From contig NZ_RRYI01000001.1 in assembly GCF_003931565.1 (NCBI RefSeq), positions 62,001 through 126,000 of the forward strand: 64,000 nucleotides of DNA, written 5' to 3'. The DNA comes from Caulobacter sp. 602-1. GTDB taxonomy: Bacteria; Pseudomonadota; Alphaproteobacteria; Caulobacterales; Caulobacteraceae. The position numbers and the translations under genes are program-made. Shown in pieces: positions 1-64,000 of this stretch (positions within the stretch are counted from its first letter, which is position 1; each line of letters opens with the position of its first letter). The notes beneath the pieces were generated by a model. It was not told the origin of the DNA and made no database searches. It saw only the letters and a list, made by a program, of their open reading frames with translations.

Positions 1-76
1 CGCCCAAGGCATGGTCGAGGAGCGCGCCATCCACGCCCAGGCCGAGAGCCGGATCGACCAGATTCTGGGGCTGTAG
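1..76 (+). CDS. C-terminal fragment of an unidentified protein
   Basis: An open frame enters the window at base 2 and ends with TAG at 74-76. The last 24 residues are hydrophilic and helical-looking (ending RIDQILGL). This is too little to assign a family. The start lies outside the window. Confidence 0.5.
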   Translation, partial: AQGMVEERAIHAQAESRIDQILGL

Positions 77-222
77 GGCGAGCGCCCTTTCACCGTTTCC
101 GCGCGGCCTTCGCCGCGATCGATCCGAAATCCCCGTTTTCTGAAAATGCGAGGCGCGTGCGAATTTCCGCTTGCGCAATTTCTTATCACTGATATCTAAG
201 CGATGCTTAGTTCGGATCCGAA

Positions 223-244
223 GCACCGGTGGGGATACCGGTGC
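223..244. promoter_or_regulatory. Inverted repeat upstream of the small secreted protein
   Basis: GCACCGGT (223-230) and ACCGGTGC (237-244) form a perfect 8-bp inverted repeat around a 6-nt spacer. A second, 6-bp repeat CTAAGC/GCTTAG lies at 196-210. The rest of 77-357 holds no gene. These could be operator sites or leader hairpins for the gene at 358; nothing in the sequence decides between them. Confidence 0.35.
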
Positions 245-357
245 GGCCATGCCTAGATAGGGTGGCCCCAAGGAATTGGCAGGGTCCGGGCGGCCAGTAC
301 CGCTTTTCACCGATCAACGATCTGACCGCAACTTCCCCGATACCGGAGGGCTTTCCA

Positions 358-690
358 ATGAAGCTCCGTTCCCTGGCGGCCGCGGCCGCCCTCTCCATGC
401 TCGCCACCTCGGCCTTCGCCGACGGTCGCATCGCCGCCGCCCTGGACGTTCCCGTGGCCGCCAAGACCAAGGTCGTCGCCGGCGGGGCCGTCTTCGTCTG
501 CGAGGGCGCCGAGTGTGTCTCGGCCCAAGCCCCCTCGCGGGCTCTCACCGCGGTCGCCTGCAAGGCGCTCGCCAAGGAAGTGGGTCGCGTCTCGGCCTTC
601 GGCGGCGAAGCCAAGTCGCTGGACGCCGACGATCTGACCCGCTGCAACGCCTCGGCCAAGGGTGGTTCGTCCCTGGCCTCGGCTAAGTAG
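358..690 (+). CDS. Small secreted protein, CC_3452-like family
   Basis: A 110-residue protein with a clear Sec signal peptide (MKLRSLAAAAALSML, cleavage near AFA at residues 18-20) followed by a small domain. That domain contains two close cysteines (CEGAEC, about residues 49-54) and two further cysteines (about 67 and 98), so two disulfides are possible in the periplasm. GGAGGG at 345-350 supports the ATG at 358. From memory it resembles the Caulobacter family named after CC_3452, which also lies just upstream of atpH; this is not verified. Function unknown. A strong terminator follows. Confidence 0.8.
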   Translation: MKLRSLAAAAALSMLATSAFADGRIAAALDVPVAAKTKVVAGGAVFVCEGAECVSAQAPSRALTAVACKALAKEVGRVSAFGGEAKSLDADDLTRCNASAKGGSSLASAK

Positions 691-784
691 GAACACGTAC
701 CGCGCTTTACCTGAGTACCAGACGCGTTGTGGGTCGCCGTTTCTCCGGCCCGGTCTGGCTGTTTCCTCGAGCATTCGCCTTCAA

Positions 785-820
785 GGGCGGCGGAAACCTT
801 CCGCCGCCCCTTTTCTTTTT
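785..820 (+). terminator. Rho-independent terminator after the small secreted protein
   Basis: An 11-bp perfect stem GGGCGGCGGAA (785-795)/TTCCGCCGCCC (799-809) with a 3-nt loop is followed by a T-rich tract at 811-820 (one C interruption). Confidence 0.85.
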
Positions 821-835
821 CGGACCAGTGATTAG

Positions 836-1084
836 TTGACGCTGATGGACATGAGCTTGGCCGCCCAGCTGGAAACCGTTCTGCGCAAGGCCGCGGGCGA
901 GGGAACGGCCCTGGCCTCGATGACCGTGGACTATGCCGGAGGCGGCGTCGAAGAGGGTCTGGAGCCCAAGGCCTGGATCGAACGGGGCACCCGCAGTCTG
1001 GTCTTCGCCCAGGGCGAATTGCGCCGTCCGGACGGCGCTCTGGCGGCTTCCGCCTCGGCCGTGTTCCGCCGCGCCGCGGACTGA
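836..1084 (+). CDS. Short hotdog-fold (PaaI-like thioesterase) protein, N-terminus apparently missing
   Basis: An 82-residue frame opens with TTG directly after an in-frame TAG (833-835); an ATG is available at 845. The C-terminal half reads like a hotdog acyl-CoA thioesterase (RGTRSLVFAQGEL, then an A-A-S-A-V-F-R ending) and TLMDMSLAAQL resembles the central helix. Family members are usually about 130-150 residues. The first strand and the segment before the helix are absent, and the upstream DNA is a terminator rather than coding sequence. It is either a truncated remnant or a compact relative. No clear ribosome binding site is visible. Confidence 0.55.
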   Translation: MTLMDMSLAAQLETVLRKAAGEGTALASMTVDYAGGGVEEGLEPKAWIERGTRSLVFAQGELRRPDGALAASASAVFRRAAD

Positions 1085-1110
1085 ACGGCTAACCAGCCTC
1101 GCCCCTTTGG

Positions 1111-1138
1111 TTGCGACTGCGAAAGGCCCGTGTTATCA
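1111..1138 (+). promoter_or_regulatory. Possible sigma-70 promoter of the atp operon
   Basis: TTGCGA (1111-1116), a 16-nt spacer and TTATCA (1133-1138) lie in the only sizeable gap ahead of atpH. The match to a consensus is moderate; a transcription start has not been seen. Confidence 0.25.
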
Positions 1139-1276
1139 GGCGCGCGGCTTCGGACAGGGCGGCGCGGACGCGTCGGCCGTCCATGTGCTTTTTATAAGCA
1201 TGCTCAAGCCTTTAAGCCGCGATAAGGGTTAACCTTCTTGTTCGCGGCCATTTACAACGCACCGGGCGGATACCAA

Positions 1277-1831
1277 GTGGCGGACGAAACCAAGGCGACG
1301 GATGCGGGTCAGCGCTATGCGCAGTCCCTCTTCGAACTGACGATCGAGAACGGCTCCCTGCAGAAGGTCGAGGCCGACCTGAAGAGCCTGAAGGCCATGG
1401 TGGGCGACAGCGCCGACCTGCGCCGCCTGATCGCCTCGCCGGCCTTCTCCGCCGAGGACAAGGGCAAGGGCCTGTCCGCCGTCGCCAAGAAGGCCGGCTT
1501 CCAGCCGCTGACCATCAAGTTCCTGGGTCTCGTCGCCGCCAACGGTCGCGCTGGCGATCTGATGGGCGCGATCACCGCCTTCACCGAGCTGTCGGCCAAG
1601 CACCGCGGCGTCGTCACCGCCGAGGTCGTCTCGGCCGCCGCCCTGTCGCCCGCCCAGCTGAAGGGCGTGCAAGCCGCCCTGGCCGGGGCGCTCGGCAAGA
1701 CCCCCGAAGTTTCCACGCGCGTCGATCCGTCCCTGCTGGGCGGCCTGAAGGTGCGCGTCGGTTCGCGTCTCTTCGATGCTTCGCTCCGTTCGAAGCTCGA
1801 TTCCCTGAAATTCGCCCTGAAGCGCGCCTGA
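1277..1831 (+). CDS. atpH: ATP synthase F1 subunit delta
   Basis: A 184-residue OSCP/delta protein, the stalk component joining F1 to the b subunits of the membrane sector. It begins with the typical helical N-domain ([11 protein letters not shown]) and ends with the conserved C-terminal segment ([20 protein letters not shown]). The frame is open further upstream from a TTG at 1238. The GTG at 1277 is preferred because GGGCGGA (1264-1270) lies just upstream and the protein then starts at the usual [11 protein letters not shown]. It is first in an operon with atpA 49 nt downstream. Genes for the F0 sector are not in the window, as is usual in alphaproteobacteria. Confidence 0.95.
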
Positions 1832-1850
1832 GCGTATAAGCGCGCCCTAA

Positions 1851-3413
<1,563 letters not shown>

Positions 3414-3423
3414 GAGGCCGCAG

Positions 3424-4053
3424 ATGGCTGACGCCCCCAAGACCCTGGACGCGTGGTCCGGCGAGTTCGGAGACCGCTATACCGAGCGGAATTCCGTGAC
3501 CGTCGACGCCGTGCGCGGCCGGGCAAGGGCTTGGGGGCAAGTGCTGCCGCGTCTGGTCGGCGATCCGCCCAAGAGCATCCTGGAAGTCGGTCCGAACGTC
3601 GGGCTGAACCTGCGGGGTCTCCAGGCGATCACCGACGCCGAGCTGTGGGGCATCGAGCCCAATGGCGTGGCCCGCAAGCAGATCCTCGAGGATGGCGTCC
3701 TGCCGCCCGAGCGTCTGTTCGAGGGCTTCGGGCACAGCATCCCGCTGGCGGATGGCGCGGTCGACATGGCGTTCACCTCGGGCGTTCTGATCCATGTGGA
3801 TCCGACCCAGCTCGAGGCGACGATGCGCGAGATTCATCGCGTTTCGGCCAAGTACGTCCTCTGCGCCGAGTATTTTTCGCCGAAGGCGGAAACGATTATG
3901 TACCGAGGCGAGACGGATCTTCTGTTTAAGAACGATTTCGGCTCGCTCTATTTGGATCTGTTCCCGGATCTGGTGCTGGTTGATTACGGATTCTTCTGGA
4001 GAAGAACGACCGTGATGGACGACACCACCTGGTGGCTGTTTAGGAAGGTCTGA
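3424..4053 (+). CDS. Class I SAM-dependent methyltransferase inside the atp operon (pseudaminic-acid-associated type)
   Basis: 209 residues with a class I methyltransferase fold: motif [13 protein letters not shown] (about residues 51-62), an acidic residue after strand 2 (GIEPNG), and the [20 protein letters not shown] segment. The C-terminal [14 protein letters not shown] segment resembles, from memory, the methylases found in pseudaminic acid clusters. It lies in the gap between atpA and atpG, on the same strand, with AAGAGG at 3412-3417 and 7 nt to atpG, so it should be co-transcribed. A hand count of 3871-3990 gives 58 G+C in 120 bases (48%), well below its neighbours, which suggests acquisition by transfer. 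Substrate unknown. Confidence 0.85.
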
Positions 4054-4060
4054 TAGGCGG

Positions 4061-4936
4061 ATGGCAAGCCTAAAGGAAATGCGCAATCGGATCTCGAGCG
4101 TGAAAGCCACGCAGAAGATCACGAAAGCGATGCAGATGGTGGCGGCGGCCAAGCTGCGCCGGAGCCAGGACGCGGCGGAATCCGCGCGTCCCTATGCTCG
4201 GCGTCTGGCGAGCGTGATCGCCAACCTGGCCTCGGGCGTGTCCGGCGACGGCGCGCCGAAGATGCTGGCCGGCACGGGCCGCGACGAGCGACACCTCGTC
4301 GTCGTCGCCGCCGCCGACCGGGGCCTGGCGGGCGGCTTCACCTCGTCGATCGTCCGCGCCGCGCGGGTCCACATCGACAGCCTGATCGCACAAGGCAAGA
4401 CGGTGCAGATCATCTGCGTCGGCAAGAAGGTGACGGCCCAGCTCACTCGCCCCTACGCAGGCAAGATCGTCGAGACCTTCGACCTGTCGGCCTATCGCCA
4501 GCTGACGCTGTCGGTGGCCCAGCCGATCGCCGACACCGTCACCCGCCTGTATGAAGCGGGCGAGACCGACGTGGTCACCCTGTTCTACAGCCGCTTCAAG
4601 TCGGTGGTGCAGCAGATCCCGACCGGCCTGCAGCTGATCCCGGCCACCGTCGAGGGCGTCGAAGCCCCGACCGGTCCGGCGGCGGTCTACGAATACGAGC
4701 CCTCGGAAGAGGCCATCCTCGAGACCCTGCTGCCGCGCAACCTGACGGTCCAGATCCTGTCGGCCCTGCTGGACAACATGGCCGGCTTCTACGCCAGCCA
4801 GATGACCGCCATGGACAACGCCACGCGCAACGCCGGCGATATGATCAAGCGCTACACCCTCGAATATAACCGCTCCCGCCAGGCCCAGATCACCAAGGAG
4901 CTGATCGAGATCATCTCCGGCGCCGAAGCCGTCTGA
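4061..4936 (+). CDS. atpG: ATP synthase F1 subunit gamma
   Basis: 291 residues forming the rotating central stalk. The N-terminal helix ([20 protein letters not shown]) and C-terminal helix ([15 protein letters not shown]) are both present; these form the coiled coil inside the alpha/beta hexamer. The ATG lies 7 nt after the methyltransferase stop. GGAAGG at 4043-4048, inside the end of the methyltransferase gene, is the best ribosome binding site, so its translation may depend on the inserted gene. atpD follows after 46 nt. Confidence 0.97.
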
Positions 4937-4946
4937 TCTAGCCTAA

Positions 4947-6610
<1,664 letters not shown>

Positions 6611-6611
<1 letters not shown>

Positions 6612-6862
6612 TGACCGAAGACACGGAACTGGCCGGTTTCTGCTGCGAGGAGCTGGCGGAGGCGGTGTCTCCGGACACCTCCGCCGGTCTCATCGAGCAT
6701 GACAGCGGCCTGATCCTGCTGAACCTCGGCGAGCGGGAAGAAGAGGGCGAGACCGGCCTGATGCTGGCCACGATCCACTTCTGCCCGTTCTGCGGGACCG
6801 AAATCCAGACCGACGAGGATATCGAGGCCGCTCTTGGCGGTGTCGAGGAGACCTTCAACTGA
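6611..6862 (+). CDS. 83-residue Cys-containing protein between atpD and atpC
   Basis: A small acidic protein with two cysteine pairs: FCCEE near residues 10-14 and CPFCG near 58-62. The second is a typical zinc-ribbon half site, and a four-Cys metal site is possible. The start overlaps the atpD stop (TGATG) and the stop overlaps the atpC start (TGATG), so it is translationally coupled on both sides. No ATP synthase subunit corresponds to it. Function unknown; assembly factor or unrelated passenger are both possible. Confidence 0.8.
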
Positions 6863-7122
6863 TGGCCAAACTGCACTTTTCCCTGGTCGCGCCCGAGCGC
6901 GAACTGTTCTCCGGCGACGTGGACATGGTCCAGGCTCCGGGCGCGGAAGGCGACTTCGGCGTCCTGGCCAACCACGCCCCGTTCATGACCACCCTGCGCG
7001 AAGGCAAGGTGACCGTGAAGGACGGCGCGACGACCAAGGTGTTCGACATCCAGGGCGGCTTCGCCGATGTCGGTCCGGAAGGCTTGACGATCCTGGCCGA
7101 GCACGCCGTCGAAGCGGCCTGA
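6862..7122 (+). CDS. atpC: ATP synthase F1 subunit epsilon, short form
   Basis: 86 residues covering only the N-terminal beta-sandwich of the epsilon subunit (APERELFSGDVDMVQAPG, the GDFGVLANHAP loop and the GGFADV segment). The two C-terminal helices that inhibit ATP hydrolysis in E. coli are absent. The frame ends cleanly with TGA and is followed by a terminator, so there is no sign of a frameshift. Another inhibitor, such as the alphaproteobacterial zeta protein, would be needed if hydrolysis is to be blocked; it is not in the window. Confidence 0.95.
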   Translation: MAKLHFSLVAPERELFSGDVDMVQAPGAEGDFGVLANHAPFMTTLREGKVTVKDGATTKVFDIQGGFADVGPEGLTILAEHAVEAA

Positions 7123-7136
7123 CGCCAAGCGCGATA

Positions 7137-7161
7137 GCCGAAAGTGGATACCGGTTTCGGC
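7137..7161. repeat. Short intergenic palindrome with AAGTGGATACCGGTTT core
   Basis: GCCGAAA (7137-7143) and TTTCGGC (7155-7161) pair around gtggataccgg. The core recurs, with one or two changes, at 19591-19606 (AAGTGGATGCCGGTTC), so this is a dispersed intergenic element rather than a single operator. Confidence 0.55.
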
Positions 7162-7201
7162 GGCCATCGTGCGGCAAAAAGGGTTTCGCCCACGCGCTTT
7201 G

Positions 7202-7236
7202 AAACGCCCTCGGTCCCCCGGATCGGGGGCGTTTTC
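7202..7236 (+). terminator. Terminator of the atp operon
   Basis: AAACGCCC (7202-7209) pairs with GGGCGTTT (7227-7234). An inner CCCCCG/CGGGGG stem is also possible. Only a short T stretch (7232-7235) follows, so it is a moderate rho-independent terminator. Confidence 0.55.
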
Positions 7237-7383
7237 GCGTGCGGGGCGGCCGTCCATCGCGCCATGCGCGAGAAAATTACACTTGTGGCCCAATCTTGGT
7301 CTTAATCCGCACCCATAAGGGTTGCGAGGGACCGCCTGTCGGTTTTAATGCCGACCTCTCGTCTTGTTGGGGATATCCAGCCT

Positions 7384-8100
7384 ATGCGCCTTGCGCTCGT
7401 CAGCCTGATCGCCCTCGGCGCGGTCTCGACCGCCGCCGTTGCTCAGGAGCAAACCACCGCTCCCGCCGCCACGCCCGCTCCGGCTCCGGCCGCCGCGCCG
7501 GCCCCGGCCCCGGCCGATCAGGCCGCTCCCGCCGCCGCTCCGGCTGATCAAGCCGCGCCGCCCGTCGCCGCGACCGCCGCTGGCGCCGCTCCGGCCGAAA
7601 CCTATACCGCTCCGGTTCGCGGTCCGCGCACCACCGATCCGCTGTCGGTCCGCCTGATGGACGTGCTGGACAGGGTCTGCAAGCCATCGGTGGCTGGCGG
7701 CGATTTCGCCCAGCTGGTCAAGGACTACGGCTTCAAGAAGAAGAAGGAGCAGTGGGTCTTCGCCCTCGAGAAGCCCTACAACATCACCCTGGACAACCCG
7801 GGTTCGAACAAGAACGTCTGCACGATCACCATCGACTACGCGCAGACCCCCGAGCAGGCCCAGGAACTGGCCAACGCCCTGCACGACTACGCCACCTGGG
7901 AAAACAGCCCGCAGCTGCGCCTGATCCGCAACGACCAGACGGTCGGCAGCGACTTCCGCCGCTTCACCGTGTCGTGGGACGACGCCTGGGCGGGCGGTCA
8001 CGCCGGTCTGGTGTTCATGCGCCTGAAGAAGCTGGACGAGACCTCGGTCGGCAAGAACTTCGAACGCGCCCAGATCCTCTACAGCACCACCAGCCGCTAA
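7384..8100 (+). CDS. Secreted protein with Ala/Pro-rich linker, function unknown
   Basis: 238 residues. The signal peptide is MRLALVSLIALGAVSTAAVAQ, followed by about 50 residues of Ala/Pro repeats (with ADQAAPAAAPADQAA) and then a folded domain of about 150 residues with two cysteines (VCKPS and VCTITIDY). The start at 7384 is favoured over an in-frame ATG at 7348 because it begins the signal peptide and has GGGGA at 7369-7373. Probably periplasmic or envelope-anchored; the Pro-rich part would act as a spacer. I do not recognise the domain. Confidence 0.8.
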   Translation: MRLALVSLIALGAVSTAAVAQEQTTAPAATPAPAPAAAPAPAPADQAAPAAAPADQAAPPVAATAAGAAPAETYTAPVRGPRTTDPLSVRLMDVLDRVCKPSVAGGDFAQLVKDYGFKKKKEQWVFALEKPYNITLDNPGSNKNVCTITIDYAQTPEQAQELANALHDYATWENSPQLRLIRNDQTVGSDFRRFTVSWDDAWAGGHAGLVFMRLKKLDETSVGKNFERAQILYSTTSR

Positions 8101-8144
8101 GGCCGGTTGGTTGCCCTCCGGGGCGGCGCGATCTATCTAGGCGA

Positions 8145-8226
8145 GGCGCGGGGGACGACCCCCGCGCCTTTTGCTTGTCGCGAAGACCGATTGTCCGGGG
8201 ACGACCCCACCTTTTCAGAAAAGGGG
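8145..8226 (+). promoter_or_regulatory. Guanidine-II (mini-ykkC) riboswitch
   Basis: Two hairpins with identical ACGA loops. P1 has a 10-bp stem GGCGCGGGGG (8145-8154)/CCCCCGCGCC (8159-8168). P2 has GGGG (8197-8200)/CCCC (8205-8208). Paired hairpins with ACGR loops define the guanidine-II class, and the downstream gene is a guanidinium exporter. The 3' half of P2 can instead join CCTTTT (8210-8215) in pairing with AAAAGG (8219-8224) and GG (8225-8226), which covers the ribosome binding site AAGGGG. Ligand-stabilised P2 would therefore free translation. P1 followed by TTTT could also act as a weak terminator for the upstream gene. Confidence 0.88.
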
Positions 8227-8232
8227 CTCGTC

Positions 8233-8556
8233 ATGGCCTGGATCATCCTCCTTATCGCCGGCCTCTTCGAAGTGGGCTGGGCCGTGGGCCTGAAGTTCAC
8301 CGAAGGCTTCACCAAGCCGATCCCGATCGCGCTGACCGCCATCAGCCTGGCGCTGTCCATGGGCCTGTTGGGCTGGGCGGTGAAGACCCTGCCGCTGGGC
8401 ACGGCCTACGCCGTCTGGACCGGCGTCGGCGCGGTCGGCACGGCCATCGTCGGCATCGTGCTCTTCAAGGAGCCGGCGACCGCGGCCAGGCTCGTCTGCC
8501 TGGGCCTGATCGTGGCCGGAATCCTGGGGCTGAAGGTCTTCTCGCCGACGGCCTAA
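8233..8556 (+). CDS. gdx: Guanidinium exporter Gdx (SugE), small multidrug resistance family
   Basis: 107 residues with four predicted membrane helices. The first contains the essential glutamate of the SMR family ([18 protein letters not shown]), the pattern of the SugE/Gdx branch rather than EmrE. It exports guanidinium in exchange for protons as an antiparallel dimer. The start at 8233 has AAGGGG at 8221-8226; in-frame codons upstream fall within the riboswitch. Expression should rise with guanidine through the leader. The stop overlaps that of the convergent hydrolase by 4 nt. Confidence 0.92.
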
Positions 8557-9302
8557 GCCGCCGCCCGACCTTCGTCGCCGATGAACGCCAGGCAGCGCTC
8601 GGCGACCGCCTCCCAGCCGGGTTCTCCGGGCAGCCAGTGGCTCATCTCGGGGAACACCTCGACGCCGCCGCCCAGGCGCGCGGCTGTCTGGCGGACCGTG
8701 GCGGGCGGATGGATGATGTCCTGGCCGCCGGCGATCGCCAGCACGGGACAGCCCGGCGCCGTGACCGAGGTGGTCATGAAAGGATCCAGCCACCAGTTCA
8801 GCGTTTCCCAGAGGGCCCGGCCGCTCTCGGCTGTCATGCGCGCGAAGATGGCCTTGCGTTCGGGGCGCTGCAGGCGGTCGACGCTGTAGCGGCGCACGAC
8901 GCCATAGTCCGGGGCGATGGCCTGCAGCCAGTAGGGGCCGAGAGTATAGAGGCTGACGGCCGAGACCGCCTCCTCCAGGCTCGCGCCCGAGACGCCCCAG
9001 GGCGCGGAGGGAGCCAGCAGGATCAGCTTGGAGGTCTTGGCGCGGCCGGCGGCCATCTGGGCGACCAAGCCGCCCATCGAGTGGCCGATCAGGATCGGCG
9101 GTGTCTCGCAGGTCTCGATCAGACGCGCGATCTGGCGCGCGTAGTCGCTCATCGAGGCTCCGGCGGCGCTGCTCTGGCCGTCATGCCCGATCAGGTCTGG
9201 CGTCAGCACGCGATGACCCGCCGCCTCGAACGGCGCGCGGAAGGCGTCGAAGGTCCAGCCGCCGCAGAAGGCGCCGTGGACCATGATCACGGGTGCGCGC
9301 AT
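8553..9302 (-). CDS. Alpha/beta hydrolase
   Basis: 249 residues starting directly with the first strand of the fold ([14 protein letters not shown], oxyanion region). The nucleophile elbow is GHSMGG (Ser75), and the likely Asp and His are in [10 protein letters not shown] and EMSHWLPGE near the C-terminus. Cytoplasmic, no signal peptide. The substrate cannot be told; esterase or lactonase-type activity is typical. Its start codon lies 12 nt beyond a minus-strand terminator for the next gene upstream, so it either has a promoter overlapping that hairpin or depends on read-through. Confidence 0.85.
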
Positions 9303-9314
9303 GAACGCCCTAAG

Positions 9315-9344
9315 AAAACCCCGCCGACGAAGCAGTCGGCGGGG
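9315..9344 (-). terminator. Terminator of the tailed hydrolase gene
   Basis: CCCCGCCGAC (9319-9328) and GTCGGCGGGG (9335-9344) form a perfect 10-bp stem with a 6-nt loop. On the minus strand it is followed by TTTTCTTA (from 9318 downwards). Confidence 0.85.
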
Positions 9345-9359
9345 ATCAGCCTACACGCT

Positions 9360-10856
9360 CTACTTCGCCTTGGGCGAGGTTTTGGCGGGCGCCTTTGTCA
9401 CGGGCGCCTTTGTCGCGGGCGCCTTGGCGGCGGCCGCCTTCGGAGCCGTGGTCTTCGGGGCCGCGGCGGCTTTCGGAGCGGCCGCCTTGGGCGCGGCCTT
9501 GGCGGCGACCGGCTTCGCGGCCGGAGCCTTCGGGGCGGCTTTCGGCGCGGCGGTCTTGGCGGGAGCCGGAGCGGCCTCGGCCTTCGGCTTGGCCGGAGCC
9601 TTGGGCTTAGCGGCAGGCGCGGCCTTCGCGGCCGGGGCCGGAGCGGCCTTGGCGGCGGGCTTCGGCGCGGCGGCGGCCTTGGCCGGAGCCTTGGGCTTGG
9701 CGACCGGAGCAGCCTTCGCGGCCGGCGCGGGTTTGGCGGCCGGCGCGGCCTTGGCCTTCGTGGCCGGCTTCGGAGCGGCCTCGGTCTTGGCGGGCGCGGC
9801 CTTGGCCGTCGCCTTGGGCTTCGCCTCGGTCTTCGGCTTGGCGGCGGCCTTGGGGGCCGCGGCCTTCTTCGGCGCGGGCTTCTCGGCCGCCGGAGCGGGA
9901 GCGGCCGCCACGGGGGTTGGCGCGGGGGCCGGGACCGGCGTTGGGGCTGGAGCCGGCGTCGGGGCAGGCTCCGCCGCCTTTACCGGCGTCGGCGCGGGTT
10001 CGGGCGGCTTGGCCGGAGCCGGAGCCGGAGCCGGAGCCGCGGCGGGCGCGGGAGCCGGAGCCGCCGTGGCGGCCGGAGCTTTGTTCTTGCCCGTCAGCCA
10101 GGCGATCACGTCGTCGAGGATCTTCATCGTGTTGGGCTCGTCTATGAGATAATGGGCGTTGTTGGGGTAGATCTTGAGTTCGGCCTGCGGGTATTTGCGG
10201 CCGAGACGCTGGACATCGTCCAGCGGCGTGGTGCGGTCCAAGGCGCCGGCATTGACCAGGATCGGCACGGTCACCTTGGTTTCATCGACATAGGCCGTCT
10301 TGTGGACGTCCTTGTGCGGCCAAGCCAGGTCGGCCAGCGCCTGGCCGCTGTCATAGACCATCGTGGCGTAGAGCGCGTCGTGACGCTCGGCCGGCACGGC
10401 GTTCATGACGCCGAACTTGAAGCCGGTCTTCCACATCTTGCCCGCCCGGGTCTCGGGCCTCGATTGGAGGGCCATGTTCAGGAAGGTGAAGACCGGAGAA
10501 AGCTTGGGCTTGCCGCGCGCATCGGCCGGCGAAGCCGGGGCGAACAGCACCAGAGCCGACGCATGGCCGGCCTCGGCGACCTTCTGGGCGATCAGCCCGC
10601 CCATCGAATGGCCGAAGACCAGTGGCTTCTTGCCGGTCTCCTTGGCCAGGGTCTGGGCCAGGGCGCTCATCTCGGCGACATAGTCGGCCAGGGAGAGGCC
10701 GACCAGGCCCGCGCGCGGCCCCTCGACCGTGCGCACCGCCGACCGGATGGTCGGCGCCACCACGCTATAGCCTTCGGCCTTCAGCCGCGCGGCGACGGGA
10801 CCCCAGACATCCCCCGCGCAGCCGTAGCCGTGAATCAGCAGAACCGTATCCGCCAT
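9360..10856 (-). CDS. Alpha/beta hydrolase with a 240-residue Ala/Pro/Lys-rich tail
   Basis: 498 residues. Residues 1-258 are a complete alpha/beta hydrolase: LLIHGYGCAGDVW, nucleophile GHSMGG (Ser84), Asp207 (AGALDRTT) and His235 (NNAHYL). From residue 259 to the end the sequence is almost only Ala, Pro, Lys with some Thr/Glu, in imperfect repeats such as KAAPAAKPKAPAK. It resembles eukaryotic H1 tails or the bacterial AlgP type and is expected to be disordered and basic. The ATG at 10854-10856 is preceded by GGGGAG; an upstream in-frame start would overlap rppH. The tail could bind DNA, RNA, polyphosphate or cell wall. Function unknown. Confidence 0.85.
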   Translation of the reverse strand: MADTVLLIHGYGCAGDVWGPVAARLKAEGYSVVAPTIRSAVRTVEGPRAGLVGLSLADYVAEMSALAQTLAKETGKKPLVFGHSMGGLIAQKVAEAGHASALVLFAPASPADARGKPKLSPVFTFLNMALQSRPETRAGKMWKTGFKFGVMNAVPAERHDALYATMVYDSGQALADLAWPHKDVHKTAYVDETKVTVPILVNAGALDRTTPLDDVQRLGRKYPQAELKIYPNNAHYLIDEPNTMKILDDVIAWLTGKNKAPAATAAPAPAPAAAPAPAPAPAKPPEPAPTPVKAAEPAPTPAPAPTPVPAPAPTPVAAAPAPAAEKPAPKKAAAPKAAAKPKTEAKPKATAKAAPAKTEAAPKPATKAKAAPAAKPAPAAKAAPVAKPKAPAKAAAAPKPAAKAAPAPAAKAAPAAKPKAPAKPKAEAAPAPAKTAAPKAAPKAPAAKPVAAKAAPKAAAPKAAAAPKTTAPKAAAAKAPATKAPVTKAPAKTSPKAK

Positions 10857-10879
10857 TCGGTACTCCCCAGCGCGGGAGA

Positions 10880-11368
10880 TCAGCCGCCGCGCGCGAACCC
10901 CTGGAACGCGGCGACCACAGCTTCGTAGACCCCGCGCTTGAAGGGTACGATCAGTTCGGGTGCTTCGTCGAGCCTGCCCCATTTCCAGGCGTCGAACTCG
11001 ACGTGCTCGTCCGCTTCCAGATCGATCTCGGCCTCGTCGCCGATGAAGCGATAGGCGAACCAGACCTGCTTCTGCCCGAGCCAGCCGCGCGAGCGCTTTT
11101 CGTTGGCCAGCACCTCGGGCGGAAAGTCGTACGTGATCCAGCCTTCGGTGCGGCCCAGGAGTTCGACGGAGCTGACGCCGGTCTCCTCGGCCAGCTCGCG
11201 GCGCGCCGCCGCCTCCAGGTCCTCGCCCTCGTCGACGCCGCCTTGCGGGAACTGCCAGTTGTAGGGCGGCGGCTGTTTGTGGCGACGACCCAGCCAGACG
11301 CGGCCGTCAGGATGGAACAGGACGATGCCGACATTCGGGCGGTGCTTGGGATGGTCGAGCTCGGTCAT
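10880..11368 (-). CDS. rppH: RNA pyrophosphohydrolase
   Basis: 162 residues of the NudH/IalA Nudix subfamily, which removes pyrophosphate from 5'-triphosphate RNA ends and so starts mRNA decay. The Nudix box runs from residue 43 to 65 (GGVDEGE...REL...EETG). The flanking WQFPQGG and the C-terminal WKWGRLDEAP segment are typical of RppH. It lies 22 nt downstream of the polysaccharide deacetylase-like gene on the same strand, matching the usual alphaproteobacterial order. Confidence 0.94.
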   Translation of the reverse strand: MTELDHPKHRPNVGIVLFHPDGRVWLGRRHKQPPPYNWQFPQGGVDEGEDLEAAARRELAEETGVSSVELLGRTEGWITYDFPPEVLANEKRSRGWLGQKQVWFAYRFIGDEAEIDLEADEHVEFDAWKWGRLDEAPELIVPFKRGVYEAVVAAFQGFARGG

Positions 11369-11390
11369 GCCGAGCCTTGTTCCACGAGTT

Positions 11391-12572
11391 CTAGTGGTGC
11401 GCCAGGGCCGACGCCGGGGCTAGCTGCATCCCGCGCGCCTGCAGGCCGGCGGCCCAGATGCGCACCTGGTTGATCGTCACCGGATAGGCGAAACCCGAGC
11501 CCAGCGACTGTCCGCGACCGGCCGCGCCCGTCTCCAGCGCCCTGAGCTGGGTGTCGATGGCGCCGGCCGACAGCTCGTCGTCGATCACCCGGTCCGCCGA
11601 GGCGCGCGGGATCGGGCCGGCGCGGCGTGAGGCCAGGCCGTCGTCGACGAAGGCCAGGCCCCGCGACTTGAGCACGCCGTTGAAGGTCGCCATCGCCTGG
11701 TCGTTGTCGACAAAGCGGGCGCCCAGATAGTTCGACAGACCGAAATAGCCGGTGGCGCGCGACATCAGCCACTCCAGCTTGCGCACGGTGTCCTCGGGCC
11801 GGTTGGCGGCGATCAGGGTGTAGGGACCCGGATCGTTGGCCGGATAGTCGGCCGGCTCCATCGGGGTCTCGAGCAGGACCTCGTGGCCGTGGGCGCGGGC
11901 CAGATCGATCCAGCCCTGCAGGCCCTCGGCATAGGGCGCGAAGGATAGGGTGATCTCGCCGGGCAGGGTCTCGATCGCCGCGCGGGTGGTTTGAGCGTTG
12001 AGGCCCAGCCCGCCGATGACCACCGACACCTTGGGGCGGCCGTTGGGCGTGAACGGGCGGGCATAGGCCTCGGCCGCGGTGCGGCCGTCGGCGCCGATGA
12101 TCGGCAGCGGACCGCCGCCGGGGCCCGGCGCGGTCAGGCCGGCGATCGGCGCCTGGGCCAGGCCCGGGCCCTGCTGGATCGGCGGCAGGTTCTGAAGACC
12201 CTCGGCGGTCGGGGCCTGGGCGTCCTCGGGCTTCACGGGCGCGAAGGGATTGGCCGACAGGCCCAGCTGGCCGGGGACCAGTTCGGCCTCGTGCGCGCCT
12301 TCGCCGCCCAGGCCTTCGCGCCAGCCTTCGGGCGCGTTCTTGGTGGCGCCGATCTTCGTCAGCTCCAGCCGAATCACAGGCGAGCCGGCATGGGGGTCGC
12401 TGGTGATCAGGACCAGCGTCGCCAGCGAGGCCAGGAACAGGCAGGCCGCGCCGCTGGCGCCGATGAACGGATTGCTGACCGCGGCCATCAGCTTGGCGCG
12501 CAGGTCGCCGGACCCGCCCGGAGCGGGCGTGGCGGCGGCATAGGCGGGCTTACGCGAGAAGGAGACGGCCAT
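11391..12572 (-). CDS. Divergent polysaccharide deacetylase family protein (YibQ-like)
   Basis: 393 residues. There is one N-terminal membrane helix (about residues 38-58, GAACLFLASLATLVLI), a Pro-rich linker and a C-terminal deacetylase-like barrel (VSVVIGGLGLNAQTTRAAIE, SFAPYAEGLQGW, ETPMEP, FVDDGLASRR). This is the DUF610/Polysacc_deac_2 family, thought to act at the cell wall near EnvC and CtpA. The first Asp of true deacetylases (DDxG) reads GGLG here, so one catalytic ligand is replaced and activity is doubtful. Followed by rppH. Confidence 0.85.
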   Translation of the reverse strand: MAVSFSRKPAYAAATPAPGGSGDLRAKLMAAVSNPFIGASGAACLFLASLATLVLITSDPHAGSPVIRLELTKIGATKNAPEGWREGLGGEGAHEAELVPGQLGLSANPFAPVKPEDAQAPTAEGLQNLPPIQQGPGLAQAPIAGLTAPGPGGGPLPIIGADGRTAAEAYARPFTPNGRPKVSVVIGGLGLNAQTTRAAIETLPGEITLSFAPYAEGLQGWIDLARAHGHEVLLETPMEPADYPANDPGPYTLIAANRPEDTVRKLEWLMSRATGYFGLSNYLGARFVDNDQAMATFNGVLKSRGLAFVDDGLASRRAGPIPRASADRVIDDELSAGAIDTQLRALETGAAGRGQSLGSGFAYPVTINQVRIWAAGLQARGMQLAPASALAHH

Positions 12573-12783
12573 GACCCGTTGAGGCTAGCGGGGAAGCTTC
12601 CAACATATGGTTAACGAGATATGGCCAGAGGACGTCCTGCCGGCCCTCGCGCTGCGACGCGGCGACGCGGGCGCCGCTGAAATTGGCGTTTTCTGCAATC
12701 GCGGCGGGCGCTGAACGATCACGGCGTTCGCGCGAGACCTGATCGGTTGACGGGCGCGCGCATGGCCCATCTCCTGAAGACCT
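12573..12783. other. Gap upstream of the deacetylase and of the glycine riboswitch
   Basis: No gene seen. The gap must hold the minus-strand promoter of the deacetylase and the plus-strand promoter of the riboswitch transcript. TTGACG at 12747-12752 is a possible -35 for the latter, but no convincing -10 follows. Confidence 0.3.
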
Positions 12784-12971
12784 CTCGCGGGAGAGATCGG
12801 GCCCCTGGCCCGGCGCTGAAGGCGAAACCACCCCGGAAACGCTCAAGCAGAAGGACCGCGCGAGACGTTGAACGCTGGAAAGCAGGGCGCGTACCGCCCT
12901 CGCCGAAGGAGCAAGGCGACCGCCCGTCCATCGGAGGCGGGGCGCTGAATCTCTCAGGCCCAAGGACAGCG
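12784..12971 (+). promoter_or_regulatory. Tandem glycine riboswitch
   Basis: Two glycine aptamers in series. Aptamer 1: P1 CTCGCG (12784-12789)/CGCGAG (12859-12864), with GGGAGAGA at 12789-12796, the CTGAAGGCGAAA segment and GCTCAAGCAGAAGGACC near 12841-12857. Aptamer 2: P1 CGCTG (12873-12877)/CAGCG (12967-12971), GCCGAAGGAGCAA at 12902-12914 and CTCTCAGGCCCAAGGACAG at 12951-12969. These are the conserved core elements of the class, separated by an 8-nt linker as in known tandem pairs. Transcription runs towards the TonB-dependent receptor, not a glycine cleavage operon. The expression platform is not evident; a stem at 12983-13001 (GCGAGCCG/CGGTTCGC) lacks a T tract. Confidence 0.9.
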
Positions 12972-13263
12972 GGGGTGTGAAGGCGAGCCGTCCCGGTTCG
13001 CTCAGACCCACGCGTGCGCCAATGTCGATCTAGCTGATCCCGTTTATCGATATAGCGAAATGTATTGAACGCGATCGTCATGAACGACTTTCGCGAAATA
13101 TCTATTATAAGTTCACCTATCAATATTACCGATGTTCATAAATTCGGCAAAGCTGTGCAACGTTTTAACTTTGTGAATATTTGGCCCTATTCCTTACGTT
13201 TCTTGATTTACCGATGGTGTCGCCTTGATGACGTTGCCCTGGTCAAAATGATTGGGGATAGTC
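12972..13263 (+). other. AT-rich leader between glycine riboswitch and receptor gene
   Basis: A hand count of 13081-13200 gives 42 G+C in 120 bases (35%), against about two thirds in the flanking genes. No gene is seen. It may hold a second promoter or binding sites for the receptor gene, or be part of a long 5' UTR. GGGGA at 13254-13258 is the receptor's ribosome binding site. Confidence 0.6.
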
Positions 13264-15654
13264 ATGACCACTCACGGATCCGCACGCACCGCCGCCCGCC
13301 TTAGGGCGCTTCTTCTCGCAGCCACCGTCCTGGGGGGCGCGACGCCGGTCCTGGCCCAGGAGGCCGACAAGGCCGCCGAATTGGAAACCGTCGTGGTGAC
13401 GGGCAAGCGCCTGTCGGAAGCCAGTGTCGCCATCGGCACCGACCACGCCACGGCCACCGTCTCGATCACCCGCGAGGCCCTGCTGTCGGCGCCGGCCGGG
13501 ATCACCGGTCTGAAGATGCTGGAGAGCCTTCCGGGCTTCAACGTCCAGGCCAACGACGCCCTGGGCATGTACGAGTTCGGCAACTCGGTCTCGGTGCGGG
13601 CCTTCAACTTCCAGCAGATCGGCTTCCTGCTGGACGGCATCCCGATGGGCCGCAGCGACCAGTTCGGCGGCAGCCCGATCTATCGCTATGTCGACAACGA
13701 GAACCTGCTGCGGGTGACCGCCTCGGCTGGGGCCGGCGACGTCGCCCTGCCCAGCTACGCTTCGCTGGGCCCCATCGTCGACTACTTCACCCAGGCCCCG
13801 TCGCAAGACGCTGGCGGCGCGATCAGCCAGACCTTCGGCAGCGACGATCTGCGCCGCACCTTCCTGCGCCTGGAGTCTGGCAAGGTGGGTCCGCTGTCGG
13901 GCTATGTCAGCGGCTCGTGGATCAAGGGCGATCTGTGGCGCGGTCCGGGCACGATCGATCGCAAGCACTACGAGGGCAAGCTGAAGTACGACCTGCCCAA
14001 CGGCGGCGACATCAGCTTCCAGACCGTCCACAACGACTATTTCGATTATGACAGCCCGTCGATCACCAAGGCCCAGTACGCCGGGACGGCGGGCGACGTG
14101 TTCGGCCGCCAGGGGCGCTATTTCGCCTATCTGGGCGCGGTGCCGACCTCGGTCCCGTTCGGCACGCCGCTGTCGATCCCGACGGGCAGCTTGCCGGAAG
14201 CCGTGGCGGGGGTGCCGTACTCCAACGCCAACTACGCCCAGTACTACAAGTTCGCCGTCAACAAGCGGAAGGACCACCTCTACGGTCTGACGCTGAACAC
14301 GCCGATCACCGACAATTTCGACCTGACCACCACGGCCTATTACGAGGACAAGGGCGGCTACGGCGTCTCGCCGGAGGCCTACGCCACGTCCAAGGCCAGC
14401 TACGACGCCGAGGTCGGCAAGGTGGCGGGCATCGTCGCCCCACGCGGCATCCAGTACGGCCTGTCCGGCATCGACGGGATCCGCAAGGGCGTCACCGCCA
14501 AGGTCGCCTGGCATCTTGGCTTCAACAAGATCGAGGCCGGCCTCTGGCTGGAGAACGACGACTATCACCGCACCCAGAACCGCTACAATGTCGAGAACGG
14601 CAATCCCGACGGCAAGCCGTTGTTCAACGAGCGGGTCCACGCCCAGCGCGACTACAAGTCGCTGCGCGAGACCAAGCAGTTCTTCGTCAAGGACACCGTC
14701 ACCCTGCTGGACGCCAAGCTGAAGCTGGAGCTGGGCTTCAAGGCCACCGACATCGACTACAAGATCGCCGGCTATCGCAATCCGGCCGACTATATCAACG
14801 GCCGCCACCCGATCCTGAAGGACAACTGGAAGGACAGCTTCCTGCCCCAGGTCGGCGCGGTCTACAGCGTGACCGGCCGCGACCAGATCTTCGCCTCGTA
14901 TTCGGAGAACATGGCCCTGCCGCGCGGCGCCGACGACATCTTCTCGGCCGCCAGCCCGACCGTCGCCGGCCCCGATCCCGAGACCTCGACCAACTGGGAA
15001 CTGGGCTACCGCGCCAACCACAAGACGTTCAACGCCTCGATCGTGGCCTACCAGACCGAGTTCAAGAACCGCCTGCAGGCCTTCGCCTCGCTGGTGCCCG
15101 GCGGCGGCGGCACGACCGAGACCTTCTACCAGAACGTCGGGGCGGTGAAGGCCAAGGGCGTCGAGTTCAGCGGCCAGTGGAAGCCCGAACTGTTCGCCGG
15201 CAAGGCCTATTTCAACGCCAACGTCTCGTATAACGACGCCAAGTTCCAGGACGACGTCCTGAACTATCGCGCCAGCACCACGGCCGCGCCGACCACCCTG
15301 GCCGTCGCCGGCAAGAAGGTGCCGGACTTCCCCGACTGGGTGTTCCAGGGCGGCGTGACGCTGGAGCCTTTCGACGGCCTGCTGATGAACATCTCGGCCC
15401 GCCACCTGGAGAGCCGCTTCACCAACTTCATCAACAGCGAGAAGGTCGGCGGCTACACCATCGTCAACGCCTATATCGACATCGGCGACGGCTTCGCGGC
15501 CGGGCCGTTCAGCCAGGTCAAGGCGCGGGTCAATATCGATAACCTGTTCGACAAGGACTATCTGGGCACCATCAACACCACGGTGAACACGCCCGCCAGC
15601 TTCCGCCCGGCGCCGCCGCGCACGATCCAGTTCACGATCTCCGCCGACTTCTAG
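13264..15654 (+). CDS. TonB-dependent outer membrane receptor
   Basis: 796 residues. A signal peptide ends near VLAQ (about residue 32), then comes a TonB-box-like ETVVVTGK, a plug domain (LKMLESLPGFNV, GFLLDGIPMG) and a long beta barrel that ends in the aromatic residue F (FTISADF), as needed for BAM insertion. The ATG at 13264 is chosen for GGGGA 5 nt upstream and for the signal peptide; a TTG at 13252 is the longer option. It imports an unknown ligand with TonB energy. It lies downstream of a glycine riboswitch and upstream of a secreted dipeptidase, which suggests a peptide or amino-acid derivative. Confidence 0.93.
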   Translation: MTTHGSARTAARLRALLLAATVLGGATPVLAQEADKAAELETVVVTGKRLSEASVAIGTDHATATVSITREALLSAPAGITGLKMLESLPGFNVQANDALGMYEFGNSVSVRAFNFQQIGFLLDGIPMGRSDQFGGSPIYRYVDNENLLRVTASAGAGDVALPSYASLGPIVDYFTQAPSQDAGGAISQTFGSDDLRRTFLRLESGKVGPLSGYVSGSWIKGDLWRGPGTIDRKHYEGKLKYDLPNGGDISFQTVHNDYFDYDSPSITKAQYAGTAGDVFGRQGRYFAYLGAVPTSVPFGTPLSIPTGSLPEAVAGVPYSNANYAQYYKFAVNKRKDHLYGLTLNTPITDNFDLTTTAYYEDKGGYGVSPEAYATSKASYDAEVGKVAGIVAPRGIQYGLSGIDGIRKGVTAKVAWHLGFNKIEAGLWLENDDYHRTQNRYNVENGNPDGKPLFNERVHAQRDYKSLRETKQFFVKDTVTLLDAKLKLELGFKATDIDYKIAGYRNPADYINGRHPILKDNWKDSFLPQVGAVYSVTGRDQIFASYSENMALPRGADDIFSAASPTVAGPDPETSTNWELGYRANHKTFNASIVAYQTEFKNRLQAFASLVPGGGGTTETFYQNVGAVKAKGVEFSGQWKPELFAGKAYFNANVSYNDAKFQDDVLNYRASTTAAPTTLAVAGKKVPDFPDWVFQGGVTLEPFDGLLMNISARHLESRFTNFINSEKVGGYTIVNAYIDIGDGFAAGPFSQVKARVNIDNLFDKDYLGTINTTVNTPASFRPAPPRTIQFTISADF

Positions 15655-15664
15655 TCCCCGCCCT

Positions 15665-15700
15665 CCGGTCGGCCTCTGCAAGGGCCGGCCGGACCCTTTT
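15665..15700 (+). terminator. Terminator-like hairpin between receptor and dipeptidase
   Basis: CCGGTCGGCC (15665-15674) pairs with GGCCGGCCGG (15683-15692) with one G-T pair, followed by ACCCTTTT. It may lower dipeptidase expression relative to the receptor rather than end the operon. Confidence 0.5.
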
Positions 15701-15711
15701 CGAGCGTACCC

Positions 15712-16932
15712 ATGACCCGTTTCCTTCTCGCCACGACCGCCGCCCTGGCCCTGGTCGCCGGCGCCGCGCCCATGACGGCCTGGGCCGCCGATCCGGCCGC
15801 CGCGCGCAAGCTGCACGAGGGCCTGCTGACCCTCGACACCCACCTGGACACCCCCGCTAATTTCGGCCGGCCGGGCTGGGACATCCTCGACCGCCACTCG
15901 GCCGACAAGGACGGCTCGCAGATCGACTATCCCCGCATGGTCGAGGGCGGGCTGGACGGCGGCTTCTTCGCCATCTTCACCAACCAGGGACCGCGCACGC
16001 CCGAGGCCACGCGGGCGGCCCGCGACGCGGCGATCATCCGCGGCGTCGAGATCCGCGAAATGGTCGCCAAGCACGGCGACAAGTTCGCCCTGGCCCTGAA
16101 GGCCGACGACGCCGAGCGCATCGCCGCCCAGGGCAAGCGCGTGGTGTTCGTCAGCGTCGAGAACAGCTATCCGATGGATGGCGACGTTACCCTGCTGTCG
16201 ACCTTCTATGCGCTGGGCGTGCGGATCTCGGGCCTGGCCCACTTCAAGAACAACGACATGGCCGACAGCTCGACGGACACGCCCGAGTGGCATGGCCTGT
16301 CGCCGCTGGGGAAACAGTTCGTCGCCGAGGCCAACCGCCTGGGCGTGGTGCTGGACGGCTCGCACTCGTCCGACGAAGTGCTGGATCAGCTGATCGCACT
16401 CTCGAAGACGCCGGTGATCCTGACCCATTCGGGCTGCAAGGCGGTGTTCAACCATCCGCGCAATGTCGACGACGCCCGCATCAAGGCCCTGGCGGCCAGC
16501 GGCGGCGTCATCCAGGTCGACGCCTATTCCAGCTACTTGATCGAGACGCCCAAGAACGCCGAGCGCGACGCGGCCATGGCGGCGCTGCGGGCCAAGGCGG
16601 GCGCGCGGGCCAAGATGACCGAGGCCGAACGCGCGGGCTTCATGGCCGAGATGAAGGCCATCGACGCCAAGTACCCGGTCCCGAAGGCGACCTTCGAGGA
16701 CTTCATGAACCACCTGAACCACGCGCTGAAGGTGGCCGGCGTCGACCACGTCGGGATCGGCATCGATTTCGACGGCGGCGGCGGGGTGACCGGTCTGAAC
16801 GACGCCTCGGACTACTGGAAGATCAGCGAGCGCCTGCTGGCCGAGGGCTACACCCGCGACGACTTGGCCAAGATCTGGGGCGGCAATGTCCTGCGGCTGC
16901 TGCGCGCGGCCGAGGCGGCCAAGGCCGCGTAG
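15712..16932 (+). CDS. Secreted membrane-dipeptidase family (M19) metallopeptidase
   Basis: 406 residues with a Sec signal peptide (to about AWA, residue 25). All metal ligands of the M19 renal dipeptidase family can be placed: His44 and Asp46 (DTHLDT), Glu150 (SVENSYP), His218 (DGSHSS) and His239 (LTHSG), plus the VGIGIDFDGG segment. Such enzymes cut dipeptides, including those with D-residues or C-terminal Gly, in the periplasm with two zinc ions. It starts 57 nt after the TonB-dependent receptor, so receptor and enzyme probably form one uptake-and-cleavage unit. Confidence 0.93.
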   Translation: MTRFLLATTAALALVAGAAPMTAWAADPAAARKLHEGLLTLDTHLDTPANFGRPGWDILDRHSADKDGSQIDYPRMVEGGLDGGFFAIFTNQGPRTPEATRAARDAAIIRGVEIREMVAKHGDKFALALKADDAERIAAQGKRVVFVSVENSYPMDGDVTLLSTFYALGVRISGLAHFKNNDMADSSTDTPEWHGLSPLGKQFVAEANRLGVVLDGSHSSDEVLDQLIALSKTPVILTHSGCKAVFNHPRNVDDARIKALAASGGVIQVDAYSSYLIETPKNAERDAAMAALRAKAGARAKMTEAERAGFMAEMKAIDAKYPVPKATFEDFMNHLNHALKVAGVDHVGIGIDFDGGGGVTGLNDASDYWKISERLLAEGYTRDDLAKIWGGNVLRLLRAAEAAKAA

Positions 16933-16941
16933 GGCAGAAAC

Positions 16942-16975
16942 GAAAAGCGCCGCCCCGGTTGCCCGGAGCGGCGCT
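16942..16975 (-). terminator. Terminator of ctpA
   Basis: AGCGCCGC (16946-16953) pairs with GCGGCGCT (16968-16975), with an inner CCGG/CCGG pair. On the minus strand it is followed by TTTTCGTTTC. The plus-strand side has no T tract. Confidence 0.8.
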
Positions 16976-17001
16976 GATTGGATCGAGGAAGGCGGAAAGC
17001 C

Positions 17002-18393
17002 TTACTTGTTTTCGCTGACCGGCTTGCCGGCCGCCGCCGCGGCGGCCTTGGCGGTGACCTCGGCGACCTTGGCCGCCGGCTTGGGCAGCTTCGGCGTATT
17101 GGCGACGCCGCCGGCGTTCAGCACGGCGATGGCGCGCTGCAGCTGGAAGTCGCCCTTCTTGTCGTCGAAGGCCGTCGGCGGGGCTTCGGCGGGCGTGTGG
17201 ACGCCCACGCGGGTCTTGCCCTCGTCGGCGTTCAGCGCGTTCTTGAAGCTGGCCTCGCTGAACCAGACGCGGTTGGCGATGTCCTGGGCCTGGTCGCGGG
17301 TCTGGGCGACCTCGAGGTCCGGGGCGATGCCGGTCTTCTGGATCGAGCGGCCCGACGGCGTGAAGTAGCGCGCCGTGGTCAGTTTCAGGGCGCCGTCGGC
17401 CCCGCCGCGCAGCGGGATCACGGTCTGGACCGAACCCTTGCCGAAGCTGGTCAGGCCGACCAGTTCGGCGCGGTGGCGATCCTGCAGCGCGCCGGCGACG
17501 ATTTCCGCCGCTGACGCTGAGCCCTGGTTGATCAGCACGACCATCTTCATGCCGTTCAGCAGATCGCCGGGACGGGCGTTGTAGCGCTGGATATTGCGCG
17601 GATCGCGGCCGCGCTGGCTGACCACTTCGCCGCCGTCCAGGAACACGTCGGCCACACCGACCGCCTGGTCCAGCAGACCGCCCGGATTGTTCCGGAGGTC
17701 GAGGATCAAGCCCTTCATCTTCGGGTTCTTGGCCTTCAGCTCGTTGATGGAGGCGACCAGGGCGTCGGTGGCCTTCTCGTTGAAGCCGGGCAGGCGGACA
17801 TAGCCGTAGTCGCCTTCCATGCGGGCGATGGCGGCCTTGGGCTTGATCACCTCGCGGACCAGCTTGACGTCGAACGGATCGGTCTTATCGCGAGCGATGG
17901 TCAGGGTGACGGCTTCGCCGGGCTGGCCCCGCATCTGCTTGACCGCCTCGTTGACGGTCAGGCCCAGCACGCTCTGGCCATTGACGGCGGTGATGTAGTC
18001 GCCCGCCTGGACGCCGGCGCGCGAGGCCGGAGTGCCATCCATCGGCGAGATCACCTTCACGACGCCGTCCTCGCTGGTCACTTCCAGGCCGAGACCGCCA
18101 TATTCGCCGCGGGTGGTGTCCTGCATGTCCTCATAGCTGTCGGGCGACAGATAGCCCGAGTGCGGGTCGAGGCTGGTCAGCATGCCGTCCAGCGCCGCTT
18201 CGATCAGCTTCTTGTCGTCGACCTCGGTGACGTACTGGTCCTCGACCGTGCCCAGCACGTCGCCGAACAGCTCGAGCATCTTGTAGGTCTTGGTCTTGGG
18301 CGCGTTGTTCGCCTGGGCGATGGGACTGACATAGGCCATGGCCCCCGCGCCGAGGACGAAGGCCGAAACTCCGATGAGCAGATACTTGCGCAT
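17002..18393 (-). CDS. ctpA: Carboxyl-terminal processing protease (S41)
   Basis: 463 residues. There is an N-terminal signal/anchor (MRKYLLIGVSAFVLGAGAMA), a PDZ domain (about 95-180; GGLGLEVTSEDG, PASRAGVQAGD) and an S41 protease core with catalytic Ser294 (GSASAAE) and Lys319 (TSFGKG), 25 residues apart as in E. coli Prc. The C-terminal tail is Ala/Lys/Pro-rich. It acts in the periplasm on envelope proteins. The start at 18393 is the first residue of the signal; a longer frame would begin in unsuited sequence. Downstream of the EnvC-like gene on the same strand. Confidence 0.95.
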   Translation of the reverse strand: MRKYLLIGVSAFVLGAGAMAYVSPIAQANNAPKTKTYKMLELFGDVLGTVEDQYVTEVDDKKLIEAALDGMLTSLDPHSGYLSPDSYEDMQDTTRGEYGGLGLEVTSEDGVVKVISPMDGTPASRAGVQAGDYITAVNGQSVLGLTVNEAVKQMRGQPGEAVTLTIARDKTDPFDVKLVREVIKPKAAIARMEGDYGYVRLPGFNEKATDALVASINELKAKNPKMKGLILDLRNNPGGLLDQAVGVADVFLDGGEVVSQRGRDPRNIQRYNARPGDLLNGMKMVVLINQGSASAAEIVAGALQDRHRAELVGLTSFGKGSVQTVIPLRGGADGALKLTTARYFTPSGRSIQKTGIAPDLEVAQTRDQAQDIANRVWFSEASFKNALNADEGKTRVGVHTPAEAPPTAFDDKKGDFQLQRAIAVLNAGGVANTPKLPKPAAKVAEVTAKAAAAAAGKPVSENK

Positions 18394-18506
18394 TAGGCCC
18401 AGAAGGCTCCCTGGCGACGCGCGGCGTCGCAAACCAATTTTAGCCCCATCCAACCACTGTCAGAAGCCGGAGGTATAATTACGGCCACCATTACTGAAAA
18501 AGCCGT

Positions 18507-19562
18507 CTACCGCGACTCCTGTTTGAGCCAACGCTCCGGATCGGCCGGCGCGCCGTTCTCCCGGACCTCTAGATAGAGTTCCGGCTCCGAAGATACATGA
18601 TCCGGCATCTTGCCGATGGGGGCGCCGGCCGCGACAGATTGTCCGGGTGACGCGGTAATCTGGTCGAGGCCCGCCACGACCACGTGATAGGCGCCCTGGG
18701 CTCGAAGAATCAGCACCGCGCCCCAGCCGTTCAGCGCGCCGGCGTATTCGACCGTCCCCGCGACCGGCGCGTTGACGGTCAGGCCCTTCTCCGTGCGCAG
18801 GGTCAGGCCTGGCGACTTGCCGCCGGCCGGCATGTCCTGGCCAAAGCGGCGCACGATCTCGCCCGCGGCGGGAGGGCGCAGCACCAGCGGCCCGGTGGCC
18901 TCGACCCGACCCAGGCCGTCGGTCAGGGCGCCCAGGGTGCGCAGCTCATTCTGCTGGGTCAGGGCTTCCTGGGCATAGGCCCGCTCCAGCTGGGTCTTCT
19001 CGATGATCAGCCGCTCGATCTCGCCCTTGCGGTCGGCGACCGCGCTCTCGGCGGTGAACAGTTCCGCCGAGGCGGCGGCGGCCTCGCGGCGCAGGGTCCC
19101 GACCGCCACGGCCTGGCGGCCATAGGCCTCGGCGCGGCGCTGCAGCTCCGGCGTCATGGCCCGGATCAGGATCGCGGCGCGCACCGCGTCGCGCGCGTCG
19201 TTCGGCGTCACCAGCAGGGCCGGCGGCGGATCGCGGCGAAACAGCTGCAAGGCCGACAGCAGCAGCGACAGCCGCTGCCGGTTGGCGCCCAGGTCGGCCA
19301 GTATGGCGTTCTCGCGGGCGTTCAGGGATTCCAGCCGCGCCCGCTTGGCGTCGACATCGCCGCCGGCGGCGATGCGGGCGTGGTCCAGGCGGTCCAGCTC
19401 GGCCCGTAGATCCTCGATCTCGCGGCGGGTGTCGATGGCGGTCTGGCGATCCTTGGCCCGCTGGTCCTCGATCGCGCGATCGGCGCGCTGCCAGCCGACC
19501 ACGGCCGTCGGGACGGCGAGGGCCAGGGCGCAGAGGGCGATGACGAGTCGCGAGCGGGACAT
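18507..19562 (-). CDS. EnvC-like murein hydrolase activator with degenerate LytM domain
   Basis: 351 residues. An N-terminal signal or anchor (LVIALCALALAVPTAVVGW) is followed by long coiled-coil segments (about 30-110 and 165-215) and a C-terminal M23/LytM domain (LTVNAPVAGTVEYAGALNGWGAVLIL). The zinc-binding HxxxD and HxH residues of active M23 peptidases are absent (GLTLRTEKG, YHVVVAGL), as in E. coli EnvC, which activates amidases at the septum. In Caulobacter the matching protein is, from memory, LdpF. It precedes ctpA with rlmH, rsfS and nadD upstream, a conserved order. Confidence 0.87.
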   Translation of the reverse strand: MSRSRLVIALCALALAVPTAVVGWQRADRAIEDQRAKDRQTAIDTRREIEDLRAELDRLDHARIAAGGDVDAKRARLESLNARENAILADLGANRQRLSLLLSALQLFRRDPPPALLVTPNDARDAVRAAILIRAMTPELQRRAEAYGRQAVAVGTLRREAAAASAELFTAESAVADRKGEIERLIIEKTQLERAYAQEALTQQNELRTLGALTDGLGRVEATGPLVLRPPAAGEIVRRFGQDMPAGGKSPGLTLRTEKGLTVNAPVAGTVEYAGALNGWGAVLILRAQGAYHVVVAGLDQITASPGQSVAAGAPIGKMPDHVSSEPELYLEVRENGAPADPERWLKQESR

Positions 19563-19575
19563 CGTCCAACCTCTA

Positions 19576-19678
19576 GAGCATTTCCCGACGAAGTGGATGC
19601 CGGTTCGTCGTCAGAAAATGCGCCAAAACAGAACGCTAGAGCATTTCACCGATCCAGTTGGATCGGAAAATGCTCTAG
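19576..19678. repeat. Intergenic palindromic repeats, two units (GAGCATTT family)
   Basis: Unit 1: GCATTT (19578-19583)/AAATGC (19616-19621) with inner CGACGAA (19586-19592)/TTCGTCG (19604-19610). Unit 2: CTAGAGCATTT (19636-19646)/AAATGCTCTAG (19668-19678) with inner CCGATCC (19649-19655)/GGATCGG (19660-19666). Related units lie beyond the other end of rlmH. They resemble the long intergenic repeats described for Caulobacter. Confidence 0.85.
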
Positions 19679-19680
19679 CC

Positions 19681-20145
19681 CTAATCGCGGTGATAGGGCG
19701 AGCCCGAAAGGATGGTGGCGGCGCGATAGATCTGCTCGGCCAGCATGGCCCGGGCCAGGGCGTGCGGCCAGGTCTGCGGCCCGAAGGCCATGGTCTCGTG
19801 AGCGGCGGCCAGGATCGAGGGATCCAGGCCGTCGGCCCCGCCGATCAGGAACACCACCCGTCGCGCCCCGTCGTCGCGCAGGCGGGCCAGATGATCGGCG
19901 AAGGCGCGGCTCTTCCAGGTCTTGCCATGCTCGTCGCAGGCGATGACGTGGGCGCCGTCGAGGTGCGGACGCAGGACCTCGGCCTCGGCGGCCTTGCCGG
20001 GCTTGCGGGCCTCGACCTCGAGGATCTCGACCGGACCCAGGGCCAGGGCGCGGCCGGAGGCGGTGGCGCGGGACGCATAGTCCACGGCCAATTGCGCCTC
20101 GACCATGCGGCCGAGCTTTCCGACGGTGAGGATGGTGATCTTCAT
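19681..20145 (-). CDS. rlmH: 23S rRNA (pseudouridine1915-N3)-methyltransferase
   Basis: 154 residues, the usual size. A SPOUT-class enzyme that methylates pseudouridine 1915 of 23S rRNA on the 70S ribosome. The SAM-binding knot is visible as FLIGGADGLDP near residue 100 and the C-terminus ends in the conserved SPYHR. Flanked on both sides by palindromic repeats, so its transcript is bracketed by strong hairpins. Downstream of rsfS on the same strand. Confidence 0.96.
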   Translation of the reverse strand: MKITILTVGKLGRMVEAQLAVDYASRATASGRALALGPVEILEVEARKPGKAAEAEVLRPHLDGAHVIACDEHGKTWKSRAFADHLARLRDDGARRVVFLIGGADGLDPSILAAAHETMAFGPQTWPHALARAMLAEQIYRAATILSGSPYHRD

Positions 20146-20157
20146 GAAGGAAGCTCT

Positions 20158-20272
20158 AGAGCCCTTTCCGATCTGATCGCATCAATCAGATCGGATAAAA
20201 AGGGCTCTATTTCAAAAGCTTAGAGCATTTTTCGATCCGATAACCGTTTCACACTTATCGGAAAATGCTCTA
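20158..20272. repeat. Intergenic palindromic repeats, two units, upstream of rlmH
   Basis: Unit 1: AGAGCCCTTT (20158-20167)/AAAGGGCTCT (20199-20208) with inner CCGATCTGAT (20168-20177)/ATCAGATCGG (20185-20194). Unit 2: TAGAGCATTTT (20221-20231)/AAAATGCTCTA (20262-20272) with inner CCGATAA (20237-20243)/TTATCGG (20255-20261). Same family as 19576-19678. Variants with other tips lie at 27898 and 52965. Confidence 0.85.
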
Positions 20273-20312
20273 GGCCGTCACTCAGCGAAGAGCGACGGCC
20301 GAGCACGAGGGA

Positions 20313-20783
20313 TCAATTCGCCGCGGTGCGGTGCGGGGCGTCGACCGCCCAGATCTTCTCGATGTTGTAGAAGCTGCGCACTTCGGGACGGAACAGGTGG
20401 ATGACGACGTCGCCGGCGTCGATCAGCACCCAGTCGCAGTGCGGCAGGCCTTCGACCCGCGCCTTGCCGTAGCCGTTTTCCTTCAGCGCCCGCAGCAGGT
20501 GGTCGGCCAGAGCGCCGACGTGACGGTGCGAACGGCCCGACGCCACGATCAGGCTGTCGGCGACCGAGCTCTTGTCCGCCAAGTCGATGTGGACGATGTC
20601 CTGGGCCTTGTCGTCATCCAGACGTTCGAGGATCAGGCGCTCCAGCGCCTTGAGATCGAGGGGCAGACTCAGGCCCGGGGATTCAGTCGAGGACTCGGCG
20701 CCGGCCGGGCCTTCGTGCGCATTAAGCGCGGGGTCGCTACGCAGCGGATTGCTCCTTATGGGGTCGCTGTGGATAGTCCTCAT
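20313..20783 (-). CDS. rsfS: Ribosomal silencing factor RsfS
   Basis: 156 residues from the ATG at 20781-20783; the frame also stays open to a GTG at 20855. The conserved domain (about 110 residues) binds ribosomal protein uL14 and blocks subunit joining: LILERLDDDKAQDIVHIDL, ADSLIVASGRSHRHV and the HCDWVLIDAGDVVIHLF stretch. The first 45 residues are not conserved and the true start is uncertain, since neither candidate has a strong ribosome binding site. Between nadD and rlmH. Confidence 0.92.
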   Translation of the reverse strand: MRTIHSDPIRSNPLRSDPALNAHEGPAGAESSTESPGLSLPLDLKALERLILERLDDDKAQDIVHIDLADKSSVADSLIVASGRSHRHVGALADHLLRALKENGYGKARVEGLPHCDWVLIDAGDVVIHLFRPEVRSFYNIEKIWAVDAPHRTAAN

Positions 20784-20877
20784 AGCACGGAATTGGGCGA
20801 ACCGTGAGGGGGTGATGGTCGAACGCCGATTCGCCAGTGGCCCTGAGGCGTTCACGCAACGCTCGAAAGCTTGGCTT

Positions 20878-21528
20878 TCAGCCCTTTTGCCGCGCCCGCA
20901 TGGCGGTCGAGGACGCGAAGTTCAGCGGTCCCGTGAGGTAGACCCAGGCCGGCGACTGGGCGTCGGGCAGCTTGGCCGCGGCGCTGGCGGGCCAGCGGGC
21001 GAAGGCGAAGCGGCGGGCGGCCGGCGAGGTGCGGGCTTTCAGCGCGATCCAGGGGCGGGAGATCACGGCCACCGGCACCTCGCGCATGATCTGGGTCCAG
21101 CCCCGCCAGCGATGGAAGGTGGCCAGGCTGTCGGCGCCCATCACCCAGACGAACTTCACGCCGGGATAGCGCGCCCGCAGCACCCGCAGGGTGTCGATCG
21201 TGTATTGCGAGCCCAGCCGCGTCTCGGCGTCGGAAACGATCATGCCCGAGCCGCGCGCCCAGCGGCGGGCGTTCGCCATCCGCTCGGCCACCGGCCGGGT
21301 TTCGTGCGACGACTTCAGCGGGTTCTGCGGCGACACGAGCCAGATGACGCGGTCCAGCTCCAGGCGGCGCATGGCCGTCTCGGCCACGTGGGCATGGCCC
21401 TCGTGCGCCGGGTTGAAGCTGCCGCCGAACAGGCCGACGCGCATGCCCGGCTCCAGATGGAAGCCAAGACGCTGAGCGTTGGGCCGGCCGGCCTCAGGGA
21501 CGAGTCTGGCCGGTCCCGCGAACCACAT
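20878..21528 (-). CDS. nadD: Nicotinate-nucleotide adenylyltransferase
   Basis: 216 residues; converts nicotinate mononucleotide and ATP to deamido-NAD. The nucleotidyltransferase motif [11 protein letters not shown] and the C-terminal SSTAMR (equivalent of ISSTxxR) are present. The ATG at 21526-21528 overlaps the end of proA by 35 nt and has no clear ribosome binding site. An internal ATG at 21442-21444 has GGAG 8 nt upstream and gives a 188-residue protein starting [10 protein letters not shown]. The longer form is kept because LEPGM before this point is, from memory, shared with rhizobial NadD. Confidence 0.93.
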
Positions 21529-22768
21529 ATTTGAACGTCGTCAGTTGCTCGGCCCCAACCGGGCCGCGGGCATGAAGCTTGTCGGTGGCGATGCCGATCT
21601 CGGCCCCGAAGCCGAACTCGCCGCCATCGGCGAACTGGGTCGAGGCGTTGACCAGCACGATGGCGCTGTCGACCTCGGCCACGAAGGCGTCGGCGGCTGA
21701 GGCGTCCTCGGTGACGATCGCGTCGGTATGGCCCGAGCCATGGGCCGCGATGTGCCGCGCGGCGCCGGCCACGCCGTCGACCACGGCCACGGCCAGAATC
21801 GGGGCCAGGTATTCGGTGGTCCAGTCCTCAGGGGTAGCCTTCTTCATCGTAGGTTCGATGGCGCGGGCGGCGGCGTCGCCGCGCAGTTCGCAGCCGGCCC
21901 GGATCAGGGCGTCGGCGATCGGGGGCAGGAGCTTTTCGGCGGCGGCCTTGTCGACCAGCAGGGTCTCGGCCGAGCCGCAGACCGACACCCGCCGCAGCTT
22001 GGCGTTGACGACGATGTCGACGGCCTTCTTCATATCGGCGCCGGCGTGGACGAAGACGTGGTTGAGGCCTTCCAGGTGGCCCAGCACCGGGGCGCGGGCC
22101 TCGGCCTGGACGCGGGCGACCAGGCTCTTGCCGCCGCGCGGGATGATCAGGTCGATGGCCTTGTCCAGACCCGACAGGATGGCGCCGACGGCGGCGCGGT
22201 CCGGGGTTCTGACGATCTGGACGGCGGCGGCGGGAAGGCCAGCGGCCTTCAAACCGCGTTCTATCGAAGCGTGCAGCGCGAGGTTGGAGTGGATGCACTC
22301 CGAACCGCCGCGCAGGATCACCGCGTTGCCCGAGCGCACGCACAGCGCGGCCGCGTCGGCGGTCACGTTCGGGCGGCTTTCATAGATCATGGCGATCACG
22401 CCGATCGGGGTGCGGACGCGGCTGATGTCCAGGCCGTTGGGCTGGGTCCAGCGCGCGGTGGCCACGCCGACCGGATCGGGGATGGCGGCCACGGCCTCGA
22501 CCCCGGCGGCGACGCCCTCGAGGCGCGCCTCGTCCAGGGCCAGGCGGTCCAGCATCGGGCCGGAGACGCCGTTGGCCTCGGCGCGGCCCAGGTCCTTGGC
22601 GTTGGCGGTCAGGATGGCGACGGCGTCCTCGCGGATCGCGGCGGCCATGGCCTGGATGGCGGCGGTGCGCTGCTCTGGCGTGGCGAGGCGAAGCGCATGC
22701 GCGCCCTCGCGAGCCGTCCGGCCCATCCCCGCCATCGTCGCCTGCAAGCTGGCGCCCGCGTCGTCCAT
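21494..22768 (-). CDS. proA: Gamma-glutamyl phosphate reductase
   Basis: 424 residues of the aldehyde dehydrogenase fold; NADPH-dependent second step of proline synthesis. The catalytic cysteine is Cys264 in SVCGSAET. The [14 protein letters not shown] segment and the [11 protein letters not shown] stretch are typical of ProA. First gene of the minus-strand run proA-nadD-rsfS-rlmH-EnvC-like-ctpA. proB is not in the window. Confidence 0.97.
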
Positions 22769-22833
22769 CGTCCCCGTCCTGATCCTGATGGTCCTGGTAA
22801 GTTATGCTCAGGTTGAGGCTTACCTAGGCGCTT

Positions 22834-23223
22834 TCAGGGCAGGATGAAACAAGGTTCGTCTGAAAACGGACGGAGTTTTGTTGGGGCGGTCTCGCTTCGG
22901 GATGGGTCGCCGGCCATCCAGGCCGGTATGTCGCTGGCTGTGTGCAGCACACGCCAGACGTCGATGTGATCCTCGCGGGCAATGTAGAAGACGACATAGG
23001 GATAGCCGCGCAACGGCCAACCGCGCAGGCCGGGCAGGTCGAGTTCGTGGGCGTAGCGGCTCGAGCCGGCGTCCGGTCGTTCGCCGATCAACCGATAGGC
23101 CCGTTCGAGCGCGTCGATGAAGCCGAGTGCGACTTTCCGACTGGCTTCCGCCAGATAGAAATCCAGCGCGTCGTTGATGTCGCGCTCCGCCAGGGCGCGC
23201 GGTATGACGTCCTTGGACTTCAA
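22834..23223 (-). CDS. ParE/RelE-type toxin
   Basis: 129 residues. The ParE-like core (ALAERDINDALDFYLAEAS, ALERAYRLIGERPDAGS, the LRGWPLRGYPYVVFYIA strand pair, VWRVLHTASD) is complete. About 25 C-terminal residues beyond it are unusual for the family. Translation starts with TTG at 23221-23223, which overlaps the antitoxin stop (TTGA), so it depends on translation of the antitoxin. Such toxins usually target DNA gyrase or, in the RelE branch, ribosomal mRNA. Confidence 0.88.
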   Translation of the reverse strand: MKSKDVIPRALAERDINDALDFYLAEASRKVALGFIDALERAYRLIGERPDAGSSRYAHELDLPGLRGWPLRGYPYVVFYIAREDHIDVWRVLHTASDIPAWMAGDPSRSETAPTKLRPFSDEPCFILP

Positions 23224-23453
23224 GAGCGGTCGCGCACCCGCGCCCGAAGCGCGTCGAAGTATTTCGCGTCCGCCTTGGCGCCAGACGGCGTGGCCGCGCC
23301 GTCCAGCAGCAGGGTGCGGAGATGCTGGCGGTCCTGATCCTTGCGGATCAGGTCCCGGACATACTCGCTGCTGGTCCCGTAACCGCGGCCAGAGACTTGT
23401 TCGTCGACAAAGGCCTTCAAGGCGTCCGGCAACGAGATGTTCATCGTGGTCAT
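23220..23453 (-). CDS. ParD-type antitoxin
   Basis: 77 residues. It begins with the ribbon-helix-helix sequence MTTMNISLPDALKAFVDEQV, followed by GYGTSSEYVRDLIRKDQ, the hallmark of ParD antitoxins, and a C-terminal toxin-binding helix. The ATG at 23451-23453 is the natural start of the ribbon-helix-helix; the frame extends further upstream without a plausible start. It would bind its own promoter and neutralise the toxin, whose gene overlaps by 4 nt. Confidence 0.9.
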   Translation of the reverse strand: MTTMNISLPDALKAFVDEQVSGRGYGTSSEYVRDLIRKDQDRQHLRTLLLDGAATPSGAKADAKYFDALRARVRDRS

Positions 23454-23505
23454 GGGATCAGGATGCGGTTCTTGGCAAAAATTGGCAAGGGCCGCGCTTG
23501 ACGTG

Positions 23506-24345
23506 CTACTCCGCGTCCCACGCATAAGCCTTGTCCAGCCAGTCCCCCAGCCGGCCGTCCGGCCGCGCCAGGGCGTGGATCCGGGTCATCTCGTCGTCGG
23601 ACAGGGCGAAGTCGAGGATGTCGAAGTTCTCCTCGATCCGCGCCGGGTTCTTGGTGCGCGGGATGGCGATGATCCCCTGCTGGATGATCCAGCGCAGGGT
23701 GACCTGGCCGGGGGTCTTGCCGTGGGCGCGGCCGATCTCGACCAGCACCGGGTCCTGGGCGACCTTGCCCTGGGCCAGCGGCGACCAGGCCGTGATCGAG
23801 ACGCCCAGCGCGTCGGCCTTGGCCTTCAGGGTCTTGATCGACAGGTAGGGGTGATACTCGACCTGATCGTTGGCGATCGGGGCTTCCGACAGCTTCGCGG
23901 CTTCTTCCAGCAGGGCCGAGGGGAAGTTCGACAGGCCGATGGCGCGGGTCAGGCCCCGCGACTGGACCTCGTTCAGCGCCTTCAGGGTTTCGGCCAGCGG
24001 CGCCTCGGGCTTGGGCCAGTGCAGCAGCAGCAGGTCGACATGGTCGACACCCAGCTTTTCCAGGCTCTTCTCGGCCGAGCGCTGCAGGTCGCCATCGTGG
24101 AACTTGTCGATCCAGACCTTGGTGGTCAGGAAGATCTCGTCGCGCTTGACGCCGCTGTTCCTGATGCCCGCGCCGACGTCGCGCTCGTTGCCATAGATCT
24201 GGGCGGTGTCGATGTGGCGGTAACCGACCGCCAGGGCCTTCTCGACCAGGGGGACGGCCGTGCCGTTCTCCAGCTGCCAGGTGCCGAAGCCGAGGGCGGG
24301 CATCAGGACGTCGCCCGAACGGATGGCGGGAACGAGCTTGGACAT
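23506..24345 (-). CDS. Aldo/keto reductase
   Basis: 279 residues, TIM-barrel NADPH-dependent oxidoreductase. Catalytic tetrad residues are in HIDTAQIYGNE (Asp, Tyr), LTTKVW (Lys) and LLLHWP (His). The C-terminal cofactor segment IPRTKNPARIEENFDI is present. This pattern is the 2,5-diketo-gluconate reductase / DkgB-like branch, which reduces small aldehydes such as methylglyoxal. The ATG at 24343-24345 has AGGAG about 6 nt upstream, so it is preferred to a start 30 nt earlier. Confidence 0.93.
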   Translation of the reverse strand: MSKLVPAIRSGDVLMPALGFGTWQLENGTAVPLVEKALAVGYRHIDTAQIYGNERDVGAGIRNSGVKRDEIFLTTKVWIDKFHDGDLQRSAEKSLEKLGVDHVDLLLLHWPKPEAPLAETLKALNEVQSRGLTRAIGLSNFPSALLEEAAKLSEAPIANDQVEYHPYLSIKTLKAKADALGVSITAWSPLAQGKVAQDPVLVEIGRAHGKTPGQVTLRWIIQQGIIAIPRTKNPARIEENFDILDFALSDDEMTRIHALARPDGRLGDWLDKAYAWDAE

Positions 24346-24463
24346 GGAGAACTCCTGGGAAGACGTCAGGCGCATATAGGCTCTGGCCTGGCCAGCGCCA
24401 CCTTGGCTCGAACGCGCGAGAGGGCGATCAAGACCATGGCGAAGGCTCGCCCGGCGCGGATCC

Positions 24464-24823
24464 TCAAGGCGGGGCCGCCGTCGGATGGGCGTCGTCCCAG
24501 GCCTTCAGCAGCTTCTTGGGCGCGGTCGCGCGCCATTGACGGAGGACCAGTCGCTCAACCGTGCCCGGATGAGCCTGGGCCAGGCGCACCAGGACATAGG
24601 GGTAGTTCCTGAAATGGTCGGTGACATGGAAGACGTCCGGTTCGGCCTCGACCAGCATCTCGCGTTCATCGGACGGCACGGCGGGGCAGACCAGGCTTTC
24701 GCCGTCCTCGAACAGGCGGGTCAGGAACTTGCCGTGCGCCTTCAGGCAGGGCCGGCCATAGGCGGTCCCATCCTCGACCCCGGGCAATTTGAACGCGAAC
24801 GCTCTGACGTCGTCGTAGGTCAT
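24464..24823 (-). CDS. MmcQ/YjbR family protein
   Basis: 119 residues with the family pattern: FKLPGVEDGTAYGRPCLKAHGKF near the N-terminus, a central strand set, and LRQWRATAPKKLLKAW at the C-terminus. The fold is CyaY-like and some members are annotated as DNA-binding, but function is not established. Monocistronic by appearance; divergent from the epimerase-like gene with 34 nt between starts. Confidence 0.82.
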   Translation of the reverse strand: MTYDDVRAFAFKLPGVEDGTAYGRPCLKAHGKFLTRLFEDGESLVCPAVPSDEREMLVEAEPDVFHVTDHFRNYPYVLVRLAQAHPGTVERLVLRQWRATAPKKLLKAWDDAHPTAAPP

Positions 24824-24857
24824 GGGCTCTCTTCCCCAGCGCGACTATATGTGGGGA

Positions 24858-25718
24858 ATGGACGCTGAGAACACCCTGAAGACGCCGGTCCTGGTGCTGG
24901 GCGCGACCAGCCTGATCGGGGGGCACCTGCTGGCGCGGCTGAAGGCCGAGGGGCTGGACCCGACGGCGTTCAGCCGGCGCCCGCCGGCCGAAGAGACCTG
25001 CTGGATCGGCGGCGACCTGAAGGATCCCGACCTGGACGATCGCCTGCCGGTGGCGGCGACGGTGTTCGCGTTGTCGCCCATCTGGCTGCTGCCGCCAGCC
25101 CTGCCGGCGCTCAAGAGCCGGGGCATGGAGCGCCTGATCGCCTTCTCCTCGACCAGCCGCTTCACCAAGGTCGACTCGCCGGACGAGGGCGAGCGAGCGG
25201 TGGCGCGGAGGTTGGCGGAGGCGGAGGCGGCGGTCGAGACCTGGTGCGCCGAGCACGGTGTCGCCTGGACCGTCCTGCGGCCGACCCTGATCTATGACGA
25301 GGGTCACGACGAGAACGTCAGCCGCATCGCCCGCCTGATCCGCCGCTTCCACGTGATGCCGCTGTCGGGCGACGGCGCGGGCCTGCGCCAGCCGGTTCAT
25401 GCCGAGGATCTGGCGGCTGGCGCGCTGGCCGCCGCCCACGCGCCGGCGACGAGGAACCGAGCCTATGACCTGGTGGGCGGCGAGACCGTGACCTACCGCC
25501 TGATGGTCGACCGGATCTTCGAGGGTATGGGCAAGACTCCGCGCAGCCTGCCGATGCCGACCTGGCTGTTTGGCCTGATCATGCGGCTGGCCAAGCCGTT
25601 CTATCCGGGTGCGACGGTGGCCATGGGCGCGCGGATGGGCCAGGACCTGACCTTCGACAGCTCCGCGGCGATGCGGGACTTCGAGTGGAGGCCGAGGGCG
25701 TTCCACCCGCGGTTCTAG
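24858..25718 (+). CDS. NAD(P)-binding Rossmann-fold (NmrA/epimerase-like) protein
   Basis: 286 residues. The dinucleotide site LVLGATSLIGGHLLARL lies at the N-terminus and there is a substrate-side IAFSSTSRF and VLRPTLIYD pair as in extended short-chain dehydrogenases. A C-terminal hydrophobic stretch (LFGLIMRLAKPFYPG) is seen. The usual YxxxK motif is not obvious, as in NmrA-like members. Start options are ATG 24849 and ATG 24858; the second is used because it lies closer to the Rossmann strand. Stops overlap with the convergent gene by 4 nt. Confidence 0.82.
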   Translation: MDAENTLKTPVLVLGATSLIGGHLLARLKAEGLDPTAFSRRPPAEETCWIGGDLKDPDLDDRLPVAATVFALSPIWLLPPALPALKSRGMERLIAFSSTSRFTKVDSPDEGERAVARRLAEAEAAVETWCAEHGVAWTVLRPTLIYDEGHDENVSRIARLIRRFHVMPLSGDGAGLRQPVHAEDLAAGALAAAHAPATRNRAYDLVGGETVTYRLMVDRIFEGMGKTPRSLPMPTWLFGLIMRLAKPFYPGATVAMGARMGQDLTFDSSAAMRDFEWRPRAFHPRF

Positions 25719-26218
25719 TCCGCGTCGGCCAGCACCATGGCGAAGGGCGTCAGGCCGCCGTCGCGTTCGACATAGCCGCTGACCAGCTTGCGATCGGGCG
25801 GCAGGACGCCCAGGTCGATCTCTTCCGTGGGGAACACCACGATGCGGCGGTCGCCGATGCAGACCACCAGCTCATACCCATCCAGCGCCCGGCGCGACAT
25901 GTTCTTGATGTAGGAATAGTACGGCTCGCGCCGCCAGCTGGCGGGCTTGCTGGCGTCGACCACCACGTTCAGGCGCTTGCCGTCGCGGTCGGAATACAGG
26001 ACGAAGCCGGCCTTGTCCGGCCGCCAGGCGTCGCCCAGCCTTTCGGACGTGATCCACAGGCACATGAAGCTCCGGCACGCCTGGGGCCGTCGTTCGTAAT
26101 TGCCGCAGCCGCCGCCCTTCCTGAAGTGCGAGCACCAGACGCCGTCGGCCTTGTTCAGGGCCTCGATGGCCAAAACCTTGCAGCACAGGCCGCAGTCGCC
26201 GCAACTCTTGTCGCCCAT
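25715..26218 (-). CDS. Cysteine-cluster protein (YkgJ-like)
   Basis: 167 residues. The first 60 residues carry eight cysteines in the pattern CGDCGLCC, C-x-H-F, GGGCGNY, QACRSFMC, as in YkgJ-type zinc/iron-chelating proteins. The rest is a beta-rich domain (YYSYIKNMSRRALDGYELVV) with no known activity. Cytoplasmic. Probably binds a metal cluster; partner unknown. Confidence 0.8.
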   Translation of the reverse strand: MGDKSCGDCGLCCKVLAIEALNKADGVWCSHFRKGGGCGNYERRPQACRSFMCLWITSERLGDAWRPDKAGFVLYSDRDGKRLNVVVDASKPASWRREPYYSYIKNMSRRALDGYELVVCIGDRRIVVFPTEEIDLGVLPPDRKLVSGYVERDGGLTPFAMVLADAD

Positions 26219-26296
26219 CCGCTCCTGCCCGAATTGAGCTTGATCGTCAGGAGGCGGACGGTAGCGACACCGTGTGACGGTTTGATGGGGCGGAGG

Positions 26297-26824
26297 CTAT
26301 GCCGGACAGGTCGTCCGGGCCAGGTCGTAGCGGGCGAACGGCGTCTCTTTGGCCCCGCTCTTCATCACGATCGTCCAGGTCAACTTGTCGCCGTCTCGCC
26401 GCCAGCGGTTGACGAAGCTGGCGTCCGGATAGGCGTAGGCGATGTCGAATCCGCCCGGCTGGGCCGCGCCCCGGCCGACGGCGGTGAAGTCGCCGCCGAA
26501 GCTGTCGGACCAGAAGCCAGACACGCCGGTGGGTTCGCCGCCTTTCGGCGCCGCGCCCCGACCGCCGAACACCAGGTGGGCGGCGTAGCGATCCTTGGGA
26601 TCGGCCTTGGCGCGGCTGTCGGCGTCCACAGCCAACATCGTCCCCAGCGCGACGGGTTTGGCGGCGAGGGTGATCTCGACCGCCTTGCCCATGACGTCGC
26701 CTCCGCCGCGCCAGCAGCCTTGCAGCGCGCCAACCTCGGCCGGCACGGGCGCCGGCGGCGGATCTTCCGCCCAAGCGGCTCCGGCCATCGCCGACAGCAA
26801 GATGCTCACGCTCACCAGACGCAT
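26297..26824 (-). CDS. Secreted protein of unknown function
   Basis: 175 residues with a signal peptide (MRLVSVSILLSAMAGAAWA). The mature part begins with a short Pro-rich segment and LQGCWRGGGD, and has a lipocalin-like strand pattern (FDIAYAYPDASFVNRW, DKLTWTIVM) as seen in DUF1579-type periplasmic proteins. It has two cysteines, near the two ends, which could form a disulfide. It starts 3 nt after the VOC-family gene ends, on the same strand. Confidence 0.75.
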   Translation of the reverse strand: MRLVSVSILLSAMAGAAWAEDPPPAPVPAEVGALQGCWRGGGDVMGKAVEITLAAKPVALGTMLAVDADSRAKADPKDRYAAHLVFGGRGAAPKGGEPTGVSGFWSDSFGGDFTAVGRGAAQPGGFDIAYAYPDASFVNRWRRDGDKLTWTIVMKSGAKETPFARYDLARTTCPA

Positions 26825-26827
26825 GGT

Positions 26828-27181
26828 CTACTCGATCCCCGTCGCGCTCCAGACGCCCAGCTCATTGCCGGACGGGTCGGTGAAATGGAAGCGGCGACCG
26901 CCGGGGAAGCTGAAGATCGGGGCGGTGACAACGCCGCCGGCCTTCACCACCTTGTCCAGCATGGCTTCAAGGTCGTGGGCGTAGAGGATCACCAGCGGAC
27001 GGTCGGTCGCGCCCTCCTGCGGCTTGGCGAAGCCGCCATCGGCGCCCTGGCCCTCGAAGGCGACATAGTCGGGGCCGTAGTCGACGAAGCTCCAGCCGAA
27101 GGCGGCCGAATAGAAGCTCTTGGTCGCCGGCAGGTCGCCGCCCGGCCACTCGATATAGTCGATCTTGCCGTCCTCACGCAT
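26828..27181 (-). CDS. VOC-family (glyoxalase-like) protein
   Basis: 117 residues with paired beta-alpha-beta-beta-beta units of the VOC fold: IDYIEWPGGDLPATKSFYSAAFGW and HFTDPSGNELGVW. The Glu near the C-terminus (SGNELGVW) is the usual metal ligand position, but His at the first ligand position is replaced (IDYIEW), so catalysis is uncertain. Similar proteins are often called PhnB or YdcJ-like without known substrate. Confidence 0.85.
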   Translation of the reverse strand: MREDGKIDYIEWPGGDLPATKSFYSAAFGWSFVDYGPDYVAFEGQGADGGFAKPQEGATDRPLVILYAHDLEAMLDKVVKAGGVVTAPIFSFPGGRRFHFTDPSGNELGVWSATGIE

Positions 27182-27227
27182 GGGTGCTCTCCCGAAAACG
27201 ATGTTCTCTAAATGTTCTAGTTCGCCG

Positions 27228-27887
27228 CTAGGGCAGAGTCCAGACGCTCGTGCGCTTCACGGCGAAGTCCTCGAGCTCGCGGGTGGTCTCGACCTGATAC
27301 TCGGCCAGCTTCACCAGGTCGTCCCTGCGGAAATAGGTGCGGCCCGGATCGCCGATCAGCACGCTGGCGCCGCTGGTCCTGCCCTGCCGCAGCCAGTCCA
27401 TCACCGCCTCGGCCATCGGCTTTTCGTAGCAGATGTCGCCGGCCAGCAGGACGTCGGCTTCCGGCGGCGGAGCGTCCAGAAGATTCACATCGGTGAAGGC
27501 GACCACGACGCCATTGGCCTCGGCGTTCAGCCCGACGGCCGCCTCGCAGAAGACGTCGATATCGGCGGCCAGCACGCTGACCGCGCCGGCCTTCATCGCC
27601 GCGATGGCGACGATGCCCGAGCCGGTGGCGAAGTCGATCACGCGCTTGCCGGCGACGGTCTCGGGGTTGTCGAGGATGTAGCGCGCCAGGGCCTGGCCGC
27701 CGGCCCAGGCGAAGGCCCAGAAGGGTGGCGGCAGGCCGATCTCTTCCAGCGCCTCTTCTGTCAGCTTCCAGATCGGCGTGATCTCGTCGGCCAGGTGAAG
27801 CGACAGTTCCGGCGCGTGTGGCGTCGGCTGGAAGCGGGTGTTGTCGCGGATGAAGGCCCGGCGGCCTTCCAGGGTCTGGACGATCAT
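27228..27887 (-). CDS. METTL20/ETF-beta-type lysine methyltransferase homologue
   Basis: 219 residues of the seven-strand class I methyltransferase type. SAM motif I is VIDFATGSGIVAIAA and the post-motif is LAADID; the GDICYE segment takes the place of the D-x-Y motif of the lysine methyltransferases. The N-terminal TPIWKLTEEALEEIGLPPPFWAFAWAGGQAL matches the METTL20 group, whose bacterial member methylates the beta subunit of electron transfer flavoprotein. The etf genes are not in the window. Assignment rests on remembered family features. Confidence 0.75.
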   Translation of the reverse strand: MIVQTLEGRRAFIRDNTRFQPTPHAPELSLHLADEITPIWKLTEEALEEIGLPPPFWAFAWAGGQALARYILDNPETVAGKRVIDFATGSGIVAIAAMKAGAVSVLAADIDVFCEAAVGLNAEANGVVVAFTDVNLLDAPPPEADVLLAGDICYEKPMAEAVMDWLRQGRTSGASVLIGDPGRTYFRRDDLVKLAEYQVETTRELEDFAVKRTSVWTLP

Positions 27888-27897
27888 GCCGGCCTTA

Positions 27898-27946
27898 GAG
27901 CCTGTCCGGTTCAGATGTGAAACAGCGGAAACGGAAAAACAGGCTC
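27898..27946. repeat. Intergenic palindrome, GAGCCTGT type
   Basis: GAGCCTGT (27898-27905) pairs with ACAGGCTC (27939-27946); inner CCGGTTC and GAAACGG pair with one mismatch, and TTCA/TGAA forms the tip. It resembles the rlmH-flanking repeats in layout. Lies between the methyltransferase start and the desaturase stop. Confidence 0.6.
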
Positions 27947-27972
27947 GCCGACGAACAAGAGCGCGCCCCAGG

Positions 27973-28917
27973 CTAAGCGGCGACCGGTTTGCTCGAGGCG
28001 GCCTTCAGCACGGTCAGGTAACCCGGCGCGGTCAGCATGCCCGACGTCAGACCCTTCTTCTCCAGCAGCCGGTGCGCCATCGGCAGGTTCCAGCACGGGG
28101 TGTGCATGAACAGGTGGTGCTCGGCGTGGAAATTGACGTGATAGGGCGCGATCAGGGCGCGCTCGATCCAGTTGGCGTGGGTGGTGCGAGCGTGGCGGAA
28201 CGGGTCGGGCTCGTCCTTGGCCACCAGGGCGTGCTCGGCGATGTTGCGCAGGCGGGTGACCAGCGGGAACCAGGTCGCCATCGGCACGATCCACAGGGCG
28301 AACCAAGCCCACCAGAGGCCGAGCGCCGACAGCACGATCAGGATGCCGAGGTTCCACAGCAGGAACGGCTTCTGCCGGGCCACCTCGCCGGCGAAGATCG
28401 CGCCTTTCGGCTGATCCCCCTTCATTTTGCCCAGCAAAGGCCCGAAGCGCTGCTTGAAGAAGGTTTGGCCGGTCAGGTCGCGGATGATCTTGCGGCGCAG
28501 GCTGGCCCGCGTGGTTGGGAAGGGCGCCGACAGGACGAGGTCCGGGTCCTCGGCCTGCTGGGCGTATTTGTGGTGGGTCAGGTGGTAGGGGCGATAGCTG
28601 GCGAGAGACGCACCGGTCGGGGCGGCGCACAACCACTCGCCCAGCCAGTCATTGACCTTGAGGTTCGGATGCAGCCCGCCATGCGCGGCCTCGTGCATCA
28701 GGATGGCCAGGCCCAGCTGGCGCGCGCCGATCAGCATCACGGCCAGGACGTAGGTCAGCGGGTTGGGAAAGAAGACGAACAGCGCCCCGGCGCCGATTAT
28801 CACCGCCCAGGCGTGGGCGACCATGAAGATCCCGCGCCAGGACGAGCGCGCGGAGATGCGCGTCCATTCGTCGGGCGTGAACAGATCCTGCGGTTTGACG
28901 CGGGGTGCGACGGCCAT
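27973..28917 (-). CDS. Membrane fatty acid desaturase
   Basis: 314 residues with the three histidine boxes of the di-iron desaturase family: HEAAH (75-79), HLTHH (112-116) and HAEHH (264-268). There are hydrophobic segments around 35-72 and 183-215. It introduces double bonds into lipid acyl chains or hydroxylates a related lipid. The start at 28917 (MAVAPRVK) is chosen; an ATG 18 nt upstream is equally unsupported by a ribosome binding site. No redox partner is encoded nearby. Confidence 0.9.
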   Translation of the reverse strand: MAVAPRVKPQDLFTPDEWTRISARSSWRGIFMVAHAWAVIIGAGALFVFFPNPLTYVLAVMLIGARQLGLAILMHEAAHGGLHPNLKVNDWLGEWLCAAPTGASLASYRPYHLTHHKYAQQAEDPDLVLSAPFPTTRASLRRKIIRDLTGQTFFKQRFGPLLGKMKGDQPKGAIFAGEVARQKPFLLWNLGILIVLSALGLWWAWFALWIVPMATWFPLVTRLRNIAEHALVAKDEPDPFRHARTTHANWIERALIAPYHVNFHAEHHLFMHTPCWNLPMAHRLLEKKGLTSGMLTAPGYLTVLKAASSKPVAA

Positions 28918-28983
28918 GGAACGATCATCGCACATTCAGCTTAGGCCTGACAGGATGACCCGACGTCACTTTTTGGAGCCGCC

Positions 28984-29346
28984 ATGCGCCGATTGATCCC
29001 CGCTTTCGTTCTGACCGCCGCCTGCGCCGGCGTCTTCGCCATGGGCGCGACGCCCGCCGCCGCCGCCAGCTTCGACTGCCGCAAGGCCCGCGCCGCCGAC
29101 GAGAAGGCGATCTGCGCCAATCGCGATCTCAACGACCAGGATGTCCGGATGGACCAGCTCTACGGCATCACCCGCCACCTGGTGCCGATGGGCGGGCGCG
29201 GCGCGATCATGGACGACCAGCGCGCGTGGCTGGCGGCGCGCAAGACCTGCGGCGGCAACCGCGCCTGCCTGGCGCGTAGCTACGACAACCGCATTCGCCA
29301 GCTGAACACGGTGATGGAGCGGGTGTACCAGCAAGGGCCATTCTAG
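28984..29346 (+). CDS. Secreted LprI-like (DUF1311) protein
   Basis: 120 residues with a signal peptide ending near PAAAA (about residue 26). The mature part has the family pattern FDCRKARAADEKAICANRDL, then QLYG, then DDQRAWLAARKTCGGNRACL, with four cysteines for two disulfides. Members related to LprI inhibit lysozyme, but most are uncharacterised. Convergent with ubiA, with 3 nt between stops. Confidence 0.83.
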   Translation: MRRLIPAFVLTAACAGVFAMGATPAAAASFDCRKARAADEKAICANRDLNDQDVRMDQLYGITRHLVPMGGRGAIMDDQRAWLAARKTCGGNRACLARSYDNRIRQLNTVMERVYQQGPF

Positions 29347-29349
29347 ACG

Positions 29350-30285
29350 TCAGAACCGCACGCCCGGCTTCCACAGTCCGGCGACCAGTCCCGCGAACAC
29401 GATCAGTCCCGCCACGGCGTTGGACTTGAACAGCTTCAGCGCGCCTTGGCCGTCGTCGATGCGGACGGCGGCCGCTTGGCGCGACAGGTGCAGGGCGAAC
29501 AAGGCGGCCAAGGGCAGGAACAGCGGCCCGATGTTTCCGACCCAGCCGGCCGCGACCACGCAGACGAAGCTCGCCAGGTAGAAGCCCGCCACGCCAATCT
29601 GGACGTGGTCGCCCAGGCGTCGGGTCGAGGACTTGATGCCGGCCAGGGCGTCGTCCTCGATGTCCTGGATGGCGTAGATCGTGTCGTAGCCCAGGGTCCA
29701 GAAGACGCCCGAGGCGTAGAGCAGGGCGGCCGACCAGGACAGGTGGTGAGTCGCGGCGGCGTAGCCCAGCAGGGCGCCCCAGTTGAAGGTCAGGCCCAGC
29801 CAGGCCTGAGGCCACCAGGTGATCCGCTTCATGAACGGATAGCCCGCCACCAGGCCCAGCGACAGCACGCCCAGCCCGATCGCCACCCAGCCCAGGGTCA
29901 GCAGGATCATCAGGCTGACCAGGCTGCAGCCGATCAGGAACAGCCAGGCCTGCTTGACGGTGATCAGCCCTGCCGGGATCGGCCGCATGGCGGTGCGGGC
30001 CACCTGGGCGTCGAAGTCGCGGTCGACGATGTCGTTGAACGCGCAGCCGGCCGCCCGCATCAGAGCCGCGCCGACGAACACCGCGAGAAGCAACAGCGGG
30101 TTGGGCCAGCGGCCCTGCTCGGCGGCCGCCAGGGCGATGCCTTGCCAGCCCGGCAGCATCAGCAGCCAGATCCCCGCCGGCCGGTCGAAGCGTCCCAGCT
30201 TCAGCCAAGGGCGCAGGCGCTCCGGCGCGTGGCGGTCGACCCAGTTGGTCGCGACGGCGTCGGGGAGAACGGTGGTGGCGGTCAT
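29350..30285 (-). CDS. ubiA: 4-hydroxybenzoate polyprenyltransferase
   Basis: 311 residues with eight to nine membrane helices. It attaches the polyprenyl tail to 4-hydroxybenzoate in ubiquinone synthesis. Both Asp-rich motifs are present: NDIVDRDFD near residue 80 and the YAIQDIEDD motif near 205. The frame stays open upstream, but the conserved N-terminus begins at the ATG 30283-30285 (MTATTVLPDAV, then RPWLKLGRFDRPAGIWLL). No strong ribosome binding site. Confidence 0.94.
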   Translation of the reverse strand: MTATTVLPDAVATNWVDRHAPERLRPWLKLGRFDRPAGIWLLMLPGWQGIALAAAEQGRWPNPLLLLAVFVGAALMRAAGCAFNDIVDRDFDAQVARTAMRPIPAGLITVKQAWLFLIGCSLVSLMILLTLGWVAIGLGVLSLGLVAGYPFMKRITWWPQAWLGLTFNWGALLGYAAATHHLSWSAALLYASGVFWTLGYDTIYAIQDIEDDALAGIKSSTRRLGDHVQIGVAGFYLASFVCVVAAGWVGNIGPLFLPLAALFALHLSRQAAAVRIDDGQGALKLFKSNAVAGLIVFAGLVAGLWKPGVRF

Positions 30286-30418
30286 GTGGCGAGGCTTACC
30301 GCGCAAACCGCGCGGAATCCCATAGGGAAGATCGATCTCGCCGAGAGAAACAATCAATTGGATTTGTGGGGGCGATGAGGTCAAGGTCTTTTGCAAGTCA
30401 TTCGCAGGAGCGACAATT

Positions 30419-30664
30419 ATGACCACCGCCGCAATCCGTCTCTCCGGCTGGAGCCTGCTGCTGGCCGGCGTCGGCGCCGGCATCGTCCTGCCCCACCCTG
30501 TGACCACCCGCCTGTGGACCGCCGCCGGCAAGCTGTTCGCCCTCGCTGGCGACCACGGCATGGTGGCGCGGCTGACCTCGGCCACCAAGTTCGGCCCGAA
30601 GATCCGGCGCGGCCTGAACAGCCGTCCGCCGCGCCGCGTGGGCGGGGTGGCGGAGGCGTTCTAA
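30419..30664 (+). CDS. Small protein with one hydrophobic segment, unknown
   Basis: 81 residues. One hydrophobic segment (about 8-25, GWSLLLAGVGAGIVLPHP) is followed by a basic, Arg-rich C-terminus. AGGAG about 8 nt before the ATG supports translation. No family recognised. Followed 38 nt later by the DUF454-like gene and then the ABC exporter, all on the same strand. Confidence 0.65.
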   Translation: MTTAAIRLSGWSLLLAGVGAGIVLPHPVTTRLWTAAGKLFALAGDHGMVARLTSATKFGPKIRRGLNSRPPRRVGGVAEAF

Positions 30665-30702
30665 GGCTTCCGAGCGCGAACGCGACGCGTTAGCTTGGGC
30701 GC

Positions 30703-30999
30703 ATGACTCCTGAACCCGCCCGCAAGCCGCGCCGCCGCCTGAGCCGCGTCGAGCGCTGGGTGCTGGATGGCCTGGGCGGGGCGCTGCTGGCGACCGGCGC
30801 TGTGGGGATCGTCACGCCGGGCATGCCGACCACGGTGTTCTGGATCGGCGCGGTGCTGTGCTTCCTGAAGACCCGCCCCCACGCCGTGCGGCCGATGCTG
30901 CGCGTGCCGGTGGTCGGGCCGGCGATTGTCTGGTTTCTGCGATGGCGACCGTTCGGCGGCGGGCGCAAGCGTAAGCGTCGGGCCAAACGACAGGGCTGA
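30703..30999 (+). CDS. YbaN/DUF454-like inner membrane protein
   Basis: 98 residues. It shows the DUF454 hallmark of a first membrane helix followed by VGIVTPGMPTTVFWIGAVLCF (the LP-T-P-F equivalent), and a positively charged C-terminus (GGGRKRKRRAKRQG). Two membrane helices predicted. Function of the family is unknown. It is 31 nt ahead of the ABC exporter. Confidence 0.8.
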   Translation: MTPEPARKPRRRLSRVERWVLDGLGGALLATGAVGIVTPGMPTTVFWIGAVLCFLKTRPHAVRPMLRVPVVGPAIVWFLRWRPFGGGRKRKRRAKRQG

Positions 31000-31030
31000 C
31001 TATGGGGCGGGAAACCCCTATCTCCCCGCC

Positions 31031-32824
31031 ATGACCGACGCTTTCGAGGACGAAGACGAGATCGGCGCCCGCAAGCGCGCGCTGTCCAACCGCCAGGTGC
31101 TGGGCTTCGTGGCTCGGTTCTGGAAGCGGCGGCCGGTGCTGTTCGGCTTCGGCGTCAGCCTGACCCTGGTGGCGATCGCCTTCGACCTGGCCTTGCCCTA
31201 CGCTTCGGGCCACCTGGTCGACACCGTCACCAGCAAGCCGCGCGGCGACACCAGCGCCTGGTCGGCCCTGGCGATGTTCATCGGCGTCTATTTCGCCTTC
31301 GCGGTGATCCGCAACATCGCCCACCGGTTCTGGATCCCGCTGGCGGCCCGGAACATGGAGGAGATGACCAACGAGGGCTTCGCCAAGGTCCAGGCCTTCT
31401 CGTCGGACTGGCACGCCGACAGCTTCGCCGGCGCGACCGTGCGCAAGCTGACCCGGGCCATGTGGGGCTATGACAGCGTCACCGACGCGGTGACCATCTG
31501 GCTGGGGCCGGGGATCATCGTGCTGGTCGGCCTGTCGATCGGCATGCTGCTGCGCCAGCCCCTGGCGGGCGCGGTGTCGCTGGTGGTGGTCGTGGCCTAT
31601 CTGTCGGTAAACCTGTGGATCACCGAGCGCTATGTGCGGCCCAGCAACCTGCGCTCCAACGCCCTGGACTCCCAGATCGGCGGGGCCCTGGCCGACGCCG
31701 TGACCTCCAACCCGACCGTCAAGAGCTTCGGCGCCGAACAGCGCGAGGCCGCGCGCCTGGCCGAGGTCACCGCCGCCTGGCGTGACGCGGTCATGGTCAC
31801 CTGGAGCCGCTTCACCGACGTCTGGCTGGGCCAGAACCTGCTGCTGGTCGTGCTGCAGGCGGGCCTGACCGGCGCGATGGTCTGGGGCTGGGCCAAGGGC
31901 ACGGCCACGCCGGGCGACGTCGCCTTCGCCATCACCGCCTTCATGCTGATGAGCGGCTATCTGCGGAACCTGGGCGAGAATATCCGCATGCTGCAGAAGG
32001 GCATCGACGACACCGAGGACGTCGCCGCCTGGACGCGCCTTGAGCCGCAGATCGCCGACGCCCCTGGCGCGCCGGACTTCAAGCCGGGCGCGGGCGCGAT
32101 CGAGTTCAAGGACGTGACCTTCCGCTACAAGGCGGCCGGCGCGCCGCTCTACGACCACTTCTCCCTGAAGATCGCGCCCGGCGAGCGGGTGGCGCTGGTC
32201 GGGCCGACGGGCTCGGGCAAGTCGACCTTCGTCAAGCTGGTCCAGCGCCTGCACGACCTGCAGGACGGGGCGGTGATCATCGACGGCCAGGACGTTTCGC
32301 AAGTGACGCAGGCCAGCTTGCGCCGCGCCATCGCGGTGGTGCCGCAGGATCCGGCCCTGTTCCACCGCTCGCTCTACGAGAACATCGCCTACGGCCGTCC
32401 CGGCGCGACCCGCGAGGAGGTCGAGGCGGCGGCGAAGAAGGCCCGCGCCCACGACTTCATCCTGCGCCTGCCCAAGGGCTACGACACCCTGGTGGGCGAG
32501 CGGGGCGTCAAGCTGTCGGGCGGCGAGCGCCAGCGCGTGGCCATCGCGCGCGCCTTCCTGACGGACGCGCCAATCCTGGTCCTGGACGAGGCGACCTCCT
32601 CGCTGGACGTCGAGACGGAAGGTCAGGTCCAGGCCGCCGCCGAGGCGCTGATGGAGGGGCGCACGACCATCGTGATCGCCCACCGCCTGTCGACCGTGCG
32701 CGGCGCCGACCGCATCCTGGTCTTCCAGGGCGGCCGCGTCGTCGAGGAAGGCCGCCATGCCGAGCTGGCGGCGGGGGGCGGGGTCTATGCCCGGTTGAAC
32801 GCGATCAGCGCGGGCGTGGCGTAG
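31031..32824 (+). CDS. ABC-type exporter, fused membrane and ATPase domains
   Basis: 597 residues. There are six membrane helices in about residues 30-320 and an ATPase domain from about 345: Walker [10 protein letters not shown], signature LSGGERQ, Walker [10 protein letters not shown] and the H-loop IAHRLST. It works as a homodimer exporting a lipid, peptide or drug-like substrate. The cytoplasmic N-terminal 28 residues are acidic/basic mixed. It ends exactly at the base before the stop codon of the convergent DUF4153 gene. Substrate cannot be inferred. Confidence 0.93.
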
Positions 32825-34615
32825 TCACTTCTTGTCGGGGTTGACACCGCCGTCCCTCGGCGGAGCGGCCGCCGCGCCGCTGGCCTGGCAGTCCTTGCTC
32901 GCGGGCTGGAGGGACAGGCGCCGACCATCGAGGATCAGGTCGCGACGGGTGACGGGCTCGCCCAGCGCGGGCGGGCCCCCCTTCATCCAGGTTTCGAGGT
33001 CATAGCTCTCGCAACCCGCCATGGCGATCGCGGTGAGGCTCCAGGTGTGATCCGCGCCTTCCGAGAACACCTTCAGGCGGTCGCCCTCGGCCAGCAGGAC
33101 CTCGTCCCTACCGTCGGCGTCGACATCGGCGATCAGGGCCGGACACTGCATGGCCGCGCCAGTGCAGTTCGAGCCCGACGGCTTCGACCAGTCCTGCGTG
33201 GTGAAGCTCTTGGGCAGAGTCTTGCCAACCGGATAGACAGCCATAGCCTTGAAATTGGGGCGCGCTTCGCTGGCGGCGTAGCGCTTCTCCGTACTGGCGG
33301 CGGCCTCGCCAGCACGCCTGGCGACTTCGGCGTCGGGGTGGGCCTTCAGGCGGTCGAGCGCCAGCCGCCCGTACCGTCCGCTGTCGAAACGCAGGAACTG
33401 GAAGTCGAACTTCGCGGCTGTGACCTTGGCGCCCTCCAGCCGCTTGACCTGGCTCTCCACCGATAGGCGCGCCGGATCGGCGATCGGGGTGAACAGGGCG
33501 AGCAGCAGCAGCACCGAGAGGGCGGCCATGATCAGATTGGTCGGCTCCAGGGTCTTCATCCACGGACCGGGCCTCAGGGCGGCGATCGCATAGCCGATGG
33601 TGAAGCCGATCGCCACCACCAGATAGGCGCCGGCGACCACCCGGTCGGGCGTCAGGCCGTACTGGTCGACCCGCAGCCACAGGGCGTAGGCGGCCAGGAT
33701 CACGATCGGAATCAGCAGCAGGCCGGCGATCCGCGCCGCCCAGCGCGGGATCGTCGAGGGCGGCTCGACCCCGTCCTGATAGGCCGCGTTGACCAGGATG
33801 ATCAGGGCGGCGGCGGCCGACAGCAGCAGGGACGCGGCGGCCTTGGTGCCCCACAGCGGGGCCAGGCCCGTGAAGGGCAGGGTGGCCAGGAACCCGCCGG
33901 CGATCACCACCATCAGCGGCGACAGCCAGGCCAGCAGGGTCAGGCCGACCGTGCGCACGCCGCGCACCAGGCCGGCGCGGGCTTCGGTCAACTGCACGGC
34001 CATGTGGACGGCGGCGGCGAACATCAGGCCGGTAGCCGGGAAGGCGAAGGCGGTCTCGCCGATCAGCTTCTGGATCGCCTGGACGCCGATCAGCTTGAAC
34101 AGCGCTCCCGCCAGGAACAGCAGCAGCCAGAAGGCCCCGGTGAAAGCCAGCGACAGGAACAGCCGGATCAGGTTGGTGAAGGCCAGGTCGAAATAGTCCG
34201 CATAGGGCGCGACCGGCTTGCGGGCGGCGTCGGCCGGCTGGACCAGGTGATGGGCGATGAACAGCAAGGCGGCCGCGGCGATGAAGATCGGCGGCGACAG
34301 AGGGCCCGCGCCCAGGCGTTGAGGCTCGGCTCCGGTCCAGGCGGCGTGGACGGCCAGGACCGCGGTCAGGCCGGTCGCGAGGACGGTCCAGGCGATCAGC
34401 GCCGCGCGTCGCATGGCCGACAGCGCGGCCAGCGGAATCATCGGGACCATCAGGGCGCAGACCAGCAGGGGCGCATAGAGCATCGGTACGGTCGCCGGCC
34501 AGGCCTTCGACTCGTCGGCCTTCTGCAGCAGGAAGAGGGCGATCCCCTGAGCCAGGCCGATGGCCAGGCGCGTCGCCGCCGTCTTTCGCGCCGTCATGGC
34601 GTCGGTCGAGCTCAT
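32825..34615 (-). CDS. DUF4153-type multi-helix membrane protein with extracytoplasmic tail
   Basis: 596 residues. About 11 hydrophobic helices fill the first 385 residues, in the pattern of DUF4153 proteins (FDLAFTNLIRLFLSLAFTGAFW). The remaining 200 residues are soluble and contain DVDADGRDEVLLAEGDRL, a Ca-binding FG-GAP-like signature, and four cysteines. The tail would lie outside the cytoplasm if the helix count is odd. Role unknown. Confidence 0.8.
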   Translation of the reverse strand: MSSTDAMTARKTAATRLAIGLAQGIALFLLQKADESKAWPATVPMLYAPLLVCALMVPMIPLAALSAMRRAALIAWTVLATGLTAVLAVHAAWTGAEPQRLGAGPLSPPIFIAAAALLFIAHHLVQPADAARKPVAPYADYFDLAFTNLIRLFLSLAFTGAFWLLLFLAGALFKLIGVQAIQKLIGETAFAFPATGLMFAAAVHMAVQLTEARAGLVRGVRTVGLTLLAWLSPLMVVIAGGFLATLPFTGLAPLWGTKAAASLLLSAAAALIILVNAAYQDGVEPPSTIPRWAARIAGLLLIPIVILAAYALWLRVDQYGLTPDRVVAGAYLVVAIGFTIGYAIAALRPGPWMKTLEPTNLIMAALSVLLLLALFTPIADPARLSVESQVKRLEGAKVTAAKFDFQFLRFDSGRYGRLALDRLKAHPDAEVARRAGEAAASTEKRYAASEARPNFKAMAVYPVGKTLPKSFTTQDWSKPSGSNCTGAAMQCPALIADVDADGRDEVLLAEGDRLKVFSEGADHTWSLTAIAMAGCESYDLETWMKGGPPALGEPVTRRDLILDGRRLSLQPASKDCQASGAAAAPPRDGGVNPDKK

Positions 34616-34715
34616 CCGGCGTCTCCCCTTGTCGGCCTCAGACCATCACGCCCGCGCGCGGTTGTGAAGCTTCCCCGCTTGGCTTAGCAATTTCTCCCTC
34701 TTTGGAGGGGTAGTA

Positions 34716-36212
34716 ATGAAACAGCTTTTCCGGGCCGGCGTCGCGGCCCTTCTCGTCACGGCGGTGCTTGGCGGCGCGCCGGCCCTGGCCCAGGACAAGG
34801 GCGGCGACAAGCCGGCCGCCGAGGCCAAGTCCGACCTGCCGGCGTTTCCGGCCGACAAGTCCGTCAAGCAGACGGCGACGATCGGCGGCAAGGTGGTCGC
34901 GTACACCGCGACCGTCGGCGTGCTGCCGGTGCGCGACGAGAAGGGCAAGAAGGTCGCCGAGGTGGTCTACACCTCGTACATCGTCGACGGCCCGCGTGAT
35001 CCCAACCGCCCCATCACGGTCGCCTTCAACGGCGGCCCTGGCGCGGCCTCGGTCTATCTGAACTTCGCCCTGGGCCCCAAGCGCGTGCAGTTCGGCGCCG
35101 AGGGCGACAGCCCCTCCTCATTCAGCAAGCTGGAAGACAATCCCGCCAGCTGGCTGGACTTCACCGACCTGGTGTTCATCGACCCGGTCGGCACCGGCTT
35201 CTCGCGCTCGCTGGTCGGCGAGGACGAGACCAAGAAGCGCTTCTATGGCGTCAAGCAGGACATCGACTACCTGTCGCGCATCGTCTTCGACTACCTGGTC
35301 AAGACCGAGCGCCTGGCCTCGCCCAAGTACCTGGTCGGCGAAAGCTATGGCGGCTTCCGCGGCCCGCGCCTGGCCTATGAGCTGCAGACGGACCTCGGCG
35401 TCGCCGTGAAGGGCGTCGTGCTGGTCTCGCCGCTGCTGTCCAGCGCCGGCCGCGCCAGCCAGGAGGTCTCGCCCCTGCCGGCCATGTGGACCCTGCCGTC
35501 CATCGCCGCCGCCAAGCTGGAGCGCGACGGCAAGCTGACGCCCGAGACCATCAAGGCCGTCGAGGACTATACGCGCGGCGAATACATGGTCGACCTGATG
35601 AAGGGCTCGGACCCCGCCGCCCTGGACCGTCTGACGACCAAGGTCTCGGCCATGACGGGCCTGGATCCGACCTATGTCCGCCGCGCTGGCGGCCGCCTGG
35701 AAACCCAGTCGTTCCTGCGCGAGGTGTTCCGTGACAAGGGGCGCCTGGGCAGCCGCTACGACAGCAACGTCACCGCGCTGGATCCCTTCCCCAACGCGCC
35801 CGAGCAGGAGGTCAACGACCCGATCCTCGACGCGATCATCGCGCCGACCACCAGCGCCATTGTCGACTTCACCACCCGCGTCGTCGGCTGGAAGCCCGAG
35901 GCCCGCTACGAGGCCCTGTCGGGCAACGTCAACCGCCTGTGGGATCGGGGTCGCGGCGCCGATACCGAATCGGTCACCGACCTGCGCAAGGTCGTCTCGG
36001 TCGATCCGAAGCTGAAGGTGCTGATCGTGCACGGCTACAACGACCTGTCGTGCCCGTTCTTCGCCTCGCGCCTGATCGTCGACGCCATCCCGGCGACGGC
36101 CAATGGTCGCGTGACCCTGGCCAACTATCCGGGCGGGCACATGTTCTACAGCCGCCCCGACAGCGGCGCCGCGTTCCGCCGGGACGTCATGGCGCTGTAC
36201 GCCGGGAAATAA
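34716..36212 (+). CDS. Secreted serine carboxypeptidase-like protein (S10)
   Basis: 498 residues with a signal peptide ending near ALAQ (about 26). S10 features: FNGGPGAASVYL (oxyanion region), the nucleophile GESYGG, LIVHGYNDLSCPF (Asp) and YPGGHMFY (His). It removes C-terminal residues from peptides in the periplasm or outside. TTTGGAGGGG at 34701-34710 precedes the ATG; CCCTC at 34696-34700 could pair with it and weaken translation. Confidence 0.92.
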   Translation: MKQLFRAGVAALLVTAVLGGAPALAQDKGGDKPAAEAKSDLPAFPADKSVKQTATIGGKVVAYTATVGVLPVRDEKGKKVAEVVYTSYIVDGPRDPNRPITVAFNGGPGAASVYLNFALGPKRVQFGAEGDSPSSFSKLEDNPASWLDFTDLVFIDPVGTGFSRSLVGEDETKKRFYGVKQDIDYLSRIVFDYLVKTERLASPKYLVGESYGGFRGPRLAYELQTDLGVAVKGVVLVSPLLSSAGRASQEVSPLPAMWTLPSIAAAKLERDGKLTPETIKAVEDYTRGEYMVDLMKGSDPAALDRLTTKVSAMTGLDPTYVRRAGGRLETQSFLREVFRDKGRLGSRYDSNVTALDPFPNAPEQEVNDPILDAIIAPTTSAIVDFTTRVVGWKPEARYEALSGNVNRLWDRGRGADTESVTDLRKVVSVDPKLKVLIVHGYNDLSCPFFASRLIVDAIPATANGRVTLANYPGGHMFYSRPDSGAAFRRDVMALYAGK

Positions 36213-36279
36213 GGGCAAGCGATGTCGGCGGGGGACCGTCCCGGACGTTCTTTGGTCCAAGCGATCTGAGGAGCACCCG

Positions 36280-36663
36280 ATGATGAAGCCCCCCGCCGCG
36301 TCCATCGACGACTATCTGTCCAAGCTGCCCGCCGAGCAGCGCCTGGCCCTCGAGACCCTGCGCGGCCAGATCCGCGCGGTGGTCCCGCAGGCCGAGGAGA
36401 CGATCAGCTACGGCCTGCCGACCTTCAAGCTGAACGGCAATCTCGTGCATTTCGGCGCGGCCGCCAGGCATTGCGCCTTCTATCCGGGCGCGGTGATCGA
36501 GGCGTTCGCCGAGCGCCTGGCCGGGTTCGAAACCGCCAAGGGCACGATCCGCTTCCAGCCCGAAAACCCGCTGCCGCCGGAGCTTGTCCGGGACATCGTC
36601 TCGTTTTGCGTGGCGCGAAATCTCGAGATCGCCGCAGAGCGGGCGGCGCGAAAGGCGCGCTAA
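36280..36663 (+). CDS. DUF1801 (YdhG-like) protein
   Basis: 127 residues with the family features SIDDYLSKLPAEQRLALETLRGQI, ETISYGLPTFKLNGNLVHFG and CAFYPGAVIEAF. The fold is alpha/beta, with no known enzyme activity. Its stop shares a 4-nt CTAA overlap with that of the convergent ppk2. Preceded by GAGGAG about 8 nt before the ATG. Confidence 0.85.
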   Translation: MMKPPAASIDDYLSKLPAEQRLALETLRGQIRAVVPQAEETISYGLPTFKLNGNLVHFGAAARHCAFYPGAVIEAFAERLAGFETAKGTIRFQPENPLPPELVRDIVSFCVARNLEIAAERAARKAR

Positions 36664-37421
36664 CGCGCCAGCCGCCCATCCTTCAGGGCCGCCGGTTCGA
36701 ACGAGAAGATCACGCTGGGATCCGGCTTGGCCACGCCCTTGGCCAGTTTCTTGTCGCCGGCCGCGTGCAGCAGCCAGCGGATGACGTTGAGCCGGGCTTC
36801 CTTCTTGTGGTCGGCGCGCACGCAGATCCACGGCGCGACGTCGCTGTGGGTGCGCATGAACATCTCGTCGCGGGCCTTGGTGTAGTCGTCCCACTTTTCC
36901 TCGGCGACCTTGTCCAGGTCGCTGGTCTTGAACGCCTTCAGCGGGTCCTCGCGGCGGGCCTTCAGGCGCTGAGCCTGCTCCTCGCGGCTGATGTCGAGCC
37001 AGAACTTGACGTAGCGCAGGCCGTTCTCGACCAGCATCCGCTCGAAGGCGGGCACGTCGCGCAGGAACTGCTCCTGCTGCTCGGGCGTGGAGAAGTCCAT
37101 CACTCGCTCGACCCCGGCGCGATTGTACCAGGAGCGGTTGAAGATCACCGCCTCGCCGCAGGCCGGCAGGTAGTCGACATAGCGCTGGAAGTACCACTCG
37201 CTGCGCTCGCGGTCGTTGGGCTTGGGCAGGGCCACGACCGTGGTGGCGCGCTTGGACAGGTGCTCGGTGACCCGCGCGATCGTGCCGTCCTTGCCGGCGG
37301 CGTCGCGGCCCTCGAAGACCACCAGGATCTTCCAGCTGTCCTTGATCGCCTTCTTCTGCATGGCGATCAGGGCCAGCTGAAGCTGGGCGAGTTCGTTCTC
37401 GTAGTCGTCGTGCTTGCTCAT
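36660..37421 (-). CDS. ppk2: Polyphosphate kinase 2
   Basis: 253 residues of the single-domain PPK2 class, which moves phosphate between polyphosphate and nucleotides. The Walker A-like loop EGRDAAGKDGTI, the lid Arg-rich segment (LPKPNDRERSEWYFQRY), and FNRSWYNRAGVERV are all present. Length and motifs fit class I enzymes, which phosphorylate nucleoside diphosphates. Likely works with nucleotide pools under stress. Confidence 0.94.
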   Translation of the reverse strand: MSKHDDYENELAQLQLALIAMQKKAIKDSWKILVVFEGRDAAGKDGTIARVTEHLSKRATTVVALPKPNDRERSEWYFQRYVDYLPACGEAVIFNRSWYNRAGVERVMDFSTPEQQEQFLRDVPAFERMLVENGLRYVKFWLDISREEQAQRLKARREDPLKAFKTSDLDKVAEEKWDDYTKARDEMFMRTHSDVAPWICVRADHKKEARLNVIRWLLHAAGDKKLAKGVAKPDPSVIFSFEPAALKDGRLAR

Positions 37422-37467
37422 GCGCGGAGCCTACCCCCGGAAAGAGGAGTTGCGCTAGAAGAGCCGC

Positions 37468-38184
37468 ATGATCCGTCTTTTCGTTCCCAACGATCTCTCC
37501 GCCGGGGCCGGCGTCGTCCCCACCGTCGACCAGTCGCGCTATCTGACATCGGTGATGCGTCTGGGCGTCGGGGCCGAGGTGGCGCTGTTCAACGGCCGTG
37601 ACGGCGAGTGGCGCGCGGCCATCATCGAGTCGACCAAGCGCGGCTGCCTGCTGAAGGCCGAGGAACAGACCCGGCCAATGGAGACCGGGCCCGACCTCGA
37701 TCTGATCATCGCCATGGTCAAGCGCGGCCGGGTCGAGACCATCGTCGAGAAGGCCGCCGAGCTCGGGGCGCGGCGGGTGCGGCTGACCGTCACCCGCCGC
37801 ACCAACGTCGATTTCGTCAAGCTCGGCCGCCTGGACGCCATCGCCATGGAGGCCGCCGAGCAGACCGGCCGCCTGGACGTGCCCGAGGTCGCCGACCCGG
37901 TGAAGCTGGACAAGATTCTCGACGACTGGGATTCGGCCCGGCGCCTGGTGTTCTGCGACGAGGGCGGCGATGCGAAGCCGGCGATCGAAGCGCTGGCGGG
38001 AACAGGCGCGCCTGCGGCCATCCTGATCGGTCCGGAAGGCGGGTTCGCGCCTGAGGAACGCGAGCGGCTGCGGGGACTTTCCTTCGTCACGCCGGTGTCG
38101 CTCGGCCCTCGCATCCTGCGGGCCGATACCGCCGCGATCTCGGCCATGACCCTCTGGCAGGCGGCCGCTGGGGATTGGCGGTAA
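37468..38184 (+). CDS. rsmE: 16S rRNA (uracil1498-N3)-methyltransferase
   Basis: 238 residues. There is a PUA-like N-terminal domain and a C-terminal SPOUT knot: IGPEGGFAPEERERL and LGPRILRADTAAISAM, the two loops that bind SAM. Also KRGRVETIVEKAAELG. It methylates U1498 of 16S rRNA in the assembled small subunit. Often next to gshA in alphaproteobacteria, as here (gshA starts 133 nt later). Confidence 0.95.
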   Translation: MIRLFVPNDLSAGAGVVPTVDQSRYLTSVMRLGVGAEVALFNGRDGEWRAAIIESTKRGCLLKAEEQTRPMETGPDLDLIIAMVKRGRVETIVEKAAELGARRVRLTVTRRTNVDFVKLGRLDAIAMEAAEQTGRLDVPEVADPVKLDKILDDWDSARRLVFCDEGGDAKPAIEALAGTGAPAAILIGPEGGFAPEERERLRGLSFVTPVSLGPRILRADTAAISAMTLWQAAAGDWR

Positions 38185-38193
38185 AAATATATG

Positions 38194-38317
38194 CTCAAGG
38201 TCGCCCCTTGAGGTTCGCAAAGAAAACGCCCAACTGGGCGAGACTGAAGTTCGCCGTCGGCGGAGAGAATGGGCCCTCTCCTCCCGCAGCATCGCACCCT
38301 GGGGAGGGACGGCTTGC
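38194..38317 (+). promoter_or_regulatory. Structured leader of gshA
   Basis: Three small inverted repeats: CTCAAGG (38194-38200)/CCTTGAG (38206-38212), CGCCCA (38227-38232)/TGGGCG (38235-38240), and CCTCCC (38280-38285)/GGGAGG (38302-38307). The last covers the ribosome binding site of gshA and could limit translation. No known riboswitch class was recognised. Confidence 0.35.
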
Positions 38318-39679
38318 ATGGCCGACACCGCTAACGTCCAAGAGCGTCAACTGACGCTCGCTGATCTGACCGAATATTTCGCTCAAGGGTCCAAGCCCAA
38401 GGAGCGTTTCCGCGTCGGCGCCGAGCATGAGAAGTTCGGCTTCTATCTCGGCTCGCACGCGCCGGTGCCGTACGAAGGCGACAAGGGCGTCCATGCCCTG
38501 CTGACCGGGCTTCAGCGCTTCGGCTGGAAGCCCGTGATGGAGGGCGAGGTCGTCATCGGCCTGGAACGCAACGGGGCCAATGTCAGTCTCGAGCCGGGCG
38601 GGCAGTTCGAGCTTTCCGGCGCGCCGCTGGCGACCATGCACGACATTTGCGACGAGACTGGCCAGCACCTGGATGAGGTCAAGACCGTCGCCGACGAGCT
38701 GGGCCTGGGCTTCGTGGGCCTGGGCTTCTCGCCGCTATGGACGCGCGAGCAGGTGCCGGTCATGCCCAAGGGCCGGTACGTCATCATGCGAAACTACATG
38801 CCCAAGGTGGGCAATCTGGGTCTCGACATGATGCTGCGCACCTGCACGGTGCAGGCCAATCTCGACTTCTCCAGCGAAGCCGACATGGTCGCCAAGTTCC
38901 GCATGAGCCTGGCCCTGCAGCCGATCGCCACCGCCCTGTTCGCCAATTCTCCGTTCACCGAAGGCAAGCCGAACGGCTTCCTGTCGGCCCGGGCGAATGT
39001 CTGGACCGACACCGATCCGAACCGTACGGGGCTGCTGGACTTCGTGTTCGAGGACGGCTTCGATTTCGAGCGTTACGCCCGCTACGCGCTGGACGTGCCG
39101 ATGTATTTCGTCAAGCGCGGCGACAAGTACATCGATGTGGCTGGACGATCCTTCCGTGACTTCATCGAGGGCAAGCTGCCCGAGCTGCCGGGCGAGATCG
39201 CCACGATGAAGGACTGGGCCGACCACACGACGACCGCTTTCCCGGAAGTGCGTCTGAAGACTTATCTGGAGATGCGCGGCGCCGACGCCGGCCCGTGGAG
39301 CCGCCTGTGCGCCCTGCCGGCGCTGTGGACGGGCGTGTTCTATGACGACGCGGCCCTGGCCGCCGCCTGGGACCTCTGCAAGGACTGGACACTGGAGGAC
39401 CGCGAGGGCCTGCGCCGCGACGTGCCGAAGCTGGGCCTGAAGGCGACCGTCGCCGGCCGCTCAGCCCAGGACGTGGCCAAGGACTTCGTGGCCATCGCCA
39501 AGTCGGGCCTGAAGAACCGCGCCAACCTGAACGGCGGCTTCCTGGACGAGACCATCTATCTGGGCGAGCTGGAGCAGATCGCCGACAGCGGCGTCACCCC
39601 CGCCGAAAAGCTGCTGTCGCTTTACAACGGCGCATGGGGGGGCGACATCAGCCGCGTCTTCACCGACTGCGCGTACTGA
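38318..39679 (+). CDS. gshA: Glutamate-cysteine ligase
   Basis: 453 residues of the plant/alphaproteobacterial type. It catalyses the first step of glutathione synthesis. Characteristic stretches are GAEHEKFGFYL (Glu-binding), VSLEPGGQFELSGAPLATMH and MPKGRYVIMRNYMP. GGGGAGGG at 38301-38308 precedes the ATG. gshB is not in the window. Confidence 0.95.
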   Translation: MADTANVQERQLTLADLTEYFAQGSKPKERFRVGAEHEKFGFYLGSHAPVPYEGDKGVHALLTGLQRFGWKPVMEGEVVIGLERNGANVSLEPGGQFELSGAPLATMHDICDETGQHLDEVKTVADELGLGFVGLGFSPLWTREQVPVMPKGRYVIMRNYMPKVGNLGLDMMLRTCTVQANLDFSSEADMVAKFRMSLALQPIATALFANSPFTEGKPNGFLSARANVWTDTDPNRTGLLDFVFEDGFDFERYARYALDVPMYFVKRGDKYIDVAGRSFRDFIEGKLPELPGEIATMKDWADHTTTAFPEVRLKTYLEMRGADAGPWSRLCALPALWTGVFYDDAALAAAWDLCKDWTLEDREGLRRDVPKLGLKATVAGRSAQDVAKDFVAIAKSGLKNRANLNGGFLDETIYLGELEQIADSGVTPAEKLLSLYNGAWGGDISRVFTDCAY

Positions 39680-39705
39680 GATCGCGGTGGAGCGCCGCGT
39701 GAAAT

Positions 39706-39734
39706 CTCGTTATGAGGTTTAACTTCATAACGAG
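39706..39734. promoter_or_regulatory. 29-nt palindrome overlapping the ribosome binding region
   Basis: CTCGTTATGA (39706-39715) and TCATAACGAG (39725-39734) are perfect 10-bp arms; the centre contains GTTTAAC, itself palindromic. The right arm runs into GAGGG (39732-39736), the ribosome binding site of the gene at 39743. It is either a repressor operator or an mRNA hairpin that hides the site. Confidence 0.6.
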
Positions 39735-39742
39735 GGTTTCGA

Positions 39743-40249
39743 ATGTTTCGCTCGCTGCTGGCCGCCTTCGCGCTGACCGTCCTGGCGACGCCGGTCCTGG
39801 CGCAGAACCTCGCTCTGGTCGGGCCAGACGGCCAGGCTGTCGCCTTGAACGCCGCCGAATTGGCCGCCCTGCCGCGCCAGACCGTCGCCTTCGCGACCCA
39901 CGGTGAAAGCCATGTCTATGAGGGTCCGTTGCTGATCGACGTTCTGGCCAAGGCCGGCGCGCCGACGGGCAAGGCCCTGCACGGGCCGGAGATGGCCGAT
40001 GTCGTGCTGGTCGAGGCCAGCGATGGCTACACGGTTGCGCTGGGCCTAGCCGAGGCGGATCCGGGTACGCGCGCGAACCGCATAATCCTCGCCGACCGCG
40101 CAGACGGCGCGGCGCTGGCGGCCAAGGACGCACCGTTCAGGCTGGTTGTGGAAGGTGACCTGCGCCCCGCCCGCTCCGCGCGGGGCGTGACCAGGATCAC
40201 CGTCATCCGCCATCGCGGCGGCGCGGCCGTCTCCAGCCACGCTCACTAG
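39743..40249 (+). CDS. Secreted protein resembling a molybdopterin-oxidoreductase (sulfite-oxidase type) domain
   Basis: 168 residues with a signal peptide (MFRSLLAAFALTVLATPVLAQ). The mature part resembles the substrate-side fold of the sulfite oxidase family: LIDVLAKAGAPTGKALHGPEMADVVLVEASDGYTVAL-type flow and a closing APFRLVVEGDLRPARSARGV segment. The cysteine that binds the molybdenum cofactor is absent, so it is likely not an enzyme. A palindrome overlaps its ribosome binding site. Confidence 0.75.
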   Translation: MFRSLLAAFALTVLATPVLAQNLALVGPDGQAVALNAAELAALPRQTVAFATHGESHVYEGPLLIDVLAKAGAPTGKALHGPEMADVVLVEASDGYTVALGLAEADPGTRANRIILADRADGAALAAKDAPFRLVVEGDLRPARSARGVTRITVIRHRGGAAVSSHAH

Positions 40250-40258
40250 TTCGCCGCC

Positions 40259-40396
40259 CTAGAGGAGCGCCCGCGCGCCGACGATGATGCCCGCCCAGAG
40301 ACCGATGGCGGCCGCGAGCGTGAAGAGCCGGCCCCAGGCGAGGCGGCGAACGGGGTTGGTCGCGTGAACAGCCCGATCATACGAGACGTAGGCCAT
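40259..40396 (-). CDS. 45-residue small membrane protein
   Basis: A short frame with an excellent ribosome binding site (GGAGGA, 6 nt before the ATG at 40394-40396). It encodes a basic N-terminal half (MAYVSYDRAVHATNP, then RRLAWGRL) followed by one membrane helix (LFTLAAAIGLWAGIIVGARAL). Too short for usual gene finders. Convergent with the gene at 39743. No family recognised. The remaining 40397-40501 shows nothing. Confidence 0.6.
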   Translation of the reverse strand: MAYVSYDRAVHATNPVRRLAWGRLFTLAAAIGLWAGIIVGARALL

Positions 40397-40501
40397 GGTT
40401 TTCCTCCGCGCCCCTCTGACGGGAGCTGAACCGCATGGTCACGCTCCCAAAGGTTAAGGCCGGCTTAAACCCGGCGGGACCCTACAGCGCACCCGCGCCC
40501 T

Positions 40502-41002
40502 TTAGGGCTGGTCGATGTCCTGCTCGGTCCGTTCCGGATCGGGCATGTCGACGTTCGGCGGCCAATGATCGGCCTGGCTGCGGCCCGAACCGCTGTCGGT
40601 GTGACGGATCACGTCGTCGACACTGACCCTATCGGCGCCCTTGAACTCGCCCAGCTCGAACTCGACGTGCTCGGGATAGAAGGCCACGCGATTGGCGATC
40701 TGGCCGACCGCCGCGAACGGGGTCTCGTAGGTCCAGACGGCGTTCTCGACCACCTTGGCGTCGCGATAGATCGTGAAGTAGCTGGCGTCGCCCTTGTAGG
40801 GACAGTGGGTCACCTTGTCGGTTCGGCGCAGGAACATCATCCGCACGTCCTCGCGCGGGAAGTAATAGACCGGCGGGTAGCTGGCTTCCTTCAGGACCAG
40901 GACGTCGTCGCTGTCGGCGATCTCGTGGCCCTCGAACAGGACGCGCACCGCGGTCGGCGATCGGTCGATGGTGATGGGGTGGCTTTCGTCGGGGATCTTC
41001 AT
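40502..41002 (-). CDS. DUF427 protein
   Basis: 166 residues with the single-stranded beta-roll pattern of DUF427: TAVRVLFEGHEIADSDDVLVLKE, YPPVYYFPREDV, CPYKGDASYFTI and AFYPEHVEFE. Members are widespread and of unknown function. The start at 41002 (MKIPDESHP) is preferred to an upstream in-frame ATG because the conserved part begins here. Tail is acidic and disordered-looking. Confidence 0.87.
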   Translation of the reverse strand: MKIPDESHPITIDRSPTAVRVLFEGHEIADSDDVLVLKEASYPPVYYFPREDVRMMFLRRTDKVTHCPYKGDASYFTIYRDAKVVENAVWTYETPFAAVGQIANRVAFYPEHVEFELGEFKGADRVSVDDVIRHTDSGSGRSQADHWPPNVDMPDPERTEQDIDQP

Positions 41003-41213
41003 GGCGGGTTCCCGTCTAAAGGGTTCGCCTGGCCAAACGCGCGGGGCGACCGCCAAGCTCCCGGGGCAAACATGGGGCCGTTCACGTCAACGGCAAGCCG
41101 TTGCTTGTGAAACCGTCAGCCGCGTGATCTTCTCCCCGCCAAATTGGGGTCGATGGGGATGATTTGACCGGGGGGTCAGGTTCCCGTCTCTCGTCATGTT
41201 TCAAGGCTAGCGT

Positions 41214-43109
41214 ATGAATATCGTCATCGCCGCGGGGATTCTGGTCACGCTCGTGACCGGCATTCCCGTCCTGGTCCAGCTGCTGCGCGGCCACCCGCGC
41301 GGCCTGATCATCTGCTTCCTGGCCGAGATGTGGGAGCGCTTCTCCTACTACGGCATGCGCGCCATCCTGATCTTCTATCTGACTCAGCATTTCCTGTTCG
41401 ACCCGAAGGTCGCGTCCGGCCACTACGGCTCCTACACGGCCCTGGTCTATCTGCTGCCGCTGATTGGCGGGTTCCTGGCCGACAAGTGGCTGGGCACGCG
41501 CAAGGCGGTCGCGTTCGGCGCGATCCTGCTCGTCGCGGGCCACCTGGCCATGGCGATCGAAGGCAAGCCCGCCGTGCAGACCCTGACCTATCAGGGCGCG
41601 ACCTATGAGTTCCAGGCCGAGGGCCGCGGACAGGACCGCGTGGCCAGGCTGGTGGTGGCGGGCAAGCCCTATGACGTGGCCGCGACCAAGGCCGGCGACT
41701 TCGCGATCAAGGACCTGCCGGCCGGCGCGCCGCTGCCCGCGGTGCTCCCGAAGGCGGACTACAAGCTGGACGTGACGGGACGCGATCCGCTGTACCTGAA
41801 CATCTTCTGGTTCTCGCTGTCGCTGATCATCCTGGGCGTCGGCTTCCTGAAGCCCAACATCTCGACCATCGTCGGACAGCTGTACCCGCAAGGCGATCCG
41901 CGCCGCGATCCGGGCTTCACCCTCTACTACTACGGCATCAACCTTGGCTCGTTCTGGGCCTCGATCCTCTGCGGCCTCTTGGGCGTGAACGTCGGCTGGT
42001 GGGCAGGCTTCGGTCTGGCCGGCGTCGGCATGCTGGCCGGCTTCGTGGTCTTCGTGCTGGGCAAGCCCTGGCTGGAAGGCAAGGCCGAGCCGCCTCAGCC
42101 GAAGGTCCTGAAGGAAAAAATCCTGGGTCCCATCAACCGCGAACTCGTCATCTACGCCGTGTCCTTGTTGGGCCTGATCGGGATCTTCTTCCTCGTGCAG
42201 TTCAACGCCGTGGTCGGCGTCGCCCTGAACATCGGCATCCTGGCGTCGCTGGGCTACATCGGCTGGTTCATGTTCCGCAAATGCGACAAGCAAGAGCGCG
42301 AGCGTCTCGCCCTGGCCGTGTTCCTGATCTTCGGCGCGGTGGTGTTCTGGACGCTGTTCGAGCAGGCCGGCTCGTCGCTGAGCCTGTTCGCCGCGACCAA
42401 TGTCCAGCTGGATCTCGTCCGCGAGCCCGTCCGGCTGTTCGACGGCGCGGTGACCCTGGCCACGCCCGAGCAACTGGCCAAGGCCGGCATCGACGCGGCC
42501 TCGACCTTCTGGGTCAACACCAGCTTCAACGCCCCGCAGACCCAGGCCCTGAACGCCGGCTGGATCCTGATCTTCGCGCCCATCCTGGCCGCGCTCTGGA
42601 CCTTCCTGGGCGCGCGCGGCAAGGACCCCAACCCGGTCGTCAAGTTCGGCCTGGCCCTAATCCAAGTCGGCGCCGGCTTCCTGCTGCTGCAATGGGGCTC
42701 CACCTTCGCCGACGGCGCCTTCAAGATGCCGCTGATCTTCCTGGCGCTGATGTACATGCTGCACACCACCGGCGAACTGTGCATGTCGCCGGTCGGCCTG
42801 TCCCAGATGACCAAGCTGTCGCCCGCGGCGGTGGTGTCGTTCATGATGGCCGTCTGGTTCATGGCCGTGGCCATCGCCCAGTGGGTCGGCGGCAAGATCG
42901 CCGGCCTGGCGGCCACCGAGACGGTCGGCGGCCAGGTGCTGGACCCCGGCGCGGCGCTCGCCGCCTCGCTGAAGGTGTTCAATATCATCGGCCTGGTGTC
43001 GGTGGTTATCGGGATCGGCTTCCTGCTGCTGTCGCCGATCCTCAAGAAGTGGTCGCACGGCGCCGACGACACCACCGGCCCGCAGGTCGCCGACGTCTCT
43101 GGAGCCTAG
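41214..43109 (+). CDS. POT-family proton-dependent oligopeptide transporter
   Basis: 631 residues, longer than the usual 450-500. Features: EMWERFSYYGMRAIL (the ExxER motif and POT signature) in helix 1, GFLKPNISTIVGQLY in helix 4, and FFLVQFNAV, QWVGGKIAGL later. The extra length is two extramembrane insertions, about residues 115-190 and 390-450, between otherwise normal helices. It takes up di- and tripeptides with protons. Strong hairpins follow the stop. Confidence 0.93.
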   Translation: MNIVIAAGILVTLVTGIPVLVQLLRGHPRGLIICFLAEMWERFSYYGMRAILIFYLTQHFLFDPKVASGHYGSYTALVYLLPLIGGFLADKWLGTRKAVAFGAILLVAGHLAMAIEGKPAVQTLTYQGATYEFQAEGRGQDRVARLVVAGKPYDVAATKAGDFAIKDLPAGAPLPAVLPKADYKLDVTGRDPLYLNIFWFSLSLIILGVGFLKPNISTIVGQLYPQGDPRRDPGFTLYYYGINLGSFWASILCGLLGVNVGWWAGFGLAGVGMLAGFVVFVLGKPWLEGKAEPPQPKVLKEKILGPINRELVIYAVSLLGLIGIFFLVQFNAVVGVALNIGILASLGYIGWFMFRKCDKQERERLALAVFLIFGAVVFWTLFEQAGSSLSLFAATNVQLDLVREPVRLFDGAVTLATPEQLAKAGIDAASTFWVNTSFNAPQTQALNAGWILIFAPILAALWTFLGARGKDPNPVVKFGLALIQVGAGFLLLQWGSTFADGAFKMPLIFLALMYMLHTTGELCMSPVGLSQMTKLSPAAVVSFMMAVWFMAVAIAQWVGGKIAGLAATETVGGQVLDPGAALAASLKVFNIIGLVSVVIGIGFLLLSPILKKWSHGADDTTGPQVADVSGA

Positions 43110-43180
43110 CCAAAAAAGGAACGAAGGGCCCCAGCATGGACTGGGGCCCTTCTCACGAGGCGCGGAGGGGCCGCGCCTCG
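43110..43180. terminator. Two strong hairpins after the peptide transporter gene
   Basis: GAAGGGCCCCAG (43123-43134)/CTGGGGCCCTTC (43141-43152) is a perfect 12-bp stem. CGAGGCGCG (43156-43164)/CGCGCCTCG (43172-43180) follows. On the plus strand no T tract follows; on the minus strand the first stem is followed by GTTCCTTTTTTGG, a proper terminator tail. It could end the transporter transcript and also an unannotated minus-strand RNA. Confidence 0.65.
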
Positions 43181-43386
43181 ACCCCAGGTGGGACCGTCCT
43201 TCGCGGTGGCTCAAACCCCGAAGTCCGTTTCCGCTCCTACCCGAAGCTCTTTGGCGAAAACCTGGAGCCAGGGTGGCGCTCGCCGTGCCGCTAGGGAAGT
43301 TACAAGCCCGACAGGTGGATTAAACCTTTGCAAGGTTGCGCGGGGCGGGCCTGGCCCATAGGTCCGTGACTCGACGGAGGGGCCCG
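43181..43386. other. Gap with further stems, possible minus-strand RNA
   Basis: No coding frame is convincing. Small stems include CCTGG/CCAGG at 43261-43272. On the minus strand this stretch leads into the T-tailed hairpin at 43123-43152, so a small RNA of under 300 nt is possible. Confidence 0.3.
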
Positions 43387-43884
43387 ATGACCGACCTTGT
43401 GACGCCGCTGACGACCGACGACCTGACCGGCGCGGACGGCGAGGCCCTGCTGGCCCTGAACAACGCCCACGCCGTCGAGCTGTCGTGGCTGGAGCCCGAG
43501 GGCCTGACGCATCTGGTCGGCGAGGCCTTCGTCGCCCGCCGCGTGGGCGTGGCCGACGCCCTGCTGCTGACCTTCGACCAGGCGGCCGACTATGACAGCG
43601 TCAACTACCTGTGGTTCCGCGAGCGCTATCCGAGCTTCGTCTATGTCGACCGCGTCGTGGTGGCCGACAGCGCGCGGGGCAGGGGCCTGGCGCGCAGGCT
43701 CTATGACGCCCTGTTCGCGGCGGCCAAGGCGGCGGGCCACGACCGTATCGTCTGCGAGGTCAATTCCGATCCGCCCAACCCGGCTTCGGACAGGTTCCAC
43801 GCCGCGCTCGGCTTCGTCCCCGTGGGGACGGCGGAGATCCACGGCGGGAAGAAGACGGTGACCTATCTGGAGCGGAGGCTCTAA
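43387..43884 (+). CDS. GNAT-family acetyltransferase
   Basis: 165 residues. The acetyl-CoA binding loop is ADSARGRGLARRLYDALF (the R/QxxGxG/A motif) with YVDRVVVAD before it and a typical last strand region ALGFVPVGTAEI. A distinct N-terminal half (LLALNNAHAVELSWLEPEGL) fits the small group of GNATs close to this sequence, substrate unknown. GGAGGG at 43376-43381 supports the ATG. The stop overlaps the tldD stop by 4 nt. Confidence 0.88.
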   Translation: MTDLVTPLTTDDLTGADGEALLALNNAHAVELSWLEPEGLTHLVGEAFVARRVGVADALLLTFDQAADYDSVNYLWFRERYPSFVYVDRVVVADSARGRGLARRLYDALFAAAKAAGHDRIVCEVNSDPPNPASDRFHAALGFVPVGTAEIHGGKKTVTYLERRL

Positions 43885-45326
43885 ACCGCCGTCCCGCCCA
43901 CCGTCAGGCCTGTGATCTTCAGGCTCGGCTGGCCGACGCCCACGGGCACCCCCTGGCCGGACTTGCCGCAGACGCCGATGCCCGGGTCGAAGTCGAAGTC
44001 GTCGCCGATCATCGTCACCCGGGTCAGGGCGGACGGGCCGTCGCCGATCAGGGTGGCGCCCTTGACCGGGGCGGTGATCTTGCCGTCCTCGACCAGATAG
44101 GCCTCGGTGCACTGGAAGACGAACTTGCCGTTGGTGATGTCGACCTGGCCGCCGCCGAAATTGGCGCAGTAGAGGCCGCGCTTCAGCGAGGCGATCATTT
44201 CCCGGGGATCGTCCTGGCCGGCCAGCATGCCGGTGTTGGTCATGCGCGGCATCGGCATGTGGGCGTAAGACTGGCGACGGCCGTTGCCGGTGGCCTTCAT
44301 GCCCATCAGGCGCGCGCTCATCCGGTCGTGCATGTAGCCGACGAGGATGCCGTCCTCGATCAGGATCGTGCGCTCGGTGGGCGTGCCTTCGTCGTCGATG
44401 GTCAGCGAGCCGCGGCGGCCGGGCAGCGAGCCGTCGTCGAACACGGTGACGCCCTTGGCCGCCACGCGCTCGCCGATGCGGCCCGAGAAGGCGCTGATGC
44501 CCTTGCGGTTGAAGTCGCCCTCCAGGCCGTGACCGACGGCCTCGTGCAGGAGCACGCCGTTCCAGCCGGGGCCCAGCACCACGTCCATCTCGCCGGCCGG
44601 GCAGGCGACGGCATCCAGATTGACCAGCGCCATGCGCAGGGCCTCATCGACCTGGTCTTGCCACTTGTCGGGGCTGATCCAGGCGGCGAAGCCGGCGCGG
44701 CCGCCGGCGCCGGACGATCCGCTTTCGCGGCGGCCGTCCTTCTCGACGGTGACCTGGACATTGACCCGCACCAGCGGGCGGACGTCGCGGAGCAGCTTGC
44801 CGTCGGCGCGCAGGATCTCGACCACGCGGCGCTCGCCGGCCAGCGAGGCCATCACCTGCACGACGCGCGGATCGCGGGCGCGGGCGAAGGCGTCGATCTC
44901 CTGAAGCAAGGATACCTTGTCGGAGAAGTCGGGCGCGCTGACGGGGTCGTCCTCGCCGTAGAGGCGCTCGTTGGTCGAGCGCGGACCCTCGGCGCTGACG
45001 CCGGCGTGGCCGCGCTTGGCCAGGCTGGCCGAATCGGCGGCGCGGCGGATGGCGGCTTCGGAGATTTCGGCGGCGTGGGCGTAGCCGGCCGTCTCGCCGG
45101 CCACGACGCGCAGGCCGAAGCCTTCGCCGCTGTCATAGGAAGCGCTTTTCAGGCGTCCGTCGTCGAAGACGAAGGCCTCGCTCTCCGAACGTTCGAGAAA
45201 CAGTTCGCCATCGTCGGCGCCGGCGAGGGCTTCGCCGAGTATCGACTGGGCGCGGTCGCGGTCGACGCCGGCGGCGTCCAGAAGGGAAGGGGCGGCCAAG
45301 GAAGAGGCGGAGAGCGGAGCGTTCAT
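43881..45326 (-). CDS. tldD: Metalloprotease TldD
   Basis: 481 residues. The zinc motif HEAVGH (HExxxH) lies in GPGWNGVLLHEAVGHGLEGD, and the C-terminal GDDFDFDPGIGVCGKSGQG is typical of TldD. With PmbA (TldE) it forms a heterodimeric protease that cuts unfolded peptides; pmbA is not in the window. The ATG at 45324-45326 is preferred to an in-frame codon 36 nt upstream. Confidence 0.95.
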   Translation of the reverse strand: MNAPLSASSLAAPSLLDAAGVDRDRAQSILGEALAGADDGELFLERSESEAFVFDDGRLKSASYDSGEGFGLRVVAGETAGYAHAAEISEAAIRRAADSASLAKRGHAGVSAEGPRSTNERLYGEDDPVSAPDFSDKVSLLQEIDAFARARDPRVVQVMASLAGERRVVEILRADGKLLRDVRPLVRVNVQVTVEKDGRRESGSSGAGGRAGFAAWISPDKWQDQVDEALRMALVNLDAVACPAGEMDVVLGPGWNGVLLHEAVGHGLEGDFNRKGISAFSGRIGERVAAKGVTVFDDGSLPGRRGSLTIDDEGTPTERTILIEDGILVGYMHDRMSARLMGMKATGNGRRQSYAHMPMPRMTNTGMLAGQDDPREMIASLKRGLYCANFGGGQVDITNGKFVFQCTEAYLVEDGKITAPVKGATLIGDGPSALTRVTMIGDDFDFDPGIGVCGKSGQGVPVGVGQPSLKITGLTVGGTAV

Positions 45327-45399
45327 AAGCCTACAGGTAGGCCTTCCGAACGCGTCCGTCACCCCGCCCCTTTTGTCGCGAGGACCTTCGCAGCCCTGA

Positions 45400-46212
45400 T
45401 CAGTATTCGCGGCGGATCTCGCCCGAGCCGCTGATCTCGCTGGTCACCGTCTTGGGTTCGGTGCGCAGCTCGACGTCGCCGCTGCCGGAGATGTCGATCT
45501 TGGCCTTGTTGGTGGCGAACAGGGCGCCGCCGCCGCTGCCCGAGACGTCGAACACCGCGTCCATGGCCTTCAGGTCGGTCAGATTGACGTAGCCCGAGCC
45601 CGAATTGTCCACCGCGACGGTCTCGACCCGGCCGGCGGCCTCGACGTCGCCGCTGCCGCTGACCGACACGGCCAAGGCCGGGTGGTCGTACTTGCGGACT
45701 TCCAGGTCGCCCGAACCGCGGACGTCGAACTTGGTGACGTCCGGGGCGATGACCGTGATCTTCACCCGATCGGAGTCGCTTTCGACATGCACGCCGAACG
45801 CATTGATCGTGATGCTGTCGTGGTCGACGCCGTCGTTGTCGGCCAGGGTGATGCGGCCGCCGTCGACGCGCAGGCGGTCGATGTAGCTCCTGGGGCCCGA
45901 GGCGACGATCTTGGCCTCGGCGCCCTGGACGAAGACCACGTCGACCGGCAGGTCGATGATCAGCTCGTCCTTGCCCGTCCAGGCGAAGGTGCGGTCGACG
46001 CTGGGCTCGGCGTGCCGGCCCCGGACGAAGTGCCGTCCGGTGCGGACCACCTTGCCGTTCTCGCGGATGACGATGGTCTCGTCATGCTCCAGCGGCAGGG
46101 TCCAGCCATTCTTGAGAATGTCGGGGCCGGCGAGAGCCGCCACCCCGGCGAAGCAGCCGACGGCGAGCACGAAGCTGGCCCCGGCGACGATGAGCGTATT
46201 GCGGATCAACAT
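45400..46212 (-). CDS. Secreted GIN/DUF2807 adhesin-like protein with SGSG repeats
   Basis: 270 residues with an N-terminal signal or anchor. The second half is a beta-helix-like array in which SGSG recurs about every 20-30 residues (VRGSGDLEV, VSGSGDVEA, NSGSGYVNL, VSGSGGGAL, ISGSGDVEL, ISGSGEI). This is the GIN domain (head or putative auto-transporter adhesin). Third gene of the PadR-DUF1700 operon, 19 nt after the membrane protein. Probably envelope-exposed; role unknown. Confidence 0.87.
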   Translation of the reverse strand: MLIRNTLIVAGASFVLAVGCFAGVAALAGPDILKNGWTLPLEHDETIVIRENGKVVRTGRHFVRGRHAEPSVDRTFAWTGKDELIIDLPVDVVFVQGAEAKIVASGPRSYIDRLRVDGGRITLADNDGVDHDSITINAFGVHVESDSDRVKITVIAPDVTKFDVRGSGDLEVRKYDHPALAVSVSGSGDVEAAGRVETVAVDNSGSGYVNLTDLKAMDAVFDVSGSGGGALFATNKAKIDISGSGDVELRTEPKTVTSEISGSGEIRREY

Positions 46213-46231
46213 TGTCCCCTCCTAATGCCGC

Positions 46232-46795
46232 TCAGGCTTGGTCCATGGCCGGCTTCAACAGCCGGAAGTGAAGGCGGGCGTACCAGACGACCGCGTTGAA
46301 GACCCCGACGGTGGCCAGGGTCAGCAGGGCGCCGAGGCACGTGGCCACGCCCATCATGCCCAGCCCCGCCAGGAACGCGGTGAGCGGTCCGCCGGGCGGT
46401 CCGGTCAGCGGGCCGGCGGCGAAGACGAAGCCGCCCGCGATGAAGATGGTCACGACCGCGACCAGCATCCCGAACAGGACGCCCAGCACGCCCATCAGCA
46501 GGGGCAGCAGGAACATCACGTCCAGGGCCCCCAGGCCCAGCAGGGCCAGGACGGCGGCCAGGGCGTTGGAGGGATTCTTCTTCTCCTCCCACTGCTTGAG
46601 ACCGTTCTCGGCGCGCAGTTCGCGGGCCAGGCGGTCGGGATCGCCGAGGGCCGCCGCCGTTTCGGCCTCGCTGCGGCCGGCGGCTTGCGCGTCGGCGAAG
46701 TGCGCCTCGTGATCGGCGACGATGTCGGCGATGGTGGTCACCGGCAGGCCGGCGAGACCCCGACGCAGGCGGGTGATGAACTCGGCGCGGTTCAT
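46232..46795 (-). CDS. DUF1700 membrane protein
   Basis: 187 residues. The N-terminal domain (MNRAEFITRLRRGLAGLP, then IADIVADHEAHFADAQAAGRSEAET) is the DUF1700 signature, followed by four hydrophobic segments. It is encoded with a PadR repressor in many bacteria, and the start overlaps the PadR stop (46792-46795). Thought to transmit an envelope signal or to be the regulated target; not established. Confidence 0.87.
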   Translation of the reverse strand: MNRAEFITRLRRGLAGLPVTTIADIVADHEAHFADAQAAGRSEAETAAALGDPDRLARELRAENGLKQWEEKKNPSNALAAVLALLGLGALDVMFLLPLLMGVLGVLFGMLVAVVTIFIAGGFVFAAGPLTGPPGGPLTAFLAGLGMMGVATCLGALLTLATVGVFNAVVWYARLHFRLLKPAMDQA

Positions 46796-47118
46796 GCGGC
46801 GGCTCCCACGATGTCGTTGACCGCTCGCGAGAACGCCGACCATTCGGCCTTCTGCTGCTCCAGGCTTTGGCGCCCGGCGGTGGTCAAGCGGTAGTATTTG
46901 CGCGGCGGACCACTCTGGCTTTCCACCAGGTAGGTCTCGACCAGCCCATCCGACTGCATGCGGCGCATCAGCGGATAGATCGTCCCTTCCCCCATATCGA
47001 TGTCCCTCGTCAGCCTGCTGGCGATCTCGTAGGCGTAGCTGTCGGCGTGCGAGAGCAGGGCCAGCACGCACAGCGCCAGCACGCCTTTCTTCAGTTGGAT
47101 TTCAATCGTTTCCGGCAC
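46792..47118 (-). CDS. PadR-family transcriptional regulator
   Basis: 108 residues. The winged-helix pattern LLSHADSYAYEIASRL, GTIYPLMRRMQSDGLV and the PPRKYYRLTTAGRQSL wing are typical of PadR. It heads the operon PadR-DUF1700-GIN and most likely represses it. A candidate operator lies directly upstream at 47156-47180. Confidence 0.93.
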   Translation of the reverse strand: MPETIEIQLKKGVLALCVLALLSHADSYAYEIASRLTRDIDMGEGTIYPLMRRMQSDGLVETYLVESQSGPPRKYYRLTTAGRQSLEQQKAEWSAFSRAVNDIVGAAA

Positions 47119-47155
47119 GGCGTCCTTGCCTCCGTTGATGCTCTCTTCTACCGCC

Positions 47156-47180
47156 AGGTACTGAGTGGTGCAAGGTACCT
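47156..47180 (-). promoter_or_regulatory. Candidate PadR operator
   Basis: AGGTAC (47156-47161) and GTACCT (47175-47180) form an inverted repeat; the second half is itself palindromic (AGGTACCT, 47173-47180). Read on the minus strand, TTGCAC and TAGAAG with 17 nt between them lie across the repeat as possible promoter elements, which would allow autorepression. Confidence 0.45.
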
Positions 47181-47228
47181 ACTTATGAACGATACGTAAT
47201 GATCCGGACGGACGTTTTTGGGCTTGAT

Positions 47229-47241
47229 GAGAATGGTTCTC
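47229..47241 (+). promoter_or_regulatory. Fur/Irr-like palindrome upstream of cox operon
   Basis: GAGAA-TGG-TTCTC (47229-47241) is a perfect 5-bp inverted repeat. With flanks it matches a 7-1-7 Fur-type pattern in five of seven pairs. Iron- or heme-linked control of cytochrome oxidase would make sense but is only inferred. Confidence 0.3.
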
Positions 47242-47485
47242 GACTGGAGCGGCCCTGGGCCGGGATAACGGGCAATCCCATGCCGCGCGCGTGGTCTCTG
47301 GCGCTTGGCAACCGCTAGGGATGCGCGTATGCAGCCTCCGGACCGATCCTTGGGCGGGCTGCCGTCGACGCGCGATTCTACGAGCGCGTAGTCGATTGTG
47401 GGGCGCTCTGGGATCGTAATATGCAAGTCGGCGTGGCGCGGCCTTGATCGGGCTCAAACCGCCGCCGAAATGGGCCGTGAGGGAT

Positions 47486-48391
47486 ATGAAGGCGCAATTT
47501 TCGGGGATTCGGCGGATCATGACGGGCGCGTCCGCCCTCGCCGCCACGATGATGTTCGCGGGGAACGCCCTCGCCGAGGATCTGCTGGGCCAGCCGACGC
47601 CGGGAGCGATCGATCTTCAGCCGGCCGCCTCGGTCCTGAAGCACGACGCGATCCGCTTCCACAACCTGGTGCTGATGCCGATCATCACGGCCATCACCCT
47701 GCTGGTCCTGGGCCTGCTGATCTGGATCATCGTTCGCTATAACAAGAAAGCGAACCCGGTCCCGGCGAAGTTCAGCCACAACACCACGATCGAGATCATC
47801 TGGACGGTCGTCCCGGTGCTGATCCTGATGCTGATCGCGATCTTCTCGTTCCGCCTGCTGTTCGCCTACAACAACATGCCCAAGCCCTACATGACCGTGA
47901 AGGCCACGGGCTATCAGTGGTACTGGGGCTACGAGTACCCGGACCAGAAGATCAGCGAGATCGTGTCGCTGCCGCTCACCAAGGAGCAGGCCGACGCCAA
48001 GAAGGTCCCGTACCTGCTGGCAGCCGACAAGGCGATGGTCGTCCCGGTGGGCCAGGTGGTCCGCGTCCAGGTCACCGGCGCCGACGTGATCCACGCCTTC
48101 GCCCTTCCGGCCTTCGGTCTGAAGATCGACGCCATCCCGGGCCGCCTGAACGAAACCTGGTTCAAGGCCGAGAAGACCGGCGTCTACTACGGCCAGTGCT
48201 CGGAGCTCTGCGGCGTCGACCACTCGAACATGCCGATCGAGATCCAGGTGGTCTCGCAGGGCGAGTTCGACGCCTGGGTCAAGGAAAAGGTGGCGCCGCC
48301 GGCTCCGGCCGCCGCCGTGACCCCCGCTTCGGCTCCCGCCGCCGCTCCCGCTTCCGCTCCGGCCGCGGCTCCCGCCGCGCCGGCGGCCTAA
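47486..48391 (+). CDS. ctaC: Cytochrome c oxidase subunit II
   Basis: 301 residues. A signal sequence is followed by two membrane helices (VLMPIITAITLLVLGLLI and TVVPVLILMLIAIFSF), then the periplasmic CuA cupredoxin domain with GYQWYWGYEYP, His in VIHAFALP, and Cys238/Cys242 (CSELCGVDHSNM). Accepts electrons from cytochrome c. The C-terminal 30 residues are an Ala/Pro/Ser repeat not needed for CuA. The start at 47486 fits the signal sequence and follows GAGGG; an ATT/ATG further upstream would add 14 unconserved residues. Confidence 0.96.
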   Translation: MKAQFSGIRRIMTGASALAATMMFAGNALAEDLLGQPTPGAIDLQPAASVLKHDAIRFHNLVLMPIITAITLLVLGLLIWIIVRYNKKANPVPAKFSHNTTIEIIWTVVPVLILMLIAIFSFRLLFAYNNMPKPYMTVKATGYQWYWGYEYPDQKISEIVSLPLTKEQADAKKVPYLLAADKAMVVPVGQVVRVQVTGADVIHAFALPAFGLKIDAIPGRLNETWFKAEKTGVYYGQCSELCGVDHSNMPIEIQVVSQGEFDAWVKEKVAPPAPAAAVTPASAPAAAPASAPAAAPAAPAA

Positions 48392-48416
48392 GATACGATC
48401 GTAGGATAGAAGTCCG

Positions 48417-50084
48417 ATGGCTCACGCCGCAGACACTCACGACGCGCACGGCGGTCACGACGACGCCGACCACAAGCCGCCCTTCATCGCCCGCTGGTTC
48501 TTCTCGACGAACCACAAGGACATCGGCACGCTGTACATCCTGTTCGCCATCATGGCGGGCATCGTCGGCGGCGCCCTGTCGGGCCTGATCCGCTGGGAGC
48601 TGATGGAGCCGGGCATCCAGGTGTTCTCCGACACCGGCATGCTGGCGCAGATGGGCATCTTCAAGGGGAAGCACGGCTATAACGCCGTGGTCACCGCCCA
48701 CGCCCTGATCATGATCTTCTTCATGGTCATGCCCGCCATGATCGGCGGCTTCGGCAACTGGTTCGTCCCGATCATGATCGGCGCGCCGGACATGGCCTTC
48801 CCGCGGATGAACAACATCTCGTTCTGGCTGCTGGTCGCCGCTTGGGTCCTGCTGGTCACCTCGATGTTCGTCGACGGCGGCCCGGGCCATGGCTTCGGCG
48901 GCGGCTGGACGATCTATCCGCCGCTCTCGACCATCGGCCACAAGGGCCCGGCCATGGATCTGGCGATCCTGTCGCTCCACCTGGCCGGCGCGAGCTCGAT
49001 CCTGGGCGCGATCAACTTCATCACCACGATCTTCAACATGCGCGCGCCGGGCATGACCCTGCACCGCATGCCGCTGTTCGCCTGGTCGGTGCTGATCACC
49101 GCCTTCCTGCTGCTGCTGTCGCTGCCCGTCCTGGCCGGCGCCATCACCATGCTGCTGACCGACCGCAACTTCGGCACCCACTTCTTCGACCCGGCCGCCG
49201 GCGGCGACCCCGTCATGTTCCAGCACCTGTTCTGGTTCTTCGGTCACCCGGAAGTGTACATCCTGATCCTGCCTGGGTTCGGCATCATCAGCCACATCGT
49301 CTCGACCTTCTCCAAGAAGCCGGTCTTCGGCTACCTGGCTATGGCCTACGCCATGGTCGCCATCGGCTTCGTCGGCTTCGTCGTGTGGGCGCACCACATG
49401 TACACCGTCGGCATGAGCATCAACCTGCGCGCCTACTTCGTGGCCGCCACGATGATCATCGCCGTCCCGACGGGCGTGAAGATCTTCAGCTGGATCGCCA
49501 CGATGTGGGGCGGTTCGCTGGACTTCAAGACGCCCATGCTGTGGGCGATGGGCTTCATCTTCCTGTTCACCGTCGGCGGCGTGACCGGCGTGGTCCTGTC
49601 GAACGCCGGCATCGACTACAGCCTGCACGACACCTACTACGTGGTGGCCCACTTCCACTACGTGCTGTCGCTGGGCGCCGTCTTCGCCATCTTCGCGGGC
49701 TTCTACTACTGGTTCGAGAAGATGTGGGGCGTGAAGTACAACGAGTTCCTCGGCTGCGCCCACTTCTGGGTGATGTTCGTCGGCGTGAACCTGATCTTCT
49801 TCCCGCAGCACTTCCTCGGCCTGCAAGGCATGCCGCGTCGCTACGTCGACTATCCGGACGCCTTCACGAAGTGGAACTACGTCTCGACGGTCGGTTACAT
49901 GATCACCGTGGTCGCCGTCGGCATCTTCATGATCATGCTGCTGGAAGCCGCGATCCGTCGCCGCCCGGCGGAAGCCAACCCGTGGGGCGAAGGCGCCACG
50001 ACGCTGGAATGGACCCTGTCCTCGCCGCCGCCGTTCCACCAGTTCAGCGAACCGCCGGTGATCAAGGAAGACGGCCACCACTAA
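48417..50084 (+). CDS. ctaD: Cytochrome c oxidase subunit I
   Basis: 555 residues with 12 membrane helices. Ligand residues are visible: VTAHALIM (low-spin heme), HPEVY (CuB His and cross-linked Tyr), AHHMY (CuB His pair) and AHFHYVLS (heme a3 and heme a). The [12 protein letters not shown] end and full length fit the aa3 type. The His-rich N-terminus ([16 protein letters not shown]) is unusual and could bind metal. 25 nt after ctaC. Confidence 0.98.
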
Positions 50085-50133
50085 GGCCGGCTTCGCTAAA
50101 GCCGGGCTTCCGGGTTTGACCTGAAGCAAAAAG

Positions 50134-50171
50134 GGGCGCGGTCGGGATCCTTAAGGGTCCGGGCCGCGCCC
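50134..50171. terminator. Hairpin between ctaD and ctaB
   Basis: GGGCGCGG (50134-50141) pairs with CCGCGCCC (50164-50171). AAAAAG precedes the stem, so the T tract is on the minus strand. It may act as a partial terminator or as a 3' stabiliser of the ctaC-ctaD message. Confidence 0.4.
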
Positions 50172-50191
50172 TTCGACCATTCAAGACCGAT

Positions 50192-51226
50192 ATGTTCACC
50201 CCGATGTCGAAGACCCTCGCCATGACCCCGGAGACCGTTCAGCCCGATACGACGCGGCCCGATCTGACTCAGGCCGCGCGCTGGCAGGACTACTTCCAGC
50301 TGATGAAGCCGCGCGTCATGTCGCTGGTGGTGTTCACGGGCCTGACCGGCCTGCTGGCCGCCCGCGCGCCGATCCATCCGGTCCTGGGCGCCATCGCGGT
50401 GCTGTGCATCGCCGTCGGGGCCGGCGCCTCGGGCGCGCTGAACATGTGGTACGACGCCGACATCGACCAGCAGATGCGCCGCACGCGCGGCCGTCCGGTC
50501 CCGGCCGGCAAGGTCAAGGGCGAGGAAGCCGCCTCGCTGGGCGTGGTGCTCTCGATCCTGTCGGTGATGTTCCTGGGCTTCGCGATCAACTGGTTCGCAG
50601 CCGCCCTGCTGGCCTTCACCATCGTCTTCTACGCCGTCGTCTACACGATGTGGCTCAAGCGCTGGACCGCGCAGAACATCGTCATCGGCGGCCTGGCCGG
50701 CGCTCTGCCGCCGGCCATCGGCTGGGCCGCCGCCACGGGCTCGGCGCCGCTGAACGCCTGGCTGATGGTGGCCATCATCTTCTTCTGGACCCCGCCGCAC
50801 TTCTGGGCGCTGTCGCTTTACGTCACCACCGACTACGCCAAGGCCGGCGTGCCGATGCTGCCGGTGGTCAAGGGCGCCAAGGAGACCCGCAAACAGATCC
50901 TGATCTACAGCCTGATCCTGATCCCGATCTGCCTGGCGCCGGTGCTGACCGGCCTGGGCGGCCCGATCTATCTTGCGGTGGCCGGCCTTGGCGGCGCGGT
51001 GTTCCTGATCCTCGCCTGGCGCGTCTTCGCCAGCAAGGCCGGAGACGCGGCCGATCCGCGCGTGGCCGACCGGGCCCTCTACGACGTCACCGAGGACGAG
51101 AAGGCCGCCGGCGCGAAAGCCGCCCGCAATCTGTTCGCCTTCTCGATCCTCTATCTCTTTGCGATGTTCGCCGCCCTGCTGGGCGAAGCCGTGTCGGGCG
51201 TCCACGCCCTGGAGCTGCTCAAGTGA
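50192..51226 (+). CDS. ctaB: Protoheme IX farnesyltransferase
   Basis: 344 residues with about nine membrane helices of the UbiA superfamily. Makes heme O from heme B for the oxidase. Motifs: YFQLMKPRVMSLVVFTG, NMWYDADIDQQMRRTRGRP (first Asp motif) and YTMWLKRWTAQNIVIGG. FFWTPPHFWALSL is diagnostic. Alternative starts at 50204 and 50222 exist. The last codons overlap the next GTG start. Confidence 0.96.
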   Translation: MFTPMSKTLAMTPETVQPDTTRPDLTQAARWQDYFQLMKPRVMSLVVFTGLTGLLAARAPIHPVLGAIAVLCIAVGAGASGALNMWYDADIDQQMRRTRGRPVPAGKVKGEEAASLGVVLSILSVMFLGFAINWFAAALLAFTIVFYAVVYTMWLKRWTAQNIVIGGLAGALPPAIGWAAATGSAPLNAWLMVAIIFFWTPPHFWALSLYVTTDYAKAGVPMLPVVKGAKETRKQILIYSLILIPICLAPVLTGLGGPIYLAVAGLGGAVFLILAWRVFASKAGDAADPRVADRALYDVTEDEKAAGAKAARNLFAFSILYLFAMFAALLGEAVSGVHALELLK

Positions 51227-51384
51227 ATCAACCCGTCGACAACCAAACGTCCAGGGACGTCGCCAAGAAGGCGCGGGACGGGCGCAATATCGCGCTCGGC
51301 CTGGGCCTCGTGGCCTTCGTCATCATGGTCTTCGTCGTCACCCTCGTGAGGCTCGGCGCCAATGTCGCCCACCCGCACCCCTAA
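51223..51384 (+). CDS. 53-residue membrane protein of the cox cluster (CoxF-like)
   Basis: Starts with GTG inside the ctaB stop (GTGA, 51223-51226) and overlaps the start of ctaG by 23 nt. It has a hydrophilic N-terminus (VNQPVDNQTSRDVAKKARDG) and one membrane helix (GLVAFVIMVFVVTLVRLGA). A small one-helix gene at this place between ctaB and ctaG is common in alphaproteobacteria. Likely linked to oxidase assembly; not proven. Confidence 0.8.
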   Translation: MNQPVDNQTSRDVAKKARDGRNIALGLGLVAFVIMVFVVTLVRLGANVAHPHP

Positions 51385-52027
51385 GCCGCGCCCGTCCAAG
51401 GCGGACCTGACCCCGCAGGAGCAGGCCGCGCGCCGTAACGGCAAGGTGGCCCTGATCTGCGCCGCCGCCTTCTTCGGCATGATCGGCGCGGCCTATGCGG
51501 CCGTCCCGCTGTATAAGCTGTTCTGCCAGGCGACGGGCTTCGACGGCACGGTCCGCAAGGCCGAGGCCAAGCCGGACAAGATCCTCGACCGCAAGGTCAC
51601 CATCCGCTTCGACGCCAATATCCGCGAGCTGCCCTGGAAATTCCAGGCGGTGCAGTCCAGCCAGGACGTGCGGATCGGCGAGACGGGCCTGGCCTTCTTC
51701 AAGGTCACCAACCCCAGCGACAAGCCGATGACCGGCCGGGCGCTCTACAACGTGGTGCCGGAATCGGCGGGGCCGTATTTCCAGAAACTGGAGTGCTTCT
51801 GCTTCTCCAGCCAGACGATCCAGCCCCACCAGACGGTGGAGTTCCCGGTCGTCTACTTCGTGGATCCGCAATACGTGAAGGATCCCGAGACTGTCGGAAA
51901 GAACGAGATCACGCTCAGCTACACGTTCTTCCCCGCCGTCGATGACGGCAAGAAGACCAAAGTTGCCGCGGCGGCGACGCCTCGCATCGTGGAACCCCTT
52001 GGCGGCGCACCGTCGAGAGGGCTATAG
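51362..52027 (+). CDS. ctaG: Cytochrome c oxidase assembly factor CtaG (Cox11 type)
   Basis: 221 residues with one N-terminal membrane helix ([30 protein letters not shown]) and a periplasmic immunoglobulin-like domain. Copper ligands are Cys145 and Cys147 in [10 protein letters not shown], with a third Cys in LFCQATGF. It delivers copper to the CuB site of subunit I. C-terminal tail after DDGKKTK is low complexity. Confidence 0.95.
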
Positions 52028-52095
52028 CGTTCACAACGACCACGGCGCGGGGGACCAGCGACCGTGATCAGAGGGATATAAGGGTTAGCAGCAAC

Positions 52096-52968
52096 ATGGC
52101 CGGCGCCGTCAAACACGACTACCACATCCTTCCGCCCAGCCCGTGGCCCTTCGTGGGCTCGGCCGCAGCCACCGTCATGGCCATCGGCCTGATCGGCTGG
52201 ATCAAGGGCGGCGTCCTCGGCATCGAGAAGGGCAACTGGGCCATCTTCGCCGCCGGCATCGCGGGCGTGCTCTACACCATGTTCGGCTGGTGGTCGGACG
52301 TGGCCAAGGAAGCCAAGGCCGGCGACCACACCCCGGTCGTCTCGATCGGCCTGCGCTACGGCATGATCCTGTTCATCGCCTCGGAAGTGATGTTCTTCGT
52401 GGCGTGGTTCTGGATGTTCTTCGAGATGGCGCTGTTCCATCATCACCGCACCCTGTCGGCGATCGAGGAAGTCCGCACCGCCTGGGCCACCTGGCCGCCC
52501 GCCGGCGTCGAGACCGTCTCGCCCTGGCACCTGCCGCTGGTCAACACCCTGACCCTGCTGCTCTCGGGCACGACGGTCACCTGGGCGCACCACGCGCTGC
52601 AGGTCGGCGACCGCAAGGGCGCCAAGTGGGGCCTGATCCTGACCATCCTGCTGGGCGTTCTGTTCACGACCATCCAGATCTACGAGTACAGCCACATCAA
52701 CCACGAGAAGCTGTTCTACTCGGAAGCGGCCGCGAACTCGGGCCTCTATGGCTCGACCTTCTTCCTGGCCACCGGCTTCCACGGCTTCCACGTGTTCGTC
52801 GGCACCCTGTTCCTGCTGGTCTGCCTGATCCGCCTGCTGAACGGCGCCTTCACGCCCAAACAGCACTTCGGCTTCGAAGCGGCGGCCTGGTACTGGCACT
52901 TCGTGGACGTGGTCTGGCTGTTCCTGTTCGCGTTCATCTACGTGATCTTCGGGGCCTCGCCCCACTAG
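52096..52968 (+). CDS. ctaE: Cytochrome c oxidase subunit III
   Basis: 290 residues with seven membrane helices: [14 protein letters not shown] start, [20 protein letters not shown], and the C-terminal [18 protein letters not shown]. It stabilises the catalytic core and proton entry. Its TAG stop lies inside the left arm of an 11-bp palindrome, and the operon terminator follows 70 nt later. Confidence 0.97.
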
Positions 52969-52990
52969 AGCCCTCATGAGAGGGCTCTAG
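52965..52990. repeat. Perfect palindrome across the ctaE stop codon
   Basis: CTAGAGCCCTC (52965-52975), loop ATGA, GAGGGCTCTAG (52980-52990). Same TAGAGCCC tip as the repeat unit at 20158-20208, so probably a short member of that family. Confidence 0.75.
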
Positions 52991-53040
52991 CCTCAAAGTT
53001 TGAGCGCGGCGACGCGCTCGGGGGTCGCAAGATCCTGAGG

Positions 53041-53075
53041 GGCCCGGAGCGCGGATCAGCGTTCCGGGCCTTTTT
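53041..53075 (+). terminator. Terminator of the cox operon
   Basis: GGCCCGGAGCGC (53041-53052) pairs with GCGTTCCGGGCC (53059-53070) with one G-T pair and a 6-nt loop, followed by TTTTT (53071-53075). The next gene starts 20 nt later. Confidence 0.88.
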
Positions 53076-53095
53076 CGTTTCGGAGGCCCGCACTC

Positions 53096-53473
53096 ATGAC
53101 CCCTTCTTCCGCCCACAAGACCAATCCCTACGCCGCCGGTGCGCGCGGCCTCTGCCCCAACTGCGGGGAAGGCCATCTGTTCACGGGCTTCCTCAAGGTC
53201 GCCCCGACCTGCGAGGCCTGCGGCTTCGACCTGGGCAAGTTCGAGACCGGCGACGGCGCGGCGACCTTCGTCATCCTGATCGCCGGATCGGTCTGCGCCT
53301 TCGGGGCGCTGTTCTCGATGTTCGCCTGGAACTGGCCGATCTGGGCGCTGCTGATCGTCTGGCTGCCCGCGGTCGTGATCATCAGTCTGGGCCTGATGCG
53401 CCCCGCCAAGGGGCTGATGGTCGCCGCCCAGGTCGCCCACAAGGCCTCCGAGGCGGGGCGCGACCATGTCTGA
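53096..53473 (+). CDS. DUF983 membrane protein
   Basis: 125 residues. A zinc-ribbon-like N-terminus (LCPNCGEGHLF, then CEACGFDLG) precedes two membrane helices (FVILIAGSVCAFGALFSMF, IWALLIVWLPAVVIISLGL). DUF983 genes are regularly found between ctaE and surf1 in alphaproteobacteria, which points to oxidase assembly. Overlaps surf1 by 8 nt. The cox terminator ends only 20 nt before its start. Confidence 0.9.
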   Translation: MTPSSAHKTNPYAAGARGLCPNCGEGHLFTGFLKVAPTCEACGFDLGKFETGDGAATFVILIAGSVCAFGALFSMFAWNWPIWALLIVWLPAVVIISLGLMRPAKGLMVAAQVAHKASEAGRDHV

Positions 53474-54152
53474 GCCCCAAGCCGGCAAACCTGGTTTTCC
53501 GGTCGGCCTGACGATCGCCACACTGATCGCCTTCGCCATTCTCTGCGGCCTGGGCGCCTGGCAGGTCCAGCGCCTGCATTGGAAGCAAGGCGTCTTGGCG
53601 CGGATCGAGGCCCTGAAGACGGCGCCGGCCTTGCCGCTGATCCAGGTGCTGACGGCCGAGGCCCGGGTCGAGGACCTGGCCTGGACGCGGGTGAGCGTCG
53701 ACTGCGGCGACGTCGCCGGCCCGCCGCTGCCGCTGGTCTATGGCGTTCGCGACGGCGACGTCGTCTGGCGCGCCCAAGCCCCCTGCGCCGTCCTGGCCGG
53801 TCCCTACAACATGCTCCTGGCGGACCGAGGCGTCGTTCCGGCCCTGACGGGTCAGGTCGCGCCGCCGCCGCGGACTTTTGACGCGCCGCGGCATGTCGTC
53901 GGCGTGCTGATGCCGATCAAGCAGCTAGGCGGCGACCGGGTCGAGGTCCTGAAGCGCTTTCCTGGCCGCCAGCCCGCGCCGCTGGTGCTGATGGCCGAGA
54001 GCGAGACCCCCGCGCCAGCCGGAATCACCCCTGCGCCGCTGCCGGCAGAAATTTCCAATCGGCACCTGGAATACGCCCTGACGTGGTTCGGTCTTGCCGT
54101 CACCCTGCTGTTTATCTATGCCGCCATGCTCTGGCGGAGATTGAAACCCTGA
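53466..54152 (+). CDS. SURF1-family cytochrome oxidase assembly protein
   Basis: 228 residues with membrane helices at both ends (TIATLIAFAILCGLGAWQVQRL and LTWFGLAVTLLFIYAAMLWRR) and a periplasmic domain between. GAWQVQRLHWK and the C-terminal NRHLEYALTWFGLA are the family hallmarks. It helps insert heme A into subunit I. The middle ARVEDLAWTRVSV region is diverged. The stop overlaps the thrC start (TGATG). Confidence 0.93.
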   Translation: MSEPQAGKPGFPVGLTIATLIAFAILCGLGAWQVQRLHWKQGVLARIEALKTAPALPLIQVLTAEARVEDLAWTRVSVDCGDVAGPPLPLVYGVRDGDVVWRAQAPCAVLAGPYNMLLADRGVVPALTGQVAPPPRTFDAPRHVVGVLMPIKQLGGDRVEVLKRFPGRQPAPLVLMAESETPAPAGITPAPLPAEISNRHLEYALTWFGLAVTLLFIYAAMLWRRLKP

Positions 54153-55549
54153 TGCGCTATGTGTCGACCCGCGGCCAGTCCGCGCCCATCGGCTTCCTGG
54201 ATGCGGTGCTGGCCGGCCTGGCCCCCGACGGCGGCCTGTACGTGCCCAACGCGTGGCCCAGCTTCTCGGCGGCCGAGATCGCGGGCTTCGCGGGCAAGCC
54301 CTATGCCGAGGTGGCCGCCGCCGTGGTCGGCAAGTTCGTCGGCGACGACATCCCGGCCGAAGACCTTCTCAACATGTGCGAAGAGGCCTACGCCACCTTC
54401 GCCCACACCGCCGTGACGCCGCTGAAGCAGCTGACTCCGAACCGCTACCTGCTGGAGCTGTTCCATGGCCCGACCCTGGCGTTCAAGGACGTCGCGATGC
54501 AGCTGCTGGGCCGGCTGTACGACTACGTGCTGGAACGCCAGTCGCGGAAGATGACCATCATCTGCGCCACCTCGGGCGACACGGGCGGCGCGGCCGTCGA
54601 GGCGTTCCGGGGCCGCAAGAACGCCCGCATCGTCGCCCTCTTCCCGGAAGGCCGCATCAGCGAGGTGCAGCGCCGGTTCATGACCACGGCCGTCGACGCC
54701 AACGTGGCCTGCATCTCGGTGCTCGGCTCGTTCGACGACTGCCAGGCCATCGTCAAGCAGGCCTTCCAGGATGACCAGTTCCGCCACGCGGTCGATCTGT
54801 CGGGCGTCAACTCGATCAACTGGGCGCGGATCGCGGCCCAGAGCGTCTACTATTTCACCTCGGCCGTCGCCCTGGGCGCTCCGAACCGTGAAGTGGCCTT
54901 CGTGGTGCCCACGGGGAATTTCGGCGACGCCTACGCCGCCTTCGTGGCCAAGAAGCTGGGCCTGCCGATCCACTCGGTGACCGCCGCCACCAATTCCAAT
55001 GACATCTTGGCGCGCGCCATCGAGACCGGCCGCTATGCGCGCGGCGCCGTGGCCGCGACCCAGAGCCCGGCCATGGACATCCAGGTCGCCAGCAACTTCG
55101 AGCGCCTCTATTTCGAAGCCGTCCGCCGCGACGGCACCGAGACCGGCCGCGCCTTCCGCGCCTTCGCCGACACGGGTCTGCTGGACATCCCGCCGGGCGC
55201 CCACGCCTGGATGCGCGAGCTGTTCCGCGGCGCCTCAGTCAGCGAGGCCGACACGGCCAAGACCATGCTCTCGACCCTGAACGAGACCGGCGAGGTCATC
55301 GATCCGCACACCGCCGTCGGCCTGGCCGCCGCGCGGGGCGTGGATGTCCCGGTCTCGGTCCCGGTGGTGGTGCTGTCGACCGCTCATCCGGCCAAGTTCC
55401 CCGAAGCGGTCCAAGCCGCCACGGGCCTGCTGCCCTCGACCCCGCGCGCCACGCCTGACCTGTCGAAGAAGCCGGAGAAGTTCGAGCGCTTGCCGGCCGA
55501 CGGCGCGGCGGTGAAGGCCTTCGTGCGCACCTTCGCGGCGAATACCTGA
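54152..55549 (+). CDS. thrC: Threonine synthase
   Basis: 465 residues. PLP-dependent last step of threonine synthesis from phosphohomoserine. The PLP lysine is Lys112 in TLAFKDVAMQ; the phosphate-binding loop is SGDTGGAA. The N-terminal RGQSAPIGFLDAVLAGLAPDGGLYVP segment is typical of the long bacterial/fungal type. ATG at 54152 overlaps the SURF1 stop by one base; the frame also extends upstream into SURF1 without conserved residues. Confidence 0.96.
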   Translation: MRYVSTRGQSAPIGFLDAVLAGLAPDGGLYVPNAWPSFSAAEIAGFAGKPYAEVAAAVVGKFVGDDIPAEDLLNMCEEAYATFAHTAVTPLKQLTPNRYLLELFHGPTLAFKDVAMQLLGRLYDYVLERQSRKMTIICATSGDTGGAAVEAFRGRKNARIVALFPEGRISEVQRRFMTTAVDANVACISVLGSFDDCQAIVKQAFQDDQFRHAVDLSGVNSINWARIAAQSVYYFTSAVALGAPNREVAFVVPTGNFGDAYAAFVAKKLGLPIHSVTAATNSNDILARAIETGRYARGAVAATQSPAMDIQVASNFERLYFEAVRRDGTETGRAFRAFADTGLLDIPPGAHAWMRELFRGASVSEADTAKTMLSTLNETGEVIDPHTAVGLAAARGVDVPVSVPVVVLSTAHPAKFPEAVQAATGLLPSTPRATPDLSKKPEKFERLPADGAAVKAFVRTFAANT

Positions 55550-55595
55550 GCCTGGGCTAGTGTTTAGGCGCGCGAGCGCCTAGATACCGCCGCTC

Positions 55596-56864
55596 ATGAC
55601 CACGATCCTCCGCACCCTGCCCAATGGCGTTCGCGTCGTCTGTGACCCGATGCCGGGTCTTGAAACCCTGGCCCTTTCCGTCGTCGCGGGGCGCGGGGCG
55701 GCCTATGAGGATCCGGCGCGGTCGGGCTGGTCGCACCTCTTGGAGCACATGGTGTTCAAGGGCGCGGGCGGCCGTTCGGCCCGCGACATCGTCGAGGTCA
55801 TCGAGAATCAGGGCGGCTCGATCAACGCCGCCACCGGCTATGAGCGCACCAGTTTCCAGGTCCGGGCGCTGAAGGGCGGACTGGACCTGGGCATGGACGT
55901 CATCGCCGACCTGGTCCGCCGCCCGACGCTCGATCCCGCCGATCTGACCCGCGAGAAGCAGGTCGTCGCCCAGGAGATCGCCGAGGCCGCCGACGCCCCC
56001 GACGATTATGTCTTCGACCTGATCCAGCGCGCCAGCTGGGGCGACCACCCGGTGGGCCGTCCGATCCTGGGCAGTGACGCGACGGTCGAAGCGGCGACGG
56101 TTGAGGCCCTGTCCGACTGGCGCGGCCAGCTCTACGCCGCCGACCGTCTGGTGATCAGCGCCACGGGCGCGGTCGACGAGGCCGAGCTGATGGCCGCCGC
56201 CGAGCGCGCGTTCGGCGATCTGCCGTCGACGCTCGGCGCGCCCGCGCCGCCGCCGGCGGCCTTCATCGGCGGCCCTCAGGCCGAGACCCGCAAGCTGGAG
56301 CAGGCGCATCTGGTGTTCATGCTGCCGGCCTGCGGCGCGCGCGAGCGGGACTATTTCGCCCTGCGCATCTTCGCCGAGACCCTGGGCGGCGGCATGTCTT
56401 CGCGTCTGTTCCAGGAAGCCCGCGAGAAGCGGGGCCTAGCCTACAATATCGACGCCTATGCCGACACCTACGCCGACCACGGGGCGCTGGGCGTCTATGC
56501 CGGTTGCGCGGCCGGCGACGCGGTCGAGACCGCCAAGGTCTGCGCCGAGGAACTGGTCAAGCTGGTCGAGCGCATCGACGACGCCGAACTGGCCCGCGCC
56601 AAGGCTCAGCTGAAGGCGCACATGTTCATGGCCCGCGAGCAGCCGCTGTCGCGCGCGGAGCAGGGGGCCGGGCAGGTCCTGCTGTTCGACCGCCTCTATC
56701 CGACATCGGAGCTCGCGGCCGAGGTCGACGCGGTGACCCCCGCCGACGTCGCGCGCCTGGGTCGGCGCCTCTTGGCCGGTCAGGCCGCCACCGCCGTGCT
56801 CGGCGCCAAGTCGGCGCTGAAGGCCGGCGAGGCGTTCAGCAAGGCGTTGTCCTCCAAGGCCTGA
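55596..56864 (+). CDS. M16 zinc peptidase (mitochondrial processing peptidase-like)
   Basis: 422 residues. The inverted zinc motif is His47-x-x-Glu50-His51 (HLLEHMVF), with the distal Glu in REKQVVAQEIAEA. The second, non-catalytic M16 domain follows (LAYNIDAYADTYADHGALGVY). This single-chain cytoplasmic type is the bacterial relative of mitochondrial processing peptidase. 46 nt after thrC on the same strand. Confidence 0.94.
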   Translation: MTTILRTLPNGVRVVCDPMPGLETLALSVVAGRGAAYEDPARSGWSHLLEHMVFKGAGGRSARDIVEVIENQGGSINAATGYERTSFQVRALKGGLDLGMDVIADLVRRPTLDPADLTREKQVVAQEIAEAADAPDDYVFDLIQRASWGDHPVGRPILGSDATVEAATVEALSDWRGQLYAADRLVISATGAVDEAELMAAAERAFGDLPSTLGAPAPPPAAFIGGPQAETRKLEQAHLVFMLPACGARERDYFALRIFAETLGGGMSSRLFQEAREKRGLAYNIDAYADTYADHGALGVYAGCAAGDAVETAKVCAEELVKLVERIDDAELARAKAQLKAHMFMAREQPLSRAEQGAGQVLLFDRLYPTSELAAEVDAVTPADVARLGRRLLAGQAATAVLGAKSALKAGEAFSKALSSKA

Positions 56865-56898
56865 CATTGGAAGGTGAGGGCGTGATTCAGACCGAGCG

Positions 56899-57483
56899 TT
56901 GTCCTTGTCCGCCCTGCTCCCATTCCTGAAGACCCGCCCCCGTCTCCAGTTGGAGGGTCGCGCCGTCTATCTGCGGCCGCCGCTTCCGCGGGACCATCAC
57001 GCCTGGGCGGCCCTGCGCGCCAAGTCCCGTTCCTTTCTCGAGCCCTGGGAGCCGACCTGGCCCGAGCACGACCTGACCCGCGCCGCCTTTCGGGCCCGAC
57101 TCGCCGCCTATGCCCGCGAATTGGAGCTGGGGGAGGCGTATCCGTTCTTCATCTTCCGTCGGTCCGATGACGTTCTGGTCGGCGCCGTGCGACTTTTCCA
57201 CGTGCGACGTGGCGTCGCTCAGACAGGCTCGATTGGATATTGGATAGGTCAGTCCTTTACGCGGCAAGGCCTGATGAGCGACGCCGTTCAGGCGGTGATC
57301 CGCTTTGCTTTCACGGGTCTGGGCCTCCACAGACTTGAAGCCGCGTGCATGCCGCAGAACGCCGCCTCGGCCGCCCTGTTATTGAAATGTGGGTTTTCCG
57401 AGGAAGGATATGCGCCCGCTTATTTGAAAATTAACGGCGGTTGGCGAGATCATCGTTTGTTCGGCATGGTCGCGCCCGAGTAG
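56899..57483 (+). CDS. RimJ/RimL-type GNAT acetyltransferase
   Basis: 194 residues. RPPLPRDHHAWAALRAKSRSFLEPWEP opens the domain, acetyl-CoA loop FTRQGLMSDAVQAVIRFAF, and LGLHRLEAACMPQNAASAALLLKCGF closes it, as in RimJ, which acetylates ribosomal protein S5. The only in-frame starts are TTG codons at 56899 or 56905, since an in-frame TGA lies at 56875-56877. GGTGAGGG at 56873-56880 is the nearest ribosome binding sequence. Confidence 0.9.
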   Translation: MSLSALLPFLKTRPRLQLEGRAVYLRPPLPRDHHAWAALRAKSRSFLEPWEPTWPEHDLTRAAFRARLAAYARELELGEAYPFFIFRRSDDVLVGAVRLFHVRRGVAQTGSIGYWIGQSFTRQGLMSDAVQAVIRFAFTGLGLHRLEAACMPQNAASAALLLKCGFSEEGYAPAYLKINGGWRDHRLFGMVAPE

Positions 57484-57518
57484 CGCCGCGGCCCGACCGA
57501 CGAGTTTTTGGGACGGGC

Positions 57519-59186
57519 ATGTCTTTCAAGGCCACTGAACGACGGATCTGGGACACGACCGCCACGCTCGAGGCGTTGGGCGCGGCCGATGTCGCGCTGT
57601 GGATCTGGGAGCCCGAAGCCGATCGCCTGCGCCTGAACGGCGCCGCCCGCGCTCTGGGCCTGGGGCCGCTGGCCCCTGAGTGTTCTTCCGCCGCCTTCCG
57701 GGCGCTCGCCTTGCCCCAGGACCGCGCCCAGGCCGAGGAAGTTCTCAAGATGCGCGAGCCGGGCTGCGAGGTCGTCGCCCGCTTTCGTGTGCGCGGCGGC
57801 GAGACCTGCCTGTGGCGGGGCGTGTGGCTGGAGGAGGGCGTTCGCGCCGCCGGCGTCGTCGCCCCCGAAACGAAATTCTCGGCCTCGGAGCGCTGCGAGC
57901 TCACGGGCCTGCTGGATCGCCGCAGTTTCATCGCCCGCGCCCGCGAGCGCCTGCATCAGGACGGGGTTCACGAGTTGGTCGTCGCCGACCTGGATCGCTT
58001 GCGCCGCCTGAATGAGGCCCTTGGCCATGAGCGCGCCGACCTTGTTCTGGCCGCCCTCGGTTCGCGCCTGGCCGCCTCGTTCCCGGGCGACGCCCTGCTG
58101 GGCCGCATCGGCGAGGACGAGTTCGCCGTGCTGTGCGCGCCCAAGGGCTACGAGCCGGCCGAGATGCTGCGCTCGGCTCTGGAGCAGCCGCTGCGCGTGG
58201 CCGGGTTCGACATCCATCCGACCCTGTCGATCGGGGCGGTCTCCGCCGAAGGCGGTCTGGACGCGCCGGACGCCTGCGAACTGCTGCGTCGCGCTGAACT
58301 GGCCGTCGAGGCCGCCGCCGCCGCGGGCCGTGGCGGGGCCGCCGCCTACGGCCGTTCTATGGAAACCGACGGCCTCTCGCGTCTGGCCCTGGAGGCCGAC
58401 CTGCGCGGCGCCATCGCTCGGGGCGAGATCAAGCCGTACTTCCAGCCCGTGGTACGCCTGTCGACCGGGGCCTTGTCGGGCTTCGAGGCCCTGGCCCGCT
58501 GGATCCACCCGCGCCGGGGCATGCTGCCGCCGGACGAGTTCCTGCCGCTGATCGAAGAGATGGGGCTGATGAGCGAGCTCGGGGCGCACATGATGCACAC
58601 CGCCGCCAAGCAGCTGGCCACGTGGCGCGACAGCCATCCGGCGATGGGCGCCCTGACCGTCAGCGTCAACCTGTCGACCGGCGAGATCGACCGTCCCGGC
58701 CTTGTCACCGATGTGGCCGAGACCTTGCGCGTCAATCGCCTGCCGCGCGGCGCCCTGAAGCTGGAAGTGACCGAAAGCGACATCATGCGCGACCCCGAGC
58801 GGGCCGCCGTGATCCTGAAGACCCTGCGCGACGCCGGCGCCGGCCTGGCGCTGGATGATTTCGGCACGGGCTTCTCGTCGCTGTCCTATCTGACCCGGCT
58901 GCCGTTCGACACGCTGAAGATCGACCGCTACTTCGTCCGGACCATGGGCTCCAACGCCGGCTCGGCCAAGATCGTGCGCTCGGTCGTCAAGCTGGGCCAG
59001 GATCTGGATCTCGAAGTCGTGGCCGAGGGCGTCGAGAACGCCGAGATGGCCCACGCCCTGCAGTCGCTGGGCTGCGACTATGGCCAGGGCTTCGGCTATG
59101 CTCCGGCGCTGTCGCCGCAGGAAGCCGAGGTCTACCTCAACGAAGCCTATGTCGATGGCGCCGCGCCGGTGAAGGCGCGCGGCTAG
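57519..59186 (+). CDS. pdeA: Cyclic di-GMP phosphodiesterase, degenerate GGDEF-EAL (PdeA type)
   Basis: 555 residues: a PAS-like N-terminal domain (about 15-115), a GGDEF domain with GEDEF at 198-202 in place of GGDEF, and an EAL domain (GFEALARW at 322-329, EVTESDIM, LDDFGTGFSSL, VAEGVENAE). The GEDEF-EAL layout, length and neighbourhood match CC3396/PdeA of Caulobacter crescentus, whose EAL activity is raised by GTP binding to GEDEF. It ends in ARG; from memory the C-terminal RG is needed for ClpXP/CpdR-dependent destruction of PdeA in the cell cycle. Confidence 0.9.
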   Translation: MSFKATERRIWDTTATLEALGAADVALWIWEPEADRLRLNGAARALGLGPLAPECSSAAFRALALPQDRAQAEEVLKMREPGCEVVARFRVRGGETCLWRGVWLEEGVRAAGVVAPETKFSASERCELTGLLDRRSFIARARERLHQDGVHELVVADLDRLRRLNEALGHERADLVLAALGSRLAASFPGDALLGRIGEDEFAVLCAPKGYEPAEMLRSALEQPLRVAGFDIHPTLSIGAVSAEGGLDAPDACELLRRAELAVEAAAAAGRGGAAAYGRSMETDGLSRLALEADLRGAIARGEIKPYFQPVVRLSTGALSGFEALARWIHPRRGMLPPDEFLPLIEEMGLMSELGAHMMHTAAKQLATWRDSHPAMGALTVSVNLSTGEIDRPGLVTDVAETLRVNRLPRGALKLEVTESDIMRDPERAAVILKTLRDAGAGLALDDFGTGFSSLSYLTRLPFDTLKIDRYFVRTMGSNAGSAKIVRSVVKLGQDLDLEVVAEGVENAEMAHALQSLGCDYGQGFGYAPALSPQEAEVYLNEAYVDGAAPVKARG

Positions 59187-59794
59187 GCCCGGCCCGCCGT
59201 CGCCGACAGGTGGTCGGCGGTGATCCCCAGTTTGGCTAGGGCCCGCGTCCACTTGTGTTCGTGGTCCTCGTCGAACAGCAGGTCCTCGTCGGCGTCGCAG
59301 ATCAGCCAGACATTGTCGCGCAGCTCCTGTTCCAGCTGTCCGGGACCCCAGCCGGCATAGCCGAGCGCCAGGATCGCCCTGCGCGGGCGATTGGCGCTGG
59401 CCATGGCGTCCAGGACGTCGCGGGTGGCGGTCAGGCCCAGGCCGTCGGCCACCGGCAGGGTCGAGTCCGGCGAGGTGAAGTCGTCGGTGTGCAAGACAAA
59501 GCCGCGCTCGCGTTCCAGAGGCCCGCCTAGCAACACAAGATCGCTCGGAGCCTGGATCCGCGACTTCACGCCCAGGCGCGCCAGCAGTTCGAACACGGTC
59601 AGGCCTTCCACCGGACGGTTGACCGCCAGACCCATGGCCTGCTCCTCGTCATGGGCGCACAGATAGAGCACGGCGCGCTCGAAGCGCGGGTCCTCGATGC
59701 CGGGCATGGCCACCAGGAGCCGTCCGATCAGGAAATCGCCGTCCTCGTCGTCATGGGGCTCTTCGTCGATGAAGCTGTCCATGAGATAGAGCAT
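59183..59794 (-). CDS. YqgE/AlgH family protein
   Basis: 203 residues. Family stretches are FLIGRLLVAMPGIEDPRFERAV, VLLGGPLERERGFVLHTDD and LALGYAGWGPGQLEQEL. Conserved in proteobacteria, of unknown function. An acidic N-terminus (IDEEPHDDEDGDF) precedes the domain. The ATG at 59792-59794 follows GAAGG; ATG 59780-59782 is an alternative. Stop shared with pdeA by 4 nt. Confidence 0.92.
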   Translation of the reverse strand: MLYLMDSFIDEEPHDDEDGDFLIGRLLVAMPGIEDPRFERAVLYLCAHDEEQAMGLAVNRPVEGLTVFELLARLGVKSRIQAPSDLVLLGGPLERERGFVLHTDDFTSPDSTLPVADGLGLTATRDVLDAMASANRPRRAILALGYAGWGPGQLEQELRDNVWLICDADEDLLFDEDHEHKWTRALAKLGITADHLSATAGRA

Positions 59795-59911
59795 TGGCCT
59801 TCGTCGCGACGGTTTCAAGTCGTCGAACGTTTCAAAGCGTGCTTGGCGTCCGCTCTCGCGAGGGATATTCGAGCAGGCGCGATTTCACACGCACACGAGG
59901 AAACACGGCCC

Positions 59912-60394
59912 ATGGCGATCAAGGTTGGCGACACGCTGCCCGCGGCGACTTTCATGACCAGCACGGCCGAAGGGCCGGCGCCGATCACCAGCGACGACAT
60001 CTTCAAGGGCAAGACCGTCGCCCTGTTCGCCGTTCCCGGCGCCTTCACCCCCACCTGCTCGGCCAAGCACCTGCCGGGCTTCAAGGAAAAGGCCGCCGAA
60101 CTCAAGGCCAAGGGCGTCGATACGATCGCCTGCGTCTCGGTCAACGACGTCTTCGTGATGAAGGCCTGGGGCAAGGACCAGGGCATCGACGGCGAGGTTC
60201 TGCTGCTGGCCGACGGCAATGGCGACTTCACCCGCGCGATCGGTCTGGACTTCGACGGCTCGAAGTTCGGCATGGGCCCGCGCTCGCAGCGCTATTCGCT
60301 GATCGCCAAGGACGGCGTCGTGACCCAGCTGAACGTCGAAGAAGCCGGCCAGTTCAAGGTCTCGTCGGCCGAGTACCTGCTCGAGCAGCTTTAA
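59912..60394 (+). CDS. Peroxiredoxin (Prx5/hybrid type)
   Basis: 160 residues starting at MAIKVGDTLP. The peroxidatic cysteine is Cys49 in VPGAFTPTCS; the VSVNDVFVMKAWGKDQ and GPRSQRYSLIAKDG segments are typical of the Prx5 group, which reduces organic and hydrogen peroxides with glutathione/glutaredoxin. GAGGAAA at about 59897-59903 precedes the ATG. Ends at a bidirectional terminator shared with the OhrR-type regulator gene. Confidence 0.94.
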   Translation: MAIKVGDTLPAATFMTSTAEGPAPITSDDIFKGKTVALFAVPGAFTPTCSAKHLPGFKEKAAELKAKGVDTIACVSVNDVFVMKAWGKDQGIDGEVLLLADGNGDFTRAIGLDFDGSKFGMGPRSQRYSLIAKDGVVTQLNVEEAGQFKVSSAEYLLEQL

Positions 60395-60400
60395 GACCCG

Positions 60401-60429
60401 AAGGGCGCGGCGGTCCCGCCGCGCCCCTT
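60401..60429. terminator. Bidirectional terminator between peroxiredoxin and regulator
   Basis: AAGGGCGCGGCG (60401-60412) and CGCCGCGCCC (60417-60426) followed by CTT make a GC-rich stem with a 4-nt loop. It overlaps the stop codon of the convergent regulator gene. T tracts are short on both sides. Confidence 0.55.
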
Positions 60430-60886
60430 ACGCCCGCGCGATCGCTTCGTGCAGCGCCTGGATTCGCTTGTTGAGCGCGCCCAGATCCTCGCCTTCCATG
60501 CCCGACCGCTCGAGCAGGGCGTCGTTCAGGCATCCCGAGCGGCCCAGGAGCGCGCGTCCGGCTTCTGTCATTGTCACCTCGACCCGGCGCTCGTCCTCGA
60601 GTCCGCGCCGCCGCGCGACCAGGCCGGCGGCCTCCAGCCGTTTGACCAGCGGCGTGACGGTGCTGGATTCAAGGTCCAGGCGTTCGGCAATGCCGCCGAT
60701 CGTGATCCCTCCTCCTTTGCCTTCAGGCGCCTCGCCCAGCACGTTCAGCACCAGGTACTGCGGATAGGTCAGGCCCAGGGCGTCGAGCAGGGGCTTGTAG
60801 GCGCGCGTGATCGCCATGCTTGTGGCGTAGAGCGTGAAGCAGATCTGCTGGTCCAGCGGGCGCGGAGGCGGGGTCTTCGTCGTCAT
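60428..60886 (-). CDS. OhrR-type MarR-family regulator
   Basis: 152 residues with a MarR winged helix (ALGLTYPQYLVLNVLGEA, AERLDLESSTVTPLVKRLEAAGLV, DERRVEVTMTEAG). Cys16 in LDQQICFTLYATS is at the place of the peroxide-sensing cysteine of OhrR, and a second cysteine (SGCLND) lies near residue 117, as in two-Cys OhrR. The ATG at 60884-60886 follows AAGGA. It is divergent from a secreted hydrolase and the shared gap contains three copies of a palindromic site, so it probably controls both genes in response to organic peroxides. Confidence 0.9.
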   Translation of the reverse strand: MTTKTPPPRPLDQQICFTLYATSMAITRAYKPLLDALGLTYPQYLVLNVLGEAPEGKGGGITIGGIAERLDLESSTVTPLVKRLEAAGLVARRRGLEDERRVEVTMTEAGRALLGRSGCLNDALLERSGMEGEDLGALNKRIQALHEAIARA

Positions 60887-60907
60887 GATCCTTCTTACCA
60901 CGAAAAA

Positions 60908-60991
60908 TGATATCACGATAAATAAATTGCTGGACAGGCCCGCGGCGGCGCCTTAGACCGGTTCTCATTATCGCGATAACAATTATCGCGA
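60908..60991. promoter_or_regulatory. Three operator-like sites TTATCGCGATAA
   Basis: A perfect 12-bp palindrome TTATCGCGATAA (60968-60979), a direct repeat TTATCGCGA (60983-60991), and an imperfect copy ATATCACGATAA near 60910-60921. They lie between the divergent OhrR-type gene and the hydrolase gene, one near each start. Confidence 0.7.
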
Positions 60992-61012
60992 GCAAGAAAT
61001 GAGGGTTGATCC

Positions 61013-61990
61013 GTGAGCCAGTCGAACCAAGCTTCCCGTCGCGGCGTGATGACCGCCGGCTTCGGTCTCGCCGCCGTGGCGGCCGCCTCGCTGGGCCAGA
61101 ACGCCCAAGCCGCGACCCCGAAGGCCGGCGCCGCGCCGCGCGCCGCCAACAGAGCCCAGAGCGGCTTCGTCACCACCAAGGACGGCGTCCAGATCTTTTA
61201 CAAGGACTGGGGCCCGAAGGACGCCCAGCCGGTGGTCTTCCACCACGGCTGGCCGCTCAGCGCCGACGACTGGGACGCCCAGATGATGTTCTTCCTGGGC
61301 AAGGGCTATCGCGTCATCGCCCATGACCGTCGGGGTCATGGCCGCTCGACCCAGACCGATACGGGCAACGAGATGGACACCTACGCCGCCGACGTCATCG
61401 CCTTGACCGATCATCTGGACTTGAAGAACGCCATCCACGTCGGCCACTCGACCGGCGGCGGCGAGGCCATCCACTACGCCGCCCGCGCCAAGCCCGGCCG
61501 GGTGGCCAAGGTAGTGCTGATCGGCGCCGTGCCGCCGATCATGCTGAAGACGCCGGCCAACCCTGGCGGCCTGCCGATCGAGGTGTTCGACGGCTTCCGC
61601 TCCGCCCTGCTGGCCAATCGCGCCCAGTTCTTCCGCGACATCCCCGAAGGCCCGTTCTACGGCTTCAATCGTCCGGGCGCGAAAGTCAGCCAGGGCCTGA
61701 TCGACAACTGGTGGCGCCAGGGCATGACCGGCGGCGCCAAGGCCCACTACGACTGCATTAAGGCCTTCTCGGAAACCGACTTCACCGACGACCTGAAGAA
61801 GGTCGATGTGCCGGTTCTGATCCTGCACGGCGAGGACGACCAGATCGTCCCGGTCGCCGACAGCGCCCATCTGGCCATCAAGCTGGTGAAGAAGGGCACG
61901 CTGAAGACCTATCCGGGCCTGCCGCACGGTATGGCCTCGACCCACCCGGAGATCATCAACGCCGACCTGCTGGCCTTCTTCAAGGCTTAG
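61013..61990 (+). CDS. Exported alpha/beta hydrolase (non-heme chloroperoxidase/esterase type)
   Basis: 325 residues. Starts at GTG 61013 with GAGGG about 8 nt upstream. The N-terminus has a twin-arginine-like signal ([19 protein letters not shown], then AQA), so export through Tat is possible. The hydrolase core: [12 protein letters not shown], nucleophile Ser146 (GHSTGGGE), Asp in [10 protein letters not shown] and His in [15 protein letters not shown] is typical of the cofactor-free haloperoxidase/arylesterase group, some of which make peracids. Divergent from the OhrR-type regulator. Confidence 0.9.
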
Positions 61991-62009
61991 GTCTGAACGC
62001 GAAAAAGCC

Positions 62010-62052
62010 GTGTCATCCCGGCCGGCGCAGCCGATCCGGGATGATACGTTTT
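62010..62052. terminator. Bidirectional terminator between hydrolase and acyl-CoA dehydrogenase
   Basis: GTGTCATCCCGG (62010-62021) pairs with CCGGGATGATAC (62036-62047) with one G-T pair. GTTTTG follows on the plus strand and GGCTTTTTCG on the minus strand. Confidence 0.8.
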
Positions 62053-62056
62053 GTTG

Positions 62057-63814
62057 TCAGGCCCCCAGCACGTCCGGCGTCATCGCCTCAAGGTCGGCCG
62101 CGCCGAGCATGACGCCGGCCGCCGCGCCGGGAACCTGAGCCAGCACACTCTCGGCGAACACGCGGGCCAGGGCCCGCTTGCTGTCGGCCCAGGCTGCGTC
62201 GGCCTCGCCCGAGGCCGCCAGCGCCCCCTTAGCCAGCATCCACCCGCCGACGACGTCGCCCAGCAGTTTCAGATAGGCCGTGGCGCCGGAGAGGGCGTCC
62301 GGCATCGACTTGGCGCGGCGCTCGACCAGCCAGGCGGTAGCCGAGGCGGCGGCGTCGAGGGCGGCGCCCAGGCGCAGGCCGACGGCCTTCAACTCCGAAG
62401 CGTTCAGGGCGTCGATGGTGTCGCGGATGTCGTCCATCAGGTCGGCCACGGCCTGGCCCTCTCCCATGGAGAGCTTGCGGCCGACCAGGTCGATGGCCTG
62501 GATTCCGTTGGTCCCCTCGTAGATCGGGGCGATGCGGGCGTCGCGATAGTGCTGGGCCGCGCCGGTCTCCTCGATGAAGCCCATGCCGCCGTGGATCTGT
62601 ACGCCTTGCGAGGCCACCCAGACGCCGACATCGGTCGACCAGGCCTTGGCGATCGGAGTCAGCAGTTCCTCGCGCAGCTTGGCGCTCGCGCGGGTCGTCT
62701 CGTCGGCGGCGGCGCGCGACAGGTCGGCGGCGACGGCGGTCGACAGGCAGATGCCGCGCGCGGCTTCGATATGGGCCTTCATCAAGACGAGCGAGCGGCG
62801 CACGTCCGGATGGTCGAACAGGCGCGAGGGATAGGCGCCCGTCCAGGCCGAGCGGCCCTGGACGCGTTCCTGGCTGAAGTGCAGGGCCTGCTGGTAGGCG
62901 CGCTCGGCGATGGCCACGCCCTGGGCCCCGACCTGCAGACGGGCGGCGTTCATCATCACGAACATGTTCGGCAGGCCCTGGCCCAGGCCGCCGACCAGCT
63001 CGGCCTTGGCGCCCTCGAACAGCATCACGCAGGTGGGCGAGCCGTGGATGCCCAGCTTGTGCTCCAGCCCGCCGACACGCAGGGCGTTGGCCTCGCCCAG
63101 CTTGCCGTCCTCGTCGACCAGGACCTTGGGGGCCAGGAACAGCGAGACGCCCTTCACGCCGGGAGGGGCGTCGGGGGTGCGGGCCAGAACGAGGTGGACG
63201 ATGTTGTCGGCCGCGTCGTGGTCGCCCCAGGTGATGAAGATTTTCTGGCCGGTGATCTTCCAGCCGCCGTCGCCATCGGGGGTGGCCATCGTGGTCAGGG
63301 CGGCCAGGTCCGAGCCGGCCTGCGGCTCGGTCAGGTTCATCGTGCCGGTCCATTCGCCGGAGACCAGCCTGGGCAGGTAGGTGTGTTTCTGGCTGTCCGT
63401 TCCGCACAGCTCCAGGGCCTCGATGGCGCCCAGGCTGAGCATCGGGCAGAGGCCGAAGGCCATGTTCGACGCCTGAATCATCTCCAGCACCGCGACCTCG
63501 AGCGTCTTGGGCAGGCCCTGGCCGCCGTGCGCGACGGGCGCGGCCAGGCTGGTCCAGCCGCCCTGCGCGAACTGCTTGTAGGCGTCGGCGAAGCCGGGGG
63601 CGGAGCGGACCACGCCATTTTCCAGCTTGGCGCCGACCAGGTCGCCCTGACGGTTCAGCGGAGCCAGCACGTCGGCGGCGAAGGCGCCGGCCGCTTCCAG
63701 CACCGCCATGACCGTGTCGGCGTCCGCCTCTGGAAAGGCGTCGGCCAGCCGCCCGAAATCCGCCGCGTGCCGCAGCGAGAAGGCGAGGTCACGGACGGGC
63801 GCGCGATAGGTCAT
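62057..63814 (-). CDS. Acyl-CoA dehydrogenase (DmdC-like long form)
   Basis: 585 residues, longer than the usual 380-400, with an extra C-terminal helical domain from about residue 470. FAD and substrate motifs: MNLTEPQAGSDLAAL, KITGQKIFITWGDHD, and the catalytic Glu in IAPIYEGTNGIQAIDLVGRKL. This matches the DmdC/AidB-like branch (3-methylmercaptopropionyl-CoA dehydrogenases and relatives), whose natural substrates vary. The ATG at 63812-63814 is preferred to a TTG 9 nt upstream; GGAG lies 10 nt before it. Confidence 0.92.
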   Translation of the reverse strand: MTYRAPVRDLAFSLRHAADFGRLADAFPEADADTVMAVLEAAGAFAADVLAPLNRQGDLVGAKLENGVVRSAPGFADAYKQFAQGGWTSLAAPVAHGGQGLPKTLEVAVLEMIQASNMAFGLCPMLSLGAIEALELCGTDSQKHTYLPRLVSGEWTGTMNLTEPQAGSDLAALTTMATPDGDGGWKITGQKIFITWGDHDAADNIVHLVLARTPDAPPGVKGVSLFLAPKVLVDEDGKLGEANALRVGGLEHKLGIHGSPTCVMLFEGAKAELVGGLGQGLPNMFVMMNAARLQVGAQGVAIAERAYQQALHFSQERVQGRSAWTGAYPSRLFDHPDVRRSLVLMKAHIEAARGICLSTAVAADLSRAAADETTRASAKLREELLTPIAKAWSTDVGVWVASQGVQIHGGMGFIEETGAAQHYRDARIAPIYEGTNGIQAIDLVGRKLSMGEGQAVADLMDDIRDTIDALNASELKAVGLRLGAALDAAASATAWLVERRAKSMPDALSGATAYLKLLGDVVGGWMLAKGALAASGEADAAWADSKRALARVFAESVLAQVPGAAAGVMLGAADLEAMTPDVLGA

Positions 63815-63894
63815 GGCCGACAAACTCCAGAGGGGCGGCGATCTGTTTAGGCGGGGTGACGCAACGTCGCCAAGCCATCCCCGTCTTTATGGTG

Positions 63895-63916
63895 AAGATC
63901 ACGGTCTCGTGATCTT
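63895..63916. promoter_or_regulatory. 9-bp inverted repeat upstream of acyl-CoA dehydrogenase
   Basis: AAGATCACG (63895-63903), spacer GTCT, CGTGATCTT (63908-63916). It is about 80 nt upstream of the dehydrogenase start and suits a TetR-type operator. The rest of 63815-64000 shows no gene; the last bases may belong to the leader of a gene beyond the window. Confidence 0.55.
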
Positions 63917-64000
63917 GCGCCCCTTCAAAGCCGTGCTGGAGTGCCTAAGTCGGGGAACTGCAACTAATGCTGTTTTAATTACGCCCTGGAGCGCCCCGAT

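Follow-up and report, generated by a model that had tools for sequence, protein, structure and literature searches.

The closest described relatives of the locus studied here are the tandem glycine riboswitches of gcvT operons, whose leaders are taken to be ON switches. The available part of one survey recognises three groups of genes under glycine regulation (glycine metabolism, glycine transport and serine metabolism), and covers the Caulobacterales with no mention of TonB (PMC3766115). The part of a second study that we could access, which mentions neither TonB nor Caulobacter, describes a gcv type of switch in which aptamer 1 is conserved and a transporter type ("TP") in which aptamer 2 is conserved, in line with ON and OFF regulation, respectively; the glycine-riboswitch transporters are mostly OFF switches (PMC6944388). 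In Gluconobacter oxydans, cobalamin riboswitches precede TonB-dependent receptors, and the glycine riboswitch precedes gcvT only, according to the text available to us (PMC5756330).

In this study, we have explored a tandem glycine riboswitch that precedes the genes for a TonB-dependent receptor and an M19 dipeptidase in a 64-kb stretch of Caulobacter sp. 602-1 DNA (the window). This locus shares with the gcvT-operon riboswitch the RNA class, the two aptamers, the better conservation of aptamer 1 and a hairpin after aptamer 2, and a gcvT-type riboswitch is also present in the same genome. It differs in that its genes encode an outer-membrane receptor and an exported dipeptidase rather than glycine cleavage, its leader is longer after aptamer 2 (about 290 nt), and its aptamer 1 belongs to a U-A subtype. 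Set against the gcv class as the available text of PMC6944388 presents it, the locus has the aptamer-1 conservation but not the glycine-cleavage target. With the TP class of the same text it shares uptake genes downstream; that class, however, has transporters such as symporters and a better conserved aptamer 2, whereas the window has a TonB-dependent receptor and a better conserved aptamer 1. The likeness to the cobalamin system of Gluconobacter (PMC5756330, in part) is that of a riboswitch leader before a receptor, but the aptamer and ligand class are different.

The earlier note, made from the letters of this DNA, knew of no described system of this make-up, and our searches of the open-access literature found no description of a glycine riboswitch before a TonB-dependent receptor. 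A literature search by presumed Caulobacter locus tags returned nothing on the window receptor. Four expressed riboswitches are reported for C. crescentus in the available portion of PMC4117421, and the aptamer at the window receptor may already be among them. What we describe brings together an RNA class and protein families that are each known; we found no earlier description of this combination, and the arrangement is real, conserved and repeated.

The tandem riboswitch and the genes that follow it

The two aptamers with a conserved core that had been read by eye are matched by the covariance-model search that had been proposed for them, both at about 62 bits against an RF00504 gathering cut-off of 32. 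Aptamer 1 (12778..12868, + strand), which carries the U-A subtype of the P3a pair, scores 62.6 bits, and its match begins 6 bases before position 12784, where the feature had previously been started. Aptamer 2 (12865..12979, +), with a canonical core, reaches 62.5 bits in a search confined to its own stretch, which rules out that it is absent; wider RF00504 searches list aptamer 1 alone, probably because the 4-base overlap of the two matches hides aptamer 2. The aptamers thus form the two-aptamer tandem of this family. Since the RF00504 scores and the conservation in 22 genomes together exclude chance, the tandem glycine riboswitch ahead of the receptor is confirmed. RF00504 and RF01068 were the only families at gathering score in an Rfam search of the 64-kb window, and this search found no cobalamin aptamer in the receptor leader. 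A Twister-sister candidate at 12753-12830 (21.2 bits against a gathering score of 34) overlaps aptamer 1 and was treated as chance. The fold energy of 12770-13020 was uninformative (z -0.20).

The next genes on the strand are those originally proposed. The receptor (13264..15654, +; 796 aa), which we call type W, has both the beta-barrel (PF00593, 145 bits) and the plug (PF07715, 26.9 bits for a cut-off of 23.9) of a TonB-dependent receptor over their cut-offs; it falls under all NCBIfam cut-offs, and that search gave no substrate call. The M19 dipeptidase gene (15712..16932, +; 406 aa) begins 57 bases past the receptor stop. Its product has a signal peptide by eye, matches PF01244 at 318.1 bits and has 2rag as its closest solved chain (E 1e-119). 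It has the motifs THLDTP, VSVENS, DGSHSS and LTHSG, in which, by renal dipeptidase, we take the five metal ligands to sit; the M19 domain and these motifs together identify it as a membrane dipeptidase of this family. Between this gene and a convergent S41 protease gene, the fold of 16931-17002 and a reading of the sequence point to an inverted repeat, a possible terminator, at 16946..16975.

Recurrence with other receptors and other hydrolases

The 5.4-Mb genome that contains the window (G000) has three tandem glycine riboswitch sites. One precedes gcvT and gcvP (genes named by reading of their translations), one is the window site, and the third (C109:828979-829162) lies before a different receptor of 904 aa, type P, followed by an S9 peptidase and an amidohydrolase; two of the three therefore precede a receptor-plus-hydrolase unit. 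RF00504 was present in all 75 Caulobacter genomes searched. Leaving aside the known gcv sites, we collected 38 stretches: 31 in Caulobacter (20 before type W and 11 before type P receptors), five in genus g3, all of type P, and two in G092. Once two sites of G000 and one of G024 are included, the genus totals come to at least 22 type W and at least 12 type P sites in at least 31 of the 75 genomes, three of which have both; these counts are lower bounds among the matches listed, and weak extra sites may be missed. As a separate observation, G092, from another genus of the family, has one riboswitch before gcvT and one tandem riboswitch (L094:1739-3133) before a gene that reads as serine dehydratase-like.

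Type W orthologs at 74% identity or more were found in 27 Caulobacter genomes, and the riboswitch accompanies 22 of the 26 that could be tested, G041 having too little upstream DNA; the four close orthologs that do not have it are in G038, G034, G073 and G028. Among the matches listed, none of six tested relatives at about 73% and about 61% identity had a riboswitch. The linkage is complete for type P, with a riboswitch at all 21 orthologs (at least 68% identity) found among 249 family genomes. In four genomes (G251, G257, G261 and G258, the receptor match in the last beginning only at residue 280) the riboswitch was predicted from the type P receptor alone and then found in every case. Type P homologs at 51% identity or less had it in none of six tested. 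A third kind of receptor with the riboswitch, type Q, occurs in two genomes (G143 and G168). The three kinds show only weak local similarity to one another, with best E values of 0.12 (W-P), 2e-8 (W-Q) and 2e-11 (P-Q). We also scanned 51 named W-type receptor loci with a nucleotide profile built from the sites of this analysis; this set overlaps with the family genomes and is not independent of them, and the riboswitch was present in 13 loci (11 labelled Caulobacter, one in a bin labelled Inquilinus limosus and one labelled Proteobacteria). The synteny search that had been suggested thus shows that the link between riboswitch and receptor is conserved and that it recurs with other receptors and with other exported amide hydrolases. 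Elsewhere in the family, G128 has a single glycine aptamer (L150:9847-9934, - strand; 39.5 bits) and, between it and a gcvT riboswitch about 2 kb further on, no same-strand open reading frame of at least 250 aa.

An M19 gene lies downstream of the receptor at 13 of the 22 type W sites and is absent at nine, an S9 peptidase gene at all 16 type P sites (of 21) with a stretch long enough, and an S45 penicillin-acylase-like gene at both type Q sites. In the named loci, a same-strand M19 gene follows the receptor in 9 of 13 with the riboswitch and in 13 of 38 without it, where some matches reach only 30-33% identity. Absence at nine of 22 sites rules out the dipeptidase as the regulated core, and the proposal that it is an integral part of the arrangement was not borne out. 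The interpretation of the locus as an uptake module is partly supported: the link between riboswitch and receptor is conserved and recurring, and the dipeptidase is optional. The pairs of a W-type receptor and M19 without a riboswitch include loci in Phenylobacterium, Pseudomonas and Sphingomonas (L183, L202, L205, L206, L216 and others). In the Pseudomonas and Sphingomonas pairs (L202, L205, L206 and L216), the receptor is 54-60% identical to that of the window and M19 is directly downstream, but, unlike in the window, a glycine riboswitch was not found. Because such pairs occur in loci that do not have the riboswitch, the receptor-M19 pair is wider than its glycine control.

Aptamer 1 of the type W and Q leaders has a coupled C-G to U-A change in P3a (GCUGAAGG...CUCAAGCA), whereas the gcv and type P leaders have the canonical form. 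With one mismatch allowed, the U-A subtype was found in 24 of 390 family genomes, always exactly and always before a receptor (the 22 W and 2 Q sites), and none of the 390 had a one-mismatch intermediate. When a 385-genome sample of the class was searched with up to two mismatches, G000 alone gave an exact match and the other matches were canonical. Since the W and Q receptors are not closely related and still have this subtype in common, we propose, from sequence comparison, that a leader with the U-A subtype may have moved between receptors as a cassette.

Leader anatomy and the direction of control

Upstream of aptamer 1, the -35-like box TTGACG (12747..12752, +) lies at a spacing that is fixed in relatives. 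A TTGAC-like box stands 29-32 nt 5' of the aptamer-1 cut point at 22 of 22 W sites (21 TTGAC and one TTGAT), 21 of 21 P sites (17 TTGAC and four TTGCC) and the one Q site tested, against a mean of 0.9 (W) and 1.2 (P) TTGAC-containing sites per set in shuffled upstream sequences. No candidate passed a sigma-70 promoter scan and the -10 region is a poor match; the promoter before aptamer 1 is a prediction.

Directly 3' of aptamer 2 lies hairpin A (12982..13002, +), which covaries in 24 sequences (22 W and 2 Q), with 97.6% of cells paired and both-side changes in eight cells, against 1.8 in shuffles, at three of seven pairs. Hairpin B (13070..13095, +) lies between the riboswitch and the receptor. 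A search pattern built on its outer stem retrieved it from all 22 W leaders, which biases the outer pairs but does not select for the three inner ones. The hairpin has 22 cells changed on both sides, 17 of them in the three inner pairs, which covary, for a shuffled mean of 8.0 over all pairs; two of five covariation measures, those for changing pairs and for additional pair types, did not exceed the shuffles. Further downstream, a distal block (13133..13263, +) with a TGTTCATAA motif, TTTCTTGATTTACC (13199-13212) and GGGGA (13254-13258) before the ATG is conserved in the W leaders. To explain control from 260 nt upstream of the start, we found neither a terminator nor a sequestered Shine-Dalgarno in the leader. 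Two intrinsic-terminator matches in 12560-13320 were rejected as a platform, one being 5' of the riboswitch (12675-12688) and the other inside the receptor gene (13293-13308). The start motif GGGGATA was likewise dropped as a general receptor leader, since it is exact only once in the genome, at the window receptor, with five one-mismatch matches; a looser pattern matched none of 234 loci, missed even the orthologs expected to fit and is uninformative.

Based on these results, our preferred reading, to which we give slightly less than an even chance, is that the tandem leader makes expression of the receptor and of the predicted exported dipeptidase inducible by cellular glycine. Transcription would start at the aptamers and run into the receptor gene, the receptor would carry an amide or peptide-like ligand to the periplasm, and the exported hydrolase would free glycine from it; M19 enzymes cut Cys-Gly and similar dipeptides. 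Glycine would then reach the cytoplasm and bind the aptamers, raising the uptake genes together with gcvT in a feed-forward catabolic regulon. At the scale of the Caulobacteraceae, we see an even chance of a glycine-gated peptide-scavenging regulon that comprises gcvT and three kinds of TonB-dependent receptor with no close relation to one another, each paired with its own exported amide hydrolase (M19, S9 or S45), and in which the receptor-only U-A subtype would have moved between unrelated receptors as a leader cassette. The ON sign is the weakest step of our preferred reading. Observations that weigh against this reading include the distal block kept where there is no riboswitch, the 4 of 26 close orthologs and the six tested relatives at about 73% and 61% identity that do not have one, the failure to find a platform near the start, the mostly OFF character of glycine-riboswitch transporters and the dipeptidase missing at nine of 22 sites.

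The same leader and regulon could instead work in the OFF direction, with high glycine lowering the receptor and the dipeptidase as feedback on uptake, a possibility that we take seriously and hold to be somewhat doubtful. The usual effect of the ligand on uptake genes under riboswitch control is repression, and leader conservation fits either sign. Transporter-type glycine switches are tied to OFF in the accessible text of PMC6944388, but their mark, a better conserved aptamer 2, is found in neither W nor P, which speaks against this sign though not strongly. Core identities for aptamers 1 and 2 are 0.946 and 0.843 in gcv (n=34), 0.970 and 0.888 in W (n=22) and 0.899 and 0.770 in P (n=21), and the gap is a lean rather than proof, as the aptamer-2 columns include variable stems. 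The hairpin right after aptamer 2 is common to the W, Q and gcv leaders, the last taken to be ON, which is again not a strong argument; in 28 of the 34 gcv leaders (the six divergent ones being left out) the hairpin resembles hairpin A but is longer and reaches towards the Shine-Dalgarno, and its outer pairs hardly vary. A folding test compared Shine-Dalgarno exposure with P1 forced and with P1 free, leaving out the sites with no Shine-Dalgarno match (6 of 34 for gcv, 8 of 21 for P). Exposure was greater with P1 forced in no more than 4 of the 28 gcv leaders and 5 of the 13 P leaders; we dropped the test because it would make gcv an OFF switch. Feedback repression by glycine, as the earlier note had it, received no computed support, and a glycine-induced scavenging regulon is weakly favoured over it, aptamer 1 being better conserved in W and P as in gcv.

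Two further readings loosen the tie between glycine and the receptor. Transcription of the receptor could start from a separate promoter within the AT-rich distal block (about 13100-13240), the riboswitch RNA ending early or acting in trans, which we regard as unlikely. The region around 13133-13263 may carry a promoter or an operator; it is kept in three orthologs that have no riboswitch (L136, L137 and, less well, L138), which leaves room for a second promoter, and the long distance between aptamer 2 and the ATG (about 290 nt), with no visible platform acting on the start codon, goes in the same direction. However, hairpin B goes with the riboswitch (22 of 22 leaders with it and, by the same search pattern, none of three type W orthologs that do not have it), the type P leaders are much shorter and have no distal block while keeping the link at 21 of 21 sites, and the arrangement is common to three receptor kinds. 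For a place of the riboswitch in the 5' leader of the receptor speak the strand, the conserved linkage, the -35-like box and hairpin B; against it speaks the distal block that is kept where there is no riboswitch. It is also conceivable, at a very low probability, that the receptor-linked U-A aptamer 1 now prefers a different small amino acid or a derivative of glycine and that the leader does not report glycine. The confinement of a coupled core change to receptor-linked aptamers, 24 of 24 exact with no intermediate in the family and only the window's genome in the class sample, would fit such a shift. Against it, the U-A change keeps the base pair, aptamer 2 is canonical, RF00504 scores remain high and the type P leaders have a canonical aptamer 1.

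Implications for orphan receptors, and other features of the window

Caulobacter species have many TonB-dependent receptors that have no known substrates. If glycine does switch on these genes, as in our preferred reading, it would become the first amino acid known to control active transport across the outer membrane by means of a riboswitch. The RNA would then indicate the cargo of orphan receptors, namely peptides or amides that contain or yield glycine. As the regulatory RNA would name a product of the cargo, it would open substrate assignment to direct tests. That the arrangement recurs with three families of hydrolase also provides an internal replicate that is beyond the reach of a single locus.

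At 8147-8556 (+) the window holds a second riboswitch, of the guanidine-II class (36.1 bits for a gathering score of 32), directly before an SMR exporter gene of the SugE type, which scores 138.1 bits in NCBIfam against a cut-off of 126; this is a known arrangement. An alpha/beta-hydrolase-like frame (9360-10982, - strand) has, by eye, a very long C-terminal tail rich in Ala, Pro and Lys. Convergent with the dipeptidase gene are an S41 C-terminal processing protease gene and a LytM-like gene (together 17002-19562, - strand). The latter is 1056 bp, the length stated for CCNA_03547 in the available text of PMC8144410, and is a candidate match only; CCNA_03547 is LdpF, described in the accessible part of PMC5607218 as an FtsEX-linked EnvC-like protein.
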